From the IMG/VR virus record IMGVR_UViG_3300017762_000008, positions 1 to 52,896 of that record: 52,896 nucleotides of DNA. One strand, given 5' to 3'. The notes under the pieces are model-generated. The model made no database searches and was not told the DNA's origin. It saw only the letters and a program-made list of their open reading frames with translations. Position numbers and translations under genes: made by a program. Source of the stretch: a virus. Shown here in pieces: positions 1 to 52,896 of this stretch. The first letter of the stretch is position 1. Each line of letters begins with the position of its first letter.

Positions 1-1
1 A

Positions 2-1129
2 ATTATCGATTCATCGACTTTCAAAAAAATATTTCCAAAAGTCAAGTTAAAAGCTGGGATGCAAAGCGACATAGGCTGGTCTGTCGACTTTGATTATGCG
101 GGCATCACTCGTATTGGTGACGAGGAATTTACCTTAAGAGCAGCTGGTCTGAGAGGTTCGATTACGTCTAAACGAGCTCACCTCGTGATCGTGGATGACC
201 CTATTAAATCAAGTACCGATATTAAAAACCCTACTGTTCGTGAGGAGATGAACGGTAACTGGTCATCGGTCATTGCTCCCATCGTGTTTGAGGGAGGTCG
301 ATCTATCTGTCTAGGAACTCGTTTTCACCCTTTGGATATACATAAAACAATGTTTATCCCGCAGAAGGGCTGGAAACAAGTCTCACAAGAAGCACTCACG
401 TACAACAAAGACGGGGAAGCGGTTAGTTATTGGCCTGAGCAGTGGTCTGTCGAATATCTGCAAGGCCAAAAAGAACTGGATCCTGTTGCTTTTGCTTACC
501 AGTACCAGCAACAACCTGTAATGACTTCAGATCTCGTCCTTTCTCCTGACTTGATCGTTAAAGGGGAAGTCGAAACTGAGTTTGATTCCTTGGCTGTAGG
601 GATCGATCTATCCGCCAGCAAGAACGAGACTTCTGATTACACCGCTTTTGTTCTCGGTGGGAGACTCGGGGACAAATACTACGTCATCGATGCACATCAG
701 GTGCGGACCATAGGCAACCTTGAAAAGATTGACTTGTTGTGCGACATGTTAGTTGAGTGGGGAATCCTAGAACTACAGAACGATCAACATTTCCCCACGT
801 ACTCCACAGTGACTCTCGTTGTTGAAGCTGTGGCTTATCAGGCTTCTCTTGCGGCTGACCTTCGTCGTGTCTTGTTAAACGAAAGAGGTCTAGGTAATCT
901 GCATGTCCACGAAGTAAAAGGATTCCGGGGAGATAAAGTCGCGAGGTTCAGAGGTACTCTCGGTCTTTTGGAAAATAAAAAAGTTATTTTTAACAAATAC
1001 AGGAAGTTCGATGCTCTTATAGATCAGCTAATTAACGTAGGGGCGACGTCTCATGATGATCTTCTCGACGCTTACACTTGGCTTATGACTTATCTTCAAC
1101 GTCGCGGAAACTTCTCTGTTGAGTTCTAA
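2..1129 (+). CDS. terL: Terminase large subunit, 5' end cut by the window
   Basis: DNA-packaging motor ATPase/nuclease that pumps phage DNA into the prohead. The frame is open from base 2, ahead of the first ATG at 59, so the N-terminus with Walker A lies outside the window. Visible are a Walker B-type strand (HLVIVDDP, codons starting near 179) and, in the C-terminal half, an RNase H-like nuclease fold with acidic residues in VGIDLSASKNETSDYTAF, VVEAVAYQ and HDDLLDAY. The stop overlaps the next ATG by one base (TAATG), so the two genes are probably co-translated. The family call is firm; only the start is missing. Confidence 0.9.
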   Translation: MIDSSTFKKIFPKVKLKAGMQSDIGWSVDFDYAGITRIGDEEFTLRAAGLRGSITSKRAHLVIVDDPIKSSTDIKNPTVREEMNGNWSSVIAPIVFEGGRSICLGTRFHPLDIHKTMFIPQKGWKQVSQEALTYNKDGEAVSYWPEQWSVEYLQGQKELDPVAFAYQYQQQPVMTSDLVLSPDLIVKGEVETEFDSLAVGIDLSASKNETSDYTAFVLGGRLGDKYYVIDAHQVRTIGNLEKIDLLCDMLVEWGILELQNDQHFPTYSTVTLVVEAVAYQASLAADLRRVLLNERGLGNLHVHEVKGFRGDKVARFRGTLGLLENKKVIFNKYRKFDALIDQLINVGATSHDDLLDAYTWLMTYLQRRGNFSVEF

Positions 1130-2001
1130 TGTCTTCTATTTACATCTCTGTCACAGCTTACAATCCACTAAGCCGCATTGAGACTCTTCTTGAAGTTTTA
1201 AAGGGTTATGAGACTCTTGATCTGGATAAAGAAATTGATATTACGATCGATCATGAACATGCTTATGACCTAGATGAGTTCTCATTAATAGTTGCCGGTA
1301 ACACTAACTTAAAACGCGTAAGCTTTACTGTAGCGTCTCCAGAGTATGTAGGTTACTCACTTTGCTGGGCACACAAACCGTCTCTAGCTTACCAAGTTGT
1401 AAATAAAAAACATGATTATTACATGTACTCAGAAAATGATATTCTTTTTACTAAGAAACAATTTGATTACTGGATCGAATATAAAGATGTTTTAAAAGAA
1501 GAAAATCAAGAACCAGGTTTTTGTCGAGTCGAAAAAGTACAAGATAAATTTATTCCTTTTGACAACTACCGTCGCTGGAATTTAAGTGGTGTCACCCCAG
1601 ATGTTTGGGGACCAATCGGATACAACTGCGGTTTTAAATTCCGTCCGGCTGAGTCCGGTGTGATTGGTTTTACAACACTAGGTAACCCATACGGTGGTTT
1701 TATGATCATGGATCAAGAAGACTCTGAAGAGTACATTCGCTCAGACAGCAGTCACCCTGTAAAAAGTCACGCAAAAATTGGTTTAAGAAACTGGCCGATT
1801 GCCGATCGATCATCAATGGGTTTGGCTTTTGAAAAACTGCTCCCAGGGCAAGAACATCGCCGAGCTATTCCTCTGATAAACGAAAATGGAAAAATTAAAA
1901 TCCCTGAGTGCGCCTTAGTTCAGCACTTGGATAATAAGTACTCCTCTGCACTTTTAAAAAACTCTCCTATGATCGACACAGACACAATGTTTACATACTG
2001 A
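1129..2001 (+). CDS. Glycosyltransferase-like protein
   Basis: A 290-residue protein whose N-terminus (SIYISVTAYNPLSRIETLL) and central YMYSENDILF look like a GT-A nucleotide-sugar transferase: a beta strand opening the Rossmann-like half, then an acidic metal-binding segment in place of a textbook DxD. It is translationally coupled to terL by the TAATG overlap. Together with the GT17-like gene at 3509 it gives two sugar transferases between terminase and portal. The substrate is unknown; virion glycosylation or modification of a host surface glycan are both possible. The family call is from motif reading only. Confidence 0.55.
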   Translation: MSSIYISVTAYNPLSRIETLLEVLKGYETLDLDKEIDITIDHEHAYDLDEFSLIVAGNTNLKRVSFTVASPEYVGYSLCWAHKPSLAYQVVNKKHDYYMYSENDILFTKKQFDYWIEYKDVLKEENQEPGFCRVEKVQDKFIPFDNYRRWNLSGVTPDVWGPIGYNCGFKFRPAESGVIGFTTLGNPYGGFMIMDQEDSEEYIRSDSSHPVKSHAKIGLRNWPIADRSSMGLAFEKLLPGQEHRRAIPLINENGKIKIPECALVQHLDNKYSSALLKNSPMIDTDTMFTY

Positions 2002-2002
2002 C

Positions 2003-2293
2003 ATGTTCTCTTACTCCGATGACACCATCACCCTGGGAGGTATCGAGTTTGACATGGCTATGCCGAGTATTTTTCCCGGCAGCACTGTGGACCACCCCAG
2101 TCACTACAACCAAGGTGATGTCGAGTGCATTGACGCAATGCTTGCTGCAGCTGGAAAAGATGCTGTACAAAACTTTTGTCACCTCTCTTGCATGAAGTAT
2201 CTCTGGCGCTTTCAACACAAGAACGGAGTTGAAGATTTAAAAAAAGCTGATTGGTACTTAAAAAAGCTTATTGAGCTGAATAAGTTAGACTGA
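2003..2293 (+). CDS. DUF3310 family protein
   Basis: A 96-residue soluble protein. The C-terminal two thirds match DUF3310, common in phages: VDHPSHYNQGDVECIDAM followed by CMKYLWRFQHKNGVEDLKKA and a closing YLKKLIEL helix. The family is usually associated with nucleotide or DNA metabolism genes, but no biochemical role is established to my knowledge. Its place between glycosyltransferase and structural genes is unusual. It starts with ATG one base after the upstream stop. Confidence 0.75.
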   Translation: MFSYSDDTITLGGIEFDMAMPSIFPGSTVDHPSHYNQGDVECIDAMLAAAGKDAVQNFCHLSCMKYLWRFQHKNGVEDLKKADWYLKKLIELNKLD

Positions 2294-2309
2294 CAGAAAG
2301 AATTCACAA

Positions 2310-2597
2310 ATGGACATCCGCGCTTTCGGATCTGTATACGGGCAGACGCCCATACTGCCTTACGCAAGTGGGTTTGTTTGGGTGCCTTCGGACGGTCAAA
2401 AAACTTTTCCTACCTGCCGTTCTCTATTCGTCGAATCTAAAAGTACTCCTGGGACAGATGACGTTTATGTACGTCTAAACGACATGGGAGAAAATCAATT
2501 TATACATATTGAAAATGTTGATGGCAATATCGAGTTGCCTTTTGGGGCAGTTACACTAAGCGGAGGTTCTGTGAACGGCGTAGTCGTCCTTTACTAA
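2310..2597 (+). CDS. Hypothetical small beta-rich protein
   Basis: A 95-residue protein, not recognised. It is rich in Gly, Val and Thr with alternating hydrophobics, has no membrane segment, and ends in a hydrophobic VNGVVVLY strand. The pattern resembles small virion surface proteins such as the one at 30053, but that is inference. A purine-rich GAAAGA stretch precedes the ATG. It sits in the tight forward packaging/portal operon. Confidence 0.6.
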   Translation: MDIRAFGSVYGQTPILPYASGFVWVPSDGQKTFPTCRSLFVESKSTPGTDDVYVRLNDMGENQFIHIENVDGNIELPFGAVTLSGGSVNGVVVLY

Positions 2598-2604
2598 TAG
2601 GACT

Positions 2605-3171
2605 ATGAATTTATTTAAGTGGACTGCATTAGGAGTCGGTAGTGTTGTTGCTGTAGCACACATTGGTGTGTTGGGGCACATTATCAAAGCAACGAAAGCT
2701 CCACAAGCTCCAGTTATAAATTTTCCCAGAGGAGATTATTCTTCTTACAAAGTCAAAGCAGATAAAGAAGGTTATACAGTCGAATACAAAGCAAACGATC
2801 CTACTGTTCTTGAGTCACAAAAATCTTTATCGCTAGATAAGGAAAAGAAAGGATTTTTCGGTGGTGGTAGTGAAAATCGTCACGAGTGGCGCAAAGACCA
2901 GTTCACTATGGACGGCACTAGGAACCTAGGAGGTGTCGTAGCAGATGGTGAGGGAAAGTCTGCAAAAGACATAGAGTGCATCGTGGCGGACGCTGGAGCA
3001 CGGTCACAAGGTGCAATGGCCGGAACTAGTATTGCTGCTGGTGTTGGTGTTCCTGCTGTTATCGGTATCCCGTATGTTGGGTGGCTAGCTGCTGGATGGG
3101 TTTCACTATTAGGCGGAAAATTAGGTTCTGCTGCTGGATCTACCGTTGGTAGCATAGTTAATGACTGCTAA
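2605..3171 (+). CDS. Putative membrane protein with glycine-zipper C-terminus
   Basis: A 188-residue protein. One N-terminal hydrophobic segment (about residues 8-28) is followed by a charged middle. The C-terminal stretch of about 50 residues is extremely Gly/Ala-rich, with GxxxG-type spacing (AGTSIAAGVGVPAVIGIPYV, then LGGKLGSAAGSTVG), typical of membrane-inserting glycine zippers. It ends in DC. Candidates are a pore-forming or virion-membrane protein, or an internal ejection protein. No family was recognised. It lies in the forward virion operon, with short gaps on both sides. Confidence 0.6.
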   Translation: MNLFKWTALGVGSVVAVAHIGVLGHIIKATKAPQAPVINFPRGDYSSYKVKADKEGYTVEYKANDPTVLESQKSLSLDKEKKGFFGGGSENRHEWRKDQFTMDGTRNLGGVVADGEGKSAKDIECIVADAGARSQGAMAGTSIAAGVGVPAVIGIPYVGWLAAGWVSLLGGKLGSAAGSTVGSIVNDC

Positions 3172-3177
3172 ATAAAG

Positions 3178-3471
3178 ATGAGTTTTACTGGTTACTCCGA
3201 TATTTTTGCTGATCGTTACGGACGGTCTATTGCCGCCGCTGATAATCAAAGGCGTCGGGATCAAGAATCCACACAGCAATTCGCTGGGCAAGTTCAGTCA
3301 GACTTGAATCAAGAAGCCGGTGGCCCTGTTCCTCCAACAATGCCGGACGATGGGAGTAACCCGCAGTTTGATACTGGTATGGACGAGGAAGTAAACGAAA
3401 ACGTAGAACGCACTAAAAATTACTTACTGGAAGTATCTAAGAAACGCTTGAATCAAGTAGCAGACGTCTAA
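3178..3471 (+). CDS. Hypothetical acidic/Gln-rich protein
   Basis: A 97-residue hydrophilic protein, rich in Gln, Asp and Asn, with a short C-terminal helix (YLLEVSKKRLNQVADV). No domain was recognised. It begins six bases after the previous stop and is followed by a small inverted repeat (GTAGCA-TAT-TGCTAC, 3479-3493) in the gap before the GT17-like gene; the repeat has no T-run, so it is not called a terminator. Confidence 0.55.
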   Translation: MSFTGYSDIFADRYGRSIAAADNQRRRDQESTQQFAGQVQSDLNQEAGGPVPPTMPDDGSNPQFDTGMDEEVNENVERTKNYLLEVSKKRLNQVADV

Positions 3472-3508
3472 GACTGAGGTAGCATATTGCTACTCGAATC
3501 GTTCTTCT

Positions 3509-4321
3509 GTGCTGATCGATTGCTTTCCTTATTTCAATGAAAAGGAGCTATTAGAACTTCGTATCAAAACTCTCTACGATCATGTAGATGGCTTCTTGAT
3601 AACAGATGCTAATTATACGCACAGAGGGGAACCTAAAGAATTTACTTGCGTTAATACTCTCAGAGAGCTCGGGATTCCCGAAGACAAAGTGCAAGTGCTC
3701 CACGTTGAGTTACCTACGTACGAAGAAGCACCAGACCCCTGGGTCAGAGAAAGAGGACAGAGAGACGCTTTAAGTGTTGGTTTATTTCAGCTGCCAGGAG
3801 ATACTTTTTTTATATGCTCCGATTGTGACGAAATAGCAAATCCGGAAAAGCTAGAAGAGGTAAAACAAGCTGTTCTAGATAACCCTGATAAGACAGTTCG
3901 TTTGAGTATGTCTATGCACTACGGACGAGCTGACCGACAGCTTCAATCACCACAAGAAGAAAAATTCGATTGGCGCTGTGGGGTAGTTAGTACGGTTGAT
4001 GGTCTAAGGGAATTCGGAACTCTTTCTTCGTTACGAGCCACTACGAACAATTATTACGTAGGTGAACGTGATGCAGGGTGGCATTTTAGCTGGATGGGTG
4101 ATGCAGATAAACGACGAACTAAGTTACGCTCCATCGCTGAGTATTACATCTGGGATAAACCTGAAGTACAGGAGTTGTGTGACGAATTCAAACCTGAAGA
4201 AGGCAACACAGACATGCTTGGTCGTCAGGATCATTTGTTGACTTCGTATCCAGTGGATAAACTTCCTGAAGGTGCCCTTAGAATAGAAAGAGTTAGAAAA
4301 TACCTTTTACCTGATGGCTGA
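3509..4321 (+). CDS. GT17-type N-acetylglucosaminyltransferase
   Basis: A 270-residue protein matching glycosyltransferase family 17 (beta-1,4-mannosyl-glycoprotein GlcNAc-transferase type), which occurs in phages and some bacteria. The start MLIDCFPYFNEKELLELR and the following YDHVDGFLITDANYTHRG are characteristic, and FFICSDCDEIANP carries the acidic DxDE metal/nucleotide-sugar site. It starts with GTG and its end overlaps the next small gene by eight bases. In a phage it probably decorates virion proteins or a host glycan; the acceptor cannot be read from sequence. Confidence 0.8.
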   Translation: MLIDCFPYFNEKELLELRIKTLYDHVDGFLITDANYTHRGEPKEFTCVNTLRELGIPEDKVQVLHVELPTYEEAPDPWVRERGQRDALSVGLFQLPGDTFFICSDCDEIANPEKLEEVKQAVLDNPDKTVRLSMSMHYGRADRQLQSPQEEKFDWRCGVVSTVDGLREFGTLSSLRATTNNYYVGERDAGWHFSWMGDADKRRTKLRSIAEYYIWDKPEVQELCDEFKPEEGNTDMLGRQDHLLTSYPVDKLPEGALRIERVRKYLLPDG

Positions 4322-4457
4322 CAAAATGCCTGCGGAGGTTTTGGCTAAGTTCCAAAAGGATCGCGACGAAAAAAAGGCTCCTAGTGGTGACGAGGTTAAG
4401 ATGGAAAAACAGAAACGGGCTAAAGAAAAAGCTCGTTCCTTCAAAGAAAAGAAGTAA
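4314..4457 (+). CDS. Small Lys-rich protein
   Basis: A 47-residue ORF (ATG overlapping the GT17-like gene by 8 bases), very rich in Lys, Arg and Glu, ending in KARSFKEKK. The eight-base overlap upstream and eight-base gap to the portal gene are typical of real genes in this operon. No family was recognised. A DNA-binding or portal/packaging accessory role is possible but unsupported. Confidence 0.5.
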   Translation: MADKMPAEVLAKFQKDRDEKKAPSGDEVKMEKQKRAKEKARSFKEKK

Positions 4458-4465
4458 TTTTTTAA

Positions 4466-6685
4466 ATGGCAGCCTCACTTGACACGCGGAATAAGTTCGA
4501 GGAGATCTTAGAGGCTGCTCGGACTCAAGGTCGACAGAACCAAGCTGCAACCATGGTGGTGCTGAGCCACTTGCAGCAGATGACCCTCTTGATGATTAAA
4601 AAGGGGATCTCTTTTTACTGCGACCAAGACACTCTAAAAAGCAGAACAAGATTTCTGCACGATGTGATCGAGTTAAATCGGCTTGATATTCGTTTTCCAG
4701 CGATTATCCGAAACTTCCTAATTGATGGTTGTGGCCTGTTTTACTTCCGCCCAGATCAAAAACTTAAATATCAAATCTATTTCTTTAACAAAAATCAATA
4801 TCGGGTCTTTCACGATCTGAATGGTCAAATTGAAGAAGTCGTAATTATTTACGATTACAAAGTAAAGAACGCCACCCTTGGTCTACCGAGCGATGTCTAC
4901 GGACAAAACAAACGGTATGTTCGACTTTCGATTACAGCTGAGACAATCAGCGAAGTTGAGTCTGACTCAGAACTAAGTTTCGAAGTAGAACCAGGCCCAG
5001 GTATCAACGGCACTAAAGTTCGCGCAAATTCTCTTGGTTTTGTGCCCGCTGTTGAATGCTTAAACAAACCTAACGCCAGCGGCACAGAAGGAGAAGGTGA
5101 TTTTGATCCGTTTATGGAGCAAATTGTGCTTCATAACGAGATGATCACCAACATCTCAAAGAATATTGAATTTTTTGGTAACCCTACTCTGATCTCCAGC
5201 CGACCACGGTCTGACCTGGTCGAAGCTGCTGATGCCGGAAGTGCTTTCCGTCCCACAATCAGTTCTCAAAGTGGGTTTGCTGGGAGAGATTCTCCTTCAA
5301 CACGCGTTAGTGAACCATTCGGTTCAGCGATGGGAGGTGGCCTTCGTGTGCCTCGCATCATCGCTAACGTCGAACCTTCAGATCGTGTCGGCTACATGAC
5401 GCCTGACCCGATTAGCGGTGACATGAACCGTTATGTTCTGTTGCTGAGAGAAGAAATCCGTACCGCTCTTGGCGGTGTGGACGAAATTTCAATCTCGGCA
5501 GGCGCAACTGCGACAGAAATTAAAGGTTTGATGGGTCGTGCCCAAGCCACGGCTCTTCGAAAAAACAAAAGTTTCCTTACTTACGGTTTTTGTCGTCTCT
5601 TAGAGATGATGATTTACCACCAGGAAATGATCTTCCGTGAGTCGTTTATTGCGGCCTCAGGATTAAAGGAACCTAAAGAACCAACTGAATTAACCGAAGA
5701 CTCAACTGAAAAATATCAGAAAGCTTTACGTCGTTTTGACATGAAGCTCGACGAAGAAATTAAAAAAGCCTTAGAGAAAAACAAAGTTCCTCGCGGCGTT
5801 ATTGGTTTACCAGAAGATGGAGACCGTAGCGTTTCATATCGCTTTATGGGCGATGTGTACGAAGATACGGCCTTTGACTTACAGCAAAAGTCAATCGTTG
5901 TAAGGAACATGCAAGAGGTTGGTGTTAATAGTGTTGAAGCTATTAAGTACCTATTCCCGGATAAGACTGAAGCCGAACGTGCCGAAATGTTGAAAGGATT
6001 CCCTTTCAGAATGGTTGGACAAACACAGTCGGCAATGCAGCAATTCCTGGTATTATTAAATCAGATGTATCAGTCTCCGCATCCTCTTGCGCCTGATCAA
6101 CCCCTTGCGGCTGATCCTAGACTGAATATCACACCGCTCCTTTACAGGACGTTTGATCACCTTGCGGAAGAATTAACTTACTCGGGTAGCTATGAGCCAG
6201 CAGATCCAAGCTTCGACCCCGAGCCCGGTGTCCCCGGCGGCAGCCCCGGCGGTATACAACGACCAGGGCTCAACAACCGCCTTCCCGCAGTGGGTGGCAC
6301 AAACGTCTACCCCGGCGGTAGCTTCGGTGCCTACAGCCCAAGCGCCACAGCAGGTGGCACCGGTTTCGGACCCTTCTATCAACGCCCCGTCCAGCCCGTC
6401 AACGTCGCAATCCTCCCCGAGCAACCCTTGGGAAGCAGCGATGGGGTCCCTGGAACGAGTGTTGGGCCAGATTCCATCCCCCAACCAGGCAGCACCATCA
6501 CAGACCCTGGAAACACTGCAGGGTACAACACAGCTGAGTCAGCCTTCACAGGTCCAGCCTTGGGCCTACCAGCAGCAGGCTCCGCAGACATTGCCTACCA
6601 GCGCCTCACCGACCCAAACTTCCTCGCAGGCTTCTACGGAAACCAGCAACGGGGAACTCAGCGCCGCAAGCGTCGAGGTAATTAA
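4466..6685 (+). CDS. Portal protein
   Basis: A 739-residue protein, probably the portal (head-tail connector) through which DNA is packaged and ejected. The N-terminal half has the long mixed alpha/beta portal core. The segment YMTPDPISGDMNRYVLLLRE with following EIKGLMGRAQATALRKN resembles portal clip/stem regions. Its position downstream of terminase and upstream of scaffold and capsid genes supports the call. The last 165 residues are Pro/Gly/Ser-rich low complexity ending in RRKRRGN. They are encoded over the start of the next gene in another frame (494-base overlap), so the tail is probably recently added or overprinted. Confidence 0.7.
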   Translation: MAASLDTRNKFEEILEAARTQGRQNQAATMVVLSHLQQMTLLMIKKGISFYCDQDTLKSRTRFLHDVIELNRLDIRFPAIIRNFLIDGCGLFYFRPDQKLKYQIYFFNKNQYRVFHDLNGQIEEVVIIYDYKVKNATLGLPSDVYGQNKRYVRLSITAETISEVESDSELSFEVEPGPGINGTKVRANSLGFVPAVECLNKPNASGTEGEGDFDPFMEQIVLHNEMITNISKNIEFFGNPTLISSRPRSDLVEAADAGSAFRPTISSQSGFAGRDSPSTRVSEPFGSAMGGGLRVPRIIANVEPSDRVGYMTPDPISGDMNRYVLLLREEIRTALGGVDEISISAGATATEIKGLMGRAQATALRKNKSFLTYGFCRLLEMMIYHQEMIFRESFIAASGLKEPKEPTELTEDSTEKYQKALRRFDMKLDEEIKKALEKNKVPRGVIGLPEDGDRSVSYRFMGDVYEDTAFDLQQKSIVVRNMQEVGVNSVEAIKYLFPDKTEAERAEMLKGFPFRMVGQTQSAMQQFLVLLNQMYQSPHPLAPDQPLAADPRLNITPLLYRTFDHLAEELTYSGSYEPADPSFDPEPGVPGGSPGGIQRPGLNNRLPAVGGTNVYPGGSFGAYSPSATAGGTGFGPFYQRPVQPVNVAILPEQPLGSSDGVPGTSVGPDSIPQPGSTITDPGNTAGYNTAESAFTGPALGLPAAGSADIAYQRLTDPNFLAGFYGNQQRGTQRRKRRGN

Positions 6686-7103
6686 ACAGTTTGGTGTTGA
6701 AGCTCCTGGAATTCTGAATTCTTATGCTTGCGCTTTGGAGGACATGCTCCTTCAGCAGGCACAAAAGACCGATCAAATCACCGAAAGAGCCGGTGGTATG
6801 GAGCAAATCCTTACCAACCCTGATTTCTTGGCTGATTACACTGATCGTTTCTTTACTGAAGTGGTTCCTGTTGACATCGATAGCGATGTTCAAACTCAGG
6901 CTCCTCAGCAGTATCAGCAGAACTACGACATGCCTGCTCCTCCGGCTGCAACTGCCGGTCAACAGCAAGCTGCTCAACCACAGCAGCAGTGGGATGCCTT
7001 CGGCGACGCTATGAATCGTTCACCTGAGAACGCATGGCGTCATCTCGCACATATGAGCCCTGAAGCTCTGCGTTCTAAGCTCCTCTTTATGGAAGCTTCT
7101 TGA
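6192..7103 (+). CDS. Putative scaffold/head-assembly protein
   Basis: A 303-residue protein very rich in Gln, Ala, Pro and Ser. The N-terminal half is disordered and the C-terminal part is helical and acidic, ending in MSPEALRSKLLFMEAS. Composition and position between portal and capsid fit a scaffolding protein, which is present in the prohead and removed before maturation; this is inference. The first 494 bases overlap the portal gene in another frame. The ATG at 6192 has no strong Shine-Dalgarno, so the true start could be further downstream. A strong terminator follows about 60 bases after the stop. Confidence 0.6.
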   Translation: MSQQIQASTPSPVSPAAAPAVYNDQGSTTAFPQWVAQTSTPAVASVPTAQAPQQVAPVSDPSINAPSSPSTSQSSPSNPWEAAMGSLERVLGQIPSPNQAAPSQTLETLQGTTQLSQPSQVQPWAYQQQAPQTLPTSASPTQTSSQASTETSNGELSAASVEVIKQFGVEAPGILNSYACALEDMLLQQAQKTDQITERAGGMEQILTNPDFLADYTDRFFTEVVPVDIDSDVQTQAPQQYQQNYDMPAPPAATAGQQQAAQPQQQWDAFGDAMNRSPENAWRHLAHMSPEALRSKLLFMEAS

Positions 7104-7163
7104 CTTAAACCTTAAACCCTGTAACTTTATTAAGTGGAAGGGTTTAGGGGGCTCTGCCCAGGG

Positions 7164-7192
7164 AAAGACTCCTCGAAAGGGGGGTCTTTTTT
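7164..7192 (+). terminator. Rho-independent terminator after the scaffold-like gene
   Basis: A stem AAAGACTCC with GGGGGTCTTT (one G-T pair), a short loop, then a run of six Ts. It lies between the scaffold-like gene and the small gene at 7222 and would end portal-scaffold transcription. Confidence 0.8.
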
Positions 7193-7221
7193 CTGCTATC
7201 TTGATAAAAAAGAAGCTAATT

Positions 7222-7356
7222 ATGAAGTCTTTACAAGCTAGTGGTCGAGATAAAAGCAAAGGGAAGGAGAAAAAACCTCGTGTAGGAGCATCCCCAGGCC
7301 CAGCCAAACAAACTGCGGCTGAACAAGAGGTATTTGACGAAAATGTTCAACTCTGA
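7222..7356 (+). CDS. Small basic protein
   Basis: A 44-residue ORF directly after the terminator, rich in Lys, Gly, Ala and Pro, with an acidic C-terminus (EQEVFDENVQL). No family was recognised. Support is the compact spacing and the absence of any other gene in this gap. It could be a small capsid-associated or nucleoid-type peptide. Confidence 0.4.
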   Translation: MKSLQASGRDKSKGKEKKPRVGASPGPAKQTAAEQEVFDENVQL

Positions 7357-7386
7357 TTCTCTTTAGTCACTATTTTTGTCAGATTT

Positions 7387-7647
7387 ATGTTGCGTAGTCT
7401 TTTTTCGCTAGTTCTTGCCGCTGTCTTGTGGGTTCAAGTGCCTCAATGGGAAGCCGACTGGTCAAGATGCGCTGTTGATGTACCCGATGTCAGCTGTCAT
7501 TGGTACGTAGTCGCACCAGATAACACTTTTGGCAAAGGTTTTGACTGGGCAACAGCACCGTGGTTTGATGTCAACGGCCTGCAAGACGTAAGCAAGTTAA
7601 AAAACACGATGCAAGTAATCCATCAAGAATCTTTGTCGGTTAGCTGA
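7387..7647 (+). CDS. Putative exported/membrane-anchored small protein
   Basis: An 86-residue protein with an N-terminal hydrophobic segment (RSLFSLVLAAVLWVQV) that reads as a signal anchor, then a Trp-rich periplasmic-type domain with two Cys (CAVDVPDVSCHWYVVAP) that may form a disulfide. No family was recognised. Its 3' end overlaps the convergent holin-like gene by 25 bases, so transcription from the two strands meets here. A role in lysis or envelope modification is possible by neighbourhood only. Confidence 0.5.
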   Translation: MLRSLFSLVLAAVLWVQVPQWEADWSRCAVDVPDVSCHWYVVAPDNTFGKGFDWATAPWFDVNGLQDVSKLKNTMQVIHQESLSVS

Positions 7648-7958
7648 AGATCTTTACTTGTTTTTTCTTTAATTTTGTGGAGCACCGTAACTTCAAGGGT
7701 ATTTAGTATTTTTATACCGGCGTAACCACCTACAAAAGCCACTGCAACGGCTTCTGTTTTACTTAATTTCATTCGCTCAGCTATCGCAGGGCTGACAAAA
7801 GTCGCAAGTAACCAGCCGACAGATAATGCTCTTAAAAAATGTGTTATGAACTCGCGTTTACTTCGTGGGTTGACTAAAGCTTCAGTCACGGTGCCTGCAA
7901 TAGAGCTACCTGCTAGACCAGCATCAACTGCCATCATAGATGCAACTTTCTCTAGCAT
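7623..7958 (-). CDS. Holin-like membrane protein
   Basis: A 111-residue protein with three hydrophobic stretches (about residues 10-28, 43-63 and 70-88), including LRALSVGWLLATFVSPAIAE and AVAVAFVGGYAGIKILNTL, and a charged Lys-rich C-terminus. This layout fits a class I-type holin, the small inner-membrane pore that triggers lysis. It is reverse-oriented within the forward virion block. Confidence is moderate because holins have little sequence identity. Confidence 0.5.
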   Translation of the reverse strand: MLEKVASMMAVDAGLAGSSIAGTVTEALVNPRSKREFITHFLRALSVGWLLATFVSPAIAERMKLSKTEAVAVAFVGGYAGIKILNTLEVTVLHKIKEKTSKDLQLTDKDS

Positions 7959-8024
7959 CTGACTATTAAGTATTAGTGCTATATGAATCTTAATCAGACT
8001 TAGAGTATAAAAAAAGCTCGGTAA

Positions 8025-8852
8025 ATGACTTTTGCTGCTCTTACAAACTGGAAATACGACAAATCGTTATATCACAACATCCAGTCAGGACCTCAGCGAA
8101 CTGGATCTAACTTAAATCTCACAGATACTTACTTACTTACGTCAAGTGGGTACGTTTACGCAAGTGGGCAACAACAAACCTTTGTCGCTTTGCACGATCA
8201 AGGAGCAAACTTTGGAATAGTCACTCCTGGGCCACCAAATAGTTCTGGTTACTTCACTACTGACTGGAGAGCTGTGCCCACGGCTGTGTCAGGCTACTGG
8301 ACCGATTATCAAAACACTTATCCTCATTCATCGGGACTTTTAACTGTTTACAACGGATTTAGACGTCAAGGTTTAATTAATACTGCTAACAGCACTGTAC
8401 AAACTGCTTTTGGGCCTGAACCTGGTCTAAAAGACATTGGACCTTACATTTCCTACGGAAGAAACCTTCCAGATAATCAATTTTATGGTCCGTTTGAGAC
8501 ACCTGAAGGAAATACAGCAGCGCAAGGTAGTACAGGTGGACCTGTCGCTTACCCTCTCTCGCAATTCCCTCTTTTAACTAACCCGACACAAGGCGTAACC
8601 GGATCTAGGGCTGATTGGGTTTATAACACTCCTGTGTACTGCAAGGTGTGGACAGAATCGACGACGTCAAGAGTTCCTCCAGGCGAAACAGCTGACAATA
8701 CGAATCCAATCGTAAGAGGTAGTTATAGAGGTAGATCTTCTCGGTATGTTCCAAATTACGGTGGAATCTATGGAGTACTAGGAGAAGGTGTTAGAGGCAT
8801 GATCCGCACCTTTAGTTCTACAGTTAATAGTTCTAACCAAAAAGGTATTTAA
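8025..8852 (+). CDS. Putative virion structural protein
   Basis: A 275-residue protein rich in Gly, Ser, Tyr and Thr (for example SGYFTTDWRAVPTAVSGYW), with almost no Lys clusters and no membrane segment, as expected for an extended beta-rich virion protein. It lies directly upstream of the major capsid gene. No family was recognised; a decoration or head-fibre role is inference. AT-rich sequence with a TATAAA element precedes the ATG by about 20 bases. Confidence 0.6.
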   Translation: MTFAALTNWKYDKSLYHNIQSGPQRTGSNLNLTDTYLLTSSGYVYASGQQQTFVALHDQGANFGIVTPGPPNSSGYFTTDWRAVPTAVSGYWTDYQNTYPHSSGLLTVYNGFRRQGLINTANSTVQTAFGPEPGLKDIGPYISYGRNLPDNQFYGPFETPEGNTAAQGSTGGPVAYPLSQFPLLTNPTQGVTGSRADWVYNTPVYCKVWTESTTSRVPPGETADNTNPIVRGSYRGRSSRYVPNYGGIYGVLGEGVRGMIRTFSSTVNSSNQKGI

Positions 8853-8928
8853 CGCTAAAAACGAGACGTCAGCTATGTAGACATAGTTGATAAAAGGCTA
8901 AGATTATTTTGTAGTTTCTTGTGGACAC

Positions 8929-8948
8929 TTATCGATGTTTATCGATAA
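8929..8948 (+). promoter_or_regulatory. Inverted repeat covering the capsid start codon
   Basis: TTATCGA (8929-8935) and TCGATAA (8942-8948) form a perfect seven-base stem around a six-base loop. The capsid ATG (8935-8937) starts at the stem-loop junction. In mRNA it could gate translation; as DNA it could be a protein site. Function is inferred only. Confidence 0.4.
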
Positions 8949-10050
8949 TGATTTCCCCAAGATTCTTGGTGCGGAACTGTATCGTCCCCATCCTGCTTAT
9001 ATCGTTGAAATGGCTGCCGAACCGGTGGTCGTTCATGATTTTTCTAAGCAGCCTGGTCAGACTGTTCAGCTCGATCGTTATCGTTTCTTCGGTAACCCAG
9101 GCTCCAAGGAATCTCGGGAACGTACTGCAGAGCAGACCATTGGTACTGCTAACAGCCGTAACATCGTCAAGGACAAAGTCCTGGTGACTCTTAAGGAGTA
9201 CACCGGACCTGCGGACCCTAACGATCCAACTCAGCCTTCTACTTTCAAGATTGCTCGGGAAACCCTTATCACTGCGCAGCGACTGCTGCTTGATACAGGC
9301 AACCTGACCACCTTCCATCAGTCAATCGGCAGTCTGACCCTGCTCGATGACTATCGTCGGTGGCGCGATCGGGTGTTCATTAATGAACTCCTTAAAGCTG
9401 TTTCTAAGGGACAAAGTTCTGATTCCCAGGGTGGTTATTACTTCCCAGGTGATCTAGCAACTGGTGCCCTTACCTACACCAACGCCGAACAAGCTAAGTT
9501 CGACGTCAAGGACGACCTCCTCCGTGTGGTCAAGTCCCTCCGTAAGCGCAACACGCCGACCTACCAGGACGGTTTCTATCGCTGCGTTTGCGATCCTACA
9601 TTCCTGATGCACCTGCGTCAGAACTCTGACTTCCGTGAGGTCGCTCGTTACCCAGGTAACGGACAGATCAACCCGCTGATGTCGGCTATGCAGCCGAACG
9701 CCAGCATCTACATGGGTCAGGGCTTCGGCCAAGCTACGTTTGTGGCTGGCGAACCGATCATGCCAACTGGCTTCGTCTTTGAAGGCGTGCGATTCTTCGA
9801 ATCCACCAACATGCCTTCCCAGACCCAGAGTGCAACGATCGCAGGTGCGACTGCAGATACCAAGGCTGCCATCGGCATGTTCTTCGGTCCTCAGTCTGTT
9901 GGTGTGGGCATCGGCGGTAACAACGCTCAGGTGCTTCTCAACAACAATGACGACTTCAGCCGTTTCATCATGATGATTTGGAGCCTCTATGCAGGTTTCG
10001 AACTTCTGAACGCTGATTTCGCCACAATTGCTTACTCCTTTGACGCCTGA
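8935..10050 (+). CDS. Major capsid protein
   Basis: A 371-residue protein, most likely the major capsid protein. Support: its position after portal and scaffold; balanced GC-richer codon use typical of highly expressed genes; and a fold-like order of an N-terminal arm, a charged E-loop-like segment (QLDRYRFFGNPGSKESRERT), a long helix region (LLRVVKSLRKRN) and a C-terminal beta-rich part ending in MMIWSLYAGFELLNADF. It resembles N4-gp56-type HK97-fold coats, but I cannot verify the subfamily. Downstream, GGAGGA directly after the stop serves the next gene. Confidence 0.75.
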   Translation: MFIDNDFPKILGAELYRPHPAYIVEMAAEPVVVHDFSKQPGQTVQLDRYRFFGNPGSKESRERTAEQTIGTANSRNIVKDKVLVTLKEYTGPADPNDPTQPSTFKIARETLITAQRLLLDTGNLTTFHQSIGSLTLLDDYRRWRDRVFINELLKAVSKGQSSDSQGGYYFPGDLATGALTYTNAEQAKFDVKDDLLRVVKSLRKRNTPTYQDGFYRCVCDPTFLMHLRQNSDFREVARYPGNGQINPLMSAMQPNASIYMGQGFGQATFVAGEPIMPTGFVFEGVRFFESTNMPSQTQSATIAGATADTKAAIGMFFGPQSVGVGIGGNNAQVLLNNNDDFSRFIMMIWSLYAGFELLNADFATIAYSFDA

Positions 10051-10065
10051 GGAGGAAATTAAACA

Positions 10066-10932
10066 GTGATTAACGCTAATCAGTTACACGTTGCCAAGAT
10101 TTATCCTGGTAACTACACGAATGTTCTTCGTTACTGGCACGAAGTAAAATCCATTGCATCTCAGAATGCAAATGGTGTTGACACGACCATGACGGGTCAG
10201 CCCGTTGGTGGTCCTGTCGGTGTTGTGTTCCAGCCTGGCTGGATTGCACAGCAGGCAGTTGGTTATGTCGACATGAGCTACCAAGCTCTTGGCACTAACA
10301 ACCAGCTTGCCTACTATGCGCAACCTTATGGCTCAGGTCAGAACGCTTCTCAGCAGCCTTTCCTGAACGCCAACGTTATCGTTCCTTCACCCGACTTCCA
10401 CAAAGATGTCCGGGCTGACATTACCGATGGCATTAAAGTCCCTGCAACAGCCTACGTTTATCGCGCTTCTCTGCGCCTTAGCGGTGGCGACATCGTTAGC
10501 AGCGGCGTTGCTGGATCTGATTCTACTCCTGAACTAACCCTCGTTCCCGCTGTGGGCGAAGGTCTTAAGGATGACGGCACTGTCGTCTCCGGTCAGTTCG
10601 GTGCAACCATTACTGGTGCTAACAGCGCTATCGCTAACGGTAGTGTTGCTTCCACGAACATCTTCGACTCCAGCAGCTGGGCTGCTTTGGGTTCTGAGAC
10701 TACTTGGAAATTGTTCACCACTAATGATCAGAGTGCTTCTGGTCTTTACCAAGGCTCAGGTGTCTATGACCCCCGTGCCGGTGTCAACAAGTTGGCTGGT
10801 GATGACAAGGCTCTCGCTATCTGCGAAGTCTGCTGGATTATTCCTGATGAGCCACCCGAGCGCCAGGACGTTGCTCTGCAACCCGATGGCCTCACCGAAT
10901 CTCAGGTGTACACCTCCACTTCTCCTTCCTGA
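10066..10932 (+). CDS. Putative capsid-associated structural protein
   Basis: A 288-residue protein starting with GTG nine bases after a strong GGAGGA. It is Gly/Ser/Ala-rich and beta-rich, without charged clusters. It directly follows the capsid gene with the same high-expression base composition and is closed by a strong terminator. This suggests an abundant virion component such as a decoration protein. No family was recognised. The leader TTAAACAGTG is shared with the start region of the gene at 14604. Confidence 0.6.
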   Translation: MINANQLHVAKIYPGNYTNVLRYWHEVKSIASQNANGVDTTMTGQPVGGPVGVVFQPGWIAQQAVGYVDMSYQALGTNNQLAYYAQPYGSGQNASQQPFLNANVIVPSPDFHKDVRADITDGIKVPATAYVYRASLRLSGGDIVSSGVAGSDSTPELTLVPAVGEGLKDDGTVVSGQFGATITGANSAIANGSVASTNIFDSSSWAALGSETTWKLFTTNDQSASGLYQGSGVYDPRAGVNKLAGDDKALAICEVCWIIPDEPPERQDVALQPDGLTESQVYTSTSPS

Positions 10933-10953
10933 TATACTCAGCAAGCGAGGACC

Positions 10954-10986
10954 AAAGACCTTTCCTTCGGGAAGGGTCTTTTTTTT
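10954..10986 (+). terminator. Strong rho-independent terminator after the capsid operon
   Basis: A stem AAAGACCTTTCC with GGAAGGGTCTTT around a TTCG tetraloop, followed by a T-run. It ends the capsid and capsid-associated transcript. Confidence 0.9.
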
Positions 10987-11057
10987 GTCTTTAACCACAT
11001 ATATTTATTTCTAAATTATTTACGTAACTAAAATATGAGTAACAAACGAATAGCACT

Positions 11058-11348
11058 ATGTCTGATCTCACAGATCAAATGATTAAGTGCAGGCAGTGTG
11101 AGAAATGCGGTGCTAAGTGGATAAACGATCAGCTTTACTGGGCAACAGGCAAAAAAGGAAAGAACGATGATTTGGCAGGTTTAGTTTGCAACACGGTCAA
11201 TTCACCGGAGTGCATTAACCCTGAAAAGGGTTCGGAAACTGGAGATACCTGGGAGAAAAGACTAGGCAAGCTAAAGCAGCTCTCCACGGTAATGGAGAAG
11301 GAATACGATATTAAGTGGGATTCAGGAAGCTCGGGTTCAGACTTTTAG
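11058..11348 (+). CDS. Small zinc-ribbon-like protein
   Basis: A 96-residue protein with an N-terminal Cys cluster (CRQCEKCGAKW at about residues 11-21) and two further Cys (LVCNTVNSPEC), consistent with a zinc ribbon, then a charged helical C-terminus. Zinc binding is inferred from Cys spacing. It is convergent with, and just overlaps, the reverse gene at 11345. Confidence 0.55.
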   Translation: MSDLTDQMIKCRQCEKCGAKWINDQLYWATGKKGKNDDLAGLVCNTVNSPECINPEKGSETGDTWEKRLGKLKQLSTVMEKEYDIKWDSGSSGSDF

Positions 11349-11818
11349 AAACCAGAAGAACTCATAGGAATCATTAAGCCACCAGCTCTAGGGATTCTTG
11401 CTTGAACTCTTCCCTGAGCTTCCATAGCGTCGGTAAATATCTGCTTAGTTTCAGGGTGGTTTCCACCGTAAGCCGCTAAACGAAGATAGTTTTCGACATT
11501 AAACAACGGAGCAGAATCTAAAGCATCTTGAACTTCTCTAGGTCCTCGGGGCCAATCGTTTTGTTTAGCCGTTTCGTTATATAGCTCGACTGCAAACGGA
11601 ATTAAATCAGCTCCACCTGTAACAAGTGATGCTGCAATACCACCACCTCCCACAATCGCTGCGTTCTTGAACCTTTGCACTGGATCAGGTTCAGGTGAGT
11701 TAAGTTCAAAACCAATAGCCTGTGCGTCTGCTGCACCAGCAAGTTTTTTAAGTGGAGTGTCGTAGTTAGACGCTATTTTCTTAACAAACTCGCCTGCTAA
11801 TCTTTTAAGTGGTGACAT
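11345..11818 (-). CDS. Hypothetical protein
   Basis: A 157-residue protein with a basic N-terminus (SPLKRLAGEFVKKIASNY), a Gly/Ala hydrophobic stretch (AAIVGGGGIAASLVTGGADL, about residues 54-73) that could be membrane-associated, and a soluble C-terminus. No family was recognised. It is a lone reverse gene between forward virion genes, like the holin-like gene at 7623. Confidence 0.5.
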   Translation of the reverse strand: MSPLKRLAGEFVKKIASNYDTPLKKLAGAADAQAIGFELNSPEPDPVQRFKNAAIVGGGGIAASLVTGGADLIPFAVELYNETAKQNDWPRGPREVQDALDSAPLFNVENYLRLAAYGGNHPETKQIFTDAMEAQGRVQARIPRAGGLMIPMSSSGF

Positions 11819-11875
11819 AGTTTTTGCCCGATGGCACTATTTTAATCGATACTGGTTTAAGCTACTGCTCGTATA

Positions 11876-12334
11876 GTGACTGCCATGTCTACCAAATTTT
11901 TTGCTCCAAGCGGGATCAAGGTTACCGTTTTATCAATTCATGATGACGGCGAATACTACATGGTCCGTTCGGATACAAGCGGAAAAGTATTTTTTGCTCA
12001 TAAGGACCAGATCGAAGAGTCAATCGATACAAAGTCTGAAACAACCGACACTGGCTCCAGAAATCGCCGTGGACGACGCAGCATTTCTAAAACTAAGGAC
12101 CCAATCGTCGTAAAACCTCAGGTGCCTACGGATAACCGTGTCAACCTAAATACGTTGACTGCAGAAGGGCTGACACAGGTTCTTCCGGGAGTAGGTATCA
12201 AAACAGCTAAAGAAATTATTGAATTAAAGCAAGGTTTGCCCGGTGAGCGATTTACAAAGCTTGAACAACTTAAAACAGTAAAAAGAATCGACTGGGACGA
12301 AGTTTTTTCGACCGGAGAAGTTTACGTAGAATAA
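11876..12334 (+). CDS. Helix-hairpin-helix protein with SH3-like N-terminus
   Basis: A 152-residue protein. The N-terminal 50 residues look like a small beta barrel (VTVLSIHDDGEYYMVRSDT). A basic linker (RNRRGRRSISKTK) leads to a ComEA-type helix-hairpin-helix repeat (VNLNTLTAEGLTQVLPGVGI then KTAKEIIELKQ, about residues 88-118), a non-sequence-specific DNA backbone binder. Position suggests a virion or head-completion DNA-contacting protein. The start is GTG at 11876 or the ATG at 11885. Confidence 0.65.
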   Translation: MTAMSTKFFAPSGIKVTVLSIHDDGEYYMVRSDTSGKVFFAHKDQIEESIDTKSETTDTGSRNRRGRRSISKTKDPIVVKPQVPTDNRVNLNTLTAEGLTQVLPGVGIKTAKEIIELKQGLPGERFTKLEQLKTVKRIDWDEVFSTGEVYVE

Positions 12335-12354
12335 AAGCATATGTCAGGTAAATC

Positions 12355-12975
12355 GTGGCTCAGTTAACTCAAAACGAATTAGAGCAGATTCAGAGTTATC
12401 TAGCTCAACAAGGAGTAACCTTTAACGCCAACACAACTGACGCCACTAAGCGTGAGATTGTTTATGCGGCAATAAACCAAATCACCCGCAACCCTGCTCA
12501 GGTATTTGGCTATAAATTAGACGATTATAATTTCAGTCGTACTGCGTACCATCTTGCATACAACATAGCTACTGTTCCAGCAGGAGATTATGCAAGGCTT
12601 ATTGAAGCGTGCAACAGTATTCCTAGTGAATTTTATAACGATAAAATTGTTCAGCAAATTGAGCGTTGTGAAGAAGCTGAACGATTTACTGAACTAGCGG
12701 ACGGTAGAGCGACTAGTAGACAAGAAACTATTCTTGGAGACGTCAGTCGTTCAATCAATATTCAAGACAAACGCGAGACCGCAAGAATTTGGCGTGAGAA
12801 CTATATGTATGAGTGTGATCGACTCGCTCAAATGCTTTACGTTCCTAACTACAGAGACCCCGTAGCTTCTCGCTACCGTTTTGAAAGATCAGGTGGTGAG
12901 TTTATCCAAGCAATTCCTGGACCTCCTGACGTATCACGATCTGACCGGTTATATTTCCAAGCAAATTGGCGCTAA
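12355..12975 (+). CDS. Putative head-tail connector or adaptor
   Basis: A 206-residue, mostly helical, charged protein. Size and location (after capsid genes, before tail proteins) fit a T7 gp11/adaptor-like connector, but no diagnostic motif was seen. It starts with GTG preceded by AGG six bases upstream. Confidence 0.45.
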   Translation: MAQLTQNELEQIQSYLAQQGVTFNANTTDATKREIVYAAINQITRNPAQVFGYKLDDYNFSRTAYHLAYNIATVPAGDYARLIEACNSIPSEFYNDKIVQQIERCEEAERFTELADGRATSRQETILGDVSRSINIQDKRETARIWRENYMYECDRLAQMLYVPNYRDPVASRYRFERSGGEFIQAIPGPPDVSRSDRLYFQANWR

Positions 12976-13004
12976 TGTGTAAGTATCAAATATAAAGTTC
13001 TGAC

Positions 13005-14534
13005 GTGTCATCTTCTAGAGCTAAAGGATTAGCAAATGCCGTAACTACAGGTGCGTCTAATGCTCAAGTTTTTTTGGAAGGTCTGCAGCAGTTTTTAGGA
13101 AATAAAGGTGCTCGTCAGATCTTGGAGCAAGTAGCTCCTCCAAGGAGTGCTGTTCAAGACGTTATGCAGCAAACTGGTTCTTACGGAGCTGGAATGCGAG
13201 AACTTCCAGTTTTACCTCGCCGTTCTGTGAAACCAGAATTTGGAGGTGGAATGACACGCCGTCCCGAGCCTGGGATCCCCTCCGGTAATCCTTCTTTGGA
13301 AGGACTCACTCGAGGTCCAAGTTTTTCTACAAGGCCACCGACTGCAGAAGCTGGAAGAATTCCTCAAGGTCCTGCTCAAAATCTTCCTCCCGAACTGGAA
13401 AGGTTTGAAGCACTGCGCCAGATGAATCTGGATCTTCGAAATCCGACTGGTGCCGTCAACCCAAACACTGGAAAGGGTATGGGAGGTCAGTATTACAGCG
13501 GTAAAAGTTCATCACCTGCTGATCGCGATTTAGTTCGCGGCTCTTTCCAAGCAGATGCCGATCGTGATGTGATGGACATTATGGAAGCCGGACGCCGTAG
13601 TCAGCCTTCACAAGTTGCAGAAGGTCAAATGAATATTTTTGATGAGCAAATGCGCCCACGTGGAATCACCACTACTGATCTCAGCAAAGCAGACATTCGG
13701 AATGCGATCCTTGCTGGTGCTTTAGGAATTGCTGGCGGTGCCGGTGGCATGATGATGGGTGATGGTCAAGAGCAAGCTCCAGTAGGGACTTCTCTTCAAG
13801 ATCGAATTGCAGCTCAGATTGAATCTGCTGCACCTCGTCAAATTGTTGAGCCCTCTAGCCAAGCTCAAGAAATTGAAGAATTTGTTGCCCGTCAGCCAAT
13901 GGGTGAAGAGGCTGCTGCCATCGATGGTTTAATCAGCGACGTTTTACAAGCAGTGCAAAGTTCTGGCGCTGAAGCTACTGAAAGGGTCAAAGCTGCAGCA
14001 CCTAGAGATCCTTCTACCTACAAAAATATCGGTGATTACTACGCTGACCGCCGTCGTTTTGTCGAGTCCATGCAGGGTGGAGAGTTTAAAGAAAACATGA
14101 AAGAAGCCGTAGCTGAGGAGTCACCTCAGATGACTCCTGAGAACATCATGGAGTTTGTGCAAAGCAATCCCACCCTTGCTTACGAACTAATGATGCGTGG
14201 ACAAGGAGAGCGTCCTAACCCCATGCTGAGTGAGCAAACTTCCGAGCAAATTACTACTGAGACTGTTGGTAGTTCACTCGGTGACGACAATGTCGCTAAT
14301 GCTTTGGGTCAAGCAAACGCTGCTGCTGACAACGTGCAAGCTGAGATGATGGGCGGAACGCTTGAAGGCGCTGCTCGAGCTCAGCAAAATAATGAAATTA
14401 TTGATGCTTCTCGCCCAATCGTTCGTCCGCAACTACAACGCACAGAAACTTTCTTACAAGAAACTGTTCCTGGCGCACGTATGGCTGGATCTAACGAAGC
14501 GGTTGGAAGGCTTTTTAATCTGATCCGACAGTAA
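13005..14534 (+). CDS. Putative internal/ejection virion protein
   Basis: A 509-residue protein rich in Gln, Ala, Met, Pro and Arg, largely disordered or helical, with one Gly/Ala/Met hydrophobic patch (ILAGALGIAGGAGGMMMG, about residues 236-253). Long, low-complexity, helix-rich proteins beside connector genes are often internal virion proteins ejected with DNA. It starts with GTG. No enzyme motif was seen. Confidence 0.5.
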   Translation: MSSSRAKGLANAVTTGASNAQVFLEGLQQFLGNKGARQILEQVAPPRSAVQDVMQQTGSYGAGMRELPVLPRRSVKPEFGGGMTRRPEPGIPSGNPSLEGLTRGPSFSTRPPTAEAGRIPQGPAQNLPPELERFEALRQMNLDLRNPTGAVNPNTGKGMGGQYYSGKSSSPADRDLVRGSFQADADRDVMDIMEAGRRSQPSQVAEGQMNIFDEQMRPRGITTTDLSKADIRNAILAGALGIAGGAGGMMMGDGQEQAPVGTSLQDRIAAQIESAAPRQIVEPSSQAQEIEEFVARQPMGEEAAAIDGLISDVLQAVQSSGAEATERVKAAAPRDPSTYKNIGDYYADRRRFVESMQGGEFKENMKEAVAEESPQMTPENIMEFVQSNPTLAYELMMRGQGERPNPMLSEQTSEQITTETVGSSLGDDNVANALGQANAAADNVQAEMMGGTLEGAARAQQNNEIIDASRPIVRPQLQRTETFLQETVPGARMAGSNEAVGRLFNLIRQ

Positions 14535-14541
14535 GTAGACC

Positions 14542-14580
14542 ACTGCGTAAGCAGTTATCTGCAGTATTCTTGACTTAAAC
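14542..14580 (+). promoter_or_regulatory. Hairpin and repeated TTCTTGACTTAAAC element before the gene at 14604
   Basis: ACTGC-GTAA-GCAGT forms a small tetraloop hairpin, followed by TTCTTGACTTAAAC (14567-14580). The same 14-base string occurs at 7097-7110. It contains a TTGACT -35-like hexamer, but no convincing -10 is correctly spaced here. Function unknown. Confidence 0.3.
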
Positions 14581-14603
14581 TGGTACCTAGTAGGAGTTAA
14601 ACA

Positions 14604-15158
14604 GTGGCATCGACCTCGACTAACAAGCAACCAATGATGGTCGATCGTCCCTTTTTAAGGGGCGCAAAAATCACCAGTGCAACACCAACTGTTGATCCTG
14701 TAAATACTCAGTTTGCAAATTTAGTGCAGCTGGTACGAGTTGGCGATATCCCCTCTGAGGATGCGGCAATCGTTGAAGATATCTTCGTTGTTTCAAACGA
14801 AAGTTACCCAGATAACGGTGGTGTGCGTGCGGCTGCTTTTGGCATCTACATTTACGCACCGAACCAAGCTGCACCCTCAACTGCTGCTTCAATTCTGATT
14901 AACAAATTTACTGTTGGTCTTTCAGGAAGCACTGAAGGTTTAATTCAACGAGTGGAGCTGCCAAAAACTATCGCTCCTACACCTCAGGTGGGAGATACAG
15001 CTTTAGTTCGCCCAATCGAGCTAGGCGGTTCTGAAGCTTTGTATCTTGAAAAAGGATACGTTCTTGGAGTTGGGTATCTAGGTGATTCTGTCGTCGCGGT
15101 TTCAGGTGGTCTGAGTCCTTCTGGTATTTCCATCTGGGCGCAGGGTGGTTTCTATTGA
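14604..15158 (+). CDS. Putative virion structural protein
   Basis: A 184-residue beta-rich protein starting with GTG after TAGGAG and the leader TTAAACA, the same arrangement as the abundant-type gene at 10066. It has no charge clusters or membrane segment. The pair 14604/15162 (three-base gap) may form tail or neck parts. No family was recognised. Confidence 0.55.
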   Translation: MASTSTNKQPMMVDRPFLRGAKITSATPTVDPVNTQFANLVQLVRVGDIPSEDAAIVEDIFVVSNESYPDNGGVRAAAFGIYIYAPNQAAPSTAASILINKFTVGLSGSTEGLIQRVELPKTIAPTPQVGDTALVRPIELGGSEALYLEKGYVLGVGYLGDSVVAVSGGLSPSGISIWAQGGFY

Positions 15159-15161
15159 TCT

Positions 15162-16730
15162 GTGAGCAAACGTCGCAAGGGTTCTGATTTTTTTGGGTGG
15201 GATAACTTCGCACCCAAGAGTTCTCGGTTTGACTTTGGGGCAGTAAAAGGAGCTAATACCAAACGATCCTTAGACAGGCCAATGCCGTGGGATCAAAAAT
15301 TTAGACCGGAACAAAATTTAAAAGATTTCAGTATCCTTTTTGATTACAACTACGCGTCTATGTGGACGCGGTGGAGGAGAGGATACGAACTGTTTATGTA
15401 TACGAATCAAGCTTTGGTTGGCTTGAACTATACATTTCGTTATGCAATGAACGGACAATCAGGGTCTGGTGGCACAGAGATTCCTGGTTTGATGTACATG
15501 TACCCGTCTACTCAACAAGACATGGGTATGCGGATGGTAGTTATAAAACCACGCGATAGTATCAACCTTCTTGACTTAGGTTTATCTGTAAAGAGCGTTT
15601 TTAACTTTGACATCCTTAACAAAATTATTGGTGTTGAGTTAAGTAGTAACTTTGGTCCACCTGTGTCTGATATGACTGGGGAACTTGTATCGGATCGATT
15701 TAGAGCTGACGGTACTCCAAAAACGACATATAACAATTACACGGTTCTTGCAGTTGGTACTAAAGCTGGAGGTCCTCAGGTACCTACCGGTGCAGCAAAC
15801 TTAGATACTCTGTTTCTCTCGGTAGACGCAGAGCGAAGTTTCACGACCATAAAAGATGAATCGTTTGCAGCACCAGCAGCGTCGAATCCGATAGTAGGTG
15901 AGTTCTTATCGAGTGCGATGAGATTTGGGTGTAACTGCCCGGACTATCTTGCAAGAGAGGATTTCAATCTTTACAAGTACGCTCAGAAAAAGACATACCC
16001 TTACACGGGGACACAAGATTTAAAACCTGGTACTTACGACGCAGGTACCGAAACATTTTCTGGTGAAAGGCCAACAAACACAAGAGACCTACCTGGATTT
16101 GTTAGAGATTTTGGTTTTATTTACACCAAGGTTCTTTTAGGAGCACCTCAAGGAACGGACAGCAAGCAGTCGTCCTACTCAGATCCAAATCTTTTATTCT
16201 TTCAGCCGAGATTCTGTAAACATATTTATGCCTCGTGGTGGGATATGCAAAACCGATTTGGGAATTATTCATATCTCAAATCCTTTCTAGCTCAGCCTAC
16301 TGACGAACCTATGGACGGAAGGTACAGAGAGTACTTTCAACGTACCTTGGAAAAACAGACTCAGTTTCTTCAAACAGCTGAAAGCTTGAACTGGTGGGAA
16401 TCTTATTCACCAGCTAGGTCAGACGTTCCGAATCATGTGCTTTATTCGGACATGAACCCGACGATGGTCAAAGTCCTTAACTTTGACACTCTCGCATCTG
16501 GGGTTTCAATCCCTCTAGTGCCAAGTGGATTCGTGATGTTCGACATCGACGAATTTAACCCTTTACAGCCTGTTCCTCCAGAAGCGCGACCAATTTTTGA
16601 TGGTGGTATATATCAAAACGGTTCACCTAGTGGTGTTAGCGGAACAATTATTTATGATGGAGGACAGTATTTGAACGGCTCTCCACTGCCTCCTTTATTC
16701 AGCCCTATCGTGAACGGAGGTACATACTAA
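15162..16730 (+). CDS. Large tail/neck structural protein
   Basis: A 522-residue protein, aromatic- and Gly-rich, with a Cys pair (GCNCPDYLAR) and C-terminal repeats (FDGGIYQNGSP, YDGGQYLNGSP, VNGGTY). It starts with GTG. Size, composition and position suggest a tail tube, nozzle or head-tail protein. The C-terminal (D/N)GG-Y-NGSP repeats resemble fibre-attachment tails. No database family was recognised. Confidence 0.5.
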   Translation: MSKRRKGSDFFGWDNFAPKSSRFDFGAVKGANTKRSLDRPMPWDQKFRPEQNLKDFSILFDYNYASMWTRWRRGYELFMYTNQALVGLNYTFRYAMNGQSGSGGTEIPGLMYMYPSTQQDMGMRMVVIKPRDSINLLDLGLSVKSVFNFDILNKIIGVELSSNFGPPVSDMTGELVSDRFRADGTPKTTYNNYTVLAVGTKAGGPQVPTGAANLDTLFLSVDAERSFTTIKDESFAAPAASNPIVGEFLSSAMRFGCNCPDYLAREDFNLYKYAQKKTYPYTGTQDLKPGTYDAGTETFSGERPTNTRDLPGFVRDFGFIYTKVLLGAPQGTDSKQSSYSDPNLLFFQPRFCKHIYASWWDMQNRFGNYSYLKSFLAQPTDEPMDGRYREYFQRTLEKQTQFLQTAESLNWWESYSPARSDVPNHVLYSDMNPTMVKVLNFDTLASGVSIPLVPSGFVMFDIDEFNPLQPVPPEARPIFDGGIYQNGSPSGVSGTIIYDGGQYLNGSPLPPLFSPIVNGGTY

Positions 16731-16731
16731 T

Positions 16732-17325
16732 ATGACTACCACACCGGTTACCCTCTTATCCAAACGTTCTGGTAATGCTTCCGACCGTCCTTTAGTTACG
16801 ACGGTCCAAGCAGGTGAACTAGCTATAAACTTTGCTGCTGCCGAAAATGGTCTTTATTTCAAAGATTCTTTAGGTGATATTCGCAAGGTCACTGGGGTTC
16901 ATTACGGTAGTGCTGCCCCTAATAGTTCTGCCGCTGGTGAGACTGGTAATTCTGTAGGGGAGCTCTGGCTTGAAGATGGGACTAATAACTTTCTAAGAGT
17001 GTGGGACGGATCTACATTTATAAAGATCGGTGCTGCTTTTGCTGACGTTGCAGGGACTGCCACGGTATCTATCGCTTCAGGAGCGATTTTTGCTAACAGT
17101 GCTTTAGTAGCTTCTGGATCGTTTGGATCGATAACCGCTTCTGGAGCTTTAGGAACTCCAATTGCCTCAGGGTCTCTTGGGTCTGTCCTTGCTTCGGGCG
17201 TAGGTATTGCTCTGATTAGTGGTGCTTTCCCCGCAGTACCTCCCTCAGGAAGTTTTGGGTACAGAGTCGATCCGCCAAGCGGTTTGTACGTCTCTTTCGG
17301 CGGAGGATGGGTTCCAGCTGCTTAA
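16732..17325 (+). CDS. Short tail-fibre-like protein
   Basis: A 197-residue protein. The N-terminal part (LLSKRSGNASDRPLVTTVQA, then FKDSLGDIRKV) and ELWLEDGTNNFLRVWDGSTF resemble phage fibre/hyaluronidase-like attachment domains, followed by short SG repeats (VASGSFGSITASGALGTPI). The same W-x-D-G-S element recurs in the fibre protein at 24496. It follows the gene at 15162 by one base. Probable role: host-contact fibre or adaptor. Confidence 0.6.
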   Translation: MTTTPVTLLSKRSGNASDRPLVTTVQAGELAINFAAAENGLYFKDSLGDIRKVTGVHYGSAAPNSSAAGETGNSVGELWLEDGTNNFLRVWDGSTFIKIGAAFADVAGTATVSIASGAIFANSALVASGSFGSITASGALGTPIASGSLGSVLASGVGIALISGAFPAVPPSGSFGYRVDPPSGLYVSFGGGWVPAA

Positions 17326-17855
17326 CGAAGGCACGCCTTCATTTTTCCGGCTGCGTCGAAAAGATTACCAACAATTTCTGCGACACAAACTTCGATGTCG
17401 GGAGCGCCTACTTCTCTGGCAGTGTCATAAAGATCTTTGCCTTTAAAACCGCAGTCCTCAAGATTTCGAATGTATGTAACCATGCTCTCGCGAGCATCGT
17501 AGGATTTTGTAGTCTTAAAACTCTTGTAGGAACCCATGAGTCCTTTTTGACACATCGGCATCAAGTAGTCCATGCTTCGAACTTTTTCTGCAATTCGATT
17601 GAAATCACATAAATGTTGTTTGTACTCTTCTTTTAAAAATTCACTGACAGTCAGGTGATTGGCACCTTCAATATTTAGTGAAATCAAGTTTGCTTGAATA
17701 TTTAAGTGATAAAGATAAGAAGCCATTTCAACCATCCGATAAATCAGATTGTCTACGTTGGCTTCTTTCTTTACGACGATCTCCTCTACTACAACTTCCT
17801 CCGTGGGAGCGGTTAGAGCTTCTTGGAAAACTTGTTGCAGATTAGAGGAAGTCAT
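17322..17855 (-). CDS. Dps/ferritin-like protein
   Basis: A 177-residue, all-helical protein. After an acidic N-terminal extension, the order of helices with a short IEGANHLTVSEFLKEEY loop and DFNRIAEKVRSM resembles Dps mini-ferritins, where His, Asp and Glu in HWN...D..AER bind iron at the subunit interface. The usual first His is not evident (SLNIEG), so ferroxidase activity is doubtful. The fold assignment is tentative. In a phage it could bind DNA or limit oxidative damage. It lies downstream of the HTH gene in the same reverse pair. Confidence 0.45.
   Translation of the reverse strand: MTSSNLQQVFQEALTAPTEEVVVEEIVVKKEANVDNLIYRMVEMASYLYHLNIQANLISLNIEGANHLTVSEFLKEEYKQHLCDFNRIAEKVRSMDYLMPMCQKGLMGSYKSFKTTKSYDARESMVTYIRNLEDCGFKGKDLYDTAREVGAPDIEVCVAEIVGNLFDAAGKMKACLR
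17327..17346 (+). terminator. Weak terminator at the end of the forward virion operon
   Basis: GAAGG-CACG-CCTTC then ATTTTT, directly after the stop of the gene at 16732 and inside the 3' end of the convergent reverse gene. The stem is only five to six pairs. Confidence 0.45.
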
Positions 17856-17860
17856 TTATC

Positions 17861-18148
17861 TCAAAACGTACAGGTACCGGTGCTGCACGTAGAAGTTTCA
17901 CTTTCTACTGTAGCTTCTTCGTTTACATCTTTCTGATTAGCTTGGCTCTTGAGGTACTCCTGTAGAGCGTCACGATTGATTCGGAAGAGGGATTTAACAC
18001 CATTGGGCTGAAGGTTTACGTAAGTGCTCTTAGGCCAACCACCTGGTTGACGTGACTCAGTGAGAGAGATGCGCTTACGAACAAATCCAGCTGAGCAGTT
18101 GAGCAGCTCAGCAGTTTGCGCAATTGTGAGCAGCTTCTGGGATTCCAT
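17861..18148 (-). CDS. Excisionase/MerR-like HTH DNA-binding protein
   Basis: A 95-residue protein with an N-terminal winged helix-turn-helix of the excisionase type (LLTIAQTAELLNCSAGFVRK, residues about 5-24, followed by a wing and NRDALQEYLKS). The Cys-rich end (CSTGTCTF) may bind metal. It is likely a directionality factor or transcription regulator. It diverges from the forward genes starting at 18286, with a promoter between. No integrase is in the window. Confidence 0.65.
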   Translation of the reverse strand: MESQKLLTIAQTAELLNCSAGFVRKRISLTESRQPGGWPKSTYVNLQPNGVKSLFRINRDALQEYLKSQANQKDVNEEATVESETSTCSTGTCTF

Positions 18149-18229
18149 GCGAAACAGGTTTTGAGTGCTTTTAACAGCATGAGATTAGCAGGGATAAAGA
18201 CAATAGCAATACGAAAACTGATTTACTAT

Positions 18230-18258
18230 TTGTCTTAATGTTCTACAGGCGTTATGAT
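18230..18258 (+). promoter_or_regulatory. Sigma70-type promoter for the gene at 18286
   Basis: TTGTCT (18230-18235), a 17-base spacer, TATGAT (18253-18258). Transcription would begin about 20 bases before the ATG at 18286. It is placed in the divergent gap, as expected. Confidence 0.6.
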
Positions 18259-18285
18259 TTGTTAAGGTTGATTTGACAGTAACTA

Positions 18286-18537
18286 ATGGCACAAGTCCGA
18301 TTAGCTGGCGAAGTTTTCTCGGGATATAACAAACCCAAGCGTGATGTGCAAGGGGGTAAACAATTCTCTGTAGCAGCTAAAGAAGGAGACAAGGTTCGTT
18401 TAGTCCGCTTCGGCGACGCGAACATGGAAAACAAGAGTGACAACCCTGAGAGACGTAAAAACTTTCGTGCTAGACACAGCTGTGACGAGAAAAAGTCAAA
18501 GCTTTCAGCAGGATACTGGTCATGTAAGAAATGGTAA
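18286..18537 (+). CDS. Conserved small phage protein with CDEKK...CKKW ending
   Basis: An 83-residue protein. The C-terminal block RARHSCDEKKSKLSAGYW plus SCKKW and the preceding KEGDKVRLVRFGD are, from memory, typical of a widely distributed small phage protein. The two Cys may bind metal. Function unknown; it lies upstream of the lysozyme-like gene. Confidence 0.65.
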   Translation: MAQVRLAGEVFSGYNKPKRDVQGGKQFSVAAKEGDKVRLVRFGDANMENKSDNPERRKNFRARHSCDEKKSKLSAGYWSCKKW

Positions 18538-18600
18538 GCATCTAGTTATACCTTTTCAGTATCTATTCCTAAGTAGACTGAACTCAGAGACAGACTTCTG

Positions 18601-18828
18601 ATGAACGGCTCTGAGCATGTCAACGTTAGTCTCACACTGGAAGATGAGTTCACCCTTACTCGTATTAAAAATGCCGCCTATGACCTTAAAGGAAGAGACA
18701 GAGAGCAGTATCTCTGGAATCGAATTGTCAGATTAGTCTGCCGAGAAAGAGCTTTTAAATTTATTGTCGACGAACTTGGTGTGGTTGTTGACCCTAATAT
18801 AAGTGTGTTCGAAGAAATAGAAGATTGA
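18601..18828 (+). CDS. Hypothetical charged protein
   Basis: A 75-residue acidic/basic helical protein (YDLKGRDREQYLWNRIVRLV). Its stop overlaps the TTG start of the lysozyme-like gene (TTGA), so the two are probably translationally coupled. No family was recognised. Confidence 0.55.
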   Translation: MNGSEHVNVSLTLEDEFTLTRIKNAAYDLKGRDREQYLWNRIVRLVCRERAFKFIVDELGVVVDPNISVFEEIED

Positions 18829-19757
18829 AGATCTCCTTCTCACTTTTATTTTTATCAAGTATTTTCCTTCCGGTTAGCGTGATGGCTCAGACACTGACTC
18901 AGCAACAAATAAGAGTTCTTGCAGAGAAAGCTGGTTTTTCTTCTCAAAACTCGAATACGATTGCTGCCGTCTGTAAATCTGAATCTGCTGGATTTGCCGG
19001 AGCTCATAACCCCAACGCTTCAATGGGTGACAACTCCTACGGGCTTTGCCAGATCAACATGCTGGGGGCTATGGGACCGGAGCGTCGTGCTAAATTTGGA
19101 ATCTCAAGCAATGAAGAGCTTAAAGATCCTCTTACTAATTTAAAAGCAGCTAAGAGAGTATTTGATGAAGAAGGATTTGGAGCTTGGTCAGATTACACAA
19201 ATAAAAGATATGAAGACCATCTTCCCTCAGGTCCAGCCATGAATCAAAGCAATGCTCCAGCAAGCGACAAGGCAATGGCAGCGTTAGGCCAAAATGCTCC
19301 AGCTGAATTAGTAAATTTAGTAGCTGCTAGAAAAAATCTTGAAACAGCATCTGATAACAGCTATGACAACACAAGCTCTAATGGAAGTTCAAATTTACCT
19401 CAGGCACAACCGGGTCGCGAAGTAAATGGTGCCCTTGGAAAATTAAACGAAGCTTCAAGTGCTTTGAACCAAACAGCTTCCCCCGTGGCTGAAGATCAAA
19501 TGCGTGCAGCAATCTTACAGATGTTCCAACAAGCTAGCGCTGGGTTGAGCGAGGAACAAAAAAATACAATTACAGGAGCAGATAAACCTAAGGATGATAC
19601 GTCAGTACAAGCTGATCTACTAAAAAAACTTTTTCAACAAAGCATGAAGTCAGCACAGGAAGCTGAAGATCAACGTATTTTTGAATCATTCATGAACAAG
19701 TCGAAAGGAGCTATAAACAATGCAGTTCAGTACAAGATGGGTAAATCAGTGCTTTGA
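18825..19757 (+). CDS. Secreted lysozyme/transglycosylase-like protein
   Basis: A 310-residue protein with a clear signal peptide (MKISFSLLFLSSIFLPVSVM, cleavage after AQ). A goose-lysozyme/SLT-like domain covers about residues 28-130: the catalytic-type Glu53 in CKSESAGF, then SYGLCQINM, the S-GL-QI signature. The C-terminal 180 residues are Gln/Ala/Asn-rich and helical. It cleaves peptidoglycan, probably in the periplasm or as part of the virion entry machinery. The start is TTG, overlapping the upstream stop. Confidence 0.75.
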   Translation: MKISFSLLFLSSIFLPVSVMAQTLTQQQIRVLAEKAGFSSQNSNTIAAVCKSESAGFAGAHNPNASMGDNSYGLCQINMLGAMGPERRAKFGISSNEELKDPLTNLKAAKRVFDEEGFGAWSDYTNKRYEDHLPSGPAMNQSNAPASDKAMAALGQNAPAELVNLVAARKNLETASDNSYDNTSSNGSSNLPQAQPGREVNGALGKLNEASSALNQTASPVAEDQMRAAILQMFQQASAGLSEEQKNTITGADKPKDDTSVQADLLKKLFQQSMKSAQEAEDQRIFESFMNKSKGAINNAVQYKMGKSVL

Positions 19758-19764
19758 AAAAAGG

Positions 19765-19770
19765 TATAAT
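19765..19770 (+). promoter_or_regulatory. Possible -10 element before the gene at 19794
   Basis: A perfect TATAAT in the gap after the lysozyme-like gene, about 24 bases before the ATG. No good -35 is present, so activator-dependent or phage-modified use would be needed. Confidence 0.35.
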
Positions 19771-19793
19771 TTAATTAAAGGTCTCGGATAAAA

Positions 19794-20666
19794 ATGAGTA
19801 CGCCAATCCTCTCTAACGGACAGATGTACTTTGGTGATGCTGGTACTCCTAGCTACACGATGGGTAGTGATTTCACTGGAGGGTTTGACTTTAATAATAC
19901 TGGTGGCTTTTCGCTTCCTGACTTGATGAATAGTGATCTTACCGGATACGGTGGGAATGCTCCTACCTTCCCGGTTAAACCAGGTTCTATCAATTTTGGA
20001 TCTAGCGAGAGTGGTCCACAAAATAATCTAAATAATATTTTAGGTTTTTTAAACACTGACGAAGTTAAAGGGGGGATCAGAGCTCTTTTTTCTTCCGGAG
20101 ATGGCAATCCTTATCCTGGGTTCGATAACGAACTGACAGAAGAGACTGTTCAGCGTATTGGTGCTGAAACAGAACTTCGTCTAAATGATTTAAGGAATAC
20201 CTTAAATGATATTGCTTATCTGACAGGTAAAAGCACACCTGAGTTTGTCTCCGAAACAGACGCTAGGTACGCAGGTTATTTAGAACCAGCATCACAGCGT
20301 GGTTATGACTATCTCTTTAACAGGCCAGCTCAATTTCAAGAAACAATCGCAGGGGATAGTGACAAAGTCAGGGGCTCAATCGATGATTATTTAGAGTCTT
20401 ACAGCAACCTGAACCGTAAAACGTTCATGGATCAAGCTGAGAACCCAACTACAGTCTCTATCGACCCCTCGGTTTACGACAAGCAAATTAATAAGTATAT
20501 GGACAAAGCAAATATGAGCAGAATGTATGATTATGGTGATCCCCAGTCGCAAGAATTTATTCAAGGAGCTGGTGCTCCTGGGACTAAATATGATCGCCAA
20601 CGCATGGCTGGTTTCTTTGCAAACGATCCTGGTGTACAACAGTTAATGAGTTACTCATCTTATTAA
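19794..20666 (+). CDS. Putative virion structural protein
   Basis: A 290-residue protein. The Gly/Asn/Phe-rich N-terminal half (YTMGSDFTGGFDFNNTGGF) is followed by a helical half with many Tyr (ARYAGYLEPASQRGYDYLF). No family was recognised. Its stop overlaps the next ATG (TAATG). Confidence 0.5.
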   Translation: MSTPILSNGQMYFGDAGTPSYTMGSDFTGGFDFNNTGGFSLPDLMNSDLTGYGGNAPTFPVKPGSINFGSSESGPQNNLNNILGFLNTDEVKGGIRALFSSGDGNPYPGFDNELTEETVQRIGAETELRLNDLRNTLNDIAYLTGKSTPEFVSETDARYAGYLEPASQRGYDYLFNRPAQFQETIAGDSDKVRGSIDDYLESYSNLNRKTFMDQAENPTTVSIDPSVYDKQINKYMDKANMSRMYDYGDPQSQEFIQGAGAPGTKYDRQRMAGFFANDPGVQQLMSYSSY

Positions 20667-20977
20667 TGAGTCTCTTTAGATCTGATATAGAAAGAAAAGC
20701 CAACCGGTACACATACCGGAAAGATAGCCACGTAGATAAAAATCCTAGTTTTCGTTTAGCCGGTCGTATATTTCAAGAATCTGATGTTCGCACCGAAAAA
20801 CGTAAAGAGGAAAGATCTTCTTTACAGCGTAGCCGTCCAGTAGGTTACGGTTTCGCTAATAAAGATGAGTACGGTCCTGACAATGACTGGGATTCAAAAG
20901 ATTCACTTAGACGTATACACGACCGAGATCACTATATAGTCGGTGGAAATCTTGGACTCTCTGCTCCCAGTTACTAA
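20666..20977 (+). CDS. Hypothetical charged protein
   Basis: A 103-residue protein rich in Arg, Asp and Lys, without hydrophobic core segments and likely disordered. It is translationally coupled to the upstream gene. Its 3' 71 bases overlap the convergent Dam-like gene. Confidence 0.5.
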   Translation: MSLFRSDIERKANRYTYRKDSHVDKNPSFRLAGRIFQESDVRTEKRKEERSSLQRSRPVGYGFANKDEYGPDNDWDSKDSLRRIHDRDHYIVGGNLGLSAPSY

Positions 20978-21485
20978 CTGACGGCATATAAAAAACAAAA
21001 CCAAATACTTTGGAATTTAGTACTGGCTCAAATTCTTTTGTGTCTTTAAGTAAGCGAGGATGTTCTTTTAAAACGCACATAGGAAGATCTATATTTAATT
21101 TTTGAGTGACAATAAGTGCAACCTCAGTAGACGTGATAAACACTATACCTTCGTCAAACTCTTTCTTGATCCATTTTTTATAAGCAGTTTCAAGCCAAAC
21201 TCGTTGATTTGATTTTTTAAAATACTTTGATTTTTCGAATAATTTGCTTGATTTTGGTTGTTCGCTACCTAGAGCGATATCTCTAGGAGGATATAAATAA
21301 ATATTTTTAGCTTTCCACTCTTGTTTTAGTCCGTTATCTTTCCAATCGAAGAAGCGTGTAGCTTGAACAACAACGTTGGCATCACTACTCGAAGCAGGAT
21401 CTAAGAATATTTCACCACCTAAAAATGCTGTGGTCGTTGCGACTAAGTCAAGAGGTGAAACAAAGTCAAAGGAAGCAAGTACCAC
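20907..21485 (-). CDS. Dam-like DNA adenine methyltransferase with altered catalytic motif
   Basis: A 192-residue protein resembling phage Dam N6-adenine methyltransferases: GEIFLDPASSSDANVV, FFDWKDNGLKQEW, then the strand KAKNIYLYPPRD where active enzymes have (D/N)PP(Y/F), then VWLETAYKKW and a C-terminal strand region (VFGFVFYMP). The catalytic tetrapeptide reads YPPR, so activity is uncertain. It starts with GTG, overlapping the stop of the gene at 21485. Role: possible protection of phage DNA from restriction, or a non-catalytic DNA binder. Confidence 0.6.
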   Translation of the reverse strand: MVLASFDFVSPLDLVATTTAFLGGEIFLDPASSSDANVVVQATRFFDWKDNGLKQEWKAKNIYLYPPRDIALGSEQPKSSKLFEKSKYFKKSNQRVWLETAYKKWIKKEFDEGIVFITSTEVALIVTQKLNIDLPMCVLKEHPRLLKDTKEFEPVLNSKVFGFVFYMPSVSNWEQRVQDFHRLYSDLGRVYV

Positions 21486-21760
21486 TACTCACTTTCTTCA
21501 GTAGCCAACATTAATCTCATTTGACTAATCAAACCAGAGCATCCTGTACCATCCCAGATAACATCGTAGAAGAAATGACCTGCTCCTACCTTGTTTTTCT
21601 TGACAGTAATTGACTTTACTGTTCCAACTCCTCTGTCTTTGCTTGTTTTGACTTTTTTCTGAGCGTTCAAGCTTATAAAGAGTCTTCCCGCGTGATGGTG
21701 TTCTGTTACTCGATCTCCTTCTTTGAATTTGGGAACAGCAGGGGGTCTTTTTTGAACCAT
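21485..21760 (-). CDS. Small SH3/KOW-like protein
   Basis: A 91-residue basic protein with a beta-barrel pattern (VPKFKEGDRVTEHHHAGRLF, GVGTVKSITVKKNKVGAGHF, YDVIWDGTG). These suggest nucleic acid or protein binding; the family is uncertain. It is coupled to the Dam-like gene by a one-base overlap. Confidence 0.5.
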   Translation of the reverse strand: MVQKRPPAVPKFKEGDRVTEHHHAGRLFISLNAQKKVKTSKDRGVGTVKSITVKKNKVGAGHFFYDVIWDGTGCSGLISQMRLMLATEESE

Positions 21761-21762
21761 AT

Positions 21763-22176
21763 TTAAAAGATCAATCCGTTAGTTGCTGAATCGATTTGTT
21801 CGTTTGCATGCTCTGGGTCAAGACGCATAAGCTCTAATCGCTCTTCTTCGTAAAAGGCAACAAGAGCAAGATCACACTCATCTTCTTTTTCAACAAATTT
21901 TATAATTTTTTTGAACATGTCTTCCATGAAACTGTTCATGGCTTCTTGAGCAATAGCTACATCCGTTTCTAGATCATTAATGGTCACGTACTTACTAGTG
22001 TTCGGATCACCAGGGTTAAAAACTAAAATTCCTTTTCCTCTGTACTTTCGGTTTTCATGGTAAAGAGTGATCATGTCACTAATGATGCTTCTGAAAACCC
22101 CAGCACTGAGCTTTCGCTCAGCCTCAGATCCCTGAGAAACCATTTGACGTAATCGATTTACAGCGTCATTAGTCAT
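21763..22176 (-). CDS. Hypothetical helical protein
   Basis: A 137-residue protein read from the ATG at 22176, which overlaps the upstream stop by eight bases. Upstream in-frame ATGs at 22221 and 22212 exist but would give a longer overlap. Helical, acidic at the C-terminus (EKEDECDLALVAFYEEERLE). No family was recognised. Confidence 0.5.
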   Translation of the reverse strand: MTNDAVNRLRQMVSQGSEAERKLSAGVFRSIISDMITLYHENRKYRGKGILVFNPGDPNTSKYVTINDLETDVAIAQEAMNSFMEDMFKKIIKFVEKEDECDLALVAFYEEERLELMRLDPEHANEQIDSATNGLIF

Positions 22177-22495
22177 ATTTGAAATTGCTCCAAGCGGCCT
22201 GCAGGATTTCATAAGGATCATACAGAAATTTAGAGCTGTTTTTTTCTAGTGGATCAAGCTTGCAGAAATGTTTACCTTCTACTAAACCAGAAGACCCACC
22301 TGAAGAAATTCCTTGAAAAATTAGTTTGTCGATAGCTACTGTGGGCACACCCATTCTCTGAGCGATAGTTTTTCGATTTACAAAAGCAGATGTTCTGCGT
22401 GTTTTTGTATTAGCAATCATCTGAAGAGAAACATCGATGCTGCTGAGTAAATCTGAAATTGATTTAATTTCTTTTTTTAAAGATTCCATAATCAT
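22169..22495 (-). CDS. HTH-like small regulator
   Basis: A 108-residue protein read from the ATG at 22495 (an in-frame GTG at 22522 would add nine residues). VNRKTIAQRMGVPTVAIDKL looks like a helix-turn-helix; it is followed by a Gly/Ser loop and a short C-terminal helix. It lies immediately downstream of a 14-base perfect palindrome (22521-22534) that could be its operator. The DNA-binding assignment is inference. Confidence 0.45.
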   Translation of the reverse strand: MIMESLKKEIKSISDLLSSIDVSLQMIANTKTRRTSAFVNRKTIAQRMGVPTVAIDKLIFQGISSGGSSGLVEGKHFCKLDPLEKNSSKFLYDPYEILQAAWSNFKYD

Positions 22496-22520
22496 GGCAA
22501 TAGGAAGGATCCTCTCGACC

Positions 22521-22534
22521 ACCTGACGTCAGGT
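22521..22534. promoter_or_regulatory. Perfect palindrome, candidate operator
   Basis: ACCTGACGTCAGGT is a perfect 14-base palindrome just upstream of the HTH-like gene at 22495, in a 100-base gap that also holds CACAG/CTGTG inverted arms (about 22594-22618). It reads as a dimeric-regulator site. Confidence 0.5.
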
Positions 22535-22625
22535 AATCAGAGCGACTTACGTGAGGGCGGAAAACGGTAAAACGCTACCTCAACCTTCCATGGACACAGT
22601 GCCGTTTCTTACGCTGTGACCAGGG

Positions 22626-23087
22626 TCAGTCTAGTAGTGCTTGTACCTCTTTATGGAAGGTCGGAGCGTCCTCAATGAGTAACTGGATAAGCTTATCTAG
22701 CCTTCCAGAGACGTCAAGGCTTTTTGTGCTGTTCAGAATCATCCAATATTTGTGTGCGTTCAGTAAGTAGTATTGTGACTGTTTAGCTTTTAAAGCTTGA
22801 CATCGCCATTTTTCAAAATCGAAAGTCGACTTATACCTGCTGCTACCCATCGCACACTCAGACTGCCGGATATCAATCTGTAAATCGATATCAACGATGG
22901 TGTACTCAATCGATGAAATTTTTGCTGTGCAGTCTTGAATAGAAATTGGAGGTTCGTTATCGCTGTATATCCAAGGCGGAAGATTTGGAATGATATATTC
23001 CTCAGCCCAAAGATTAGGTTTAAGCTGCTTGGTTTCCCCAGTAGAAGGACTCGAGAATGTCTTCGATGTACTGGTTGAAATCGCCAT
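22626..23087 (-). CDS. Hypothetical protein in the staggered regulator cluster
   Basis: A 153-residue protein read from the ATG at 23087 (a TTG at 23114 is upstream). It has a Ser/Thr N-terminus, then KPNLWAEEYIIPNLPPWIYS and a helical C-terminal half. No family was recognised. Its first 68 bases overlap the winged-helix gene in another frame. Confidence 0.5.
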   Translation of the reverse strand: MAISTSTSKTFSSPSTGETKQLKPNLWAEEYIIPNLPPWIYSDNEPPISIQDCTAKISSIEYTIVDIDLQIDIRQSECAMGSSRYKSTFDFEKWRCQALKAKQSQYYLLNAHKYWMILNSTKSLDVSGRLDKLIQLLIEDAPTFHKEVQALLD

Positions 23088-23436
23088 TAGTGCAATAGAG
23101 AGTGTGGTGTTCAAATCGGGTACGGATGACTAAGTCAAGCTTGCGAAGTTTTTTTAGCTGCTCCCTAGTAGTTGCCTGAGACTGACCCAAAGCCTCAGAT
23201 AATTCGTTTACGTCTACCGGTTGAAGAGACTGTAACTCAAAAACTAAAAAGCGCAGCTTTTGTATTTGGTTATATCTTTTTTTATTCTTTGAATCGATCT
23301 CTCTGACAGCTCTATAGAGAGCTTCTCTTGCAGCAATTGCTTGATTGTCCCTGTAGACACCTTTTTTAGGACCAGAACCTCTAGAAATTTCTTGGCTTGA
23401 TCGGTTAGAGGAGTTCTCGGAGATGAAGTCAGACAT
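23020..23436 (-). CDS. Winged-helix DNA-binding protein
   Basis: A 138-residue protein read from the ATG at 23436. The N-terminal 75 residues are polar and helical; the C-terminal part has a winged helix like MarR/ArsR regulators (VNELSEALGQSQATTREQL, then a recognition helix and the wing TRFEHHTLYCTNGDF). It overlaps the upstream zinc/HTH gene by 193 bases and the downstream gene by 68, each in a different frame. A transcription regulator is the best guess. Confidence 0.55.
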   Translation of the reverse strand: MSDFISENSSNRSSQEISRGSGPKKGVYRDNQAIAAREALYRAVREIDSKNKKRYNQIQKLRFLVFELQSLQPVDVNELSEALGQSQATTREQLKKLRKLDLVIRTRFEHHTLYCTNGDFNQYIEDILESFYWGNQAA

Positions 23437-23930
23437 AGATGGTAAGGATTGATACACTTTGAATTTGAGCAACTGGAGCGCACAGAGTGCTCCTTTTGCA
23501 CTGGTTTATTCCAGAATTGCGTAAAGATACTTCTACGCGTCGTAGTGTAGAAAGAATCGTCAGGTCCTCGAAGCTTCCCTCCGTCGCCGGGAAACTCTAA
23601 GCATCGCTCTGGGTCTATGCATGCTCGGTTTTGGTTGAACCAAGCCCAAAATCGATCGTGCTGAGTCTTAGCACTAAGGATTTCGGATCTACATGCCTCA
23701 CAAGCGTGTACTCCGTCAAAAGGAAGCTCAACTCTTTCATGAGTCGCAAGGGTCAATCGAAAGGGCTCTGACCTGCCGCACCTACACCTCCAGGTAACAC
23801 ATCCAGAAAAGTAAAGGACATCCCAGTGTCCACGGCTTTTTACCAGTAACGGAGTCTCTGTGGGCTCAGGAGGTTCGAAAGGCTCCAAAAGCCCGAACAG
23901 CGCAGCTGCTCGAACGTTTCTTGTGTTCAT
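23244..23930 (-). CDS. HNH_3-derived zinc/HTH protein, copy 1
   Basis: A 228-residue protein read from the ATG at 23930. The N-terminal region has a Cys cluster (C44, C49, C51, C77, C80) fitting a zinc ribbon. The middle keeps the frame of HNH_3 endonucleases (C110-LEF, then C154-SNSKC159-INPYH164), but the catalytic His before the first Cys is replaced (VRSSC). An HTH-like C-terminus follows (VSTGTIKQLLQEKLSIELSE, about residues 191-210). It is probably a DNA-binding regulator that arose from a homing endonuclease. A related protein lies at 49094. It overlaps the winged-helix gene by 193 bases. Confidence 0.55.
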   Translation of the reverse strand: MNTRNVRAAALFGLLEPFEPPEPTETPLLVKSRGHWDVLYFSGCVTWRCRCGRSEPFRLTLATHERVELPFDGVHACEACRSEILSAKTQHDRFWAWFNQNRACIDPERCLEFPGDGGKLRGPDDSFYTTTRRSIFTQFWNKPVQKEHSVRSSCSNSKCINPYHLCLTSSPRTPLTDQAKKFLEVLVLKKVSTGTIKQLLQEKLSIELSERSIQRIKKDITKYKSCAF

Positions 23931-24278
23931 AGGCGTGTTGTTGTTTTTATAAACCGAGTGTAGCGCACACAAGTCATGGTTTGTGCAGTATCAACAGATT
24001 TTCTAAGTAATCTAACTTTCTTCTTGAGAGTCAGTTTCTGAAGAAAACGGCGGTTTTTTACAGACGTGTATCTAGTTTTGCCCCAGCGAAAATCAGTCCA
24101 AATACCCCTTGTAACCCTATTTTATTTATCTATACGTTTATATAAATAACTAATTAGACGACAATTACTGAAAATAAAAGCTCTAATAAGGTTTCATTTT
24201 GCAAGCACTGTTTCAGACCTCCTGTGGGCAGCAGAACAAGTTACAATCGTATACAATGTTAAAAAGAACTTGGTAATT
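23931..24278. other. Intergenic divergent region, 348 bases
   Basis: No supported ORF. It separates the reverse regulator cluster from the forward fibre module and is AT-rich, with TATAAA-like strings on both strands and a TACAAT close to the forward gene at 24279, but no hexamer pair with convincing spacing. It probably holds divergent promoters and regulator sites. No hairpin terminator was seen. Confidence 0.5.
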
Positions 24279-24440
24279 ATGAAACTCACTCCTGCTCCTG
24301 ATGCTCCGCCTAGCTCTTGGGAATCACTTCGAAGACAAGCTGATCTCTTAGGTATACCAGCTTGGAAGCTCGCAGAAGATGCTGCTCGTCATACAGATTC
24401 TGAAAAACTAACTTTTTTAGACAGAGTAAATAAACAGTAG
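24279..24440 (+). CDS. Small HTH-sized helical protein
   Basis: A 53-residue ORF: a Pro-rich start, then helical WESLRRQADLLGIPAWKLAE and DSEKLTFLDRVNKQ. The start is weak (no good Shine-Dalgarno), but the ORF fills the gap before the fibre module and ends 55 bases before its first gene. It may be a small regulator. No family was recognised. Confidence 0.4.
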   Translation: MKLTPAPDAPPSSWESLRRQADLLGIPAWKLAEDAARHTDSEKLTFLDRVNKQ

Positions 24441-24495
24441 AATTTAATTTCTACAAATACTCAGATAGACTGTTATAAGGAGGTGGACTATTTAA

Positions 24496-25845
24496 ATGCC
24501 TGAACGTAATAGCCCTGCGTGTCCACTTCACGGCGTTTTACCCAGGGCACGTGCACCGCACAACTTCTTCGGAATTGTGTCGGTAGTCGATAACCTCATC
24601 GAAACCATCAGCGGCGTGGGAACTACTAGCTACACCAGATGTCCTTATGGATACCCACCTAACTTCGAAGGTGTAGTAAGGGCACTCGAAGATTTAAACT
24701 CCACTGCTAGTGGTATCGAAGCTACTGGAGGATTACTAGTCCCTGGTTCTGGGATCAGTATTACGACGAGTGGTTTATACAGCATCATTGCAAGTCTCAT
24801 TACCCAGTCTTTTCCGGGGTCTGGTGTACTTGGTGTTCCTAGTGGACAAGGAACTCTCTTTGACGTAAATATTCAAGGATTAGGAAATAACGATGTTGAG
24901 TACGACGGAAAACTAATTCAAGTTTCTGGCACTAACGAAGGTGCTGTTGCTGTTGTTAGTGGACTTGTAGGTGGTGACGGAATTACTGTTACGGCTAGTG
25001 GTTCAACTGCTGTTGTCAGCACTGACCTTATTGGTCAAGGATCAGTCGATTTCTCCTACAACGGTGCTCGGGTTGGAGTAATTTCTGGAACTTCTCAACA
25101 ACTTCTTGTTGCTGGATCTGGAACAAGTGTCAGCCAGAGTGGAGACTTCCAGGTTGTTGATATCGGAATTATTGGGGACACCGGTATTGGTGCTAGTTAC
25201 TCCGGATCGTTTGTCTCTCTCGAAAGTCTGTTAGTTGCTGGTTCTGGTTCTGCTGTAAGAACAAGCGGCGATTATCAACAGATCGACGTTGGATCTCTAC
25301 CAGGAACCAACGTAACAATCGGTTACTCGGGATCCTTTATTAAGTACAACAGCACTGCTGAAGCAGGTGCCGCTGTGGTTACGATTTCGGGTGACCCTGG
25401 AAGTAACTTCGTCGGCGGTTCTCTTTGGTTCGACACTAACGAAGGTCGCCTCTTCGTTTATGCGTCTGGAAATAACGTTACCAAACCTGATTGGTATATC
25501 GCTAACGCTGAAGCTTTAGCAATTAAGAGCGAAGTTCCTCCTTCTGGCACAGGCGGACTCAACGCTCCTCCAAGAGATGGAACCATTTGGTTCAACAATC
25601 TCATGGGTTCACTGTTCGTTTACGACGCTGCTACAAGCGGTTGGTACGAATCAGCTCCTTCCCGTACTCCTTCTTACGGAGATGTGCCTCCTGTTAATGC
25701 AGTAACAGGCGCTCAGTGGACTGATTCCCGTAACAATGTCATTCACGTTTGGGATGGCTCTGCTTGGGATAACGTCATTGCGAGCGGCAATTCTCCAGGT
25801 ATGTCTCAAGGTGACGTTATTGGTCTAATCATGGGTCTGAGCTAA
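24496..25845 (+). CDS. Tail fibre/adhesin with SG repeats
   Basis: A 449-residue protein. An N-terminal anchor-like 90 residues are followed by about 45-residue beta repeats (VAGSGTSVSQSGDFQVVDIG, VAGSGSAVRTSGDYQQIDVG). Three C-terminal display modules of the type SLWFDTNEGRLFVYASG / TIWFNNLMGSLFVYDAATSG / AQWTDSRNNVIHVWDGSAW come next. It ends in SQGDVIGLIMGLS, a tail shared with the two proteins at 26977 and 28490. It has an excellent ribosome site, AAGGAGGTG (24477-24485), ten bases before the ATG. Likely role: host-contact fibre. Confidence 0.7.
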   Translation: MPERNSPACPLHGVLPRARAPHNFFGIVSVVDNLIETISGVGTTSYTRCPYGYPPNFEGVVRALEDLNSTASGIEATGGLLVPGSGISITTSGLYSIIASLITQSFPGSGVLGVPSGQGTLFDVNIQGLGNNDVEYDGKLIQVSGTNEGAVAVVSGLVGGDGITVTASGSTAVVSTDLIGQGSVDFSYNGARVGVISGTSQQLLVAGSGTSVSQSGDFQVVDIGIIGDTGIGASYSGSFVSLESLLVAGSGSAVRTSGDYQQIDVGSLPGTNVTIGYSGSFIKYNSTAEAGAAVVTISGDPGSNFVGGSLWFDTNEGRLFVYASGNNVTKPDWYIANAEALAIKSEVPPSGTGGLNAPPRDGTIWFNNLMGSLFVYDAATSGWYESAPSRTPSYGDVPPVNAVTGAQWTDSRNNVIHVWDGSAWDNVIASGNSPGMSQGDVIGLIMGLS

Positions 25846-25869
25846 TATTCTCAGATAATTCCTCTAAAG

Positions 25870-25989
25870 ATGACAAAACCTAGGACTGAAAATCAAATCG
25901 AAGCAAAACCAAAACGTACTAAACAGGGCAATGGGCGTCACTCGAAACCTTCGCACGGGCGTAAGCCCTATAAAGGTCAAGGCAAGTAA
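25870..25989 (+). CDS. Very basic 39-residue protein
   Basis: A 39-residue ORF, strongly cationic, ending in HSKPSHGRKPYKGQGK. From memory, similar GRKxYxGQG-ending small basic proteins occur in marine cyanophages. It lies between the two fibre genes. Possible nucleic-acid or virion-surface binding. Confidence 0.5.
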   Translation: MTKPRTENQIEAKPKRTKQGNGRHSKPSHGRKPYKGQGK

Positions 25990-26014
25990 ACTTATATAAG
26001 AATCTGGTAGAAAC

Positions 26015-26410
26015 GTGCTCTTATCTTTTCGTGCTGGTGAAAACATCGCTCTAGGTGATGCAGTAGCTGTAGATATGAGCACTTCTGGCTATATCCGTAC
26101 AGCTAGATCCTCTGGAGACCTCGATGAAGCAAACACGATTGGTGTTTCTGTCGACGATGTGAGTACTGGGACACTTTGCCGTGTGGTTACCGACGCACAA
26201 GCAGTTGTTTATTCGGGTTTGATTCCTGGTACTAGATATTTTGTGAGTGCAAGCGGGGGAAAAGTCGTTGATTACCCAACCTATGTAGCTGGTTTCGATC
26301 AGTTGGGAGCTTCTGGAGCTTATTTAGTAGAACTAGGAACAGCAATTAGTACTGGTTCACTTAGAATTTGTCCTCAACAACCTCGATACGTTGTTAGTGG
26401 ATACCTTTGA
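26015..26410 (+). CDS. Small fibre/head-domain protein, paralogue A
   Basis: A 131-residue beta-rich protein starting with GTG. AGENIALGDAVAVDMSTSGY and LIPGTRYFVSASGGKVVDYP resemble the corresponding parts of the gene at 26450 (AGANLIAGDMVSASGAF and LIPGEYYYLSKFEGEVVRF), indicating a duplicated module. Similar domains occur in phage capsid-decoration/fibre proteins; placement in the fibre operon supports a surface role. Confidence 0.6.
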   Translation: MLLSFRAGENIALGDAVAVDMSTSGYIRTARSSGDLDEANTIGVSVDDVSTGTLCRVVTDAQAVVYSGLIPGTRYFVSASGGKVVDYPTYVAGFDQLGASGAYLVELGTAISTGSLRICPQQPRYVVSGYL

Positions 26411-26449
26411 AAAAGTGTAGAATAAAGCGTAAGTATCTGGTTGTGATCG

Positions 26450-26965
26450 GTGCCGAACAGATCGATATTCAACCGCAATTACACAAGTTATCAAGCTGAC
26501 GGTACAACTGTATACCTAGCTAATGGTCAGGGAGTTGTCACAAACCCTGCTCCTGAGGCTACTTTGACAGCTGGCGCTAACTTAATTGCGGGAGATATGG
26601 TTTCCGCTAGTGGTGCTTTTGCAGTACCTGCTATCGCTCTTAGTGGTGTAAACGCTTATCAGTTTTCTCCAATTGGTTTTGCCGGAGAAGCGGCAACCCA
26701 AGGTTCAGACGTTGTGGTAAATCTAGATGGAGTGATTGGCTTAACTTCAGCAAATATCACTGCAGACACAGCTCTTATTCCCGGAGAATATTATTATTTA
26801 TCTAAATTTGAAGGAGAAGTTGTAAGGTTCACCACAACTTCGGGGACTGTCACAGGTTCCGGATCTAATGCATATCAAGCTGCGACAAGTGTTGGGCTAG
26901 CTATTACATCTACACAACTAAGTGTGGAAATTTCTCCACCAGTTCTTCTTTATACTGGAGGGTAA
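26450..26965 (+). CDS. Small fibre/head-domain protein, paralogue B
   Basis: A 171-residue beta-rich protein starting with GTG, preceded by a spacer (GTATCTGGTTGTGATCG) resembling the spacer before its paralogue (GAATCTGGTAGAAAC). It has a longer N-terminus (NRSIFNRNYTSYQADGTTVY) than paralogue A. It directly precedes the large repeat fibre genes. Confidence 0.6.
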   Translation: MPNRSIFNRNYTSYQADGTTVYLANGQGVVTNPAPEATLTAGANLIAGDMVSASGAFAVPAIALSGVNAYQFSPIGFAGEAATQGSDVVVNLDGVIGLTSANITADTALIPGEYYYLSKFEGEVVRFTTTSGTVTGSGSNAYQAATSVGLAITSTQLSVEISPPVLLYTGG

Positions 26966-26976
26966 AGAGTTAAATC

Positions 26977-28488
26977 ATGGTAGTCCGCAGGCCGGTAGTT
27001 TTAGTTAGCGGTGCTCTCGCCGAGCTACCTTTTGGTGACAGTATTATCACCTCTGCTTCTGGCGGTCTTCTTACCGCAGGCAGTGGTTTAGTAGGTGGCG
27101 GTAATACAGATTCCACTATTCGTTTAGATGTAGCTTTTACAGCTCAACCAAGTGGTCTTATTTATGTAGGAAACGAGATTTCCGTCGATGGTGTTGCGCT
27201 TAAACGTTCTACAGACGCATTGGCCTCAGGCAATGCTGCTTTATTAGATTCTACGAATGCATTAGCCTCCGGAAATGCAGCTTTATCTAATGCAGCCGTA
27301 GCTTTATCTTCTGGTAATGCTGGTCTAACAGAGGCTGCTATTGCGATTGCCTCTGGAAATGCAGCTTTAGAAGTTGCTGAGACAGCACTAAGTTCTGGTA
27401 ATTCTTCTCTTCAGCTTGGCGAATACGCACTTGCTTCAGGAAATGCTGCCTTAGCAGACGCTGCTACTTCTCTTGCTTCTGGTAACGCGGCACTGCTTTT
27501 ATCTGAAGAAGCACTTGCTTCAGGTAACGCAGCATTAATCACCAACGTTCGTGCGCTTGCCTCAGGTAATGCAGCCCTGGAAGACGCTAGTACAGCGTTG
27601 GCCTCTGGAAACGCAGGTCTTGCAGATGCTGTGGCAGCCGTTGTCTCTGGCAACGCATCGCTGACAGTTTCTGTCTCAGCTTTAGCTTCTGGTAATGCCG
27701 CATTAACAGATTCTGAGCAAGCTTTATCTTCTGGTATTGCTGCCGTTTCCCTAGCAAATTCAGCTCTTGCCTCTGGTAATGCGGGCTTAGCTGATTCTGC
27801 TGTTGCTCTTGCTTCAGGAAATGCTGCCCTCGTCGACTCCGCTGTCGCTCTTGCTTCAGGCAATGCAGCAGTCGTTCTTTCAAACACAGCTTTAGCTTCT
27901 GGTCAGGCTTCTCTAAACCTGGCAAACGTCGCACTTGCGTCGGGTAATGCAGCTGTAGCTGTAGCTGAATCCGCTGCTGTATCTGGTAACGCGTCGATCA
28001 GTGTTTCTTTAAACGCACTTGCCTCTGGTAATGCTGGTCTGGCTGTAGCAGTACAAGCACAAGCTTCTGGTAATGCTGCTCTCGAAGATCTAGCAGGAGC
28101 TGCTGCTTCCGGTAACGCAGGTATCGCTCTTGCACTTGCAGCTCAAGCTTCCGGCAATGCAGCAATTTCAGACGGGATCGTTGCTTTAGCTTCCGGTAAC
28201 GCTGGTTTAGTTCTTGCTGCTGCCGCTGCTGCATCTGGTAACGCCGCAATCAGCGATTCAGCTATTGCTCAAGCTTCTGGCAACGCTGCCCTTGTGGTAG
28301 CTAATACTTCTCTAGCTTCAGGTAACGCAGCATTATCAGTTTCTAGTACTGCACTAGCTTCTGGTAATGCTGGTTTGGTAATCGTGCCTGTAGCTCAAGC
28401 TTCTGGCAATGCCGCTCTCGCAGCTTACGCGGCGAACCCAGGCTTAAGTCAGGGCGCTGCAATCGGCTTAATTATCGCGCTTTCGTAA
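26977..28488 (+). CDS. Fibre protein with 29 perfect-register 14-residue repeats, copy 1
   Basis: A 503-residue protein in three parts. Residues 1-80 are a beta-rich head (TAGSGLVGGGNTDSTIRLDV, then PSGLIYVGNEISVDGVAL). Residues 81-486 are exactly 29 uninterrupted repeats of 14 residues, consensus ALASGNAALxxxxx. Residues 487-503 are NPGLSQGAAIGLIIALS. The repeats probably form a long trimeric stalk (coiled coil or beta-spiral; not decidable here). The tail is shared with the genes at 24496 and 28490. It is one base from its paralogue at 28490. Likely role: a long, length-fixed fibre shaft. Confidence 0.75.
   Translation: MVVRRPVVLVSGALAELPFGDSIITSASGGLLTAGSGLVGGGNTDSTIRLDVAFTAQPSGLIYVGNEISVDGVALKRSTDALASGNAALLDSTNALASGNAALSNAAVALSSGNAGLTEAAIAIASGNAALEVAETALSSGNSSLQLGEYALASGNAALADAATSLASGNAALLLSEEALASGNAALITNVRALASGNAALEDASTALASGNAGLADAVAAVVSGNASLTVSVSALASGNAALTDSEQALSSGIAAVSLANSALASGNAGLADSAVALASGNAALVDSAVALASGNAAVVLSNTALASGQASLNLANVALASGNAAVAVAESAAVSGNASISVSLNALASGNAGLAVAVQAQASGNAALEDLAGAAASGNAGIALALAAQASGNAAISDGIVALASGNAGLVLAAAAAASGNAAISDSAIAQASGNAALVVANTSLASGNAALSVSSTALASGNAGLVIVPVAQASGNAALAAYAANPGLSQGAAIGLIIALS
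27217..28434 (+). repeat. 29 x 42-base coding repeats
   Basis: Tandem units coding ALASGNAALxxxxx. The first nine positions are conserved, the last five variable; the third codon positions vary, so the repeats are old and kept by protein selection. No unit is missing or partial. Confidence 0.85.
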
Positions 28489-28489
28489 A

Positions 28490-29998
28490 ATGACTCTGCG
28501 TAGAGGTCTCGTTTATTCCGGCGGTTTTATTGCCGAAAGCCATGACGATGACGTCATCCCAATTACTGGTGACTTAATCGCAGGTAGCGGCCTCGGTGGT
28601 CGTATTTTTACGCTCGGTCTAGCTAATTTTGTTCAAACTGATTTACCTGTAAATCCTTCGGGACTTTTATACACAGCTGACGGAAAACTAGGACTTGATG
28701 GTGTTGACTTAACTTTAGGTCTCACTGCAATTGCTTCCGGTAGTGCCGCTGTTTCTCTTGCAGTTACTGCCTTAGCTTCTGGAGAAGGAGCAGTTATCGA
28801 AGCTGCCGAAGCTCAGGCTTCAGGTAACGCTTCTATTGCTACTTCTTTAAGTGCTCAAAGTATCGCAAACAATGCTTTAGCTTCTGGTTTTGAAGCTCAA
28901 GCGTCTGGTGATGCAAGTTTATCTCTTAACACTGAAGCACTTGCATCTGGTATAGATGCTCTTGTTGACACTGCAGTCGCTACATCTTCTGGACAACAAG
29001 GATTAGTCAAAGCAAATATTGCGGCTGCTTCTGGATTTGCAGCAGAGTTCAGAGCAAGTTCAGCTCAGGCTTCTGGCAACGCTGCTTTATTTAATAATCA
29101 ATCTGCAATCGCTTCTGGATCAAGTGCGGTTGTAAATTCAGCGTCTGCTATAGCTTCTGGTGCTGCGTCTGTTCAAGTAAGTGCGGTAGCAATTGCTTCT
29201 GGAACTGCAGCGATTATTGATTCATCAATTGCTTTAGCTTCTGGTAATGCAGCTTTAGCCGACTCTTCAATTGCGTTTGCGTCTGGTAGTGCCGCATCTA
29301 CTGCAGCTACTGAGGCACTGGCTTCGGGAAATGCAGCAGTTGTTCAAGCAAATCAAGCTACTTCCTCAGGTAATTTTGCTCTCGCTAACAGTGTCGAGGC
29401 TTTAGATAGAGCTTCTGATGCAGTTGTCAAATCAATCTTTGCTATTTTTCTGCACGACGAAGCAGTTGAAACCTCAAACACAGCCATTGCTTCGGGGTTA
29501 GCTGGTGAAGCTATTGCACCGACGGCTATTGCTTCCGGTGATGCCGTTCATGCTCCTGCTGCAGTTGCTTTGGCTTCCGGAAATGCAGCCTTAGCTCTTA
29601 TTCCTGAGATTACTGCTTCTGGTAACTCTTCTATAACAGTTGCTCTTGTAGCCGAGGCTTCAGGTAACGCAGCGCTTTCCCTTTCTTTCAAGGCCAAAGC
29701 ATCTGGTGATGCAAGTATCTCAGAATCACTTACTTCCATATCCGTTGCTAACACTGCAATTGTCAGTGGTGTGGCAGCAATTGCTACGTCTGCTACAGCA
29801 ACGACTAGTGGTGTTTTATCAGTAACTCAAGCCGATAGAGCTATTGTTTCTGGAGTAGAAGCCCAAGCTTCTGGTAACGCTTTAATCTTCGACGGTAACC
29901 AAGCACTTGCTTCTGGTAACGCTGCTTTGACTTTGATCATAAATAATCCTCCAGTAGACCAAGAACAGATGATCGGATTAATAATGGCGCTCTCTTAA
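28490..29998 (+). CDS. Fibre protein with 29 x 14-residue repeats, copy 2
   Basis: A 502-residue paralogue of the gene at 26977: head of residues 1-79 (LIAGSGLGGRIFTLGLANF, PSGLLYTADGKLGLDGVDL), then residues 80-485 as 29 repeats of 14 residues, more divergent (several units such as SISVANTAIVSGVA keep only the register), then a 17-residue end, NPPVDQEQMIGLIMALS. Equal repeat number despite strong divergence suggests a fixed shaft length. It may form a heteromer with, or an alternative to, copy 1. Confidence 0.75.
   Translation: MTLRRGLVYSGGFIAESHDDDVIPITGDLIAGSGLGGRIFTLGLANFVQTDLPVNPSGLLYTADGKLGLDGVDLTLGLTAIASGSAAVSLAVTALASGEGAVIEAAEAQASGNASIATSLSAQSIANNALASGFEAQASGDASLSLNTEALASGIDALVDTAVATSSGQQGLVKANIAAASGFAAEFRASSAQASGNAALFNNQSAIASGSSAVVNSASAIASGAASVQVSAVAIASGTAAIIDSSIALASGNAALADSSIAFASGSAASTAATEALASGNAAVVQANQATSSGNFALANSVEALDRASDAVVKSIFAIFLHDEAVETSNTAIASGLAGEAIAPTAIASGDAVHAPAAVALASGNAALALIPEITASGNSSITVALVAEASGNAALSLSFKAKASGDASISESLTSISVANTAIVSGVAAIATSATATTSGVLSVTQADRAIVSGVEAQASGNALIFDGNQALASGNAALTLIINNPPVDQEQMIGLIMALS
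28727..29944 (+). repeat. 29 x 42-base coding repeats, copy 2
   Basis: Same 14-residue register as the repeats at 27217-28434, also exactly 29 units, with no indels but much substitution. Units 17-18 and 25-27 deviate most. Confidence 0.75.
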
Positions 29999-30017
29999 AT
30001 ATTTCTAGCTAATCAGC

Positions 30018-30023
30018 TATAAT
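30018..30023 (+). promoter_or_regulatory. Possible -10 element before the gene at 30053
   Basis: TATAAT within TAGCTAATCAGCTATAATTAA, 30 bases before the ATG; no clear -35. The preceding TAGCT/AGCTA arms form a small hairpin. Confidence 0.3.
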
Positions 30024-30052
30024 TAATTTATCTACGGCCACCTGGAAGTCGA

Positions 30053-30373
30053 ATGGCTACCTTCTATAACAAAGTTGTTAAAAATGTAGATACGGGGAAG
30101 ATTGCAGTATTTCAATCTACTTCTGACAGCACGATCGTCTTGAGTATTCTCGTTGCAAATACCACCGGTTCTACTTCTGCTGATGTAACTGTACAGCAAG
30201 ACAATTCAGCAAATGGTCTAGAAGCTTACTTAGCTCGTACAATTCCTGTACCAGCTCAAAGTAATCTTGATGTAATTTCAAACAAGTTTATTATTCCTAG
30301 CGGCAAAAAAATAGCTGTTCAATCTACAGTTAGTGGAAGTATGGATACGATCGTCTCTTATGTAGAGGTCTAA
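30053..30373 (+). CDS. Small beta-sandwich virion protein
   Basis: A 106-residue protein with alternating beta strands (IAVFQSTSDSTIVLSILVAN, KKIAVQSTVSGSMDTIVSYV). It resembles small virion proteins frequent in marine cyanophage fibre modules, and the gene at 38675 has similar size and pattern. It is two bases from the next gene. Confidence 0.6.
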   Translation: MATFYNKVVKNVDTGKIAVFQSTSDSTIVLSILVANTTGSTSADVTVQQDNSANGLEAYLARTIPVPAQSNLDVISNKFIIPSGKKIAVQSTVSGSMDTIVSYVEV

Positions 30374-30375
30374 AA

Positions 30376-31161
30376 ATGGAAATTAAAAATTGGACTTCTG
30401 CTTTATTTACTAAAGAAGGCAGTGACCCAGCTTATCTTCCAGAAATTTTTTTCTTACCTGACGGTGACGCTAGGCGTAGTAAATCATGTTTATTAAGTGA
30501 TATAACAGCAGCTGGGTACATTGGACCTATCGATCAACCTCCATTTTCTTCTGTAGGTCAGATAGTAACTTGGGATAGTGTTAATTCAAACTGGGTTGTA
30601 ACTACAGTTAGTTCTACCGTTGACCCTGATTTTGAAAATAGTGAGGTTGTTCAGTATTTAAGTTCAGAACTTCGACTTTCTACTGTCGTCACGGATGGAA
30701 AACTTTCTCCTTCCTCCAAAAGAGAGCTGTGGTTGTATCAGGGTAAAATTCGTGAGTTATTAGCAGATAAGGCTGCTGAAGGAGGTAAAATCTCTTGGGG
30801 TGAAACACCCTTACGTCCTGAGTCGTTAGTTAGTTTGTCATTTGCTCAAGAACGAGCAGAAAATTTTATAAACATCGAGCCACAATCTCGAACAGATTAT
30901 GAAGATTATGGTTTAATTTTTGTTCCTTCTGGTGTTGAAGCTGAACTTTTACCTTCAATCCCAGCTGATTGGACAAAAGGTTCGGGGTCTCTTCCAAAAG
31001 ATTTAGTTAATAGAAATTATTTTATCCCAGAAAATTACTGCATTTCTGATGCTGATTTTAATATTTCCGGTTACTACTATGTTGAAGAATCTAGTGTTTA
31101 TAGCGATAGAGTAGCTGCTACGATAGAGCAGAATCGTCTAGATAAAGCACCCGGAGCTTAA
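30376..31161 (+). CDS. Fibre-module protein of unknown function
   Basis: A 261-residue protein. The N-terminal part (NWTSALFTKEGSDPAYLPEI, then VGQIVTWDSVNSNWVVTTVS) looks like a fibre-attachment domain; the remainder is helical and acidic. It lies directly before the collar-domain genes with two-base spacing, so it is probably part of the same fibre complex. Confidence 0.55.
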   Translation: MEIKNWTSALFTKEGSDPAYLPEIFFLPDGDARRSKSCLLSDITAAGYIGPIDQPPFSSVGQIVTWDSVNSNWVVTTVSSTVDPDFENSEVVQYLSSELRLSTVVTDGKLSPSSKRELWLYQGKIRELLADKAAEGGKISWGETPLRPESLVSLSFAQERAENFINIEPQSRTDYEDYGLIFVPSGVEAELLPSIPADWTKGSGSLPKDLVNRNYFIPENYCISDADFNISGYYYVEESSVYSDRVAATIEQNRLDKAPGA

Positions 31162-31163
31162 AT

Positions 31164-32228
31164 ATGGCAGGCGGTAACAGAAAAATTGGCGGTGCCACCG
31201 GTAATACCCCTTTTCCTACAGACAGTACGGGTAAAGGTTCTTGGTCCAGAGAAGAACAATATCGTTTTAAATTACGGGGGGAGTGGCCTGTTTTTCCTGT
31301 TGGAGAAATTGGTTTAAATACAGGAGAATACTTTTATGCTATTTCTAGTGGTGTAGTAACTGGTAGTGGTACTGAATTTATACCCGCTCATGGAGCTAAC
31401 GTTTCAAGAACAACTGCTGAACCTCTTTTCCAAGTAATTGGTACAAATTTTGGTATTGGAGATGGAGCTGCTAATTTTGGGGTTCCTGATGTAAGTGATG
31501 ATCTGGGTTATTTAAAACCAGATATTAATGTTGTCTCAGGGACTTATTCTTCTGGCACTTTGCCTCAGCATACTCACCAATTTTTTAAACCTCAATCTAA
31601 TACACCGCGAAGACTTGACTATCGAGCTAACGAGACTCAGGCTTCTGGTTGGTGGAGTAGCTATGACGGATCTCTTAACAACGGACGTTTTAAAGAAACT
31701 GTTTGTTGTATAACTAATACTGAGATGGATTACCCAGTGGGCTCCATTATTCAGATTATGTTACCTTGTTCACCAACACTTATTGCGACTCTTCTTCCTG
31801 ACAACGTTGTCATTGCTAGTGGTCAGCCGATCAGTCGAACTACATACTCTAACTTATTTGGAAAAATTGGAACTGATTACGGTGTAGGAAACGGATCTAC
31901 AACGTTTAATATTCCAGATTATCGAGGCGTCTTCATCCGTGGTATACAAGGATCTGACGGAGGACTACGAATACAGCCTTCTGGAGCAATCACGGGTAGT
32001 GGATATTTTGAGTCTGATTTTCATAGACATAGGCATAGAATTAACCAAACTTTATTTATCAACATCGTACAACAACAAACTCTTGACGGAGGCGCACCTA
32101 TCGATCCTTTCGGAGAAGCTTATGGCCCTCCATCTTCATTAGCATCAAATATTGGTGGTGCAGTTGAAAATAGACCACCTAATATAACAGCATTGAACTG
32201 TGTTGTTATTGACACTTTCGCTATTTAA
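31164..32228 (+). CDS. Tail fibre with two phage tail-collar domains
   Basis: A 354-residue protein. Domain 1 (about residues 45-135) and domain 2 (about 185-345) both have the collar pattern: PVGEIGLNTGEYFYAISSGV...SRTTAEPLFQVIGTNFGIGDG, and PVGSIIQIM...SRTTYSNLFGKIGTDYGVGNG...FNIPDYRGVFIRG. HQF/HRHRHR His clusters follow each domain, possibly metal-binding as in T4 gp12. Likely a receptor-binding tail protein. Confidence 0.75.
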   Translation: MAGGNRKIGGATGNTPFPTDSTGKGSWSREEQYRFKLRGEWPVFPVGEIGLNTGEYFYAISSGVVTGSGTEFIPAHGANVSRTTAEPLFQVIGTNFGIGDGAANFGVPDVSDDLGYLKPDINVVSGTYSSGTLPQHTHQFFKPQSNTPRRLDYRANETQASGWWSSYDGSLNNGRFKETVCCITNTEMDYPVGSIIQIMLPCSPTLIATLLPDNVVIASGQPISRTTYSNLFGKIGTDYGVGNGSTTFNIPDYRGVFIRGIQGSDGGLRIQPSGAITGSGYFESDFHRHRHRINQTLFINIVQQQTLDGGAPIDPFGEAYGPPSSLASNIGGAVENRPPNITALNCVVIDTFAI

Positions 32229-32230
32229 CT

Positions 32231-32782
32231 ATGATTGGTCACATCACCTATTCTGCTGTTAATAAAGGTACATCCTTTGTTTCTGCTACAGGAGCAACTT
32301 ATGTGCTGATGAATAATCAGACAATAAGCCGAACGTCCTTCCCTAACTTATCTGTATACTGGGCTATAGGCTCTTTCGGTTCTACTGCAACCGAAATGGT
32401 TATTCCCGATATATCGTATTGTCAATTACGAGGTGTTGATTTAGGTCGGGGCGCTGATCCAGATAGGGCAGATAGAGTATCTATTTCTGGTATTCTTCCT
32501 TCGGGTGAGCAGACAGGCAGTTTTCAGGCTGGACAGATGTTGTCACATGTTCATGTTTCTGGCACAGGTGCAAGTGGATTCCATGGTTTTGGACCTAATC
32601 CTATTTGCCCCTCAAACCAGTACACGCCTTGTGGCCCACTGACGCTTACAGAAGTAACAAGTACGAATATTCCATACTATAGTCCTGATCACGGGACTAA
32701 TATTCACACGTCAGGCACTACAGCTAATTGTTTTGAAGTAGGTGGTGTTACTTGTTTTCCTTATATTTGTGTAGCTGTATAA
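32231..32782 (+). CDS. Short tail-collar domain protein
   Basis: A 183-residue protein with a third collar domain (NNQTISRTSFPNLSVYWAIG, then MVIPDISYCQLRGVDLGRG) and His-rich LSHVHVSGTGASGFHGF. Cys residues near the end may bind metal. It probably partners the preceding fibre, two bases away. It converges on the reverse oxygenase gene. Confidence 0.65.
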   Translation: MIGHITYSAVNKGTSFVSATGATYVLMNNQTISRTSFPNLSVYWAIGSFGSTATEMVIPDISYCQLRGVDLGRGADPDRADRVSISGILPSGEQTGSFQAGQMLSHVHVSGTGASGFHGFGPNPICPSNQYTPCGPLTLTEVTSTNIPYYSPDHGTNIHTSGTTANCFEVGGVTCFPYICVAV

Positions 32783-32784
32783 AT

Positions 32785-33426
32785 TTACCTAAGCCATGTA
32801 ACAAGAGCATATCGTGTGCCTTTAGTTACTGGTAATGCTTGATGAGGGTACATCCAGTTAGATGGAAAAAATATTCCAGTTCCTTTTTTTTGCTCAATTT
32901 TTACTGAATTATTAAAAAAAGATAAACCACCATCTTCAAAATCATCGTTAAGTTGTACTGAGCAGCTCACTTTTCTATTTATTCCTTCTAATTCTGTGCC
33001 TTTGTTGTCGTTAGCATATAACTCATCTATATGCTCCTTAAAAACACAGCCTTCGGAGTATTTAAGTATTGAATAACCCTCGTCGTATGTAAATTGTAAG
33101 TGTAGATATTGATCAACATATTTATGAGCACCATGTGTAATTTGTTCAAATATTTTATTATCCATACTTTTTATTTTTTGAGAAAGGGGTAAATTAGATA
33201 ACCAAATTTCTTCACTTGTTCTTACATCTTCTACAACAACGTCGCTAGATACATAATCAACTTCGTTATATTTTTCAGGATTTATTTTTGGGTGGTTTAC
33301 TCCGGATCGCACCCATGAATCTCCGTAATCTGTTTCTAAAGTTTCAATAATTTCGTCACATAAATCTTCTGAAAATAAACCGTGTTGAATATTTATAAAT
33401 TCTTGTAAATTTTTATCACTGTACAT
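32785..33426 (-). CDS. 2OG-Fe(II) oxygenase
   Basis: A 213-residue prolyl-hydroxylase-type dioxygenase. Iron ligands are H132 and D134 (EHID) and H195 (PHQALPV); the 2-oxoglutarate-binding Arg is likely R205 (KGTRYALVTW). Such enzymes hydroxylate proteins or nucleic acids and are common in cyanophages. It sits directly against the fibre genes, which makes a fibre protein a plausible substrate (inference). Confidence 0.8.
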   Translation of the reverse strand: MYSDKNLQEFINIQHGLFSEDLCDEIIETLETDYGDSWVRSGVNHPKINPEKYNEVDYVSSDVVVEDVRTSEEIWLSNLPLSQKIKSMDNKIFEQITHGAHKYVDQYLHLQFTYDEGYSILKYSEGCVFKEHIDELYANDNKGTELEGINRKVSCSVQLNDDFEDGGLSFFNNSVKIEQKKGTGIFFPSNWMYPHQALPVTKGTRYALVTWLR

Positions 33427-33492
33427 ATTTATTTTTAAGCTAGCTGTTTTTTACAGTAGACATGTTACCATACTATTTAGGAATGTCTAAAA

Positions 33493-34065
33493 ATGCAACA
33501 GACTAAACCATATGAGTATATGCTTGTTGAGGACTTTTTTACTCAAGAAGAACTAAGCGTTGTCTGGGATGATTTAGCGATTACATTTGCTCGATCTTTG
33601 TGGCAACCACGGTCCTTAGGACAGAATGAACCTAGCATGGTCTCTAGGTCTGGTTTATTTCTTGATAAAGAAAACAATCATTTACTGCAGGGTGTTACTA
33701 AATCAGTAGACAAATTATTTGACGGTTACACCAGCACATTTGCTGAAATGTGTTTCGCTAACTATCCGGTTATTAACACTAATCGTCACTCTATGTTATG
33801 TAGTCTTTATACAAATACTGGATTCTACAAAAAACACAGAGATACTTCGGTTACGTCTGCTTTGATTTGGTTATGTAAAGAACCTAAATCTTTTACAGGC
33901 GGTGATTTAATTCTTCATGATTTAGACGAAACAATACCCTTCAAAAATAACACAATGATAATGTTTCCAAGTCAGGCGTTTCACGAAGTAACTCCTGTAG
34001 TAATGGACGAGTCTTTAAGTGCAATAGAAGGAAGAATTTGCTTATCTATATTTATGTCTAATTAA
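33493..34065 (+). CDS. 2OG-Fe(II) oxygenase
   Basis: A 190-residue dioxygenase: H115 and D117 (KKHRD), the strand TGGDLILHDL, H164 (QAFHEVTP), R181 (EGRICLSIF). It diverges from the oxygenase at 32785 across a 66-base AT-rich gap that contains TTTACA and TACTAT elements but no clear promoter. Substrate unknown. Confidence 0.8.
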   Translation: MQQTKPYEYMLVEDFFTQEELSVVWDDLAITFARSLWQPRSLGQNEPSMVSRSGLFLDKENNHLLQGVTKSVDKLFDGYTSTFAEMCFANYPVINTNRHSMLCSLYTNTGFYKKHRDTSVTSALIWLCKEPKSFTGGDLILHDLDETIPFKNNTMIMFPSQAFHEVTPVVMDESLSAIEGRICLSIFMSN

Positions 34066-34124
34066 CTCTGCTTTACTTTTAACTAAACATACGACTAAGC
34101 TATAGGTAAATCGCACCATTAATT

Positions 34125-34532
34125 TTGGTCGGTTCGGAACTTGAGCTTGTATTCAATCTCCAATGTTTACAGAAAAAGTCTGCTAGAAAACGGTTCCGAC
34201 GAAGCATTTTGGACGACTGGCCCGAGTGTGCTTATTGTGCTCGCCATAACCCCACTACTCTCGACCATGTTGTGCCCCGAGCTGGGGGAGGTCTACACAC
34301 CCGAAACAACTTAATCGGGGCTTGTGGTGCTTGTAATCTAGAAAAATCAGACTCACCTTGGTTTGAGTGGTATCGGGGTCAAATTTTTTGGACTTCGGAA
34401 AGAGAAGACAAAATTTTAAAGTGGATTAACCAACCTGATCCCGATAGTATTTCACCCATATGGGCTCAAAAATCAAGCGAAGAAATTCTTGCTTTACCTA
34501 CAGCTGTTAATCTTACTTTGGTTAATCTATAA
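34125..34532 (+). CDS. HNH endonuclease
   Basis: A 135-residue protein with the HNH core C35-x2-C38, T-LDHVVP (D47, H48), GGL-TRNNLIGACGACN (N62, C67, C70, N71). It starts with TTG, as no ATG or GTG precedes the domain. It probably cuts DNA as a free-standing homing-type nuclease or acts in packaging. Its 3' end overlaps the convergent oxygenase gene by 11 bases. Confidence 0.75.
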   Translation: MVGSELELVFNLQCLQKKSARKRFRRSILDDWPECAYCARHNPTTLDHVVPRAGGGLHTRNNLIGACGACNLEKSDSPWFEWYRGQIFWTSEREDKILKWINQPDPDSISPIWAQKSSEEILALPTAVNLTLVNL

Positions 34533-35103
34533 ATATTTCTGGTTCAATTAAACTATACCAACCAGTCATTATGTATTTTTTTTCTGTTTTAGAAATAACT
34601 CCTCTGTGAGCGTGAGTAAAAGACGGAGGCCAAATAAGCAGTTTTCCCTCTACAGCTTTTTCTTTTAAACCTAAATATACAAATTCTGTTTCTCCTTCGT
34701 CTTCGACGGTGTTTAAATAAATCATCCAAGTCAAAAATCTTTTACAGGTTCGTAACGATTCGTTTTCAAAATGCGTTGACTTATACCCACCTGCAGGAGG
34801 AGTATATTTTTGAATATTAAAGTCTTCTATAAGTCCAAAATCAGCCTCTTTAATTATTGGAAATTCTTCTGAATATTTTTTAACACCGTCCCATAAAAAG
34901 TTTAATAAGTTAACCATGCACGGTATCTGAGAACCATTTTTTAAGGAAATAGATATGTCCAATGACTCTTTAATTTTTTTGTTAACTCCTCCAGATATGC
35001 GCCCTTCAGCTGCGTGGTTACTCTCATTATCTTCAAACCACTGTATCACTTCAGTGCACTTTACATTACTCGGTGCGTTGTAACGTCTGATAAAATTTTC
35101 CAA
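34522..35103 (-). CDS. 2OG-Fe(II) oxygenase with HxE iron site
   Basis: A 193-residue dioxygenase-like protein: H111 and E113 (STHFENE), H166 (AHRGV), with Lys residues 173-177 in place of the usual Arg. GETEFVYLGLKEKAVEGKLL and the following IWPPSFTHAH match the double-stranded beta-helix core. HxE instead of HxD is less common but known. It is the third gene in a reverse unit with the holin-like gene at 35304. Confidence 0.7.
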   Translation of the reverse strand: MENFIRRYNAPSNVKCTEVIQWFEDNESNHAAEGRISGGVNKKIKESLDISISLKNGSQIPCMVNLLNFLWDGVKKYSEEFPIIKEADFGLIEDFNIQKYTPPAGGYKSTHFENESLRTCKRFLTWMIYLNTVEDEGETEFVYLGLKEKAVEGKLLIWPPSFTHAHRGVISKTEKKYIMTGWYSLIEPEIFID

Positions 35104-35109
35104 AATAAT

Positions 35110-35307
35110 CTATAAAATTACACCGCAGTTACGAGGTCCACTACGGCGTATCTGTGACTTTAATTTTTTCTTGTAATTTATATTTTCTTTCTTATTTATC
35201 CATGTATCTTCGTTTAGCGTTTTTATCAAATCGTTAGTCTCTTTGCAGCTAAGAAATCCCTCAGGTACACCCGCTGACAAGAATAAAACCAACATCAACG
35301 ACGTCAT
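35110..35307 (-). CDS. Small secreted or lysis-accessory protein
   Basis: A 65-residue protein: a short hydrophobic start (TSLMLVLFLSAGVPEGFLSC) followed by a basic hydrophilic tail (KKKLKSQIRRSGPRNCGVIL). It overlaps the holin-like gene by ATGA, so coupling is likely. This arrangement recalls holin-spanin pairs, but no spanin motif was seen. Confidence 0.5.
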   Translation of the reverse strand: MTSLMLVLFLSAGVPEGFLSCKETNDLIKTLNEDTWINKKENINYKKKLKSQIRRSGPRNCGVIL

Positions 35308-35480
35308 TTTTTAGCAACCTTAGTAACAATACCGGCGATCATCTCAATAATTTTGTAAAATTTTGCGTAAATTTCGTCGTCTTTGGGTGTTGGGGTCATG
35401 TTGACAATTGCCAACGCAAGTAGGTGGGCTGCACCAGCAATGCCGACGATACTAGACCAGTTTTCTAGTAGGAAAGACAT
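35304..35480 (-). CDS. Holin-like membrane protein
   Basis: A 58-residue protein read from the ATG at 35480. One clear membrane segment (WSSIVGIAGAAHLLALAIVN) is followed by a charged, partly hydrophobic C-terminus (FYKIIEMIAGIVTKVAKK). Small size, a single TM segment and an amphipathic tail fit a pinholin/holin-type protein. Confidence 0.5.
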   Translation of the reverse strand: MSFLLENWSSIVGIAGAAHLLALAIVNMTPTPKDDEIYAKFYKIIEMIAGIVTKVAKK

Positions 35481-35527
35481 GATAAAAAGTCGATACAATA
35501 TAAATATACTCCCAGAATTCTAAATCG

Positions 35528-35815
35528 ATGCCTGCCATTCTCGAGGACGCAGTCAAGTCAATTATGAAAGACAACCCCGGTATGAAAGAGGGGGCTGCCT
35601 ACGCGATTGCTACAAAAACTCTTCAAAAATCTGGAGATCTAAAAGACGGAACCGTGCAAGCGACTGAAAAAGGCAAACGCCGTGGTGAGATGAGCAAGGC
35701 TACTCGTGCAAAAACGCGATCTGAGAAATACAAGATCGAGCGTGAAAAAGAACGTAAAGGTGAAGCAAAGTCGCGCGGTGGTCGTGACGAGCGGAGCACT
35801 AGCGGAAGGCTATAA
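35528..35815 (+). CDS. Small basic protein
   Basis: A 95-residue protein. The N-terminus (LEDAVKSIMKDNPGMKEGAA and then YAIATKTLQKSGD) is a helical module seen in cyanophage hypothetical proteins; the rest is Lys/Arg/Glu-rich and disordered. It is followed directly by the GTG start of the next gene. Confidence 0.5.
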   Translation: MPAILEDAVKSIMKDNPGMKEGAAYAIATKTLQKSGDLKDGTVQATEKGKRRGEMSKATRAKTRSEKYKIEREKERKGEAKSRGGRDERSTSGRL

Positions 35816-36403
35816 GTGCCGGAGTTTTTACTCCCCGATATAAAGCTTCCGGAAGTTAAAAAATTTCCGGAACCTGTAATAGATTATTTAGCACCAAAAC
35901 CGCCTGATTATCCGACGGTCTTGGTGCCTTCTTATCGTCCTGGTAAAGCAAGTAATTATCTTCCAAAAGTTACGCCAAAAGGCCCTGTTGAAGAACCTAA
36001 ATCTGAAAAATCTGTTGCAGAAAAAATTGTTGAGGATGTCGTAGATGCTGTACAGCCTTCCTTCGATGCATACTCTGGTTTAATAGATTTACTACGGACA
36101 GATCTAGATAAATTTAAACTTGAAGTAGCTGAAAAAGAGCAGGCAGCTTCTCAAGTTGTTAATACTGTGAGCCTCCCTGGAAATTTAGAAATACCTATAC
36201 CTAAGCCTGAGATACTTGTCGCTGCTGGTACGACGGCAACTATATCCGTGGCGGCAACGCTTACAGCTACTGCAGTTTTTAAAAAGTGCGTTAGTGCCCT
36301 AAAACCAATTGTTAAGCAAATATTTAATCGGGTTCAGCGGAAGTTAGGGAAGAAGCCCCCAACTTGGAGTAGGCAGCGATTGGCACAACGTCATCGCAAA
36401 TAG
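35816..36403 (+). CDS. Proline-rich membrane-anchored protein
   Basis: A 195-residue protein starting with GTG. The N-terminal 65 residues have repeated LP-x-K/P motifs (LLPDIKLPEVKKFPEPVIDY), a likely extended region. A hydrophobic segment at about 135-158 (ILVAAGTTATISVAATLTA) follows, with a very basic end. A virion or envelope protein is possible. Its 3' end overlaps the reverse gene at 36324 by 80 bases. Confidence 0.5.
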   Translation: MPEFLLPDIKLPEVKKFPEPVIDYLAPKPPDYPTVLVPSYRPGKASNYLPKVTPKGPVEEPKSEKSVAEKIVEDVVDAVQPSFDAYSGLIDLLRTDLDKFKLEVAEKEQAASQVVNTVSLPGNLEIPIPKPEILVAAGTTATISVAATLTATAVFKKCVSALKPIVKQIFNRVQRKLGKKPPTWSRQRLAQRHRK

Positions 36404-36848
36404 CTGAATAAGGCGACTCGGGTCGGATCATGTACCCCTTGTCGTACATGTTTGTACACTCTCTCATTCTTGTGAGCAAGATATCCACTCTTGTTTTTTG
36501 TATTCTTTTACGACCTAGTTCTTTGCATATTTCTGTAATATTTCCGTCTAACGGGATACTGATACTGATTTGAGCACCATAATTTTCACTGCGGGTGTAC
36601 TGCGGGTGAAAGCCATTACCAAGATAAAAAGGTGAAAAAACCACAGTGCCGCTATTGCAGTAATGCCCAGCTCCGAATCCTTGTGTGCTGTAAGATCCTT
36701 GATTTATTTGCACCGCAGAATTTGTAACTGACCCGGTGCTCGAAGCGATTGGGTTTGCAATAACAGAAGTTCCTTCATTCGTCTGAGCGTAAGCGGTGTT
36801 ACAGCACAGAGTTACTGCGAGAACACACTTAACGAAGTAGTTGTAGAT
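36324..36848 (-). CDS. Exported protein without a canonical start codon
   Basis: The frame from 36848 codes IYNYFVKCVLAVTLCCNTAYAQ (positions 36848-36783), a good signal peptide with AYA cleavage. About 150 residues follow (VIANPIASSTGSVTNSAVQI, a His/Cys-containing GFGAGHYCNSGT, a basic LLTRMRECTNM). No ATG, GTG or TTG begins the signal peptide; the first residue would need an ATC start. The alternative ATG at 37160 would add a low-quality 104-residue extension that shadows the neighbouring gene. The gene overlaps the upstream exported-protein gene by 37 bases. Confidence 0.5.
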   Translation of the reverse strand: MYNYFVKCVLAVTLCCNTAYAQTNEGTSVIANPIASSTGSVTNSAVQINQGSYSTQGFGAGHYCNSGTVVFSPFYLGNGFHPQYTRSENYGAQISISIPLDGNITEICKELGRKRIQKTRVDILLTRMRECTNMYDKGYMIRPESPYSAICDDVVPIAAYSKLGASSLTSAEPD

Positions 36849-37174
36849 TCTGTTTCTATCGTCCGTGTGATGTCTTGAGTTTCTGTGACAGCGTTGGCTG
36901 CTCTGGTTACTATCTCTAACTGCCAATTTTCTGCTCCGGTATTCATTGAGTAAGTAGTGCCCGTAGCTCCAATTGCTGCACTCGGAGTGGCGTTGTGTCC
37001 CGTGTAACTGGAGTATGCTCCTCCAAACTTTTCGATTTCGATTGTTTCTGTAATTGTTTGCTCTGTGGTTGTGGTGCTGTTCATTGAGCCTTGAGTAAAG
37101 GCTGGTGCAGTGTTCGCGAATGCTCCAACTGGACTGAAAAGACTCAGTAAAACTAGCCATGTGAGTTTGGTCAT
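36812..37174 (-). CDS. Exported Thr/Ser-rich protein
   Basis: A 120-residue protein with a signal peptide (TKLTWLVLLSLFSPVGAFAN) and a Thr/Ser/Ala-rich mature part (TTTTEQTITETIEIEKFGGA). No family was recognised. It is coupled to the membrane gene upstream by ATGA overlap and overlaps the next exported-protein gene. The trio looks like an envelope-directed unit. Confidence 0.55.
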   Translation of the reverse strand: MTKLTWLVLLSLFSPVGAFANTAPAFTQGSMNSTTTTEQTITETIEIEKFGGAYSSYTGHNATPSAAIGATGTTYSMNTGAENWQLEIVTRAANAVTETQDITRTIETESTTTSLSVFSQ

Positions 37175-37431
37175 GGTTTACTTTTTGTAATATTATCCTC
37201 TTCTATCTTAGGTTTTTTTTGTTTTCCGTTGGTATCAACTGCACGTGAGATTCCATAACCAGCTAAAGATCCACTGAAAATGGAGGCTATAAAAGTAGGA
37301 TCCATTTTTTGAAAGTAGCCCATGTACGAGAGTGTTAGCAATGCAGCACTCCACGCAAGAACTGATACTTTTACGACTTCACCAAGTAATTCGAACGATC
37401 GTTTGCTACTTTGGCTTTCTTCTTCAGCCAT
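37171..37431 (-). CDS. Two-pass membrane protein, holin candidate
   Basis: An 86-residue protein with two hydrophobic segments (VVKVSVLAWSAALLTLSYMG and FIASIFSGSLAGYGISRAV) and a charged C-terminus (KQKKPKIEEDN). The topology fits a holin or phage inner-membrane protein. First gene of a reverse trio with two exported proteins. Confidence 0.5.
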   Translation of the reverse strand: MAEEESQSSKRSFELLGEVVKVSVLAWSAALLTLSYMGYFQKMDPTFIASIFSGSLAGYGISRAVDTNGKQKKPKIEEDNITKSKP

Positions 37432-37486
37432 GGCGTAGAAATTTACGTGTCGTACCTTAAGATACTGCCTTGATGATTACTTTTAA

Positions 37487-37570
37487 ATGAGAAAATACGA
37501 TTTGACTGTATTAGCTAAAATTAAAGGACGGGATCATCTCCTTTCTCAATTCGTTTGTGAAATTATCTAA
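37487..37570 (+). CDS. Possible 27-residue leader-type ORF
   Basis: A very short ORF (MRKYDLTVLAKIKGRDHLLS then QFVCEII) whose TAA overlaps the next ATG (TAATG), which suggests translational coupling. No family was recognised; it could be spurious. Confidence 0.3.
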   Translation: MRKYDLTVLAKIKGRDHLLSQFVCEII

Positions 37571-37791
37571 TGGCTGAGACTGCGAAGAAAAAACATCCTG
37601 AAAAATGGGCTAGAGCCAAGGCTAAAGCTCGTAAAAAAATGGGCGGACACTCTGCTCGAGCTATGCAGTTGGCTACCAAATACTACAAAGACGCGGGCGG
37701 AGAGTACGAAGGTAAAAAATCTAAGAAAAACAAACTCTCTAAATGGTCTAAAGAGGATTGGCAGACCAAAGAAGAGTATGAAAAAAAGTGA
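37570..37791 (+). CDS. Small very basic protein
   Basis: A 73-residue Lys-rich protein (KKHPEKWARAKAKARKKMGG, then SARAMQLATKYYKDAGG), resembling small basic proteins of the DUF5872-like kind found in phages and large algal viruses; the family is uncertain. DNA or nucleoid binding is plausible. It overlaps the next gene. Confidence 0.55.
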   Translation: MAETAKKKHPEKWARAKAKARKKMGGHSARAMQLATKYYKDAGGEYEGKKSKKNKLSKWSKEDWQTKEEYEKK

Positions 37792-37984
37792 TTTTGGAGA
37801 AGAAGCTTACGTAACTTGCATTTTTGACGAACGCTCTGTACGTGCGTTAAATGACGCTGTTATTTTCACTTTGAATAATTGGGCTGGTCAAGGAGATATT
37901 GACCAAGAAAAAATAATAGATTTGAGATACTTCCTACAAGGAGCTATATTTGAGTTTGAGTATGGAAGAGGCAGTGGCGGATAG
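37778..37984 (+). CDS. Hypothetical acidic protein
   Basis: A 68-residue acidic protein (DFGEEAYVTCIFDERSVRAL). It overlaps the preceding gene by 14 bases and the following one by 35 bases. No family was recognised. Confidence 0.45.
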   Translation: MKKSDFGEEAYVTCIFDERSVRALNDAVIFTLNNWAGQGDIDQEKIIDLRYFLQGAIFEFEYGRGSGG

Positions 37985-38189
37985 AGCTCGGGAAAAAGGG
38001 AGGACAGAACGCTATCTGCCAAAAGCAGCGTGGGCGTCTATGTCAAAGGAAGAGCGTCGTGCTACCGACGAAAAGAAAAAGCGTGCCACAAAGGGAAAGC
38101 CTGTCAATACGCATGTAGCTAACACTGAGACAGCAAAAAGAGCTGGTAAAAAAGCTCGTTCTTACAAAGCATCTAAGAAAAATGGCTAA
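37950..38189 (+). CDS. Small basic protein, DUF5872-like
   Basis: A 79-residue protein, RAREKGRTERYLPKAAWASM, then STEERRATDEKKK-like KEERRATDEKKKRA and VANTETAKRAGKKARSYKAS, matching, from memory, the YLPKxAW...ATDxKK...VANT pattern of DUF5872/6321-type proteins of phages and giant viruses. The TTG at 37950 has an AAGGAG six bases upstream; the in-frame ATG at 37962 is 18 bases away, so TTG is preferred. It overlaps the next gene by eight bases. Confidence 0.55.
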   Translation: MSLSMEEAVADRAREKGRTERYLPKAAWASMSKEERRATDEKKKRATKGKPVNTHVANTETAKRAGKKARSYKASKKNG

Positions 38190-38313
38190 ACAGGGAACTT
38201 GTTGGGACGGCTACGTTCAAGAAGGTATGAAGAAAAAAGGGAATCGTATGGTTCCTAATTGCGTTCGGGCGAAGAAGAAGTCTCGGGCTCATCTTCGCAA
38301 AAAGAGTAAGTAG
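38182..38313 (+). CDS. 43-residue CW...VPNCV protein
   Basis: A small basic protein, GTCWDGYVQEGMKKKGNRMV and PNCVRAKKK. From memory, the CWxGYxxxGxKKKGxRxVPNC motif is conserved in many phages and large DNA viruses. Two Cys may bind metal. It overlaps the upstream gene by eight bases and the convergent reverse gene by 59 bases. Confidence 0.6.
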   Translation: MAKQGTCWDGYVQEGMKKKGNRMVPNCVRAKKKSRAHLRKKSK

Positions 38314-38608
38314 ATCCCATAGCTGGGCCTAGCGGAGTATTCTCTCTATCTTCGTCAAAATTGAATTCGTAGTAAAGAGGCTCCAAATCTTTTGCTTCTG
38401 TAGTTGTCCAGTACTCATGTAGTTGCTCTGTTTGTATATTTAGACTTTTTAACGTCATTTGAGCCTTATATTCAATCCAGTCTTCGAAGCAGTGATGACG
38501 AATTTTTAAAATCCAGGGGTTAAAGCTAAGTTTCTTGTTCAGAAAACACAAAAAGTCTGTGGCTTGGTAAGCCATAGCGTTAATTTTGCTGTACTTGATG
38601 GGTTTCAT
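38255..38608 (-). CDS. Hypothetical protein
   Basis: A 117-residue aromatic-rich, acidic-ended protein (FDEDRENTPLGPAMGSTYSF). No family was recognised. A lone reverse gene that overlaps the CW...VPNC gene at its 3' end. Confidence 0.45.
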   Translation of the reverse strand: MKPIKYSKINAMAYQATDFLCFLNKKLSFNPWILKIRHHCFEDWIEYKAQMTLKSLNIQTEQLHEYWTTTEAKDLEPLYYEFNFDEDRENTPLGPAMGSTYSFCEDEPETSSSPERN

Positions 38609-38674
38609 TTGATAAAAAATCTAAGTCCGTATTATTAATACTAAAATAAAAGATATAAACGCAAACTAGATCAC

Positions 38675-39076
38675 ATGGCTCAGGTCACCTTTAATCGTGA
38701 ACTTGGGGCTGCCCCAGTCGGGATTACTCGTTTTAGTCAGTATCGTTCTGAAGACGGTGGCAACGTCGTTGTCAACTTCACCACAGAAGATACTTCTGAA
38801 GGAACCTTTAAACGTGCTGATAAGTACGGTGTTACCTCTAGTGCCACTGGAACAGGTACTGTGACACTTCAAGCAGGGTCGATGTCTGTAAAGCGTGTTT
38901 TCATTATGGATGGAACTGACGGTTCGATCTTGGGTGAGGTCGCTCCTCCTAAAACTTCAAACCGTCTTGATGTCTCGTTCACTTTCTCTGTGGGAGCATC
39001 GGTTGAGAACTATCTGTACGTTGAAAAAACTGATCGTTCTCCCTGTGTTTACCGCGTCACTTACACTGCTGCTTAA
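38675..39076 (+). CDS. Small beta-sandwich virion protein
   Basis: A 133-residue beta-rich protein (TTEDTSEGTFKRADKYGVTS, GTVTLQAGSMSVKRVFIMDG). It has high-expression codon use, like the capsid genes, and an isolated position after an AT-rich gap. Possible decoration or fibre protein; no family was recognised. Confidence 0.55.
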   Translation: MAQVTFNRELGAAPVGITRFSQYRSEDGGNVVVNFTTEDTSEGTFKRADKYGVTSSATGTGTVTLQAGSMSVKRVFIMDGTDGSILGEVAPPKTSNRLDVSFTFSVGASVENYLYVEKTDRSPCVYRVTYTAA

Positions 39077-39093
39077 ACCCAAACAGTAAAAAA

Positions 39094-39249
39094 ATGACTT
39101 CCCCACAAGATTGGGAGTGCTCTATCGCTGAAAAAGTCTTAGAAACTATGGAAGAAGGGGGTAAAACCTCTTCTTCCTACTATGTTTCTTTACAAGAGCA
39201 ACTGAAGCTGTGTGAGAAAAAAAATCAACAGCTTAGTCCTGAATCCTGA
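39094..39249 (+). CDS. Small helical protein
   Basis: A 51-residue ORF (WECSIAEKVLETMEEGGKTS, SYYVSLQEQLKLCEKKNQQL), helical and acidic/basic mixed, with two Cys. Overlaps the membrane gene at 39212 by 38 bases. No family was recognised. Confidence 0.4.
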   Translation: MTSPQDWECSIAEKVLETMEEGGKTSSSYYVSLQEQLKLCEKKNQQLSPES

Positions 39250-39406
39250 TGGGTTTCTGTACGTATTAGCTGCTCTCCTTACGCAGTCAAGCTCACTGTC
39301 TTGGAAGCAGTTTTCTAGTCTTTACAACTCAACTTTAAGAGCTGCTCTGGTGGTGTTGTTATTTCACTTTGTCTTAGGCAAAATAAATCAAAGACACCAA
39401 CGCTAG
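39212..39406 (+). CDS. Holin-like membrane protein
   Basis: A 64-residue protein starting with GTG, with two hydrophobic segments (GFLYVLAALLTQSS and LRAALVVLLFHFVLGKI) and a basic end. It sits seven bases before the C39-like peptidase gene, a typical holin-endolysin arrangement (inference). Confidence 0.45.
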   Translation: MRKKINSLVLNPDGFLYVLAALLTQSSSLSWKQFSSLYNSTLRAALVVLLFHFVLGKINQRHQR

Positions 39407-39413
39407 AACCAGG

Positions 39414-40217
39414 GTGACTACTGATAAGCACCCTCTTCTGAGTCAATCTCTTTATGCCAAGCATGATACTTGGTTGACTACTTCTGCTCAAGATCCTGAT
39501 GAGCTAGATCCGACTGAAAAGCTTTTTGTTCAGCGAGGTAGTGCTTGGGAGTGGGTTCAGATAGTTATTTCAGCTGGTACTCCTTTCAAAGAGGTGCGGC
39601 TCAAAGCGCAGCCCGAAACCTCCTGGTATTTCTATCAACCGCATTGGAAAATAATAAATGATCTAGACAAAGAATTTTTATACAAACCTAAGAAACATGT
39701 ACAACTAAATACTCCCTATATAAAACAGTTAGGCCCTAATGACACAAACTGTTTTAGTGCATCTTGTGCCATGTTGTTAATGTCTCTCAAAGACATCGGC
39801 CCAGAAGAAGCTAAAGATTATATGGACGCGGTTTGTGAAAACGGAGAAAGTTCTGAAGCTTGGGTGCAGGTCAAAACGTTAGAACAATACGGTTTGCACG
39901 CAGAGTTTCGACAAGACGGGGACTGGAATGCCATAGAACAGCTTTTAAGAGATGAAATTCCAGTTCCTTTAGGTATTTTGCATGCAGGACCTGTTGACAA
40001 CCCAGGCGGAACTGGTCATTGGGTTTGCGCTGTGGGCATAACTGAAGACCAGAAAAACATAATCGTACATAACTCTTTAGGTGACTTGGATCTAGATGAG
40101 GGTGTTTATGAGTCTGATCATGGAGCGCATGTTAAATATGAGAAAACAAAGTTAGCTCCTCGCTGGATGGTGGAGAAGGGCTACAGTTCTGGGTGGTACA
40201 TCAAAGCAAAACCATGA
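39414..40217 (+). CDS. C39-like cysteine peptidase/endolysin candidate
   Basis: A 267-residue protein. Residues about 35-85 form an SH3-like start (LFVQRGSAWEWVQIVISAGT). The catalytic domain (about 98-250) has Cys113 (NDTNCFSASCAM), His202 (GTGHWVCAVG) and Asn220/Asp224 (IIVHNSLGD), the C39_2 peptidase layout. It would cleave peptide bonds, either cell-wall peptides or a virion protein. It starts with GTG and overlaps the next gene by ATGA. Confidence 0.65.
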   Translation: MTTDKHPLLSQSLYAKHDTWLTTSAQDPDELDPTEKLFVQRGSAWEWVQIVISAGTPFKEVRLKAQPETSWYFYQPHWKIINDLDKEFLYKPKKHVQLNTPYIKQLGPNDTNCFSASCAMLLMSLKDIGPEEAKDYMDAVCENGESSEAWVQVKTLEQYGLHAEFRQDGDWNAIEQLLRDEIPVPLGILHAGPVDNPGGTGHWVCAVGITEDQKNIIVHNSLGDLDLDEGVYESDHGAHVKYEKTKLAPRWMVEKGYSSGWYIKAKP

Positions 40218-40426
40218 CTTCGTATAACCAGATCTTTGAGACCTGGAGCAACGAGCAAGAAAATCGAAAAGCTCTGTTTATGGACTTTTTGTATCAGCGT
40301 TCTGGTCGGTCCAACAGCTTATATACCGGTTTGTGGGACGAGTGGTGCAGAGAGTCAGGTGAATCTGCTAGGGAAGATCATTTCACTGCTGTTCATACAG
40401 GTGATTGTAAAATTAAAACAACCTAA
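40214..40426 (+). CDS. Hypothetical protein
   Basis: A 70-residue protein read from the ATG that overlaps the peptidase stop (ATGA). Helical, Trp- and Glu-rich (FETWSNEQENRKALFMDFLY, WCRESGESAREDHFT). No family was recognised. Confidence 0.5.
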   Translation: MTSYNQIFETWSNEQENRKALFMDFLYQRSGRSNSLYTGLWDEWCRESGESAREDHFTAVHTGDCKIKTT

Positions 40427-40437
40427 GATTATTTAAT

Positions 40438-40674
40438 ATGGCGCAGCGCGATTATGAAAAAGAATATCGTGATTACCACGGTTCAAAACGTCAAAAGAAA
40501 CGTCGTGCTGCGCGTAACAAGGCTCGTCGACATATGGAAAAGAGTGGAAGAGTATCTAAGGGAGACGGAAGAGAAGTCGATCACAAAGATTTCAACCCGG
40601 AAAATAACAACTCTTCGAATATTCGGGTAGTTAAAGAGAAAACTAATCGCGAGAAACAGCCCAAACGAAGCTAA
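40438..40674 (+). CDS. HNH-like basic protein
   Basis: A 78-residue, very basic protein with a DHKD...N...N core (GREVDHKDFNPENNNSSNIR) that matches the beta-beta-alpha H-N-H motif (H after D, N in the helix), following an Arg/Lys-rich helix. Such small HNH-type proteins are, from memory, frequent in cyanophages; nicking activity is possible. Confidence 0.55.
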   Translation: MAQRDYEKEYRDYHGSKRQKKRRAARNKARRHMEKSGRVSKGDGREVDHKDFNPENNNSSNIRVVKEKTNREKQPKRS

Positions 40675-40683
40675 ACTAAACCT

Positions 40684-41205
40684 ATGGAAAAACAAAACTT
40701 CCTTCAGCGACCTGGTGGACTAGGTCCGACCGGTGCCTTGAAACCTCTTGGTATGTCTGCGGCTCAGCCTGCTTCATACATGAACGACGCAATCAGTATG
40801 ACGTCGCGTCGTCAAGCGTATACCGACGATGTAAATAGGGTATTTGCCCAGTACAACATCGATCACGGAACTTACATGAGGGCTCCTGTTAACCCTCTTC
40901 CCTACGCTGATGGGAACATTACTAAGTCTGCTGAGGTGACCGGGCCTGCTGGTTACAACCATCAAGAGATGCCTTTACCTGAGCGTCCGATGGATATGTC
41001 TGCGGGACAGTATGTTCACGAGACGGTTAATCAGGCTGACCCAGCTATGCGAGCCAATGTACAGGCTTTGACTTTGCTTCCTCAGCAAAACTTCCTAAAT
41101 AATCGTGACTTACAACCACTGACTATGCAAAACGATTATCGCCGTCGCGATGATCTCTTGCTTCAAGAACAAGTTTTAGGAGGATCTACTAGTGCACCGA
41201 AGTGA
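40684..41205 (+). CDS. Hypothetical virion-type protein
   Basis: A 173-residue protein rich in Met, Pro, Gln and Tyr (LQRPGGLGPTGALKPLGMSA, YNHQEMPLPERPMDMSAGQY), likely extended. No family was recognised. Its stop is overlapped by the GTG of the following gene. Confidence 0.5.
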   Translation: MEKQNFLQRPGGLGPTGALKPLGMSAAQPASYMNDAISMTSRRQAYTDDVNRVFAQYNIDHGTYMRAPVNPLPYADGNITKSAEVTGPAGYNHQEMPLPERPMDMSAGQYVHETVNQADPAMRANVQALTLLPQQNFLNNRDLQPLTMQNDYRRRDDLLLQEQVLGGSTSAPK

Positions 41206-41335
41206 CCGGACAAGACCTACCCGTATGGCGGGTATGGCATTAGGTATGGGTCCAGCTGATATGGTGCGTGCAGTAAGTAATCCGTCTGAGATTACTGCAC
41301 GTCTCCGTTACCAAGAGACTTTTCCGAGAAGCTGA
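41192..41335 (+). CDS. Small Met/Arg-rich protein
   Basis: A 47-residue ORF starting with GTG at 41192, with AGGAGG (41178-41183) eight bases upstream, a strong argument for the start. It overlaps the preceding stop by 14 bases. Sequence RTRPTRMAGMALGMGPADMV; no family was recognised. Confidence 0.5.
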   Translation: MHRSDRTRPTRMAGMALGMGPADMVRAVSNPSEITARLRYQETFPRS

Positions 41336-41358
41336 CCTATTGTTACCCGAGATAATCC

Positions 41359-42084
41359 TTGGGTATGCACACGGTAAAGCTTGACTGGATAACCCCTGAT
41401 GCAGAAAGGGTTATCGCTCGTCATGCGCGTGTCTCGACGGCAGATCCAGATAGAGAAGAATATGCTCGACTTCTGTCTTATTGCATCAAGCATGGGCATT
41501 GGTCGATTCTTGAGCAGGCGAATATAAGTTTTGAGATTATTACTTCTAGGGCAATTAGCGCACAGCTCATTCGCCACAAAAGCCTGTGTTTTCAAGAGCT
41601 TTCTCAGCGTTACTCGAACCCGTTTACCGTGATGTCCGACGACATTCACGATCACCCAAAAGAGTTTCATATTAGAAAACAGGCGGAGAAAAACCGGCAA
41701 TCCAGTGTGGAGGAGGTAGATCTCGATCTAATGACTAATTTTCGAGAACGAATTCATCGAGTCGATGCAGAGTTGCGTTCTCTCTATGAAGACATGCTTG
41801 ATTCCGGCGTGGCTCGTGAGTGCGCAAGAAATATTTTGCCTTTGTACACTCCCACCAGACTTCATGCAAATGGAACAGTTCGCTCTTGGGTGCATTACGT
41901 AGGTCTACGTGCCAAGGAAGATACTCAACTTGAGCATCGTTTGATTGCTCGTCAGGTTGCTCTAATCTTCGGAACCCAGCTACCGGTCGTCACGAAAGCT
42001 TTGGTAGCTACCGAGGATCAATCACTAGACGGTTGGAGATTTATGTCAGGCTGGTCTTCTGAACTCTCTTCTTCTTCCCAGTAA
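41359..42084 (+). CDS. thyX: Flavin-dependent thymidylate synthase
   Basis: A 241-residue ThyX, which makes dTMP from dUMP with FAD and methylene-THF. The signature is RHKSLCFQELSQRY (residues 72-85), matching RHRxxSxNExSxRY with Cys in place of Ser and Gln in place of Asn. YCIKHGHWSILEQANISFEI also fits the family. The start is TTG at 41359 or ATG at 41365. It supplies thymidine for phage DNA synthesis. Its 3' end overlaps the convergent reverse gene by 67 bases. Confidence 0.92.
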   Translation: MGMHTVKLDWITPDAERVIARHARVSTADPDREEYARLLSYCIKHGHWSILEQANISFEIITSRAISAQLIRHKSLCFQELSQRYSNPFTVMSDDIHDHPKEFHIRKQAEKNRQSSVEEVDLDLMTNFRERIHRVDAELRSLYEDMLDSGVARECARNILPLYTPTRLHANGTVRSWVHYVGLRAKEDTQLEHRLIARQVALIFGTQLPVVTKALVATEDQSLDGWRFMSGWSSELSSSSQ

Positions 42085-42200
42085 CCAATAAAAGTTTCTT
42101 CTTCGATGAAACCCTTAAGGTTGGCGAGAGCTTGATCCAGTAGCTCTTGATCTTCTTCGCTAAGTTTTTCAGCTTTGTCGTCGAGTTCTTTTTCAGACAT
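42018..42200 (-). CDS. Small acidic protein
   Basis: A 60-residue acidic protein read from the ATG at 42200, which overlaps the upstream stop by eight bases; a longer ATT/GTG-type start to 42251 is less likely. SEKELDDKAEKLSEEDQELL then EEEESSEDQPDIN. Overlaps thyX antisense. Confidence 0.45.
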   Translation of the reverse strand: MSEKELDDKAEKLSEEDQELLDQALANLKGFIEEETFIGYWEEEESSEDQPDINLQPSSD

Positions 42201-42381
42201 CTTCTCGGTTGCGTAGAAAAGCTCGTCGGGCTTCCTCACGAACTTTATCAAGTAAGTGAGGAAATTTCTCTTCAGCTAAATGCGCACTTGACACGTAAGT
42301 AGCTACCTCAATTCCGTCTTCTTTTACGGAAACTCTGTACATAGAGTCCTTTGTGACTACTTCTATGTTTTTCTCAATCAC
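42193..42381 (-). CDS. Small hypothetical protein
   Basis: A 62-residue protein starting with GTG, overlapping the upstream stop by eight bases. A beta hairpin then helix pattern (VTKDSMYRVSVKEDGIEVAT; FPHLLDKVREEARRAFLRN). No family was recognised. Confidence 0.5.
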   Translation of the reverse strand: MIEKNIEVVTKDSMYRVSVKEDGIEVATYVSSAHLAEEKFPHLLDKVREEARRAFLRNREDV

Positions 42382-42937
42382 TTGGTTCTTTCCAGGGATT
42401 TTCCATTGGAGGGTTAGCAGCTTGGCGAACAGCTGCAGCCTGGGCTAGCTGAGCAGTCCTGAGTGCTTGTCGATGTTGCTCAAGTTGCTGGTTAAGTGAC
42501 GCAGTTTGTTGAGAAGCCCAGTTCTGCGCGTTGGCTGAAAGTTCGTCCAGTGCGTTTGCACTGTGGGGGAAATTAAATACAGCACCTACTCCCTCATTGT
42601 TATTAATTTTAGTTGCCCCCGTGGTTTCGGCGAGCGCAGATAAAAATCCGTAAGCTTGATCCACACCGACGTTGGCTACGAAAGAGAGTTCGACAGGGTC
42701 TACTAAACCGCGACTGCGTTCGTAAAGCGCACTGAACGCACCACTAACTCGGTGAGCAGTGTCAGAACCTTCACGCTCTTGTCTGACTTTTTTATCAGAA
42801 ATTGAGATACCGGCAAGAGTACCTCCGATAAACGCCAAAGGTGCTCCTACAAATTCGGGACTGGTGATTGCTGTTGTGACTGCAGCAACGCCTCCGATGA
42901 AGATGGTCAGTGGAAAGGATTTAAGTTGCAGCATCAT
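42374..42937 (-). CDS. Membrane-anchored hypothetical protein
   Basis: A 187-residue protein read from the ATG at 42937 (overlapping the helicase stop by 17 bases; an ORF extension to 43018 exists). Two hydrophobic segments near the N-terminus (FIGGVAAVTTAITSPEFVGA, PLAFIGGTLAGISI) and a Gln/Ala-rich C-terminal coiled stretch (SLNQQLEQHRQALRTAQLAQ). No family was recognised. Confidence 0.5.
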   Translation of the reverse strand: MMLQLKSFPLTIFIGGVAAVTTAITSPEFVGAPLAFIGGTLAGISISDKKVRQEREGSDTAHRVSGAFSALYERSRGLVDPVELSFVANVGVDQAYGFLSALAETTGATKINNNEGVGAVFNFPHSANALDELSANAQNWASQQTASLNQQLEQHRQALRTAQLAQAAAVRQAANPPMENPWKEPSD

Positions 42938-45677
42938 GTTTTTGGAAATTAGACTCCCATTTGGAAAAGTCCGGTAGTTGGGCGAACTCAACAGGATTTG
43001 GTAAGCGAGTGTCACCATGGGAGGCGCGATCCGATGTTAGATCAAAAGGCTTGAGGCGTATACCTTTGATTGCAGGTAACCCTGTTTTAGTTACTGTCCT
43101 GCAACCAGGGAGCTTAAGTATGTTGGACAATGTTTCCATTGTGCGTTCAACAAACCGTGGCTTAGCTGATGGCTTGTAGCCACATGCTTTACAGAAGTTA
43201 GCGTAACTTGCGTAGAGTTCGCTATATGCATTTTTTACAAACATGCCTTTCTCTGACTCGTCTGTACTTGGTCTGGCGGCTCCTCGGCCAACCACTGTCG
43301 AACTATTTGGCGCGTAGAGACAGCACTCAGCCATCCAAGCTACATACTGATTATTGAATACCAAAGCGTCGATGTTGGTTTGCGCTAGTGATGGAGCATG
43401 CTTTACAGGGTTGGCTAGAACGTCACGCATGTCGTCAAAAGACATGGATAGTGCCCAGCTGACAATGCCAGGCAGTTCTTCTACAAAGTCACCTTCGAGG
43501 CGGTCTCCGTAAACACTCAAAAGTTCACGACGTTGACTAGGAGGGACGACTTGATCCATGACGATTGTCAACCGTCTACGTTCGAGACCACTCGTAGAAT
43601 CATTCGAGCTGATGTGCTCGTTACTTGCGATACAAACAAGACACTCAGGTTTAAAGCTGATAATTTCTTTTCCATATTTTCGTTCAGCTCTCAGCGTGTC
43701 AGACGCAGAAGTCAGTTTTTTAAGCACGTCCATGCGCTTGTTGTAATTTGATTCATCAGTCAAAAGCAACAAACGTTTACCTATAAGGTTGTATGTCTCG
43801 AATTTATTAGCTTCAATAAGTTCCAAACTTGATGTGTGGGTACTGTTAAAACCAGCAAGAGCAATCATCAACTGTTGCATGGTGGATTTACCTGTGCCAC
43901 CAGGTCCAACCAAGTGCAAAAATCTTTCACCAGAGGTGTACCCAGTGAGGAGCGCTCTTGAATAAGCCTGAATTAAAGTCGCTTGTCCTTTTCGGAGTGA
44001 GCTATCTAACCAGGCTAAAAATTTAGGACATTTTTTTTCTTTATCCCAGTTGTAAAGAAGACGACTACGGAAATAAAGTTCTTTGTTTTGTCCAGGATGG
44101 AATTCAAATGTGGTGCTGTCCAAGGCACCATTCTGAAAAGGTATATAACCTCTTCCCATACTGAAAATGCTGACCCTTCCTCCATTCAAAGACTTCAGCA
44201 TCTTTGCTTGAAGCATGGAGTAAACACTGTTAACAGTAGACGACTGATATTTTGGAAGAACACCAGCAGTGACGAAGGTATCTAGGGCGTTTACAATTCT
44301 CTTTTTGACGTGCATTTCATCTTGTACGTACCATATGCCTAGGTCGTTATCATACGTATAAAAATTATCGTGCGTACTATCGTATAAGTAGTTATCTCCT
44401 TGATTTGTTGCAATGATCTCTGCAACGTCGTTTTCTGCGAAGGCTCTGTTTTGTTGCTGTACGTTCTGAAGATTTACCAGCTGAGCCGGTGTTTGTGGGA
44501 CAGACATGTTTTCTTCCGGTGTTTTTGTTGATGTTGTTGTGTTGGGCTTTTCGTTTATCGAAAAGTCGTCAAAGGTAAGAATTGAGTTGACAGCCTTGGG
44601 CTTGACTTGCTTAATGGCTTCCTTAATCTCGTCTGTCGCGACACTGTCGTAAACATCTTTATTGACTGATCGAAGACGTTTCCAAGCTGCGATCTCGTCG
44701 TGCTCTGACGCCATAACGATTGCTGGCCTGATTGACTCGACGTCGCGAATGCTTTCAACTATTCGAGTAAACTTCCCATCTACCTCCGCAGGGTACGCAT
44801 ATACAGCATAGAACGCACGATGTGCGTATGTCAAGGGTGACACCTGAGTAGGTATCCCCTGGTCTCTAAGCCAATTTGTCCATCCAATGATTTCCTTGAC
44901 TGCTCTGGTTACAGCAAGGCTTCTGTCGTCTACAGGCTTCCCTTCCAGAATGTCCACCACAGATCTGGAGAGGAGACGCTGAAAGTCAACACCCTCATCG
45001 TCAACAGCGATATTCTCAAGCGCTTCCGTGACGTCGAATCTATTTCCTTTTTCTTCCTTAGGTAATGAATGATAAATTTTTAGAGCTTCATCAATTTTTT
45101 CAGTCGGAATAAACTTTTCGGAAACTTCGAGTATGCCGCCTTGTGACCAAGCCCCATAGAAAAGGTTTGGAACCTGCGTGGCTCTAATGTCGGACCCAGG
45201 TATATCTTTTGCAATTGCACGTGTAAACCATTGATAAAACTCTCCGTCAATAATCGGTTTTTCTAGACCAAAGACCAGTCGAAACCTAGGCCACGACTCA
45301 GATGTAGAGGGAGAGTCGTAAGCTAATGAGAGATATTTTTTACAAATATCTAGCTCTTTTGCTTCTTCCCAAGTCAGTTCTTGCTTTTGTATTTTGTTTC
45401 CATTTTGGTCTTTTCCATCAGCTTGATTATCTATATCAATAATGATCAGACCGGCTTGAATAAGTCCAGTACCGTCTTTTATTCTTTTACCTTCGACTAA
45501 ATGCCAGGCACATAAACCTTTACTTTGACCAACTTCGTGTGAAATTTCTTCAGAAGTATATGTACAAGGACGCCAGTTATTATTAAAAGTACGAAAGTCA
45601 CCACCTTGCTCAATCTTGCCCGTAACAGCATCGAGCGCACTGACTACTTTGCTGTTTACTGAGCAAATGAAATGCAT
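42921..45677 (-). CDS. AEP primase-SF3 helicase (D5-type)
   Basis: A 918-residue replication protein. The N-terminal archaeo-eukaryotic primase-like domain has LIIIDIDNQ with D81 and D83 (metal-binding) and WPRFRLVFGLEKP at 129-141. The C-terminal superfamily 3 helicase domain has Walker A GPGGTGKS (591-598), Walker B-like LLLLTDESNY, and SFKPECLVCIASNEHISSND as sensor/motif C. It unwinds and primes phage DNA. It is the central gene of the reverse replication operon. Confidence 0.85.
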   Translation of the reverse strand: MHFICSVNSKVVSALDAVTGKIEQGGDFRTFNNNWRPCTYTSEEISHEVGQSKGLCAWHLVEGKRIKDGTGLIQAGLIIIDIDNQADGKDQNGNKIQKQELTWEEAKELDICKKYLSLAYDSPSTSESWPRFRLVFGLEKPIIDGEFYQWFTRAIAKDIPGSDIRATQVPNLFYGAWSQGGILEVSEKFIPTEKIDEALKIYHSLPKEEKGNRFDVTEALENIAVDDEGVDFQRLLSRSVVDILEGKPVDDRSLAVTRAVKEIIGWTNWLRDQGIPTQVSPLTYAHRAFYAVYAYPAEVDGKFTRIVESIRDVESIRPAIVMASEHDEIAAWKRLRSVNKDVYDSVATDEIKEAIKQVKPKAVNSILTFDDFSINEKPNTTTSTKTPEENMSVPQTPAQLVNLQNVQQQNRAFAENDVAEIIATNQGDNYLYDSTHDNFYTYDNDLGIWYVQDEMHVKKRIVNALDTFVTAGVLPKYQSSTVNSVYSMLQAKMLKSLNGGRVSIFSMGRGYIPFQNGALDSTTFEFHPGQNKELYFRSRLLYNWDKEKKCPKFLAWLDSSLRKGQATLIQAYSRALLTGYTSGERFLHLVGPGGTGKSTMQQLMIALAGFNSTHTSSLELIEANKFETYNLIGKRLLLLTDESNYNKRMDVLKKLTSASDTLRAERKYGKEIISFKPECLVCIASNEHISSNDSTSGLERRRLTIVMDQVVPPSQRRELLSVYGDRLEGDFVEELPGIVSWALSMSFDDMRDVLANPVKHAPSLAQTNIDALVFNNQYVAWMAECCLYAPNSSTVVGRGAARPSTDESEKGMFVKNAYSELYASYANFCKACGYKPSAKPRFVERTMETLSNILKLPGCRTVTKTGLPAIKGIRLKPFDLTSDRASHGDTRLPNPVEFAQLPDFSKWESNFQKHDAAT

Positions 45678-45742
45678 GAGAAGTTCTGTAGTTCCGTCAT
45701 TCTGCCCTAAATCCGGAGTTTCGCCACCTTGGTAGCAAAGAT

Positions 45743-46531
45743 TTAAGACTGTGTAGCCTTCGGGCGGACCTCAGTAAAAAATTTATTTACTAGTTCCAAC
45801 CACGCAGCTTCATCTTTTTCAACCTCTGTTTCACCGAAAGTGAATACTTGAGTTTGATACTCGTCGAAAGGAGTAGAAACGATGATCTGCGTTTTACTAA
45901 TCTTAATTCCTAAGCACGACTCAGCCGCAAGTTTGTAAGCAGCTAGTTGAAGCCTCGTCTTTTTAACCTTAAAAACTCCTGAGATCATTGCTTTTTTAGT
46001 TTTTTCATCCAAGTTATGTTTCTTAGTGGGGAATCGAGCGCTGTATGGACCAGCACTAGTTTTAAAATCTGCAAGAATTATTTCGGCGTTGTGGTCCATA
46101 TAGATCAAATCACAGCAACCTGCGTACCCATGACCTGAGTTTTCGTCGTAGTAAAAGATTCTTCCTACACCGTCATCCCCTACATACTTTGACCACTTGG
46201 GTTGATTAAAGGGTCTTTCAGACCAGAGCACTCGACCACCGTCGAGAAGTTCATCGATCCTTTCAGGCACTCCTACCCAGTAAGGAGCGTAGTTTTTGGG
46301 AGGTACAACCCTTAGACCTCGTATGTAATTTTCACTAGCTTCGTGTATCCAAGTTCCTCTCGCAGCAGCTGCGTCTGCTACTCCTGGATTCATCACGTTC
46401 CAGTGAGCTAGTTTCTGCTGAGTTTTAGCGGTCGCAGTGCTACTAAGAATCGAAGTGACAGATGGCAGGTACTCAGGTACACCAGGGCACTGATAATGCC
46501 TTAAGCCATTGATAGTTTTCCTAGTATCCAA
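45743..46531 (-). CDS. PD-(D/E)XK nuclease
   Basis: A 262-residue protein of the RecB/Cas4-like nuclease family. GCCDLIYMDHNAEIILADFK carries D...(D/E)xK: Asp in CCDLIYM and ADFK. The downstream TKKAMISGVFKVKKTRLQLA and YKLAAESCL supply the family Q/Y motif. It starts with TTG, with AAAGG upstream. Likely an exonuclease in phage recombination/replication. Confidence 0.7.
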   Translation of the reverse strand: MDTRKTINGLRHYQCPGVPEYLPSVTSILSSTATAKTQQKLAHWNVMNPGVADAAAARGTWIHEASENYIRGLRVVPPKNYAPYWVGVPERIDELLDGGRVLWSERPFNQPKWSKYVGDDGVGRIFYYDENSGHGYAGCCDLIYMDHNAEIILADFKTSAGPYSARFPTKKHNLDEKTKKAMISGVFKVKKTRLQLAAYKLAAESCLGIKISKTQIIVSTPFDEYQTQVFTFGETEVEKDEAAWLELVNKFFTEVRPKATQS

Positions 46532-46552
46532 AACTTTTACCTTTGAGTAATT

Positions 46553-46864
46553 TTAAAACGGTTCTAAATCGGCGTCTGAACTTGAAGGGCTTTCTGGCTC
46601 ATCGTCTATAAAAAATTCGCTCTTCTGATATTCAAAATCACGATTCCGCTGATCTAACTCGCTCAATAGGCAGCGTCCCGCTGAGAACGAATCAGCGATT
46701 AGTTCAGCAATCTCGTCAGCTTCCCTTCCTTGCCCTGTGTGGTCGACACACTCTTGCAAAAGTTGGTTGCTCACTAAGATTGAGGTGATTGTGTCCAGCT
46801 TCTTGTTGGTTTCTTGCTGGGTTTCAATCCATTGAGATAGTAAGAGTTGAAGTCGTCCTTTCAC
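46553..46864 (-). CDS. Hypothetical helical protein
   Basis: A 103-residue protein starting with GTG. Helical, with a coiled-coil-like start (LLSQWIETQQETNKKLDTIT) and a strongly acidic end (DEPESPSSSDADLEPF). The acidic tail recalls SSB-type protein-interaction tails; otherwise unrecognised. It sits between the nuclease and the methylase-like gene. Confidence 0.45.
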   Translation of the reverse strand: MKGRLQLLLSQWIETQQETNKKLDTITSILVSNQLLQECVDHTGQGREADEIAELIADSFSAGRCLLSELDQRNRDFEYQKSEFFIDDEPESPSSSDADLEPF

Positions 46865-46866
46865 TT

Positions 46867-47391
46867 TTATGAAAATGACTTTGGTCGCTGCCAGCTTACA
46901 TCGAAATCAATTTTTGTCTCTTTATTTCTCGGTTTAGCTTTATTAAACACATACCACGCAGATGTTACTGAGTCTTTTGTATTTCTCTGATCCGCACGGA
47001 ATACCGGACGAGGGTTTAAAACAATAATATTGGATAAAGGTTTTGACTTTAAGAAATCAGCTCGACCTCTCGTAGGTTCTAAAAAGGTCAGACGATCGAG
47101 AATTATTAGTCCTTTTTTAGCTAGCTCAAAGCCCGGTTCGATAATCCAGTCGAGTTCCTGCTTTCCTTGTGTTATCGCTACTGTCCAGTCAAAAGCTGGC
47201 AAGCTCTTCCACCACTGCAATTCAAGGTAAGAAATATCATCAGGCGCACTGATGCAGTCTGTGTAACCCCATGAAATCAGTTGAGTCTTAAGTTCTCCTG
47301 CATTATCGCTTGGTAGGACTACTCGACCAGGGCATAGCTTTCTTTCTGCAATAGGATTGAAAATATTGTTTGGGACTTGGTAGAACGACAT
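46867..47391 (-). CDS. Methyltransferase-like protein lacking the catalytic motif
   Basis: A 174-residue protein resembling the core of phage N6-adenine methylases: DRLTFLEPTRGRADFLKSKP, then SNIIVLNPRPVFRAD and TSAWYVFNKA. In active relatives a TNPPF/Y motif precedes the helix; here the matching place reads TQGKQELDWIIEPGFELAKK, and the SAM-binding loop is replaced by PSDNAG. Activity is therefore unlikely as read. Start codon ATG; it faces the divergent nblA-like gene. Confidence 0.5.
   Translation of the reverse strand: MSFYQVPNNIFNPIAERKLCPGRVVLPSDNAGELKTQLISWGYTDCISAPDDISYLELQWWKSLPAFDWTVAITQGKQELDWIIEPGFELAKKGLIILDRLTFLEPTRGRADFLKSKPLSNIIVLNPRPVFRADQRNTKDSVTSAWYVFNKAKPRNKETKIDFDVSWQRPKSFS
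47359..47388 (+). promoter_or_regulatory. Possible promoter for the nblA-like gene
   Basis: TTGAAA (47359-47364), an 18-base spacer, TAGAAC (47383-47388). Predicted start of transcription is near 47395, downstream of the ATG at 47390, which supports the ATG at 47435 as the start. The -10 is only four of six matches. Confidence 0.35.
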
Positions 47392-47434
47392 GGAGTCAGA
47401 ATCAGAAAAGCTTGTAGGACGTTTGAGGGATTAC

Positions 47435-47635
47435 ATGACGATGGAGCAAGAGTTCTACCATCTTCATTTCATGAGTCGAGCTAAAGAAGTAGACAGCGTT
47501 CCTGAGTTAATTGAGATCTTAGATCTTTTACACGCAAACTACCTTGTACAAAAACGTTTATTCTCACAACTTTGTTTATCTGTAGCAGAGTCTGGAGCTG
47601 AGCTCCCTCCACTGAAGTCCCTACTGAAGCCATGA
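47435..47635 (+). CDS. nblA: NblA-like phycobilisome degradation adaptor
   Basis: A 66-residue protein. The start MTMEQEFYHLHFMSRAKEVD then an LIEILDLLHANYLVQKRLFS helix fits NblA (PF04485): EQEF opens helix 1, a hinge follows, and LxxLxxxYxxxxxLF lies in helix 2. NblA recruits the Clp protease to phycobilisomes; phage copies are known. An upstream ATG at 47390 would give 81 residues, but GAGGG lies five bases before 47435 and the length then fits the family. It is the only forward gene in the reverse replication block. The assignment comes from reading the pattern by eye, without a database search. Confidence 0.7.
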   Translation: MTMEQEFYHLHFMSRAKEVDSVPELIEILDLLHANYLVQKRLFSQLCLSVAESGAELPPLKSLLKP

Positions 47636-47636
47636 A

Positions 47637-47658
47637 AAAAGGTCGCCGAAGCGACCCT
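47637..47658 (-). terminator. Strong hairpin terminator between the nblA-like gene and the reverse gene at 47686
   Basis: On the reverse strand, GGGTCGC-TTCG-GCGACC followed by TTTTTTC, a textbook intrinsic terminator for the reverse operon coming from 48492. The forward strand has AAAAAA before and only CCCTTGTT after, so it may act weakly for the nblA-like gene too. Confidence 0.85.
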
Positions 47659-47685
47659 TGTTGAATAAACCTGAATGGATTTGAC

Positions 47686-48492
47686 TTAGACAGATAAGCC
47701 AGCAGCTTCAAGAGCTTCCTTTTGTTCCTTTGTCAGTTCTTTAGTTTCTGACTTAGGTTCCGGAGGTGCACCTTTAGGGTTGCCAGCACCAGCAGGCAGA
47801 GACGCCAACCCTTCTGACTTAGGCGCTTCAATTTGTGGATGAGCTTCATTGAATGCTTCCTTAATTTCAGTGTGGTCTTTTCCGAGAGGTAGCTCGACCA
47901 GATTCGCACCGGAGATATGAGCACGAAGTGCAGAAGATACCAGCTCTCCTCCATCGCCATTGAGCCACTCATCAATATCTTTGACGAGAGATTTTTCTTC
48001 GTCGTTACCAACCGGTCGATCTGCGAATTCCAGAACGTTGTAATTAACTTTACCAGTGTCTGCACCCGTCACCGGATCAGTCTGAGTAAAGCTTTTCTGG
48101 ACAAACTTAGTCTTTGTAATAACTTCCGCAACGTTGATGCGGTTGTTATAAAGAGTCTGAAAGTAAGAAATAAAATTCTTCTGACTGCTTTTGCCAGAAA
48201 TAATAGCGGTAGCGACGCAACGAGAAGGAAGTAAACGATGCGTAGGGTCCACACCCACGAAAGCGATACGGATGAATTCTTGATGACTCCGCATTCCAAG
48301 GTTCCCATAGAAGGGACTAAAGCCGAGCAGTACAAATGAGATAGGGATCCCGTTGTCATTCGAGTCGGTAATTGCTTGATCCGGATCTGTGTCCGATTTC
48401 CAACGGCGCTGTTGGAGATCAATGCGAAGAGTGTGCGGTGGTACTTGGCAGAGAATTTCATCTGCTGCAAATTTGCCTGCAATGTAAGTCAT
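47686..48492 (-). CDS. Hypothetical replication-module protein
   Basis: A 268-residue protein with no recognised family. The N-terminal half is mixed alpha/beta (FAADEILCQVPPHTLRIDLQ, SHQEFIRIAFVGVDPTHRLL); the C-terminal 60 residues are Pro/Glu/Lys-rich and end in KELTKEQKEALEAAGLSV. Its neighbours are SSB-like and polymerase genes. A DNA-binding or recombination role is inferred only. Confidence 0.5.
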   Translation of the reverse strand: MTYIAGKFAADEILCQVPPHTLRIDLQQRRWKSDTDPDQAITDSNDNGIPISFVLLGFSPFYGNLGMRSHQEFIRIAFVGVDPTHRLLPSRCVATAIISGKSSQKNFISYFQTLYNNRINVAEVITKTKFVQKSFTQTDPVTGADTGKVNYNVLEFADRPVGNDEEKSLVKDIDEWLNGDGGELVSSALRAHISGANLVELPLGKDHTEIKEAFNEAHPQIEAPKSEGLASLPAGAGNPKGAPPEPKSETKELTKEQKEALEAAGLSV

Positions 48493-48495
48493 AGA

Positions 48496-49143
48496 TCAGA
48501 GAGAAAAGTTAATTGAACCAATAGCCGCTGCAGAGACTTGTCCTTTTTCAGGGTCAGCTGCTTTTTTAGGCGCGGACTTCGTGCCTTTAGGTAGGTACAG
48601 GATTTGATCTACTGCGTAGTTCAGATACTGCTTGTCATCCTTTTCGCTTGTGCTCACTCGACCAACTGCGATCGTTGGAGTTCCATTAGGAAGTTCGGAA
48701 AGCTGCTTCGAATGTTCGTTCCATGCGGTGAGCTTGAACCAGTTTGTCTCTTGGTCGTCTGGTGCCTGCCAAGCAATAGACCGATTTGTGACAGTTGAGT
48801 CACCGACTTCATTTTCTTCAGACTTAGGTCCTAACCCGCCACACGCCATGAAAGTGTTGATGGCAAGGATGTCGGAAAAGTTATCCCGTGAGACAACCAG
48901 CATTGGCTGCATCTGTAGAACACCATCCGGCGTGGCCTTAGTCGGTCCAATGGCTAGGACTTCTTGAGATTCTTTTAGATCCAGAAGAAGTTTTCCGACA
49001 TAGTGATCAGCTTTTTGAATCAGCTGAACCTTTGTGGAGATACGTTTTGCAGATGAAGGAAGAGATTCAGCAATCACATTGACTTTTCCGTCTTCAGTGC
49101 TTGCCTCGTCTGTAATCCTGACTCCCATCAGAAATACGTTCAT
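48496..49143 (-). CDS. SSB-like single-strand DNA-binding protein
   Basis: A 215-residue protein. The C-terminal half (NWFKLTAWNEHSKQLSELPN, then GTPTIAVGRVSTSEKDDKQY and LNYAVDQILYLP) matches the second part of an OB-fold SSB (WFRVVAW...GxxVxVEGRL...). The N-terminal half may hold another OB-like part. It lacks the usual acidic DDDIPF tail. Likely protects phage ssDNA. Confidence 0.55.
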   Translation of the reverse strand: MNVFLMGVRITDEASTEDGKVNVIAESLPSSAKRISTKVQLIQKADHYVGKLLLDLKESQEVLAIGPTKATPDGVLQMQPMLVVSRDNFSDILAINTFMACGGLGPKSEENEVGDSTVTNRSIAWQAPDDQETNWFKLTAWNEHSKQLSELPNGTPTIAVGRVSTSEKDDKQYLNYAVDQILYLPKGTKSAPKKAADPEKGQVSAAAIGSINFSL

Positions 49144-49714
49144 GCTTTAAGTTCCGGTAAATCGTTGAGCGGTGTACGTTTAGTGCCTTGGCGATTTGCG
49201 GAGCGCTCACACCTTGGCCTCGGAATGCTAGAAGCATTTGAAGGTCTCCGCTACCCAATTTTGAGTTTCGTGACTTGAGATACTGGTTATGGTATGGGTT
49301 GATGCACATATGGTTCTTGCATTGATTTTTGACTACACCATCTCTTTCTATGTCCAGGTATCCCAAAATTAACGGACGCACGTAGTACCTCTTTCCGAAT
49401 ACATATGTACTGGGTACTTTGTTAGTCATTGAGCCTGTCCACTCAAAACAAGCCCTGTGGTCAAAATCGTTAAAAGCAAGCCTCTCATAGAGTTTGCTCA
49501 ATCGAGTTTGCTTGGTTTTTCCATAACCAAGTTCAAACTTCTCAGCGCTAAGACTTCTGGATATGTCTAAAGCCTGTCCCTGCGCGTGGGCAGCGTCTAA
49601 AGCAGAAACCCCTAACTCAATCTCTTTATTATTTTTTACTAATTTGAGTTTGTAGTACTCAATAGACATCGTTTGGCTGCCACTCTGCAGCTTGTTCAAG
49701 CTGTAATTCGGCAT
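49094..49714 (-). CDS. HNH_3-derived zinc/HTH protein, copy 2
   Basis: A 206-residue protein. Middle part matches the HNH_3 homing-endonuclease frame: C89-FEW, then VVKNQC132-KNHMC137-INPYH142, but the His expected before the first Cys is Asn (VKNQC). An HTH follows (VSAPQIAKALNVHRSTIYRN, 169-188). Same architecture as the protein at 23244. It overlaps the SSB-like gene by 50 bases. The start may be 49714 or the inner ATG at 49669. Likely a DNA-binding regulator. Confidence 0.6.
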   Translation of the reverse strand: MPNYSLNKLQSGSQTMSIEYYKLKLVKNNKEIELGVSALDAAHAQGQALDISRSLSAEKFELGYGKTKQTRLSKLYERLAFNDFDHRACFEWTGSMTNKVPSTYVFGKRYYVRPLILGYLDIERDGVVKNQCKNHMCINPYHNQYLKSRNSKLGSGDLQMLLAFRGQGVSAPQIAKALNVHRSTIYRNLKHERISDGSQDYRRGKH

Positions 49715-49795
49715 CCCAAGCAGGCGCAGTCATAAGAGAATACAGTTTTACCCATATTCTCAAGCGACGAGCGCACTTACTGAAAAGATTCATCA

Positions 49796-50911
49796 CTACA
49801 TATACTTTGCGTACTCATCGTAGAGACCACCGCCGCCTTGTACGTTACCGCCACGCAGACGTGAGGTGTTCCTAGAAATGTACTTAGCGATTTGCTTATT
49901 AGATGCACCACCCGCCTTAGCTGCTTCGACATCCTTGTGGCCGAAATACTCAGCGCTTTGTCCAGCTGATAGACGAATCTCTGGCGCATTTCTAACAATC
50001 CTTTCAGGCTCGAGACTTGGTGATGATGCCGCTCCGATTGACGCTCCCGATGACACTGCTGCCGTTGCTGGTGTTGGTGATGGTGATGGTGATGGAGTAG
50101 CAAATCCTGCAGTCATTTGACCAATCTCACTTTCACCACCGGGTGTGTTCGGACCACGGAGAAGATCTAAATTCTTTTGCAAGAAGCTTTTAATATTGTC
50201 ATCTGAGTAACCAGACTGACGAGCAGCAGCAAGATCTTCTTTACCAAAGTATTTGGCGTCTTGACCAAAGTTAGTAGAGATTTCAGGAGCACCAGAGTAT
50301 GACTGAGCGTTCCGGAATGCTTGTGTTTGCTGTGCACCTGGGGTAGCTGTAAAACCTTGCTGTGCGTTAGCAAAGTCTCGTGTGATTGCTTTCGATGTAT
50401 CTACTCTTCCACGTGAAACTTCATCCATCAATCCACCTTGACCTTCGCGGTTGCTCATAGCGAGCATGTAAGGATTGCTTGAGAGATAGTTTTGGATATC
50501 TTCGTTCGAGTAACCGTAATCTTGAGTTGCTTTTTTATAATCTTGATGACCGAATAAAGCTGTCTGACCGTAGTCCCTAGCGATGTCTTGAAGACTTTTT
50601 CGATTATCTGCTTCTACCGGCTCTTCAGTTTGAGGAGAAGGTAACTGAGGTTGAGCAAGATCACTAGGTGCCTGCACTTGTTGCGAGCGAGGCATCAAGG
50701 CAAGAGTCGTAGTTACTGCCGACTGTGGCTGCGGTAAATAAGTTAAACCACCTCTGCCTTTCGAAGTTGTTGAAAACGAAAGTGCCGGATCGAAATCACC
50801 CTGTTCGCTTCCTTCGCTGTCTTCGAAAAGCTTAAAAAGATCTAAACCAAACAATCCGCCTGCCTTACGCAGACCCTGTTTCATCGGAGAGTTATAACGA
50901 AGTGAAGTCAC
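49796..50911 (-). CDS. Protein with three FGHxD...YL repeats
   Basis: A 371-residue protein with three 57-60-residue repeats (about 107-164, 208-266, 308-366): GQxAxYFGHxDxxAAxxxGx, SxxxIxxYLxxNxxxLRG. Disordered Pro/Gln/Ser linkers separate them. From memory, such repeats occur in several cyanophage proteins; their function is unknown. It starts with GTG, with an inner ATG at 50884. It lies in the replication module, unlike most repeat proteins here. Confidence 0.6.
   Translation of the reverse strand: MTSLRYNSPMKQGLRKAGGLFGLDLFKLFEDSEGSEQGDFDPALSFSTTSKGRGGLTYLPQPQSAVTTTLALMPRSQQVQAPSDLAQPQLPSPQTEEPVEADNRKSLQDIARDYGQTALFGHQDYKKATQDYGYSNEDIQNYLSSNPYMLAMSNREGQGGLMDEVSRGRVDTSKAITRDFANAQQGFTATPGAQQTQAFRNAQSYSGAPEISTNFGQDAKYFGKEDLAAARQSGYSDDNIKSFLQKNLDLLRGPNTPGGESEIGQMTAGFATPSPSPSPTPATAAVSSGASIGAASSPSLEPERIVRNAPEIRLSAGQSAEYFGHKDVEAAKAGGASNKQIAKYISRNTSRLRGGNVQGGGGLYDEYAKYM
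49814..50593 (-). repeat. Three copies of a roughly 58-residue domain
   Basis: Positions 50593-50420, 50290-50114 and 49990-49814 code the repeats. Copies 2 and 3 are closest (LRGxNxxGG, IxxY/F). All share FG(H/K)xD, AA or AT, and a G-S helix-turn. Confidence 0.7.
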
Positions 50912-50942
50912 TATTGGTGAGTGCAGCTACATATACTCTAAT

Positions 50943-51461
50943 TTAGCTCAGTTTTAGCCAATAACGACTGATATCAAAACCAGGCCCGATGACACTTTTG
51001 AGTGTTCTAGCTGTTCTTAAAGCTTCCTCATGACTCTTAAAACGCTTTGCTTTTTGTCGATGCTTGGTATATGAGCACAGAAGTTTCTTTTCTTGGTTTA
51101 GGCAGTCTTCTACAAACTCACCGTGGCGAGTAACCACCCAAACCTCTTTTAGGGAGAGGAGCGGCATATTATTACGCTCTTCTTCTGTGTAAAGTTTTCC
51201 TGATAACTTTACCTTGGATTGATTATTTGTCTTTTTATTTGTGGTGGTCTGAACCTTTTTTACTTCTTTGATCGCTCCGTCTTGCTTGAGAGTCTTGTTT
51301 AATTTTCTAGCTGCGTTAGCTGCCACCAAGGGTTTGTCATAGAACTCTTTCGTTAGCACGATGCATTTTTCAGTTTTTATACAACCTATGTATCCACTGT
51401 CTGTCTTAGCAGTAAAAAATTCTTTGTTTTCGATTGAGGGGAACCAAGCAGTAAAACTCAT
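50943..51461 (-). CDS. Hypothetical basic protein
   Basis: A 172-residue Lys-rich protein with two similar small modules: IKTEKCIVLTKEFYDKPLVA with AARKLNKTLKQDG, and YTKHRQKAKRFKSHEEALRT with ARTLKSV. Possibly duplicated DNA-contacting domains. It overlaps the polymerase stop by four bases. No family was recognised. Confidence 0.5.
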   Translation of the reverse strand: MSFTAWFPSIENKEFFTAKTDSGYIGCIKTEKCIVLTKEFYDKPLVAANAARKLNKTLKQDGAIKEVKKVQTTTNKKTNNQSKVKLSGKLYTEEERNNMPLLSLKEVWVVTRHGEFVEDCLNQEKKLLCSYTKHRQKAKRFKSHEEALRTARTLKSVIGPGFDISRYWLKLS

Positions 51462-52896
51462 TTTTCAGCCCAAGAATCGCCGATGTTGGCATCGCACTTC
51501 ACTGGCACTTTAGTGATAATTGTTTCTCCTGCATCTTTCATTTCTCTTTCTAGTATCGTTTTGTAGTGTTCTGTTTTGCCTTCTACTGCTTCGAATATTA
51601 ATTCGTCATGAACTGTAGCAATCGGTCTGAACTCGTGATTAACAAATTTGCTCAGTCTTGCGATAGCCAACTTCAAGACATCTGCTCCAGCTCCTTGAAT
51701 AATCGTGTTAGCACAAGTAGTCATAGCTGCGTCGTCGTAACTAAGTAGCCTCCTTCTTCCGATTGGAGTTCTTACGTAAGTCCAACCATCCTGAACCATT
51801 GCATTTCTTTCGCGGTGCCACTCCCTTAAACGAGGGTAAGCACGATGAAAACCAGCATGTGCGACTTTGGCTTCAGAAAGAGAGATGATATTTCCTGAAC
51901 TGGCTGCATACGTTTTGTACTTTTTAAATCCCATACCGTAAAGCAAAGCGAAATTCAGGGTCTTACCCATCTGCCTTTGAGATTTTTCTACCTGTTCAAT
52001 CCCTACGTGGTAAATAAGACTCGCTGTAAGAGAGTGAAGGTCAGCTCCCTCTTGGAAAGCTTTGATCATTTGAGGAATACCAATCAACTCCGCAGCTAAT
52101 CGAAGTTCGATCTGCGAGTAATCGGCAATAACAAATTTAAAACCAGGCGACGGTACAAAACATTCTCGAAACTCTTTATCCCTGGGTACCTGCTGGATAT
52201 TGATTCCCCAGTTTTCTTTTTTCTTTTTGCCAGTTACTCGTTTTGCACCCGAGCTAGTGAATCTTCCGCTGTTAGCTCCGTAGGAGTTATAACCACTGTG
52301 CATATGACCTGACACAGGGTTTATGTTGTCGATAATTTTTTGCGTATGAGCCAGAGCTGTCTCTAGCTTTGTTCGTTTCCTAAGCAGATTGAGTGTGTGA
52401 TCGTCGCTATCAAATTCGCTTAAAGCGACTTGCGACAGAGTCTGCTTTCCTGTTCTTGGGTCAACTGGTAAATCAGTGTCGACTTCGTTGAAGCATCTAA
52501 TGCACTGTGCATTAGATCCAGGATTGAATTCCTTCTTAGCGTTTTTTCCGATGGCGATTGATCCATCGGCAAGTTTGGGGAGTTTTTTTTCATCGGGGAG
52601 ACGACGATCAAGGTCCTCACAAAATAATCTAGTCGCTGTGTCCAGCTCCTGCTGCTTTCTAAATTTTAGAGCTTTCACTTTATTGACATCCACATTAAAC
52701 CCATAGTGACACATTAAAGCCACAGGGCGAATAACTTGACTCTCGAGAGTGTAGACCTCAAGTAGGTTTTCAGCTGCTAGCTCTGTCAACTGCAAAGCCG
52801 CGATCTTAGGAAGTATGTCAACGTCTTTCGCTGCATATTCAATTTGCTCAATCGCTAACTCATCAGCACTCCAATCAGAAACTTGTTGTTCTTTCG
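51458..52896 (-). CDS. polA: DNA polymerase I family (polA), N-terminal part outside the window
   Basis: The frame is open to base 52896. The part seen starts with the exonuclease III-type motif QIEYAAKDVDILPKIAALQL before the first TTG at 52795, then motif A FVIADYSQIELRLAAEL, motif B RQMGKTLNFALLYGMG, and motif C IATVHDELIFEAV. The residue matching E. coli F762 is Phe. It replicates phage DNA. The 3'-5' exonuclease end is fused here; whether the rest is split cannot be seen. Confidence 0.92.
   Translation of the reverse strand, partial: KEQQVSDWSADELAIEQIEYAAKDVDILPKIAALQLTELAAENLLEVYTLESQVIRPVALMCHYGFNVDVNKVKALKFRKQQELDTATRLFCEDLDRRLPDEKKLPKLADGSIAIGKNAKKEFNPGSNAQCIRCFNEVDTDLPVDPRTGKQTLSQVALSEFDSDDHTLNLLRKRTKLETALAHTQKIIDNINPVSGHMHSGYNSYGANSGRFTSSGAKRVTGKKKKENWGINIQQVPRDKEFRECFVPSPGFKFVIADYSQIELRLAAELIGIPQMIKAFQEGADLHSLTASLIYHVGIEQVEKSQRQMGKTLNFALLYGMGFKKYKTYAASSGNIISLSEAKVAHAGFHRAYPRLREWHRERNAMVQDGWTYVRTPIGRRRLLSYDDAAMTTCANTIIQGAGADVLKLAIARLSKFVNHEFRPIATVHDELIFEAVEGKTEHYKTILEREMKDAGETIITKVPVKCDANIGDSWAEK

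Follow-up and report, generated by a model that had tools for sequence, protein, structure and literature searches.

The question raised by this locus is whether a short forward reading frame, set among the leftward genes of a viral replication region, encodes a relative of NblA, the bacterial adaptor that directs light-harvesting antennas to destruction, and whether it belongs to that region or reached it as a late addition. We analyzed the whole stretch of DNA in which the frame lies (52,896 nucleotides, positions 1 to 52,896 of IMG/VR virus record IMGVR_UViG_3300017762_000008; hereafter the window), and the coordinates of the features discussed are given in table 1.

Table 1. Positions in the window of the NblA-like gene, its surroundings, and a second candidate frame.
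Feature	Position	Strand	Remarks
NblA-like gene	47390..47635	+	81 aa; NblA-homologous core approximately residues 16-64
CATG start overlap	47389..47392		Start codons of the NblA-like (+) and divergent (-) genes head to head, 2 bp
Divergent neighbor	46867..47391	-	174 aa; partly DNA-methyltransferase-like (phrog_799, E 3.3e-8)
Intrinsic-terminator-like hairpin	47635..47656	-	Stem GGTCGC/GCGACC 47641-47656; minus-strand T6 47640-47635
Right-hand neighbor	47686..48492	-	268 aa, conserved; function unknown
Conserved protein	46553..46864	-	103 aa; function unknown
Exonuclease	45743..46531	-	phrog_298, E 4.8e-27
Primase/helicase	42921..45677	-	D5_N, DUF5906
SSB-like protein	48496..49143	-	Pfam SSB 21.9 bits, below the cut-off of 26
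Second, weaker NblA-like ORF	18601..18828	+	75 aa; LTLEDEF motif; structural module

The forward frame is a real gene, because it has relatives in other viral contigs and is under purifying selection at the codon level. The initial scan of viral contigs found 28 relatives, to which a profile scan added five (33 in all), and the final total was 48 viral contigs beside the window. Among these 49 loci, the window, L001, and L002 encode one and the same protein, and the L001 contig is a near-identical copy of the entire window, so that these three are not independent. In a codon comparison of seven representatives third-position change dominates, with a dN/dS of 0.06-0.23 in 13 of 21 pairs and a saturated dS in the other 8. 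Three alignments of the family were used: A1 (15 of 28 loci) and A2 (20 of 33 loci), the loci left out of both being mostly identical copies and the truncated L028, and A4, with 24 distinct proteins of more than 70 aa out of the 49 loci. A tblastn search of the phage collection returned no match for the window protein, L272, or L211, and a pattern scan of genome contigs with A1 confirmed 0 of 60 candidate stretches; the 5 weak matches found with A2 in 299 genomes (order of G191) were chance-like once the frames were read.

The frame had been described as a 66-residue ORF starting at 47435 with the layout of NblA, and the EQEF...LVQKRLF arrangement is indeed there. The start has to be moved to the ATG at 47390, which is the better choice since it is retained in 46 of the 49 loci (window included; the remaining three are truncated) and since Met16, the methionine at 47435, is replaced by Leu in the orthologs L272, L273, and L279. 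The protein thereby has about 15 additional N-terminal residues, and it ends in a conserved G-x-x-LP tail. It had also been called the only forward gene between 42,018 and 52,896: between thyX and the end of the window it is the only one for which conservation was shown, but 11 further forward ORFs of 60 aa or more are listed in the same stretch. The minus-strand ORF overlapping it (47481-47711) is not open over its full length in the 6 relatives checked (of 48).

Relationship to NblA is not apparent from the window protein itself. A search against PF04485, in which a missing hit had been proposed as grounds for giving up the NblA assignment, returned 0 families for it; no NblA match was found in Pfam, NCBIfam, or PDB sequences either, and its PHROG matches, phrog_35328 (E 0.0076, 66-aa form) and phrog_9050 (0.2), are both unannotated. 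The syntenic ortholog L272 reaches 29.7 bits against PF04485 (E 9e-7), above the curated cut-off of 25 bits; it is one of several divergent orthologs at the same locus whose contigs had been retrieved with another gene. L273 (23.9 bits), L271 (21.5), and L045 (20.3) all lie below the cut-off. At E ≤ 0.1, PF04485 is found by 15 of the 24 distinct members (best E 3.7e-7), nine members including the window protein being without a match, and the next-commonest Pfam families are found by three members each. Reversed controls never match NblA (0 of 8), with 3 of 8 weakly matching some other family.

Profile comparisons were made against a reference set in which 115 NblA domain hits were reduced to 18 at <85% identity and joined by 4 seed sequences and L174 (23 in total, some near-duplicates remaining, frames of at least 150 aa excluded); the canonical set is these 23 minus L173, L174, and L177. 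The first profile, built from close relatives, aligned to canonical NblA over 12 columns, where 52 of 200 shuffles scored as high, and with three divergent NblA rows added to the canonical ones it reached 63% over 48 columns (0 of 200 shuffles). With the enriched family (25 rows), HHalign gave 95% over 48 columns against canonical plus bridge NblA (E 2.8e-8, 0 of 100 shuffles), 91% against the bridge family only (0 of 100 column shuffles as high); with canonical NblA only, the result was 17.6% across 47 columns (0 of 100 shuffles). Family profiles searched against the sequences of solved structures found no NblA. The bridge family comprises 12 other viral loci (L202-L213) with kin in two cyanobacterial genomes (G292, G203), and its member L173 scores 29.2 bits against PF04485, above the cut-off. 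In a tree built from 52 rows and 58 columns, a guide only given so few columns, the members of the NblA-like family group as a single clade (94/81) that joins with the bridge family (98/93) among the NblA rows. The L272 score above the cut-off, the 15 of 24 members against none of the reversed controls, and the 48-column profile match together support the NblA assignment as one of distant homology.

Two observations concern NblA-like frames elsewhere. The divergent NblA family of L202-L213, L173, and L177, which two cyanobacterial genomes share with viral contigs, occurs in contigs as long as 75 kb. A further NblA-like frame, L174 (G191:C1:541152-541292; LSLESNFEL...), scores 22.7 bits, just under the Pfam cut-off, and lies in a 2.4-Mb cyanobacterial genome.

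The AlphaFold model of the monomer is a two-helix hairpin (helices 4-33 and 37-67, pLDDT 82), as the NblA reading had led one to expect. Foldseek gave no significant match in PDB or BFVD, with no NblA structure listed, and VIA-align, with 88 chains compared, listed generic helical hairpins only and no NblA; since so simple a fold does not discriminate, this absence is uninformative. The same model matches many unrelated structures, such as Tsi2 immunity proteins at a Z of about 7, as would be anticipated if the protein were an unrelated small helical one, for instance one that regulates the divergent methyltransferase-like gene or partners it in the manner of an antitoxin, with a convergent likeness to NblA; the head-to-head overlap with that neighbor would likewise suit a divergent regulator. 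We consider such an origin improbable in view of the Pfam matches, which favor NblA over any other family, of the lack of NblA matches among the reversed controls, and of profile scores that beat 100 of 100 shuffles.

Thirteen positions are invariant in the 24 members: E19, F22, H24, E42, I43, H48, N50, L52, F58, L61, G69, L72, and P73. Two of them, E19 and F22, lie in the N-terminal motif, of which Q20 and E21 are kept in at least 90% of members; in NblA this motif is the ClpC side, according to the part of PMC4103541 available to us. The canonical FxLR is FYHL in the window copy. At the end of helix 2, in the C-terminal phycobiliprotein-binding region, L61 is invariant and a basic residue is missing from the window copy: the position following the helix is Lys in the seed NblAs and Leu63 in the window, with many relatives having Lys or Arg and others Gln, Leu, Ala, or Glu. 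The EQEF-type first motif is retained, and the phycobiliprotein-side second motif is uncertain.

The surroundings of the gene are conserved. In 38 of 38 loci checked (33 of 33 contigs and 5 of 5 divergent ones) it stands between the minus-strand methyltransferase-like gene and the minus-strand 268-aa gene; the 33 were recovered by the NblA-like gene itself and therefore cannot show its absence elsewhere. The match of the divergent neighbor to phrog_799 covers only positions 300-376 of the 458 in the profile. Counting the window, 46 of the 49 loci share the CATG overlap, and the divergent frame is 174 residues or longer in every one of these; the three that remain are truncated. The promoters of the two genes would sit within each other's coding sequence. 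An own promoter upstream of the gene had been suggested; there is no 5' intergenic space, and a simple promoter scan found no forward site, its single site being on the minus strand (1 against a shuffle mean of 1.3).

The strong hairpin described after the gene is real (47641-47656, missed by a simple terminator scan), but its T-run is on the minus strand and just past the 268-aa gene, which makes it a terminator-like element of the opposite strand. A hairpin 3' of the stop codon with a minus-strand T-run recurs in 46 of the 49 loci, its stem varying in sequence and keeping its pairing; the loci where none was found are L279, L280, and the truncated L281. Most likely it ends the leftward operon before an antisense run through the NblA-like gene.

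These features show the gene to be a fixed resident of its locus and speak against its description as a moron, that is, as recently inserted and independently expressed cargo, an origin which would in itself be compatible with an NblA function. Its strand, opposite to that of its neighbors, and the lack of a match to it in Synechococcus phage S-EIV1 could be taken as marks of such cargo. Both neighbors are nevertheless kept in all loci checked, the start bases are shared, there is no intergenic space on the 5' side, and the hairpin belongs to the other strand; in S-EIV1, moreover, the genes on either side (46553-46864, 46867-47391, and 47686-48492) are also without a match at E ≤ 1e-4, so that it is not an empty site. 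We regard a recent insertion as very improbable. A lone forward gene in the S-EIV1 replication region (27768-27986) was considered as a positional counterpart and was listed by 0 of 4 profiles.

Seven of 24 records searched carry the NblA-like gene, namely six contigs of more than 60 kb with a structural-module gene and one shorter contig. All 6 contigs of more than 60 kb recovered by the structural-module gene have it (G001 and G003 were previously known); it was not found in 13 structural-module contigs of 20 to 58 kb, which may be fragments, in S-EIV1, or in three bridge-family contigs. The two genes occur together in seven contigs other than the window, among which G001 is nearly identical to it.

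By protein comparison the window virus is a relative of S-EIV1: this phage is the sole match of the portal among phage records (43%), and identity to it is 68% for the capsid protein, 51% for the terminase, and 42% for ThyX. The S-EIV1 record names Synechococcus sp. PCCC-A2c as host. A host with phycobilisomes, which the preliminary description took as a necessity, is plausible because this nearest isolate infects Synechococcus, but an nblA-like gene does not strictly imply it: S-SCSM1 is a phage with such a gene, and its hosts include Prochlorococcus as well as Synechococcus according to the available part of PMC9602691. The capsid protein was found in 0 of 299 genomes (order of G191), in a search that had no positive control; ptoX (PF01786) in 0 of 20 records and in none of the control genomes either, so that the count shows nothing; and hli (PF00504) in 1 of 20, S-EIV1 itself, in a frame with stops.

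Elsewhere in the window, 17325-17855 (-) encodes a 41% homolog of an S-EIV1 protein annotated as DNA-binding ferritin-like, and 32785-33426 (-) and 33493-34065 (+) are adjacent 2OG-Fe(II) oxygenase genes on opposite strands. A 503-aa late gene contains internal repeats of ~65% identity at 27223-28415, revealed by matches to a close relative that are out of register.

What, then, would the protein do? We put at roughly 70% the probability that it is a divergent NblA-like, phycobilisome-directed protease adaptor. Made during infection by this S-EIV1-related cyanophage, from a promoter probably lying within the divergent gene, it would fold as a two-helix hairpin and, by analogy with NblA, dimerize, hold the host chaperone ClpC by its N-terminal EQEF-type motif, and hold phycobiliprotein by the end of helix 2. 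Phycobilisomes would thus be delivered to the Clp protease, and breaking down the antennas would free amino acids and reduce the absorption of light. The protein would accordingly be predicted to have bleaching activity like that of its namesake, and the virus may strip the light-harvesting antennas of its host during infection.

The adaptor of phycobilisomes is judged the most likely reading and a repurposed adaptor the next. The latter, to our minds unlikely, would be an NblA-derived protein that binds ClpC through the EQEF-type motif and either delivers another host target or acts as an anti-adaptor, sparing the phycobilisomes. It would account for the residues that are invariant in the 24 members and unlike canonical NblA, and for the basic residue missing from the end of helix 2 in the window copy. 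Against it, the alignment to the NblA core takes in both helices and spans 47-48 columns, and nblA genes found in marine viral metagenomes reportedly caused phycobilin loss in S. elongatus (PMC9602691, citing Nadel 2019, in the part available).

The second frame in table 1 may be another NblA relative, a lead on which the main claim does not depend. Its family (Family B; alignment A3, 20 of 35 loci) has 35 viral relatives, the first being a contig near-identical to the window. No Pfam match was found for the window copy; 6 of 7 relatives scanned weakly match NblA, all below the cut-off (best 18.9 bits, E 0.0021). HHalign against canonical NblA gave a probability of 8%, with 0 of 100 shuffles as high, and in the comparison with the bridge family 5 of 100 shuffles scored equally well. 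Helices are predicted at 13-26 and 31-59 (pLDDT 70), and tblastn found no match in the phage collection. In roughly the same region S-EIV1 encodes AHV82245.1, a hypothetical protein of 106 residues (L220:23902-24219, S-EIV1 73902-74222), which scores 16.3 bits against NblA and does not match the profile of the second family. That the products of 47390-47635 and 18601-18828 cooperate in dismantling the phycobilisome during infection, as a heterodimer or at two stages, is conceivable and, in our estimate, doubtful.

Phage nblA genes are known already, marine phages included (PMC9602691, in the part available), so the window gene is a divergent variant. As far as the available text of PMC5332604, PMC9239245, PMC9229316, and PMC9382816 goes, none of them credits the S-EIV1 lineage with nblA, and an earlier mention in the original S-EIV1 paper or in Nadel 2019 is possible. 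In the Nishimura survey of marine viral genomes the S-EIV1 group (G238) makes up 3.3% of cyanophage content, and Table 2 of the survey lists hli and ptoX, and not nblA, for the environmental genomes of the group (PMC5332604, available part). What this locus adds is an NblA-like gene resident in an S-EIV1-like lineage and missed by standard family searches. If the protein is active, this lineage would dismantle antennas as a permanent trait and not through a gene acquired now and then, and Pfam-level annotation would undercount phage NblA. The start-overlapping divergent pair with its guarding terminator also offers a clean case of an opposite-strand gene that stays expressible within a replication region.

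Compared with cyanobacterial NblA (PF04485; PDB 1OJH, 2Q8V, 2QDO, 3CS5), the phage family shares E-Q-[EQ]-F at the start of the core, the two helices, and 47-48 collinear columns; it differs in having about 17% identity over the core, N- and C-terminal extensions, and invariant residues of its own (H24, H48, N50, GxxLP). The bridge family, its sister group in the tree, is closer (27% identity over 48 columns), but shorter (about 57-66 aa), and none of the 15 window proteins tried had a match nearby in any of its 12 loci. Nadel 2019 reportedly dealt with NblA-like proteins of an uncultured marine phage lineage. That lineage and the other marine cyanophage carriers (S-SCSM1, S-TIM5, and cyanopodoviruses) belong to other phage lineages than the window virus. 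The nblA of S-SCSM1 was predicted by HHpred (PMC9602691, available part), and the PF04485 search misses NblA in the S-SCSM1 and S-TIM5 records too, a point of likeness to the window; S-SCSM1 ORF237 differs in its 54 aa and in its family, phrog_27081. The nblA of the freshwater phage Ma-LMM01 resembles the window gene in encoding a small NblA, in lying in a nucleotide-metabolism region, and in overlapping a neighbor (nrdA), but its product is recognized by Pfam (52 bits) and the overlap with nrdA is on the same strand.
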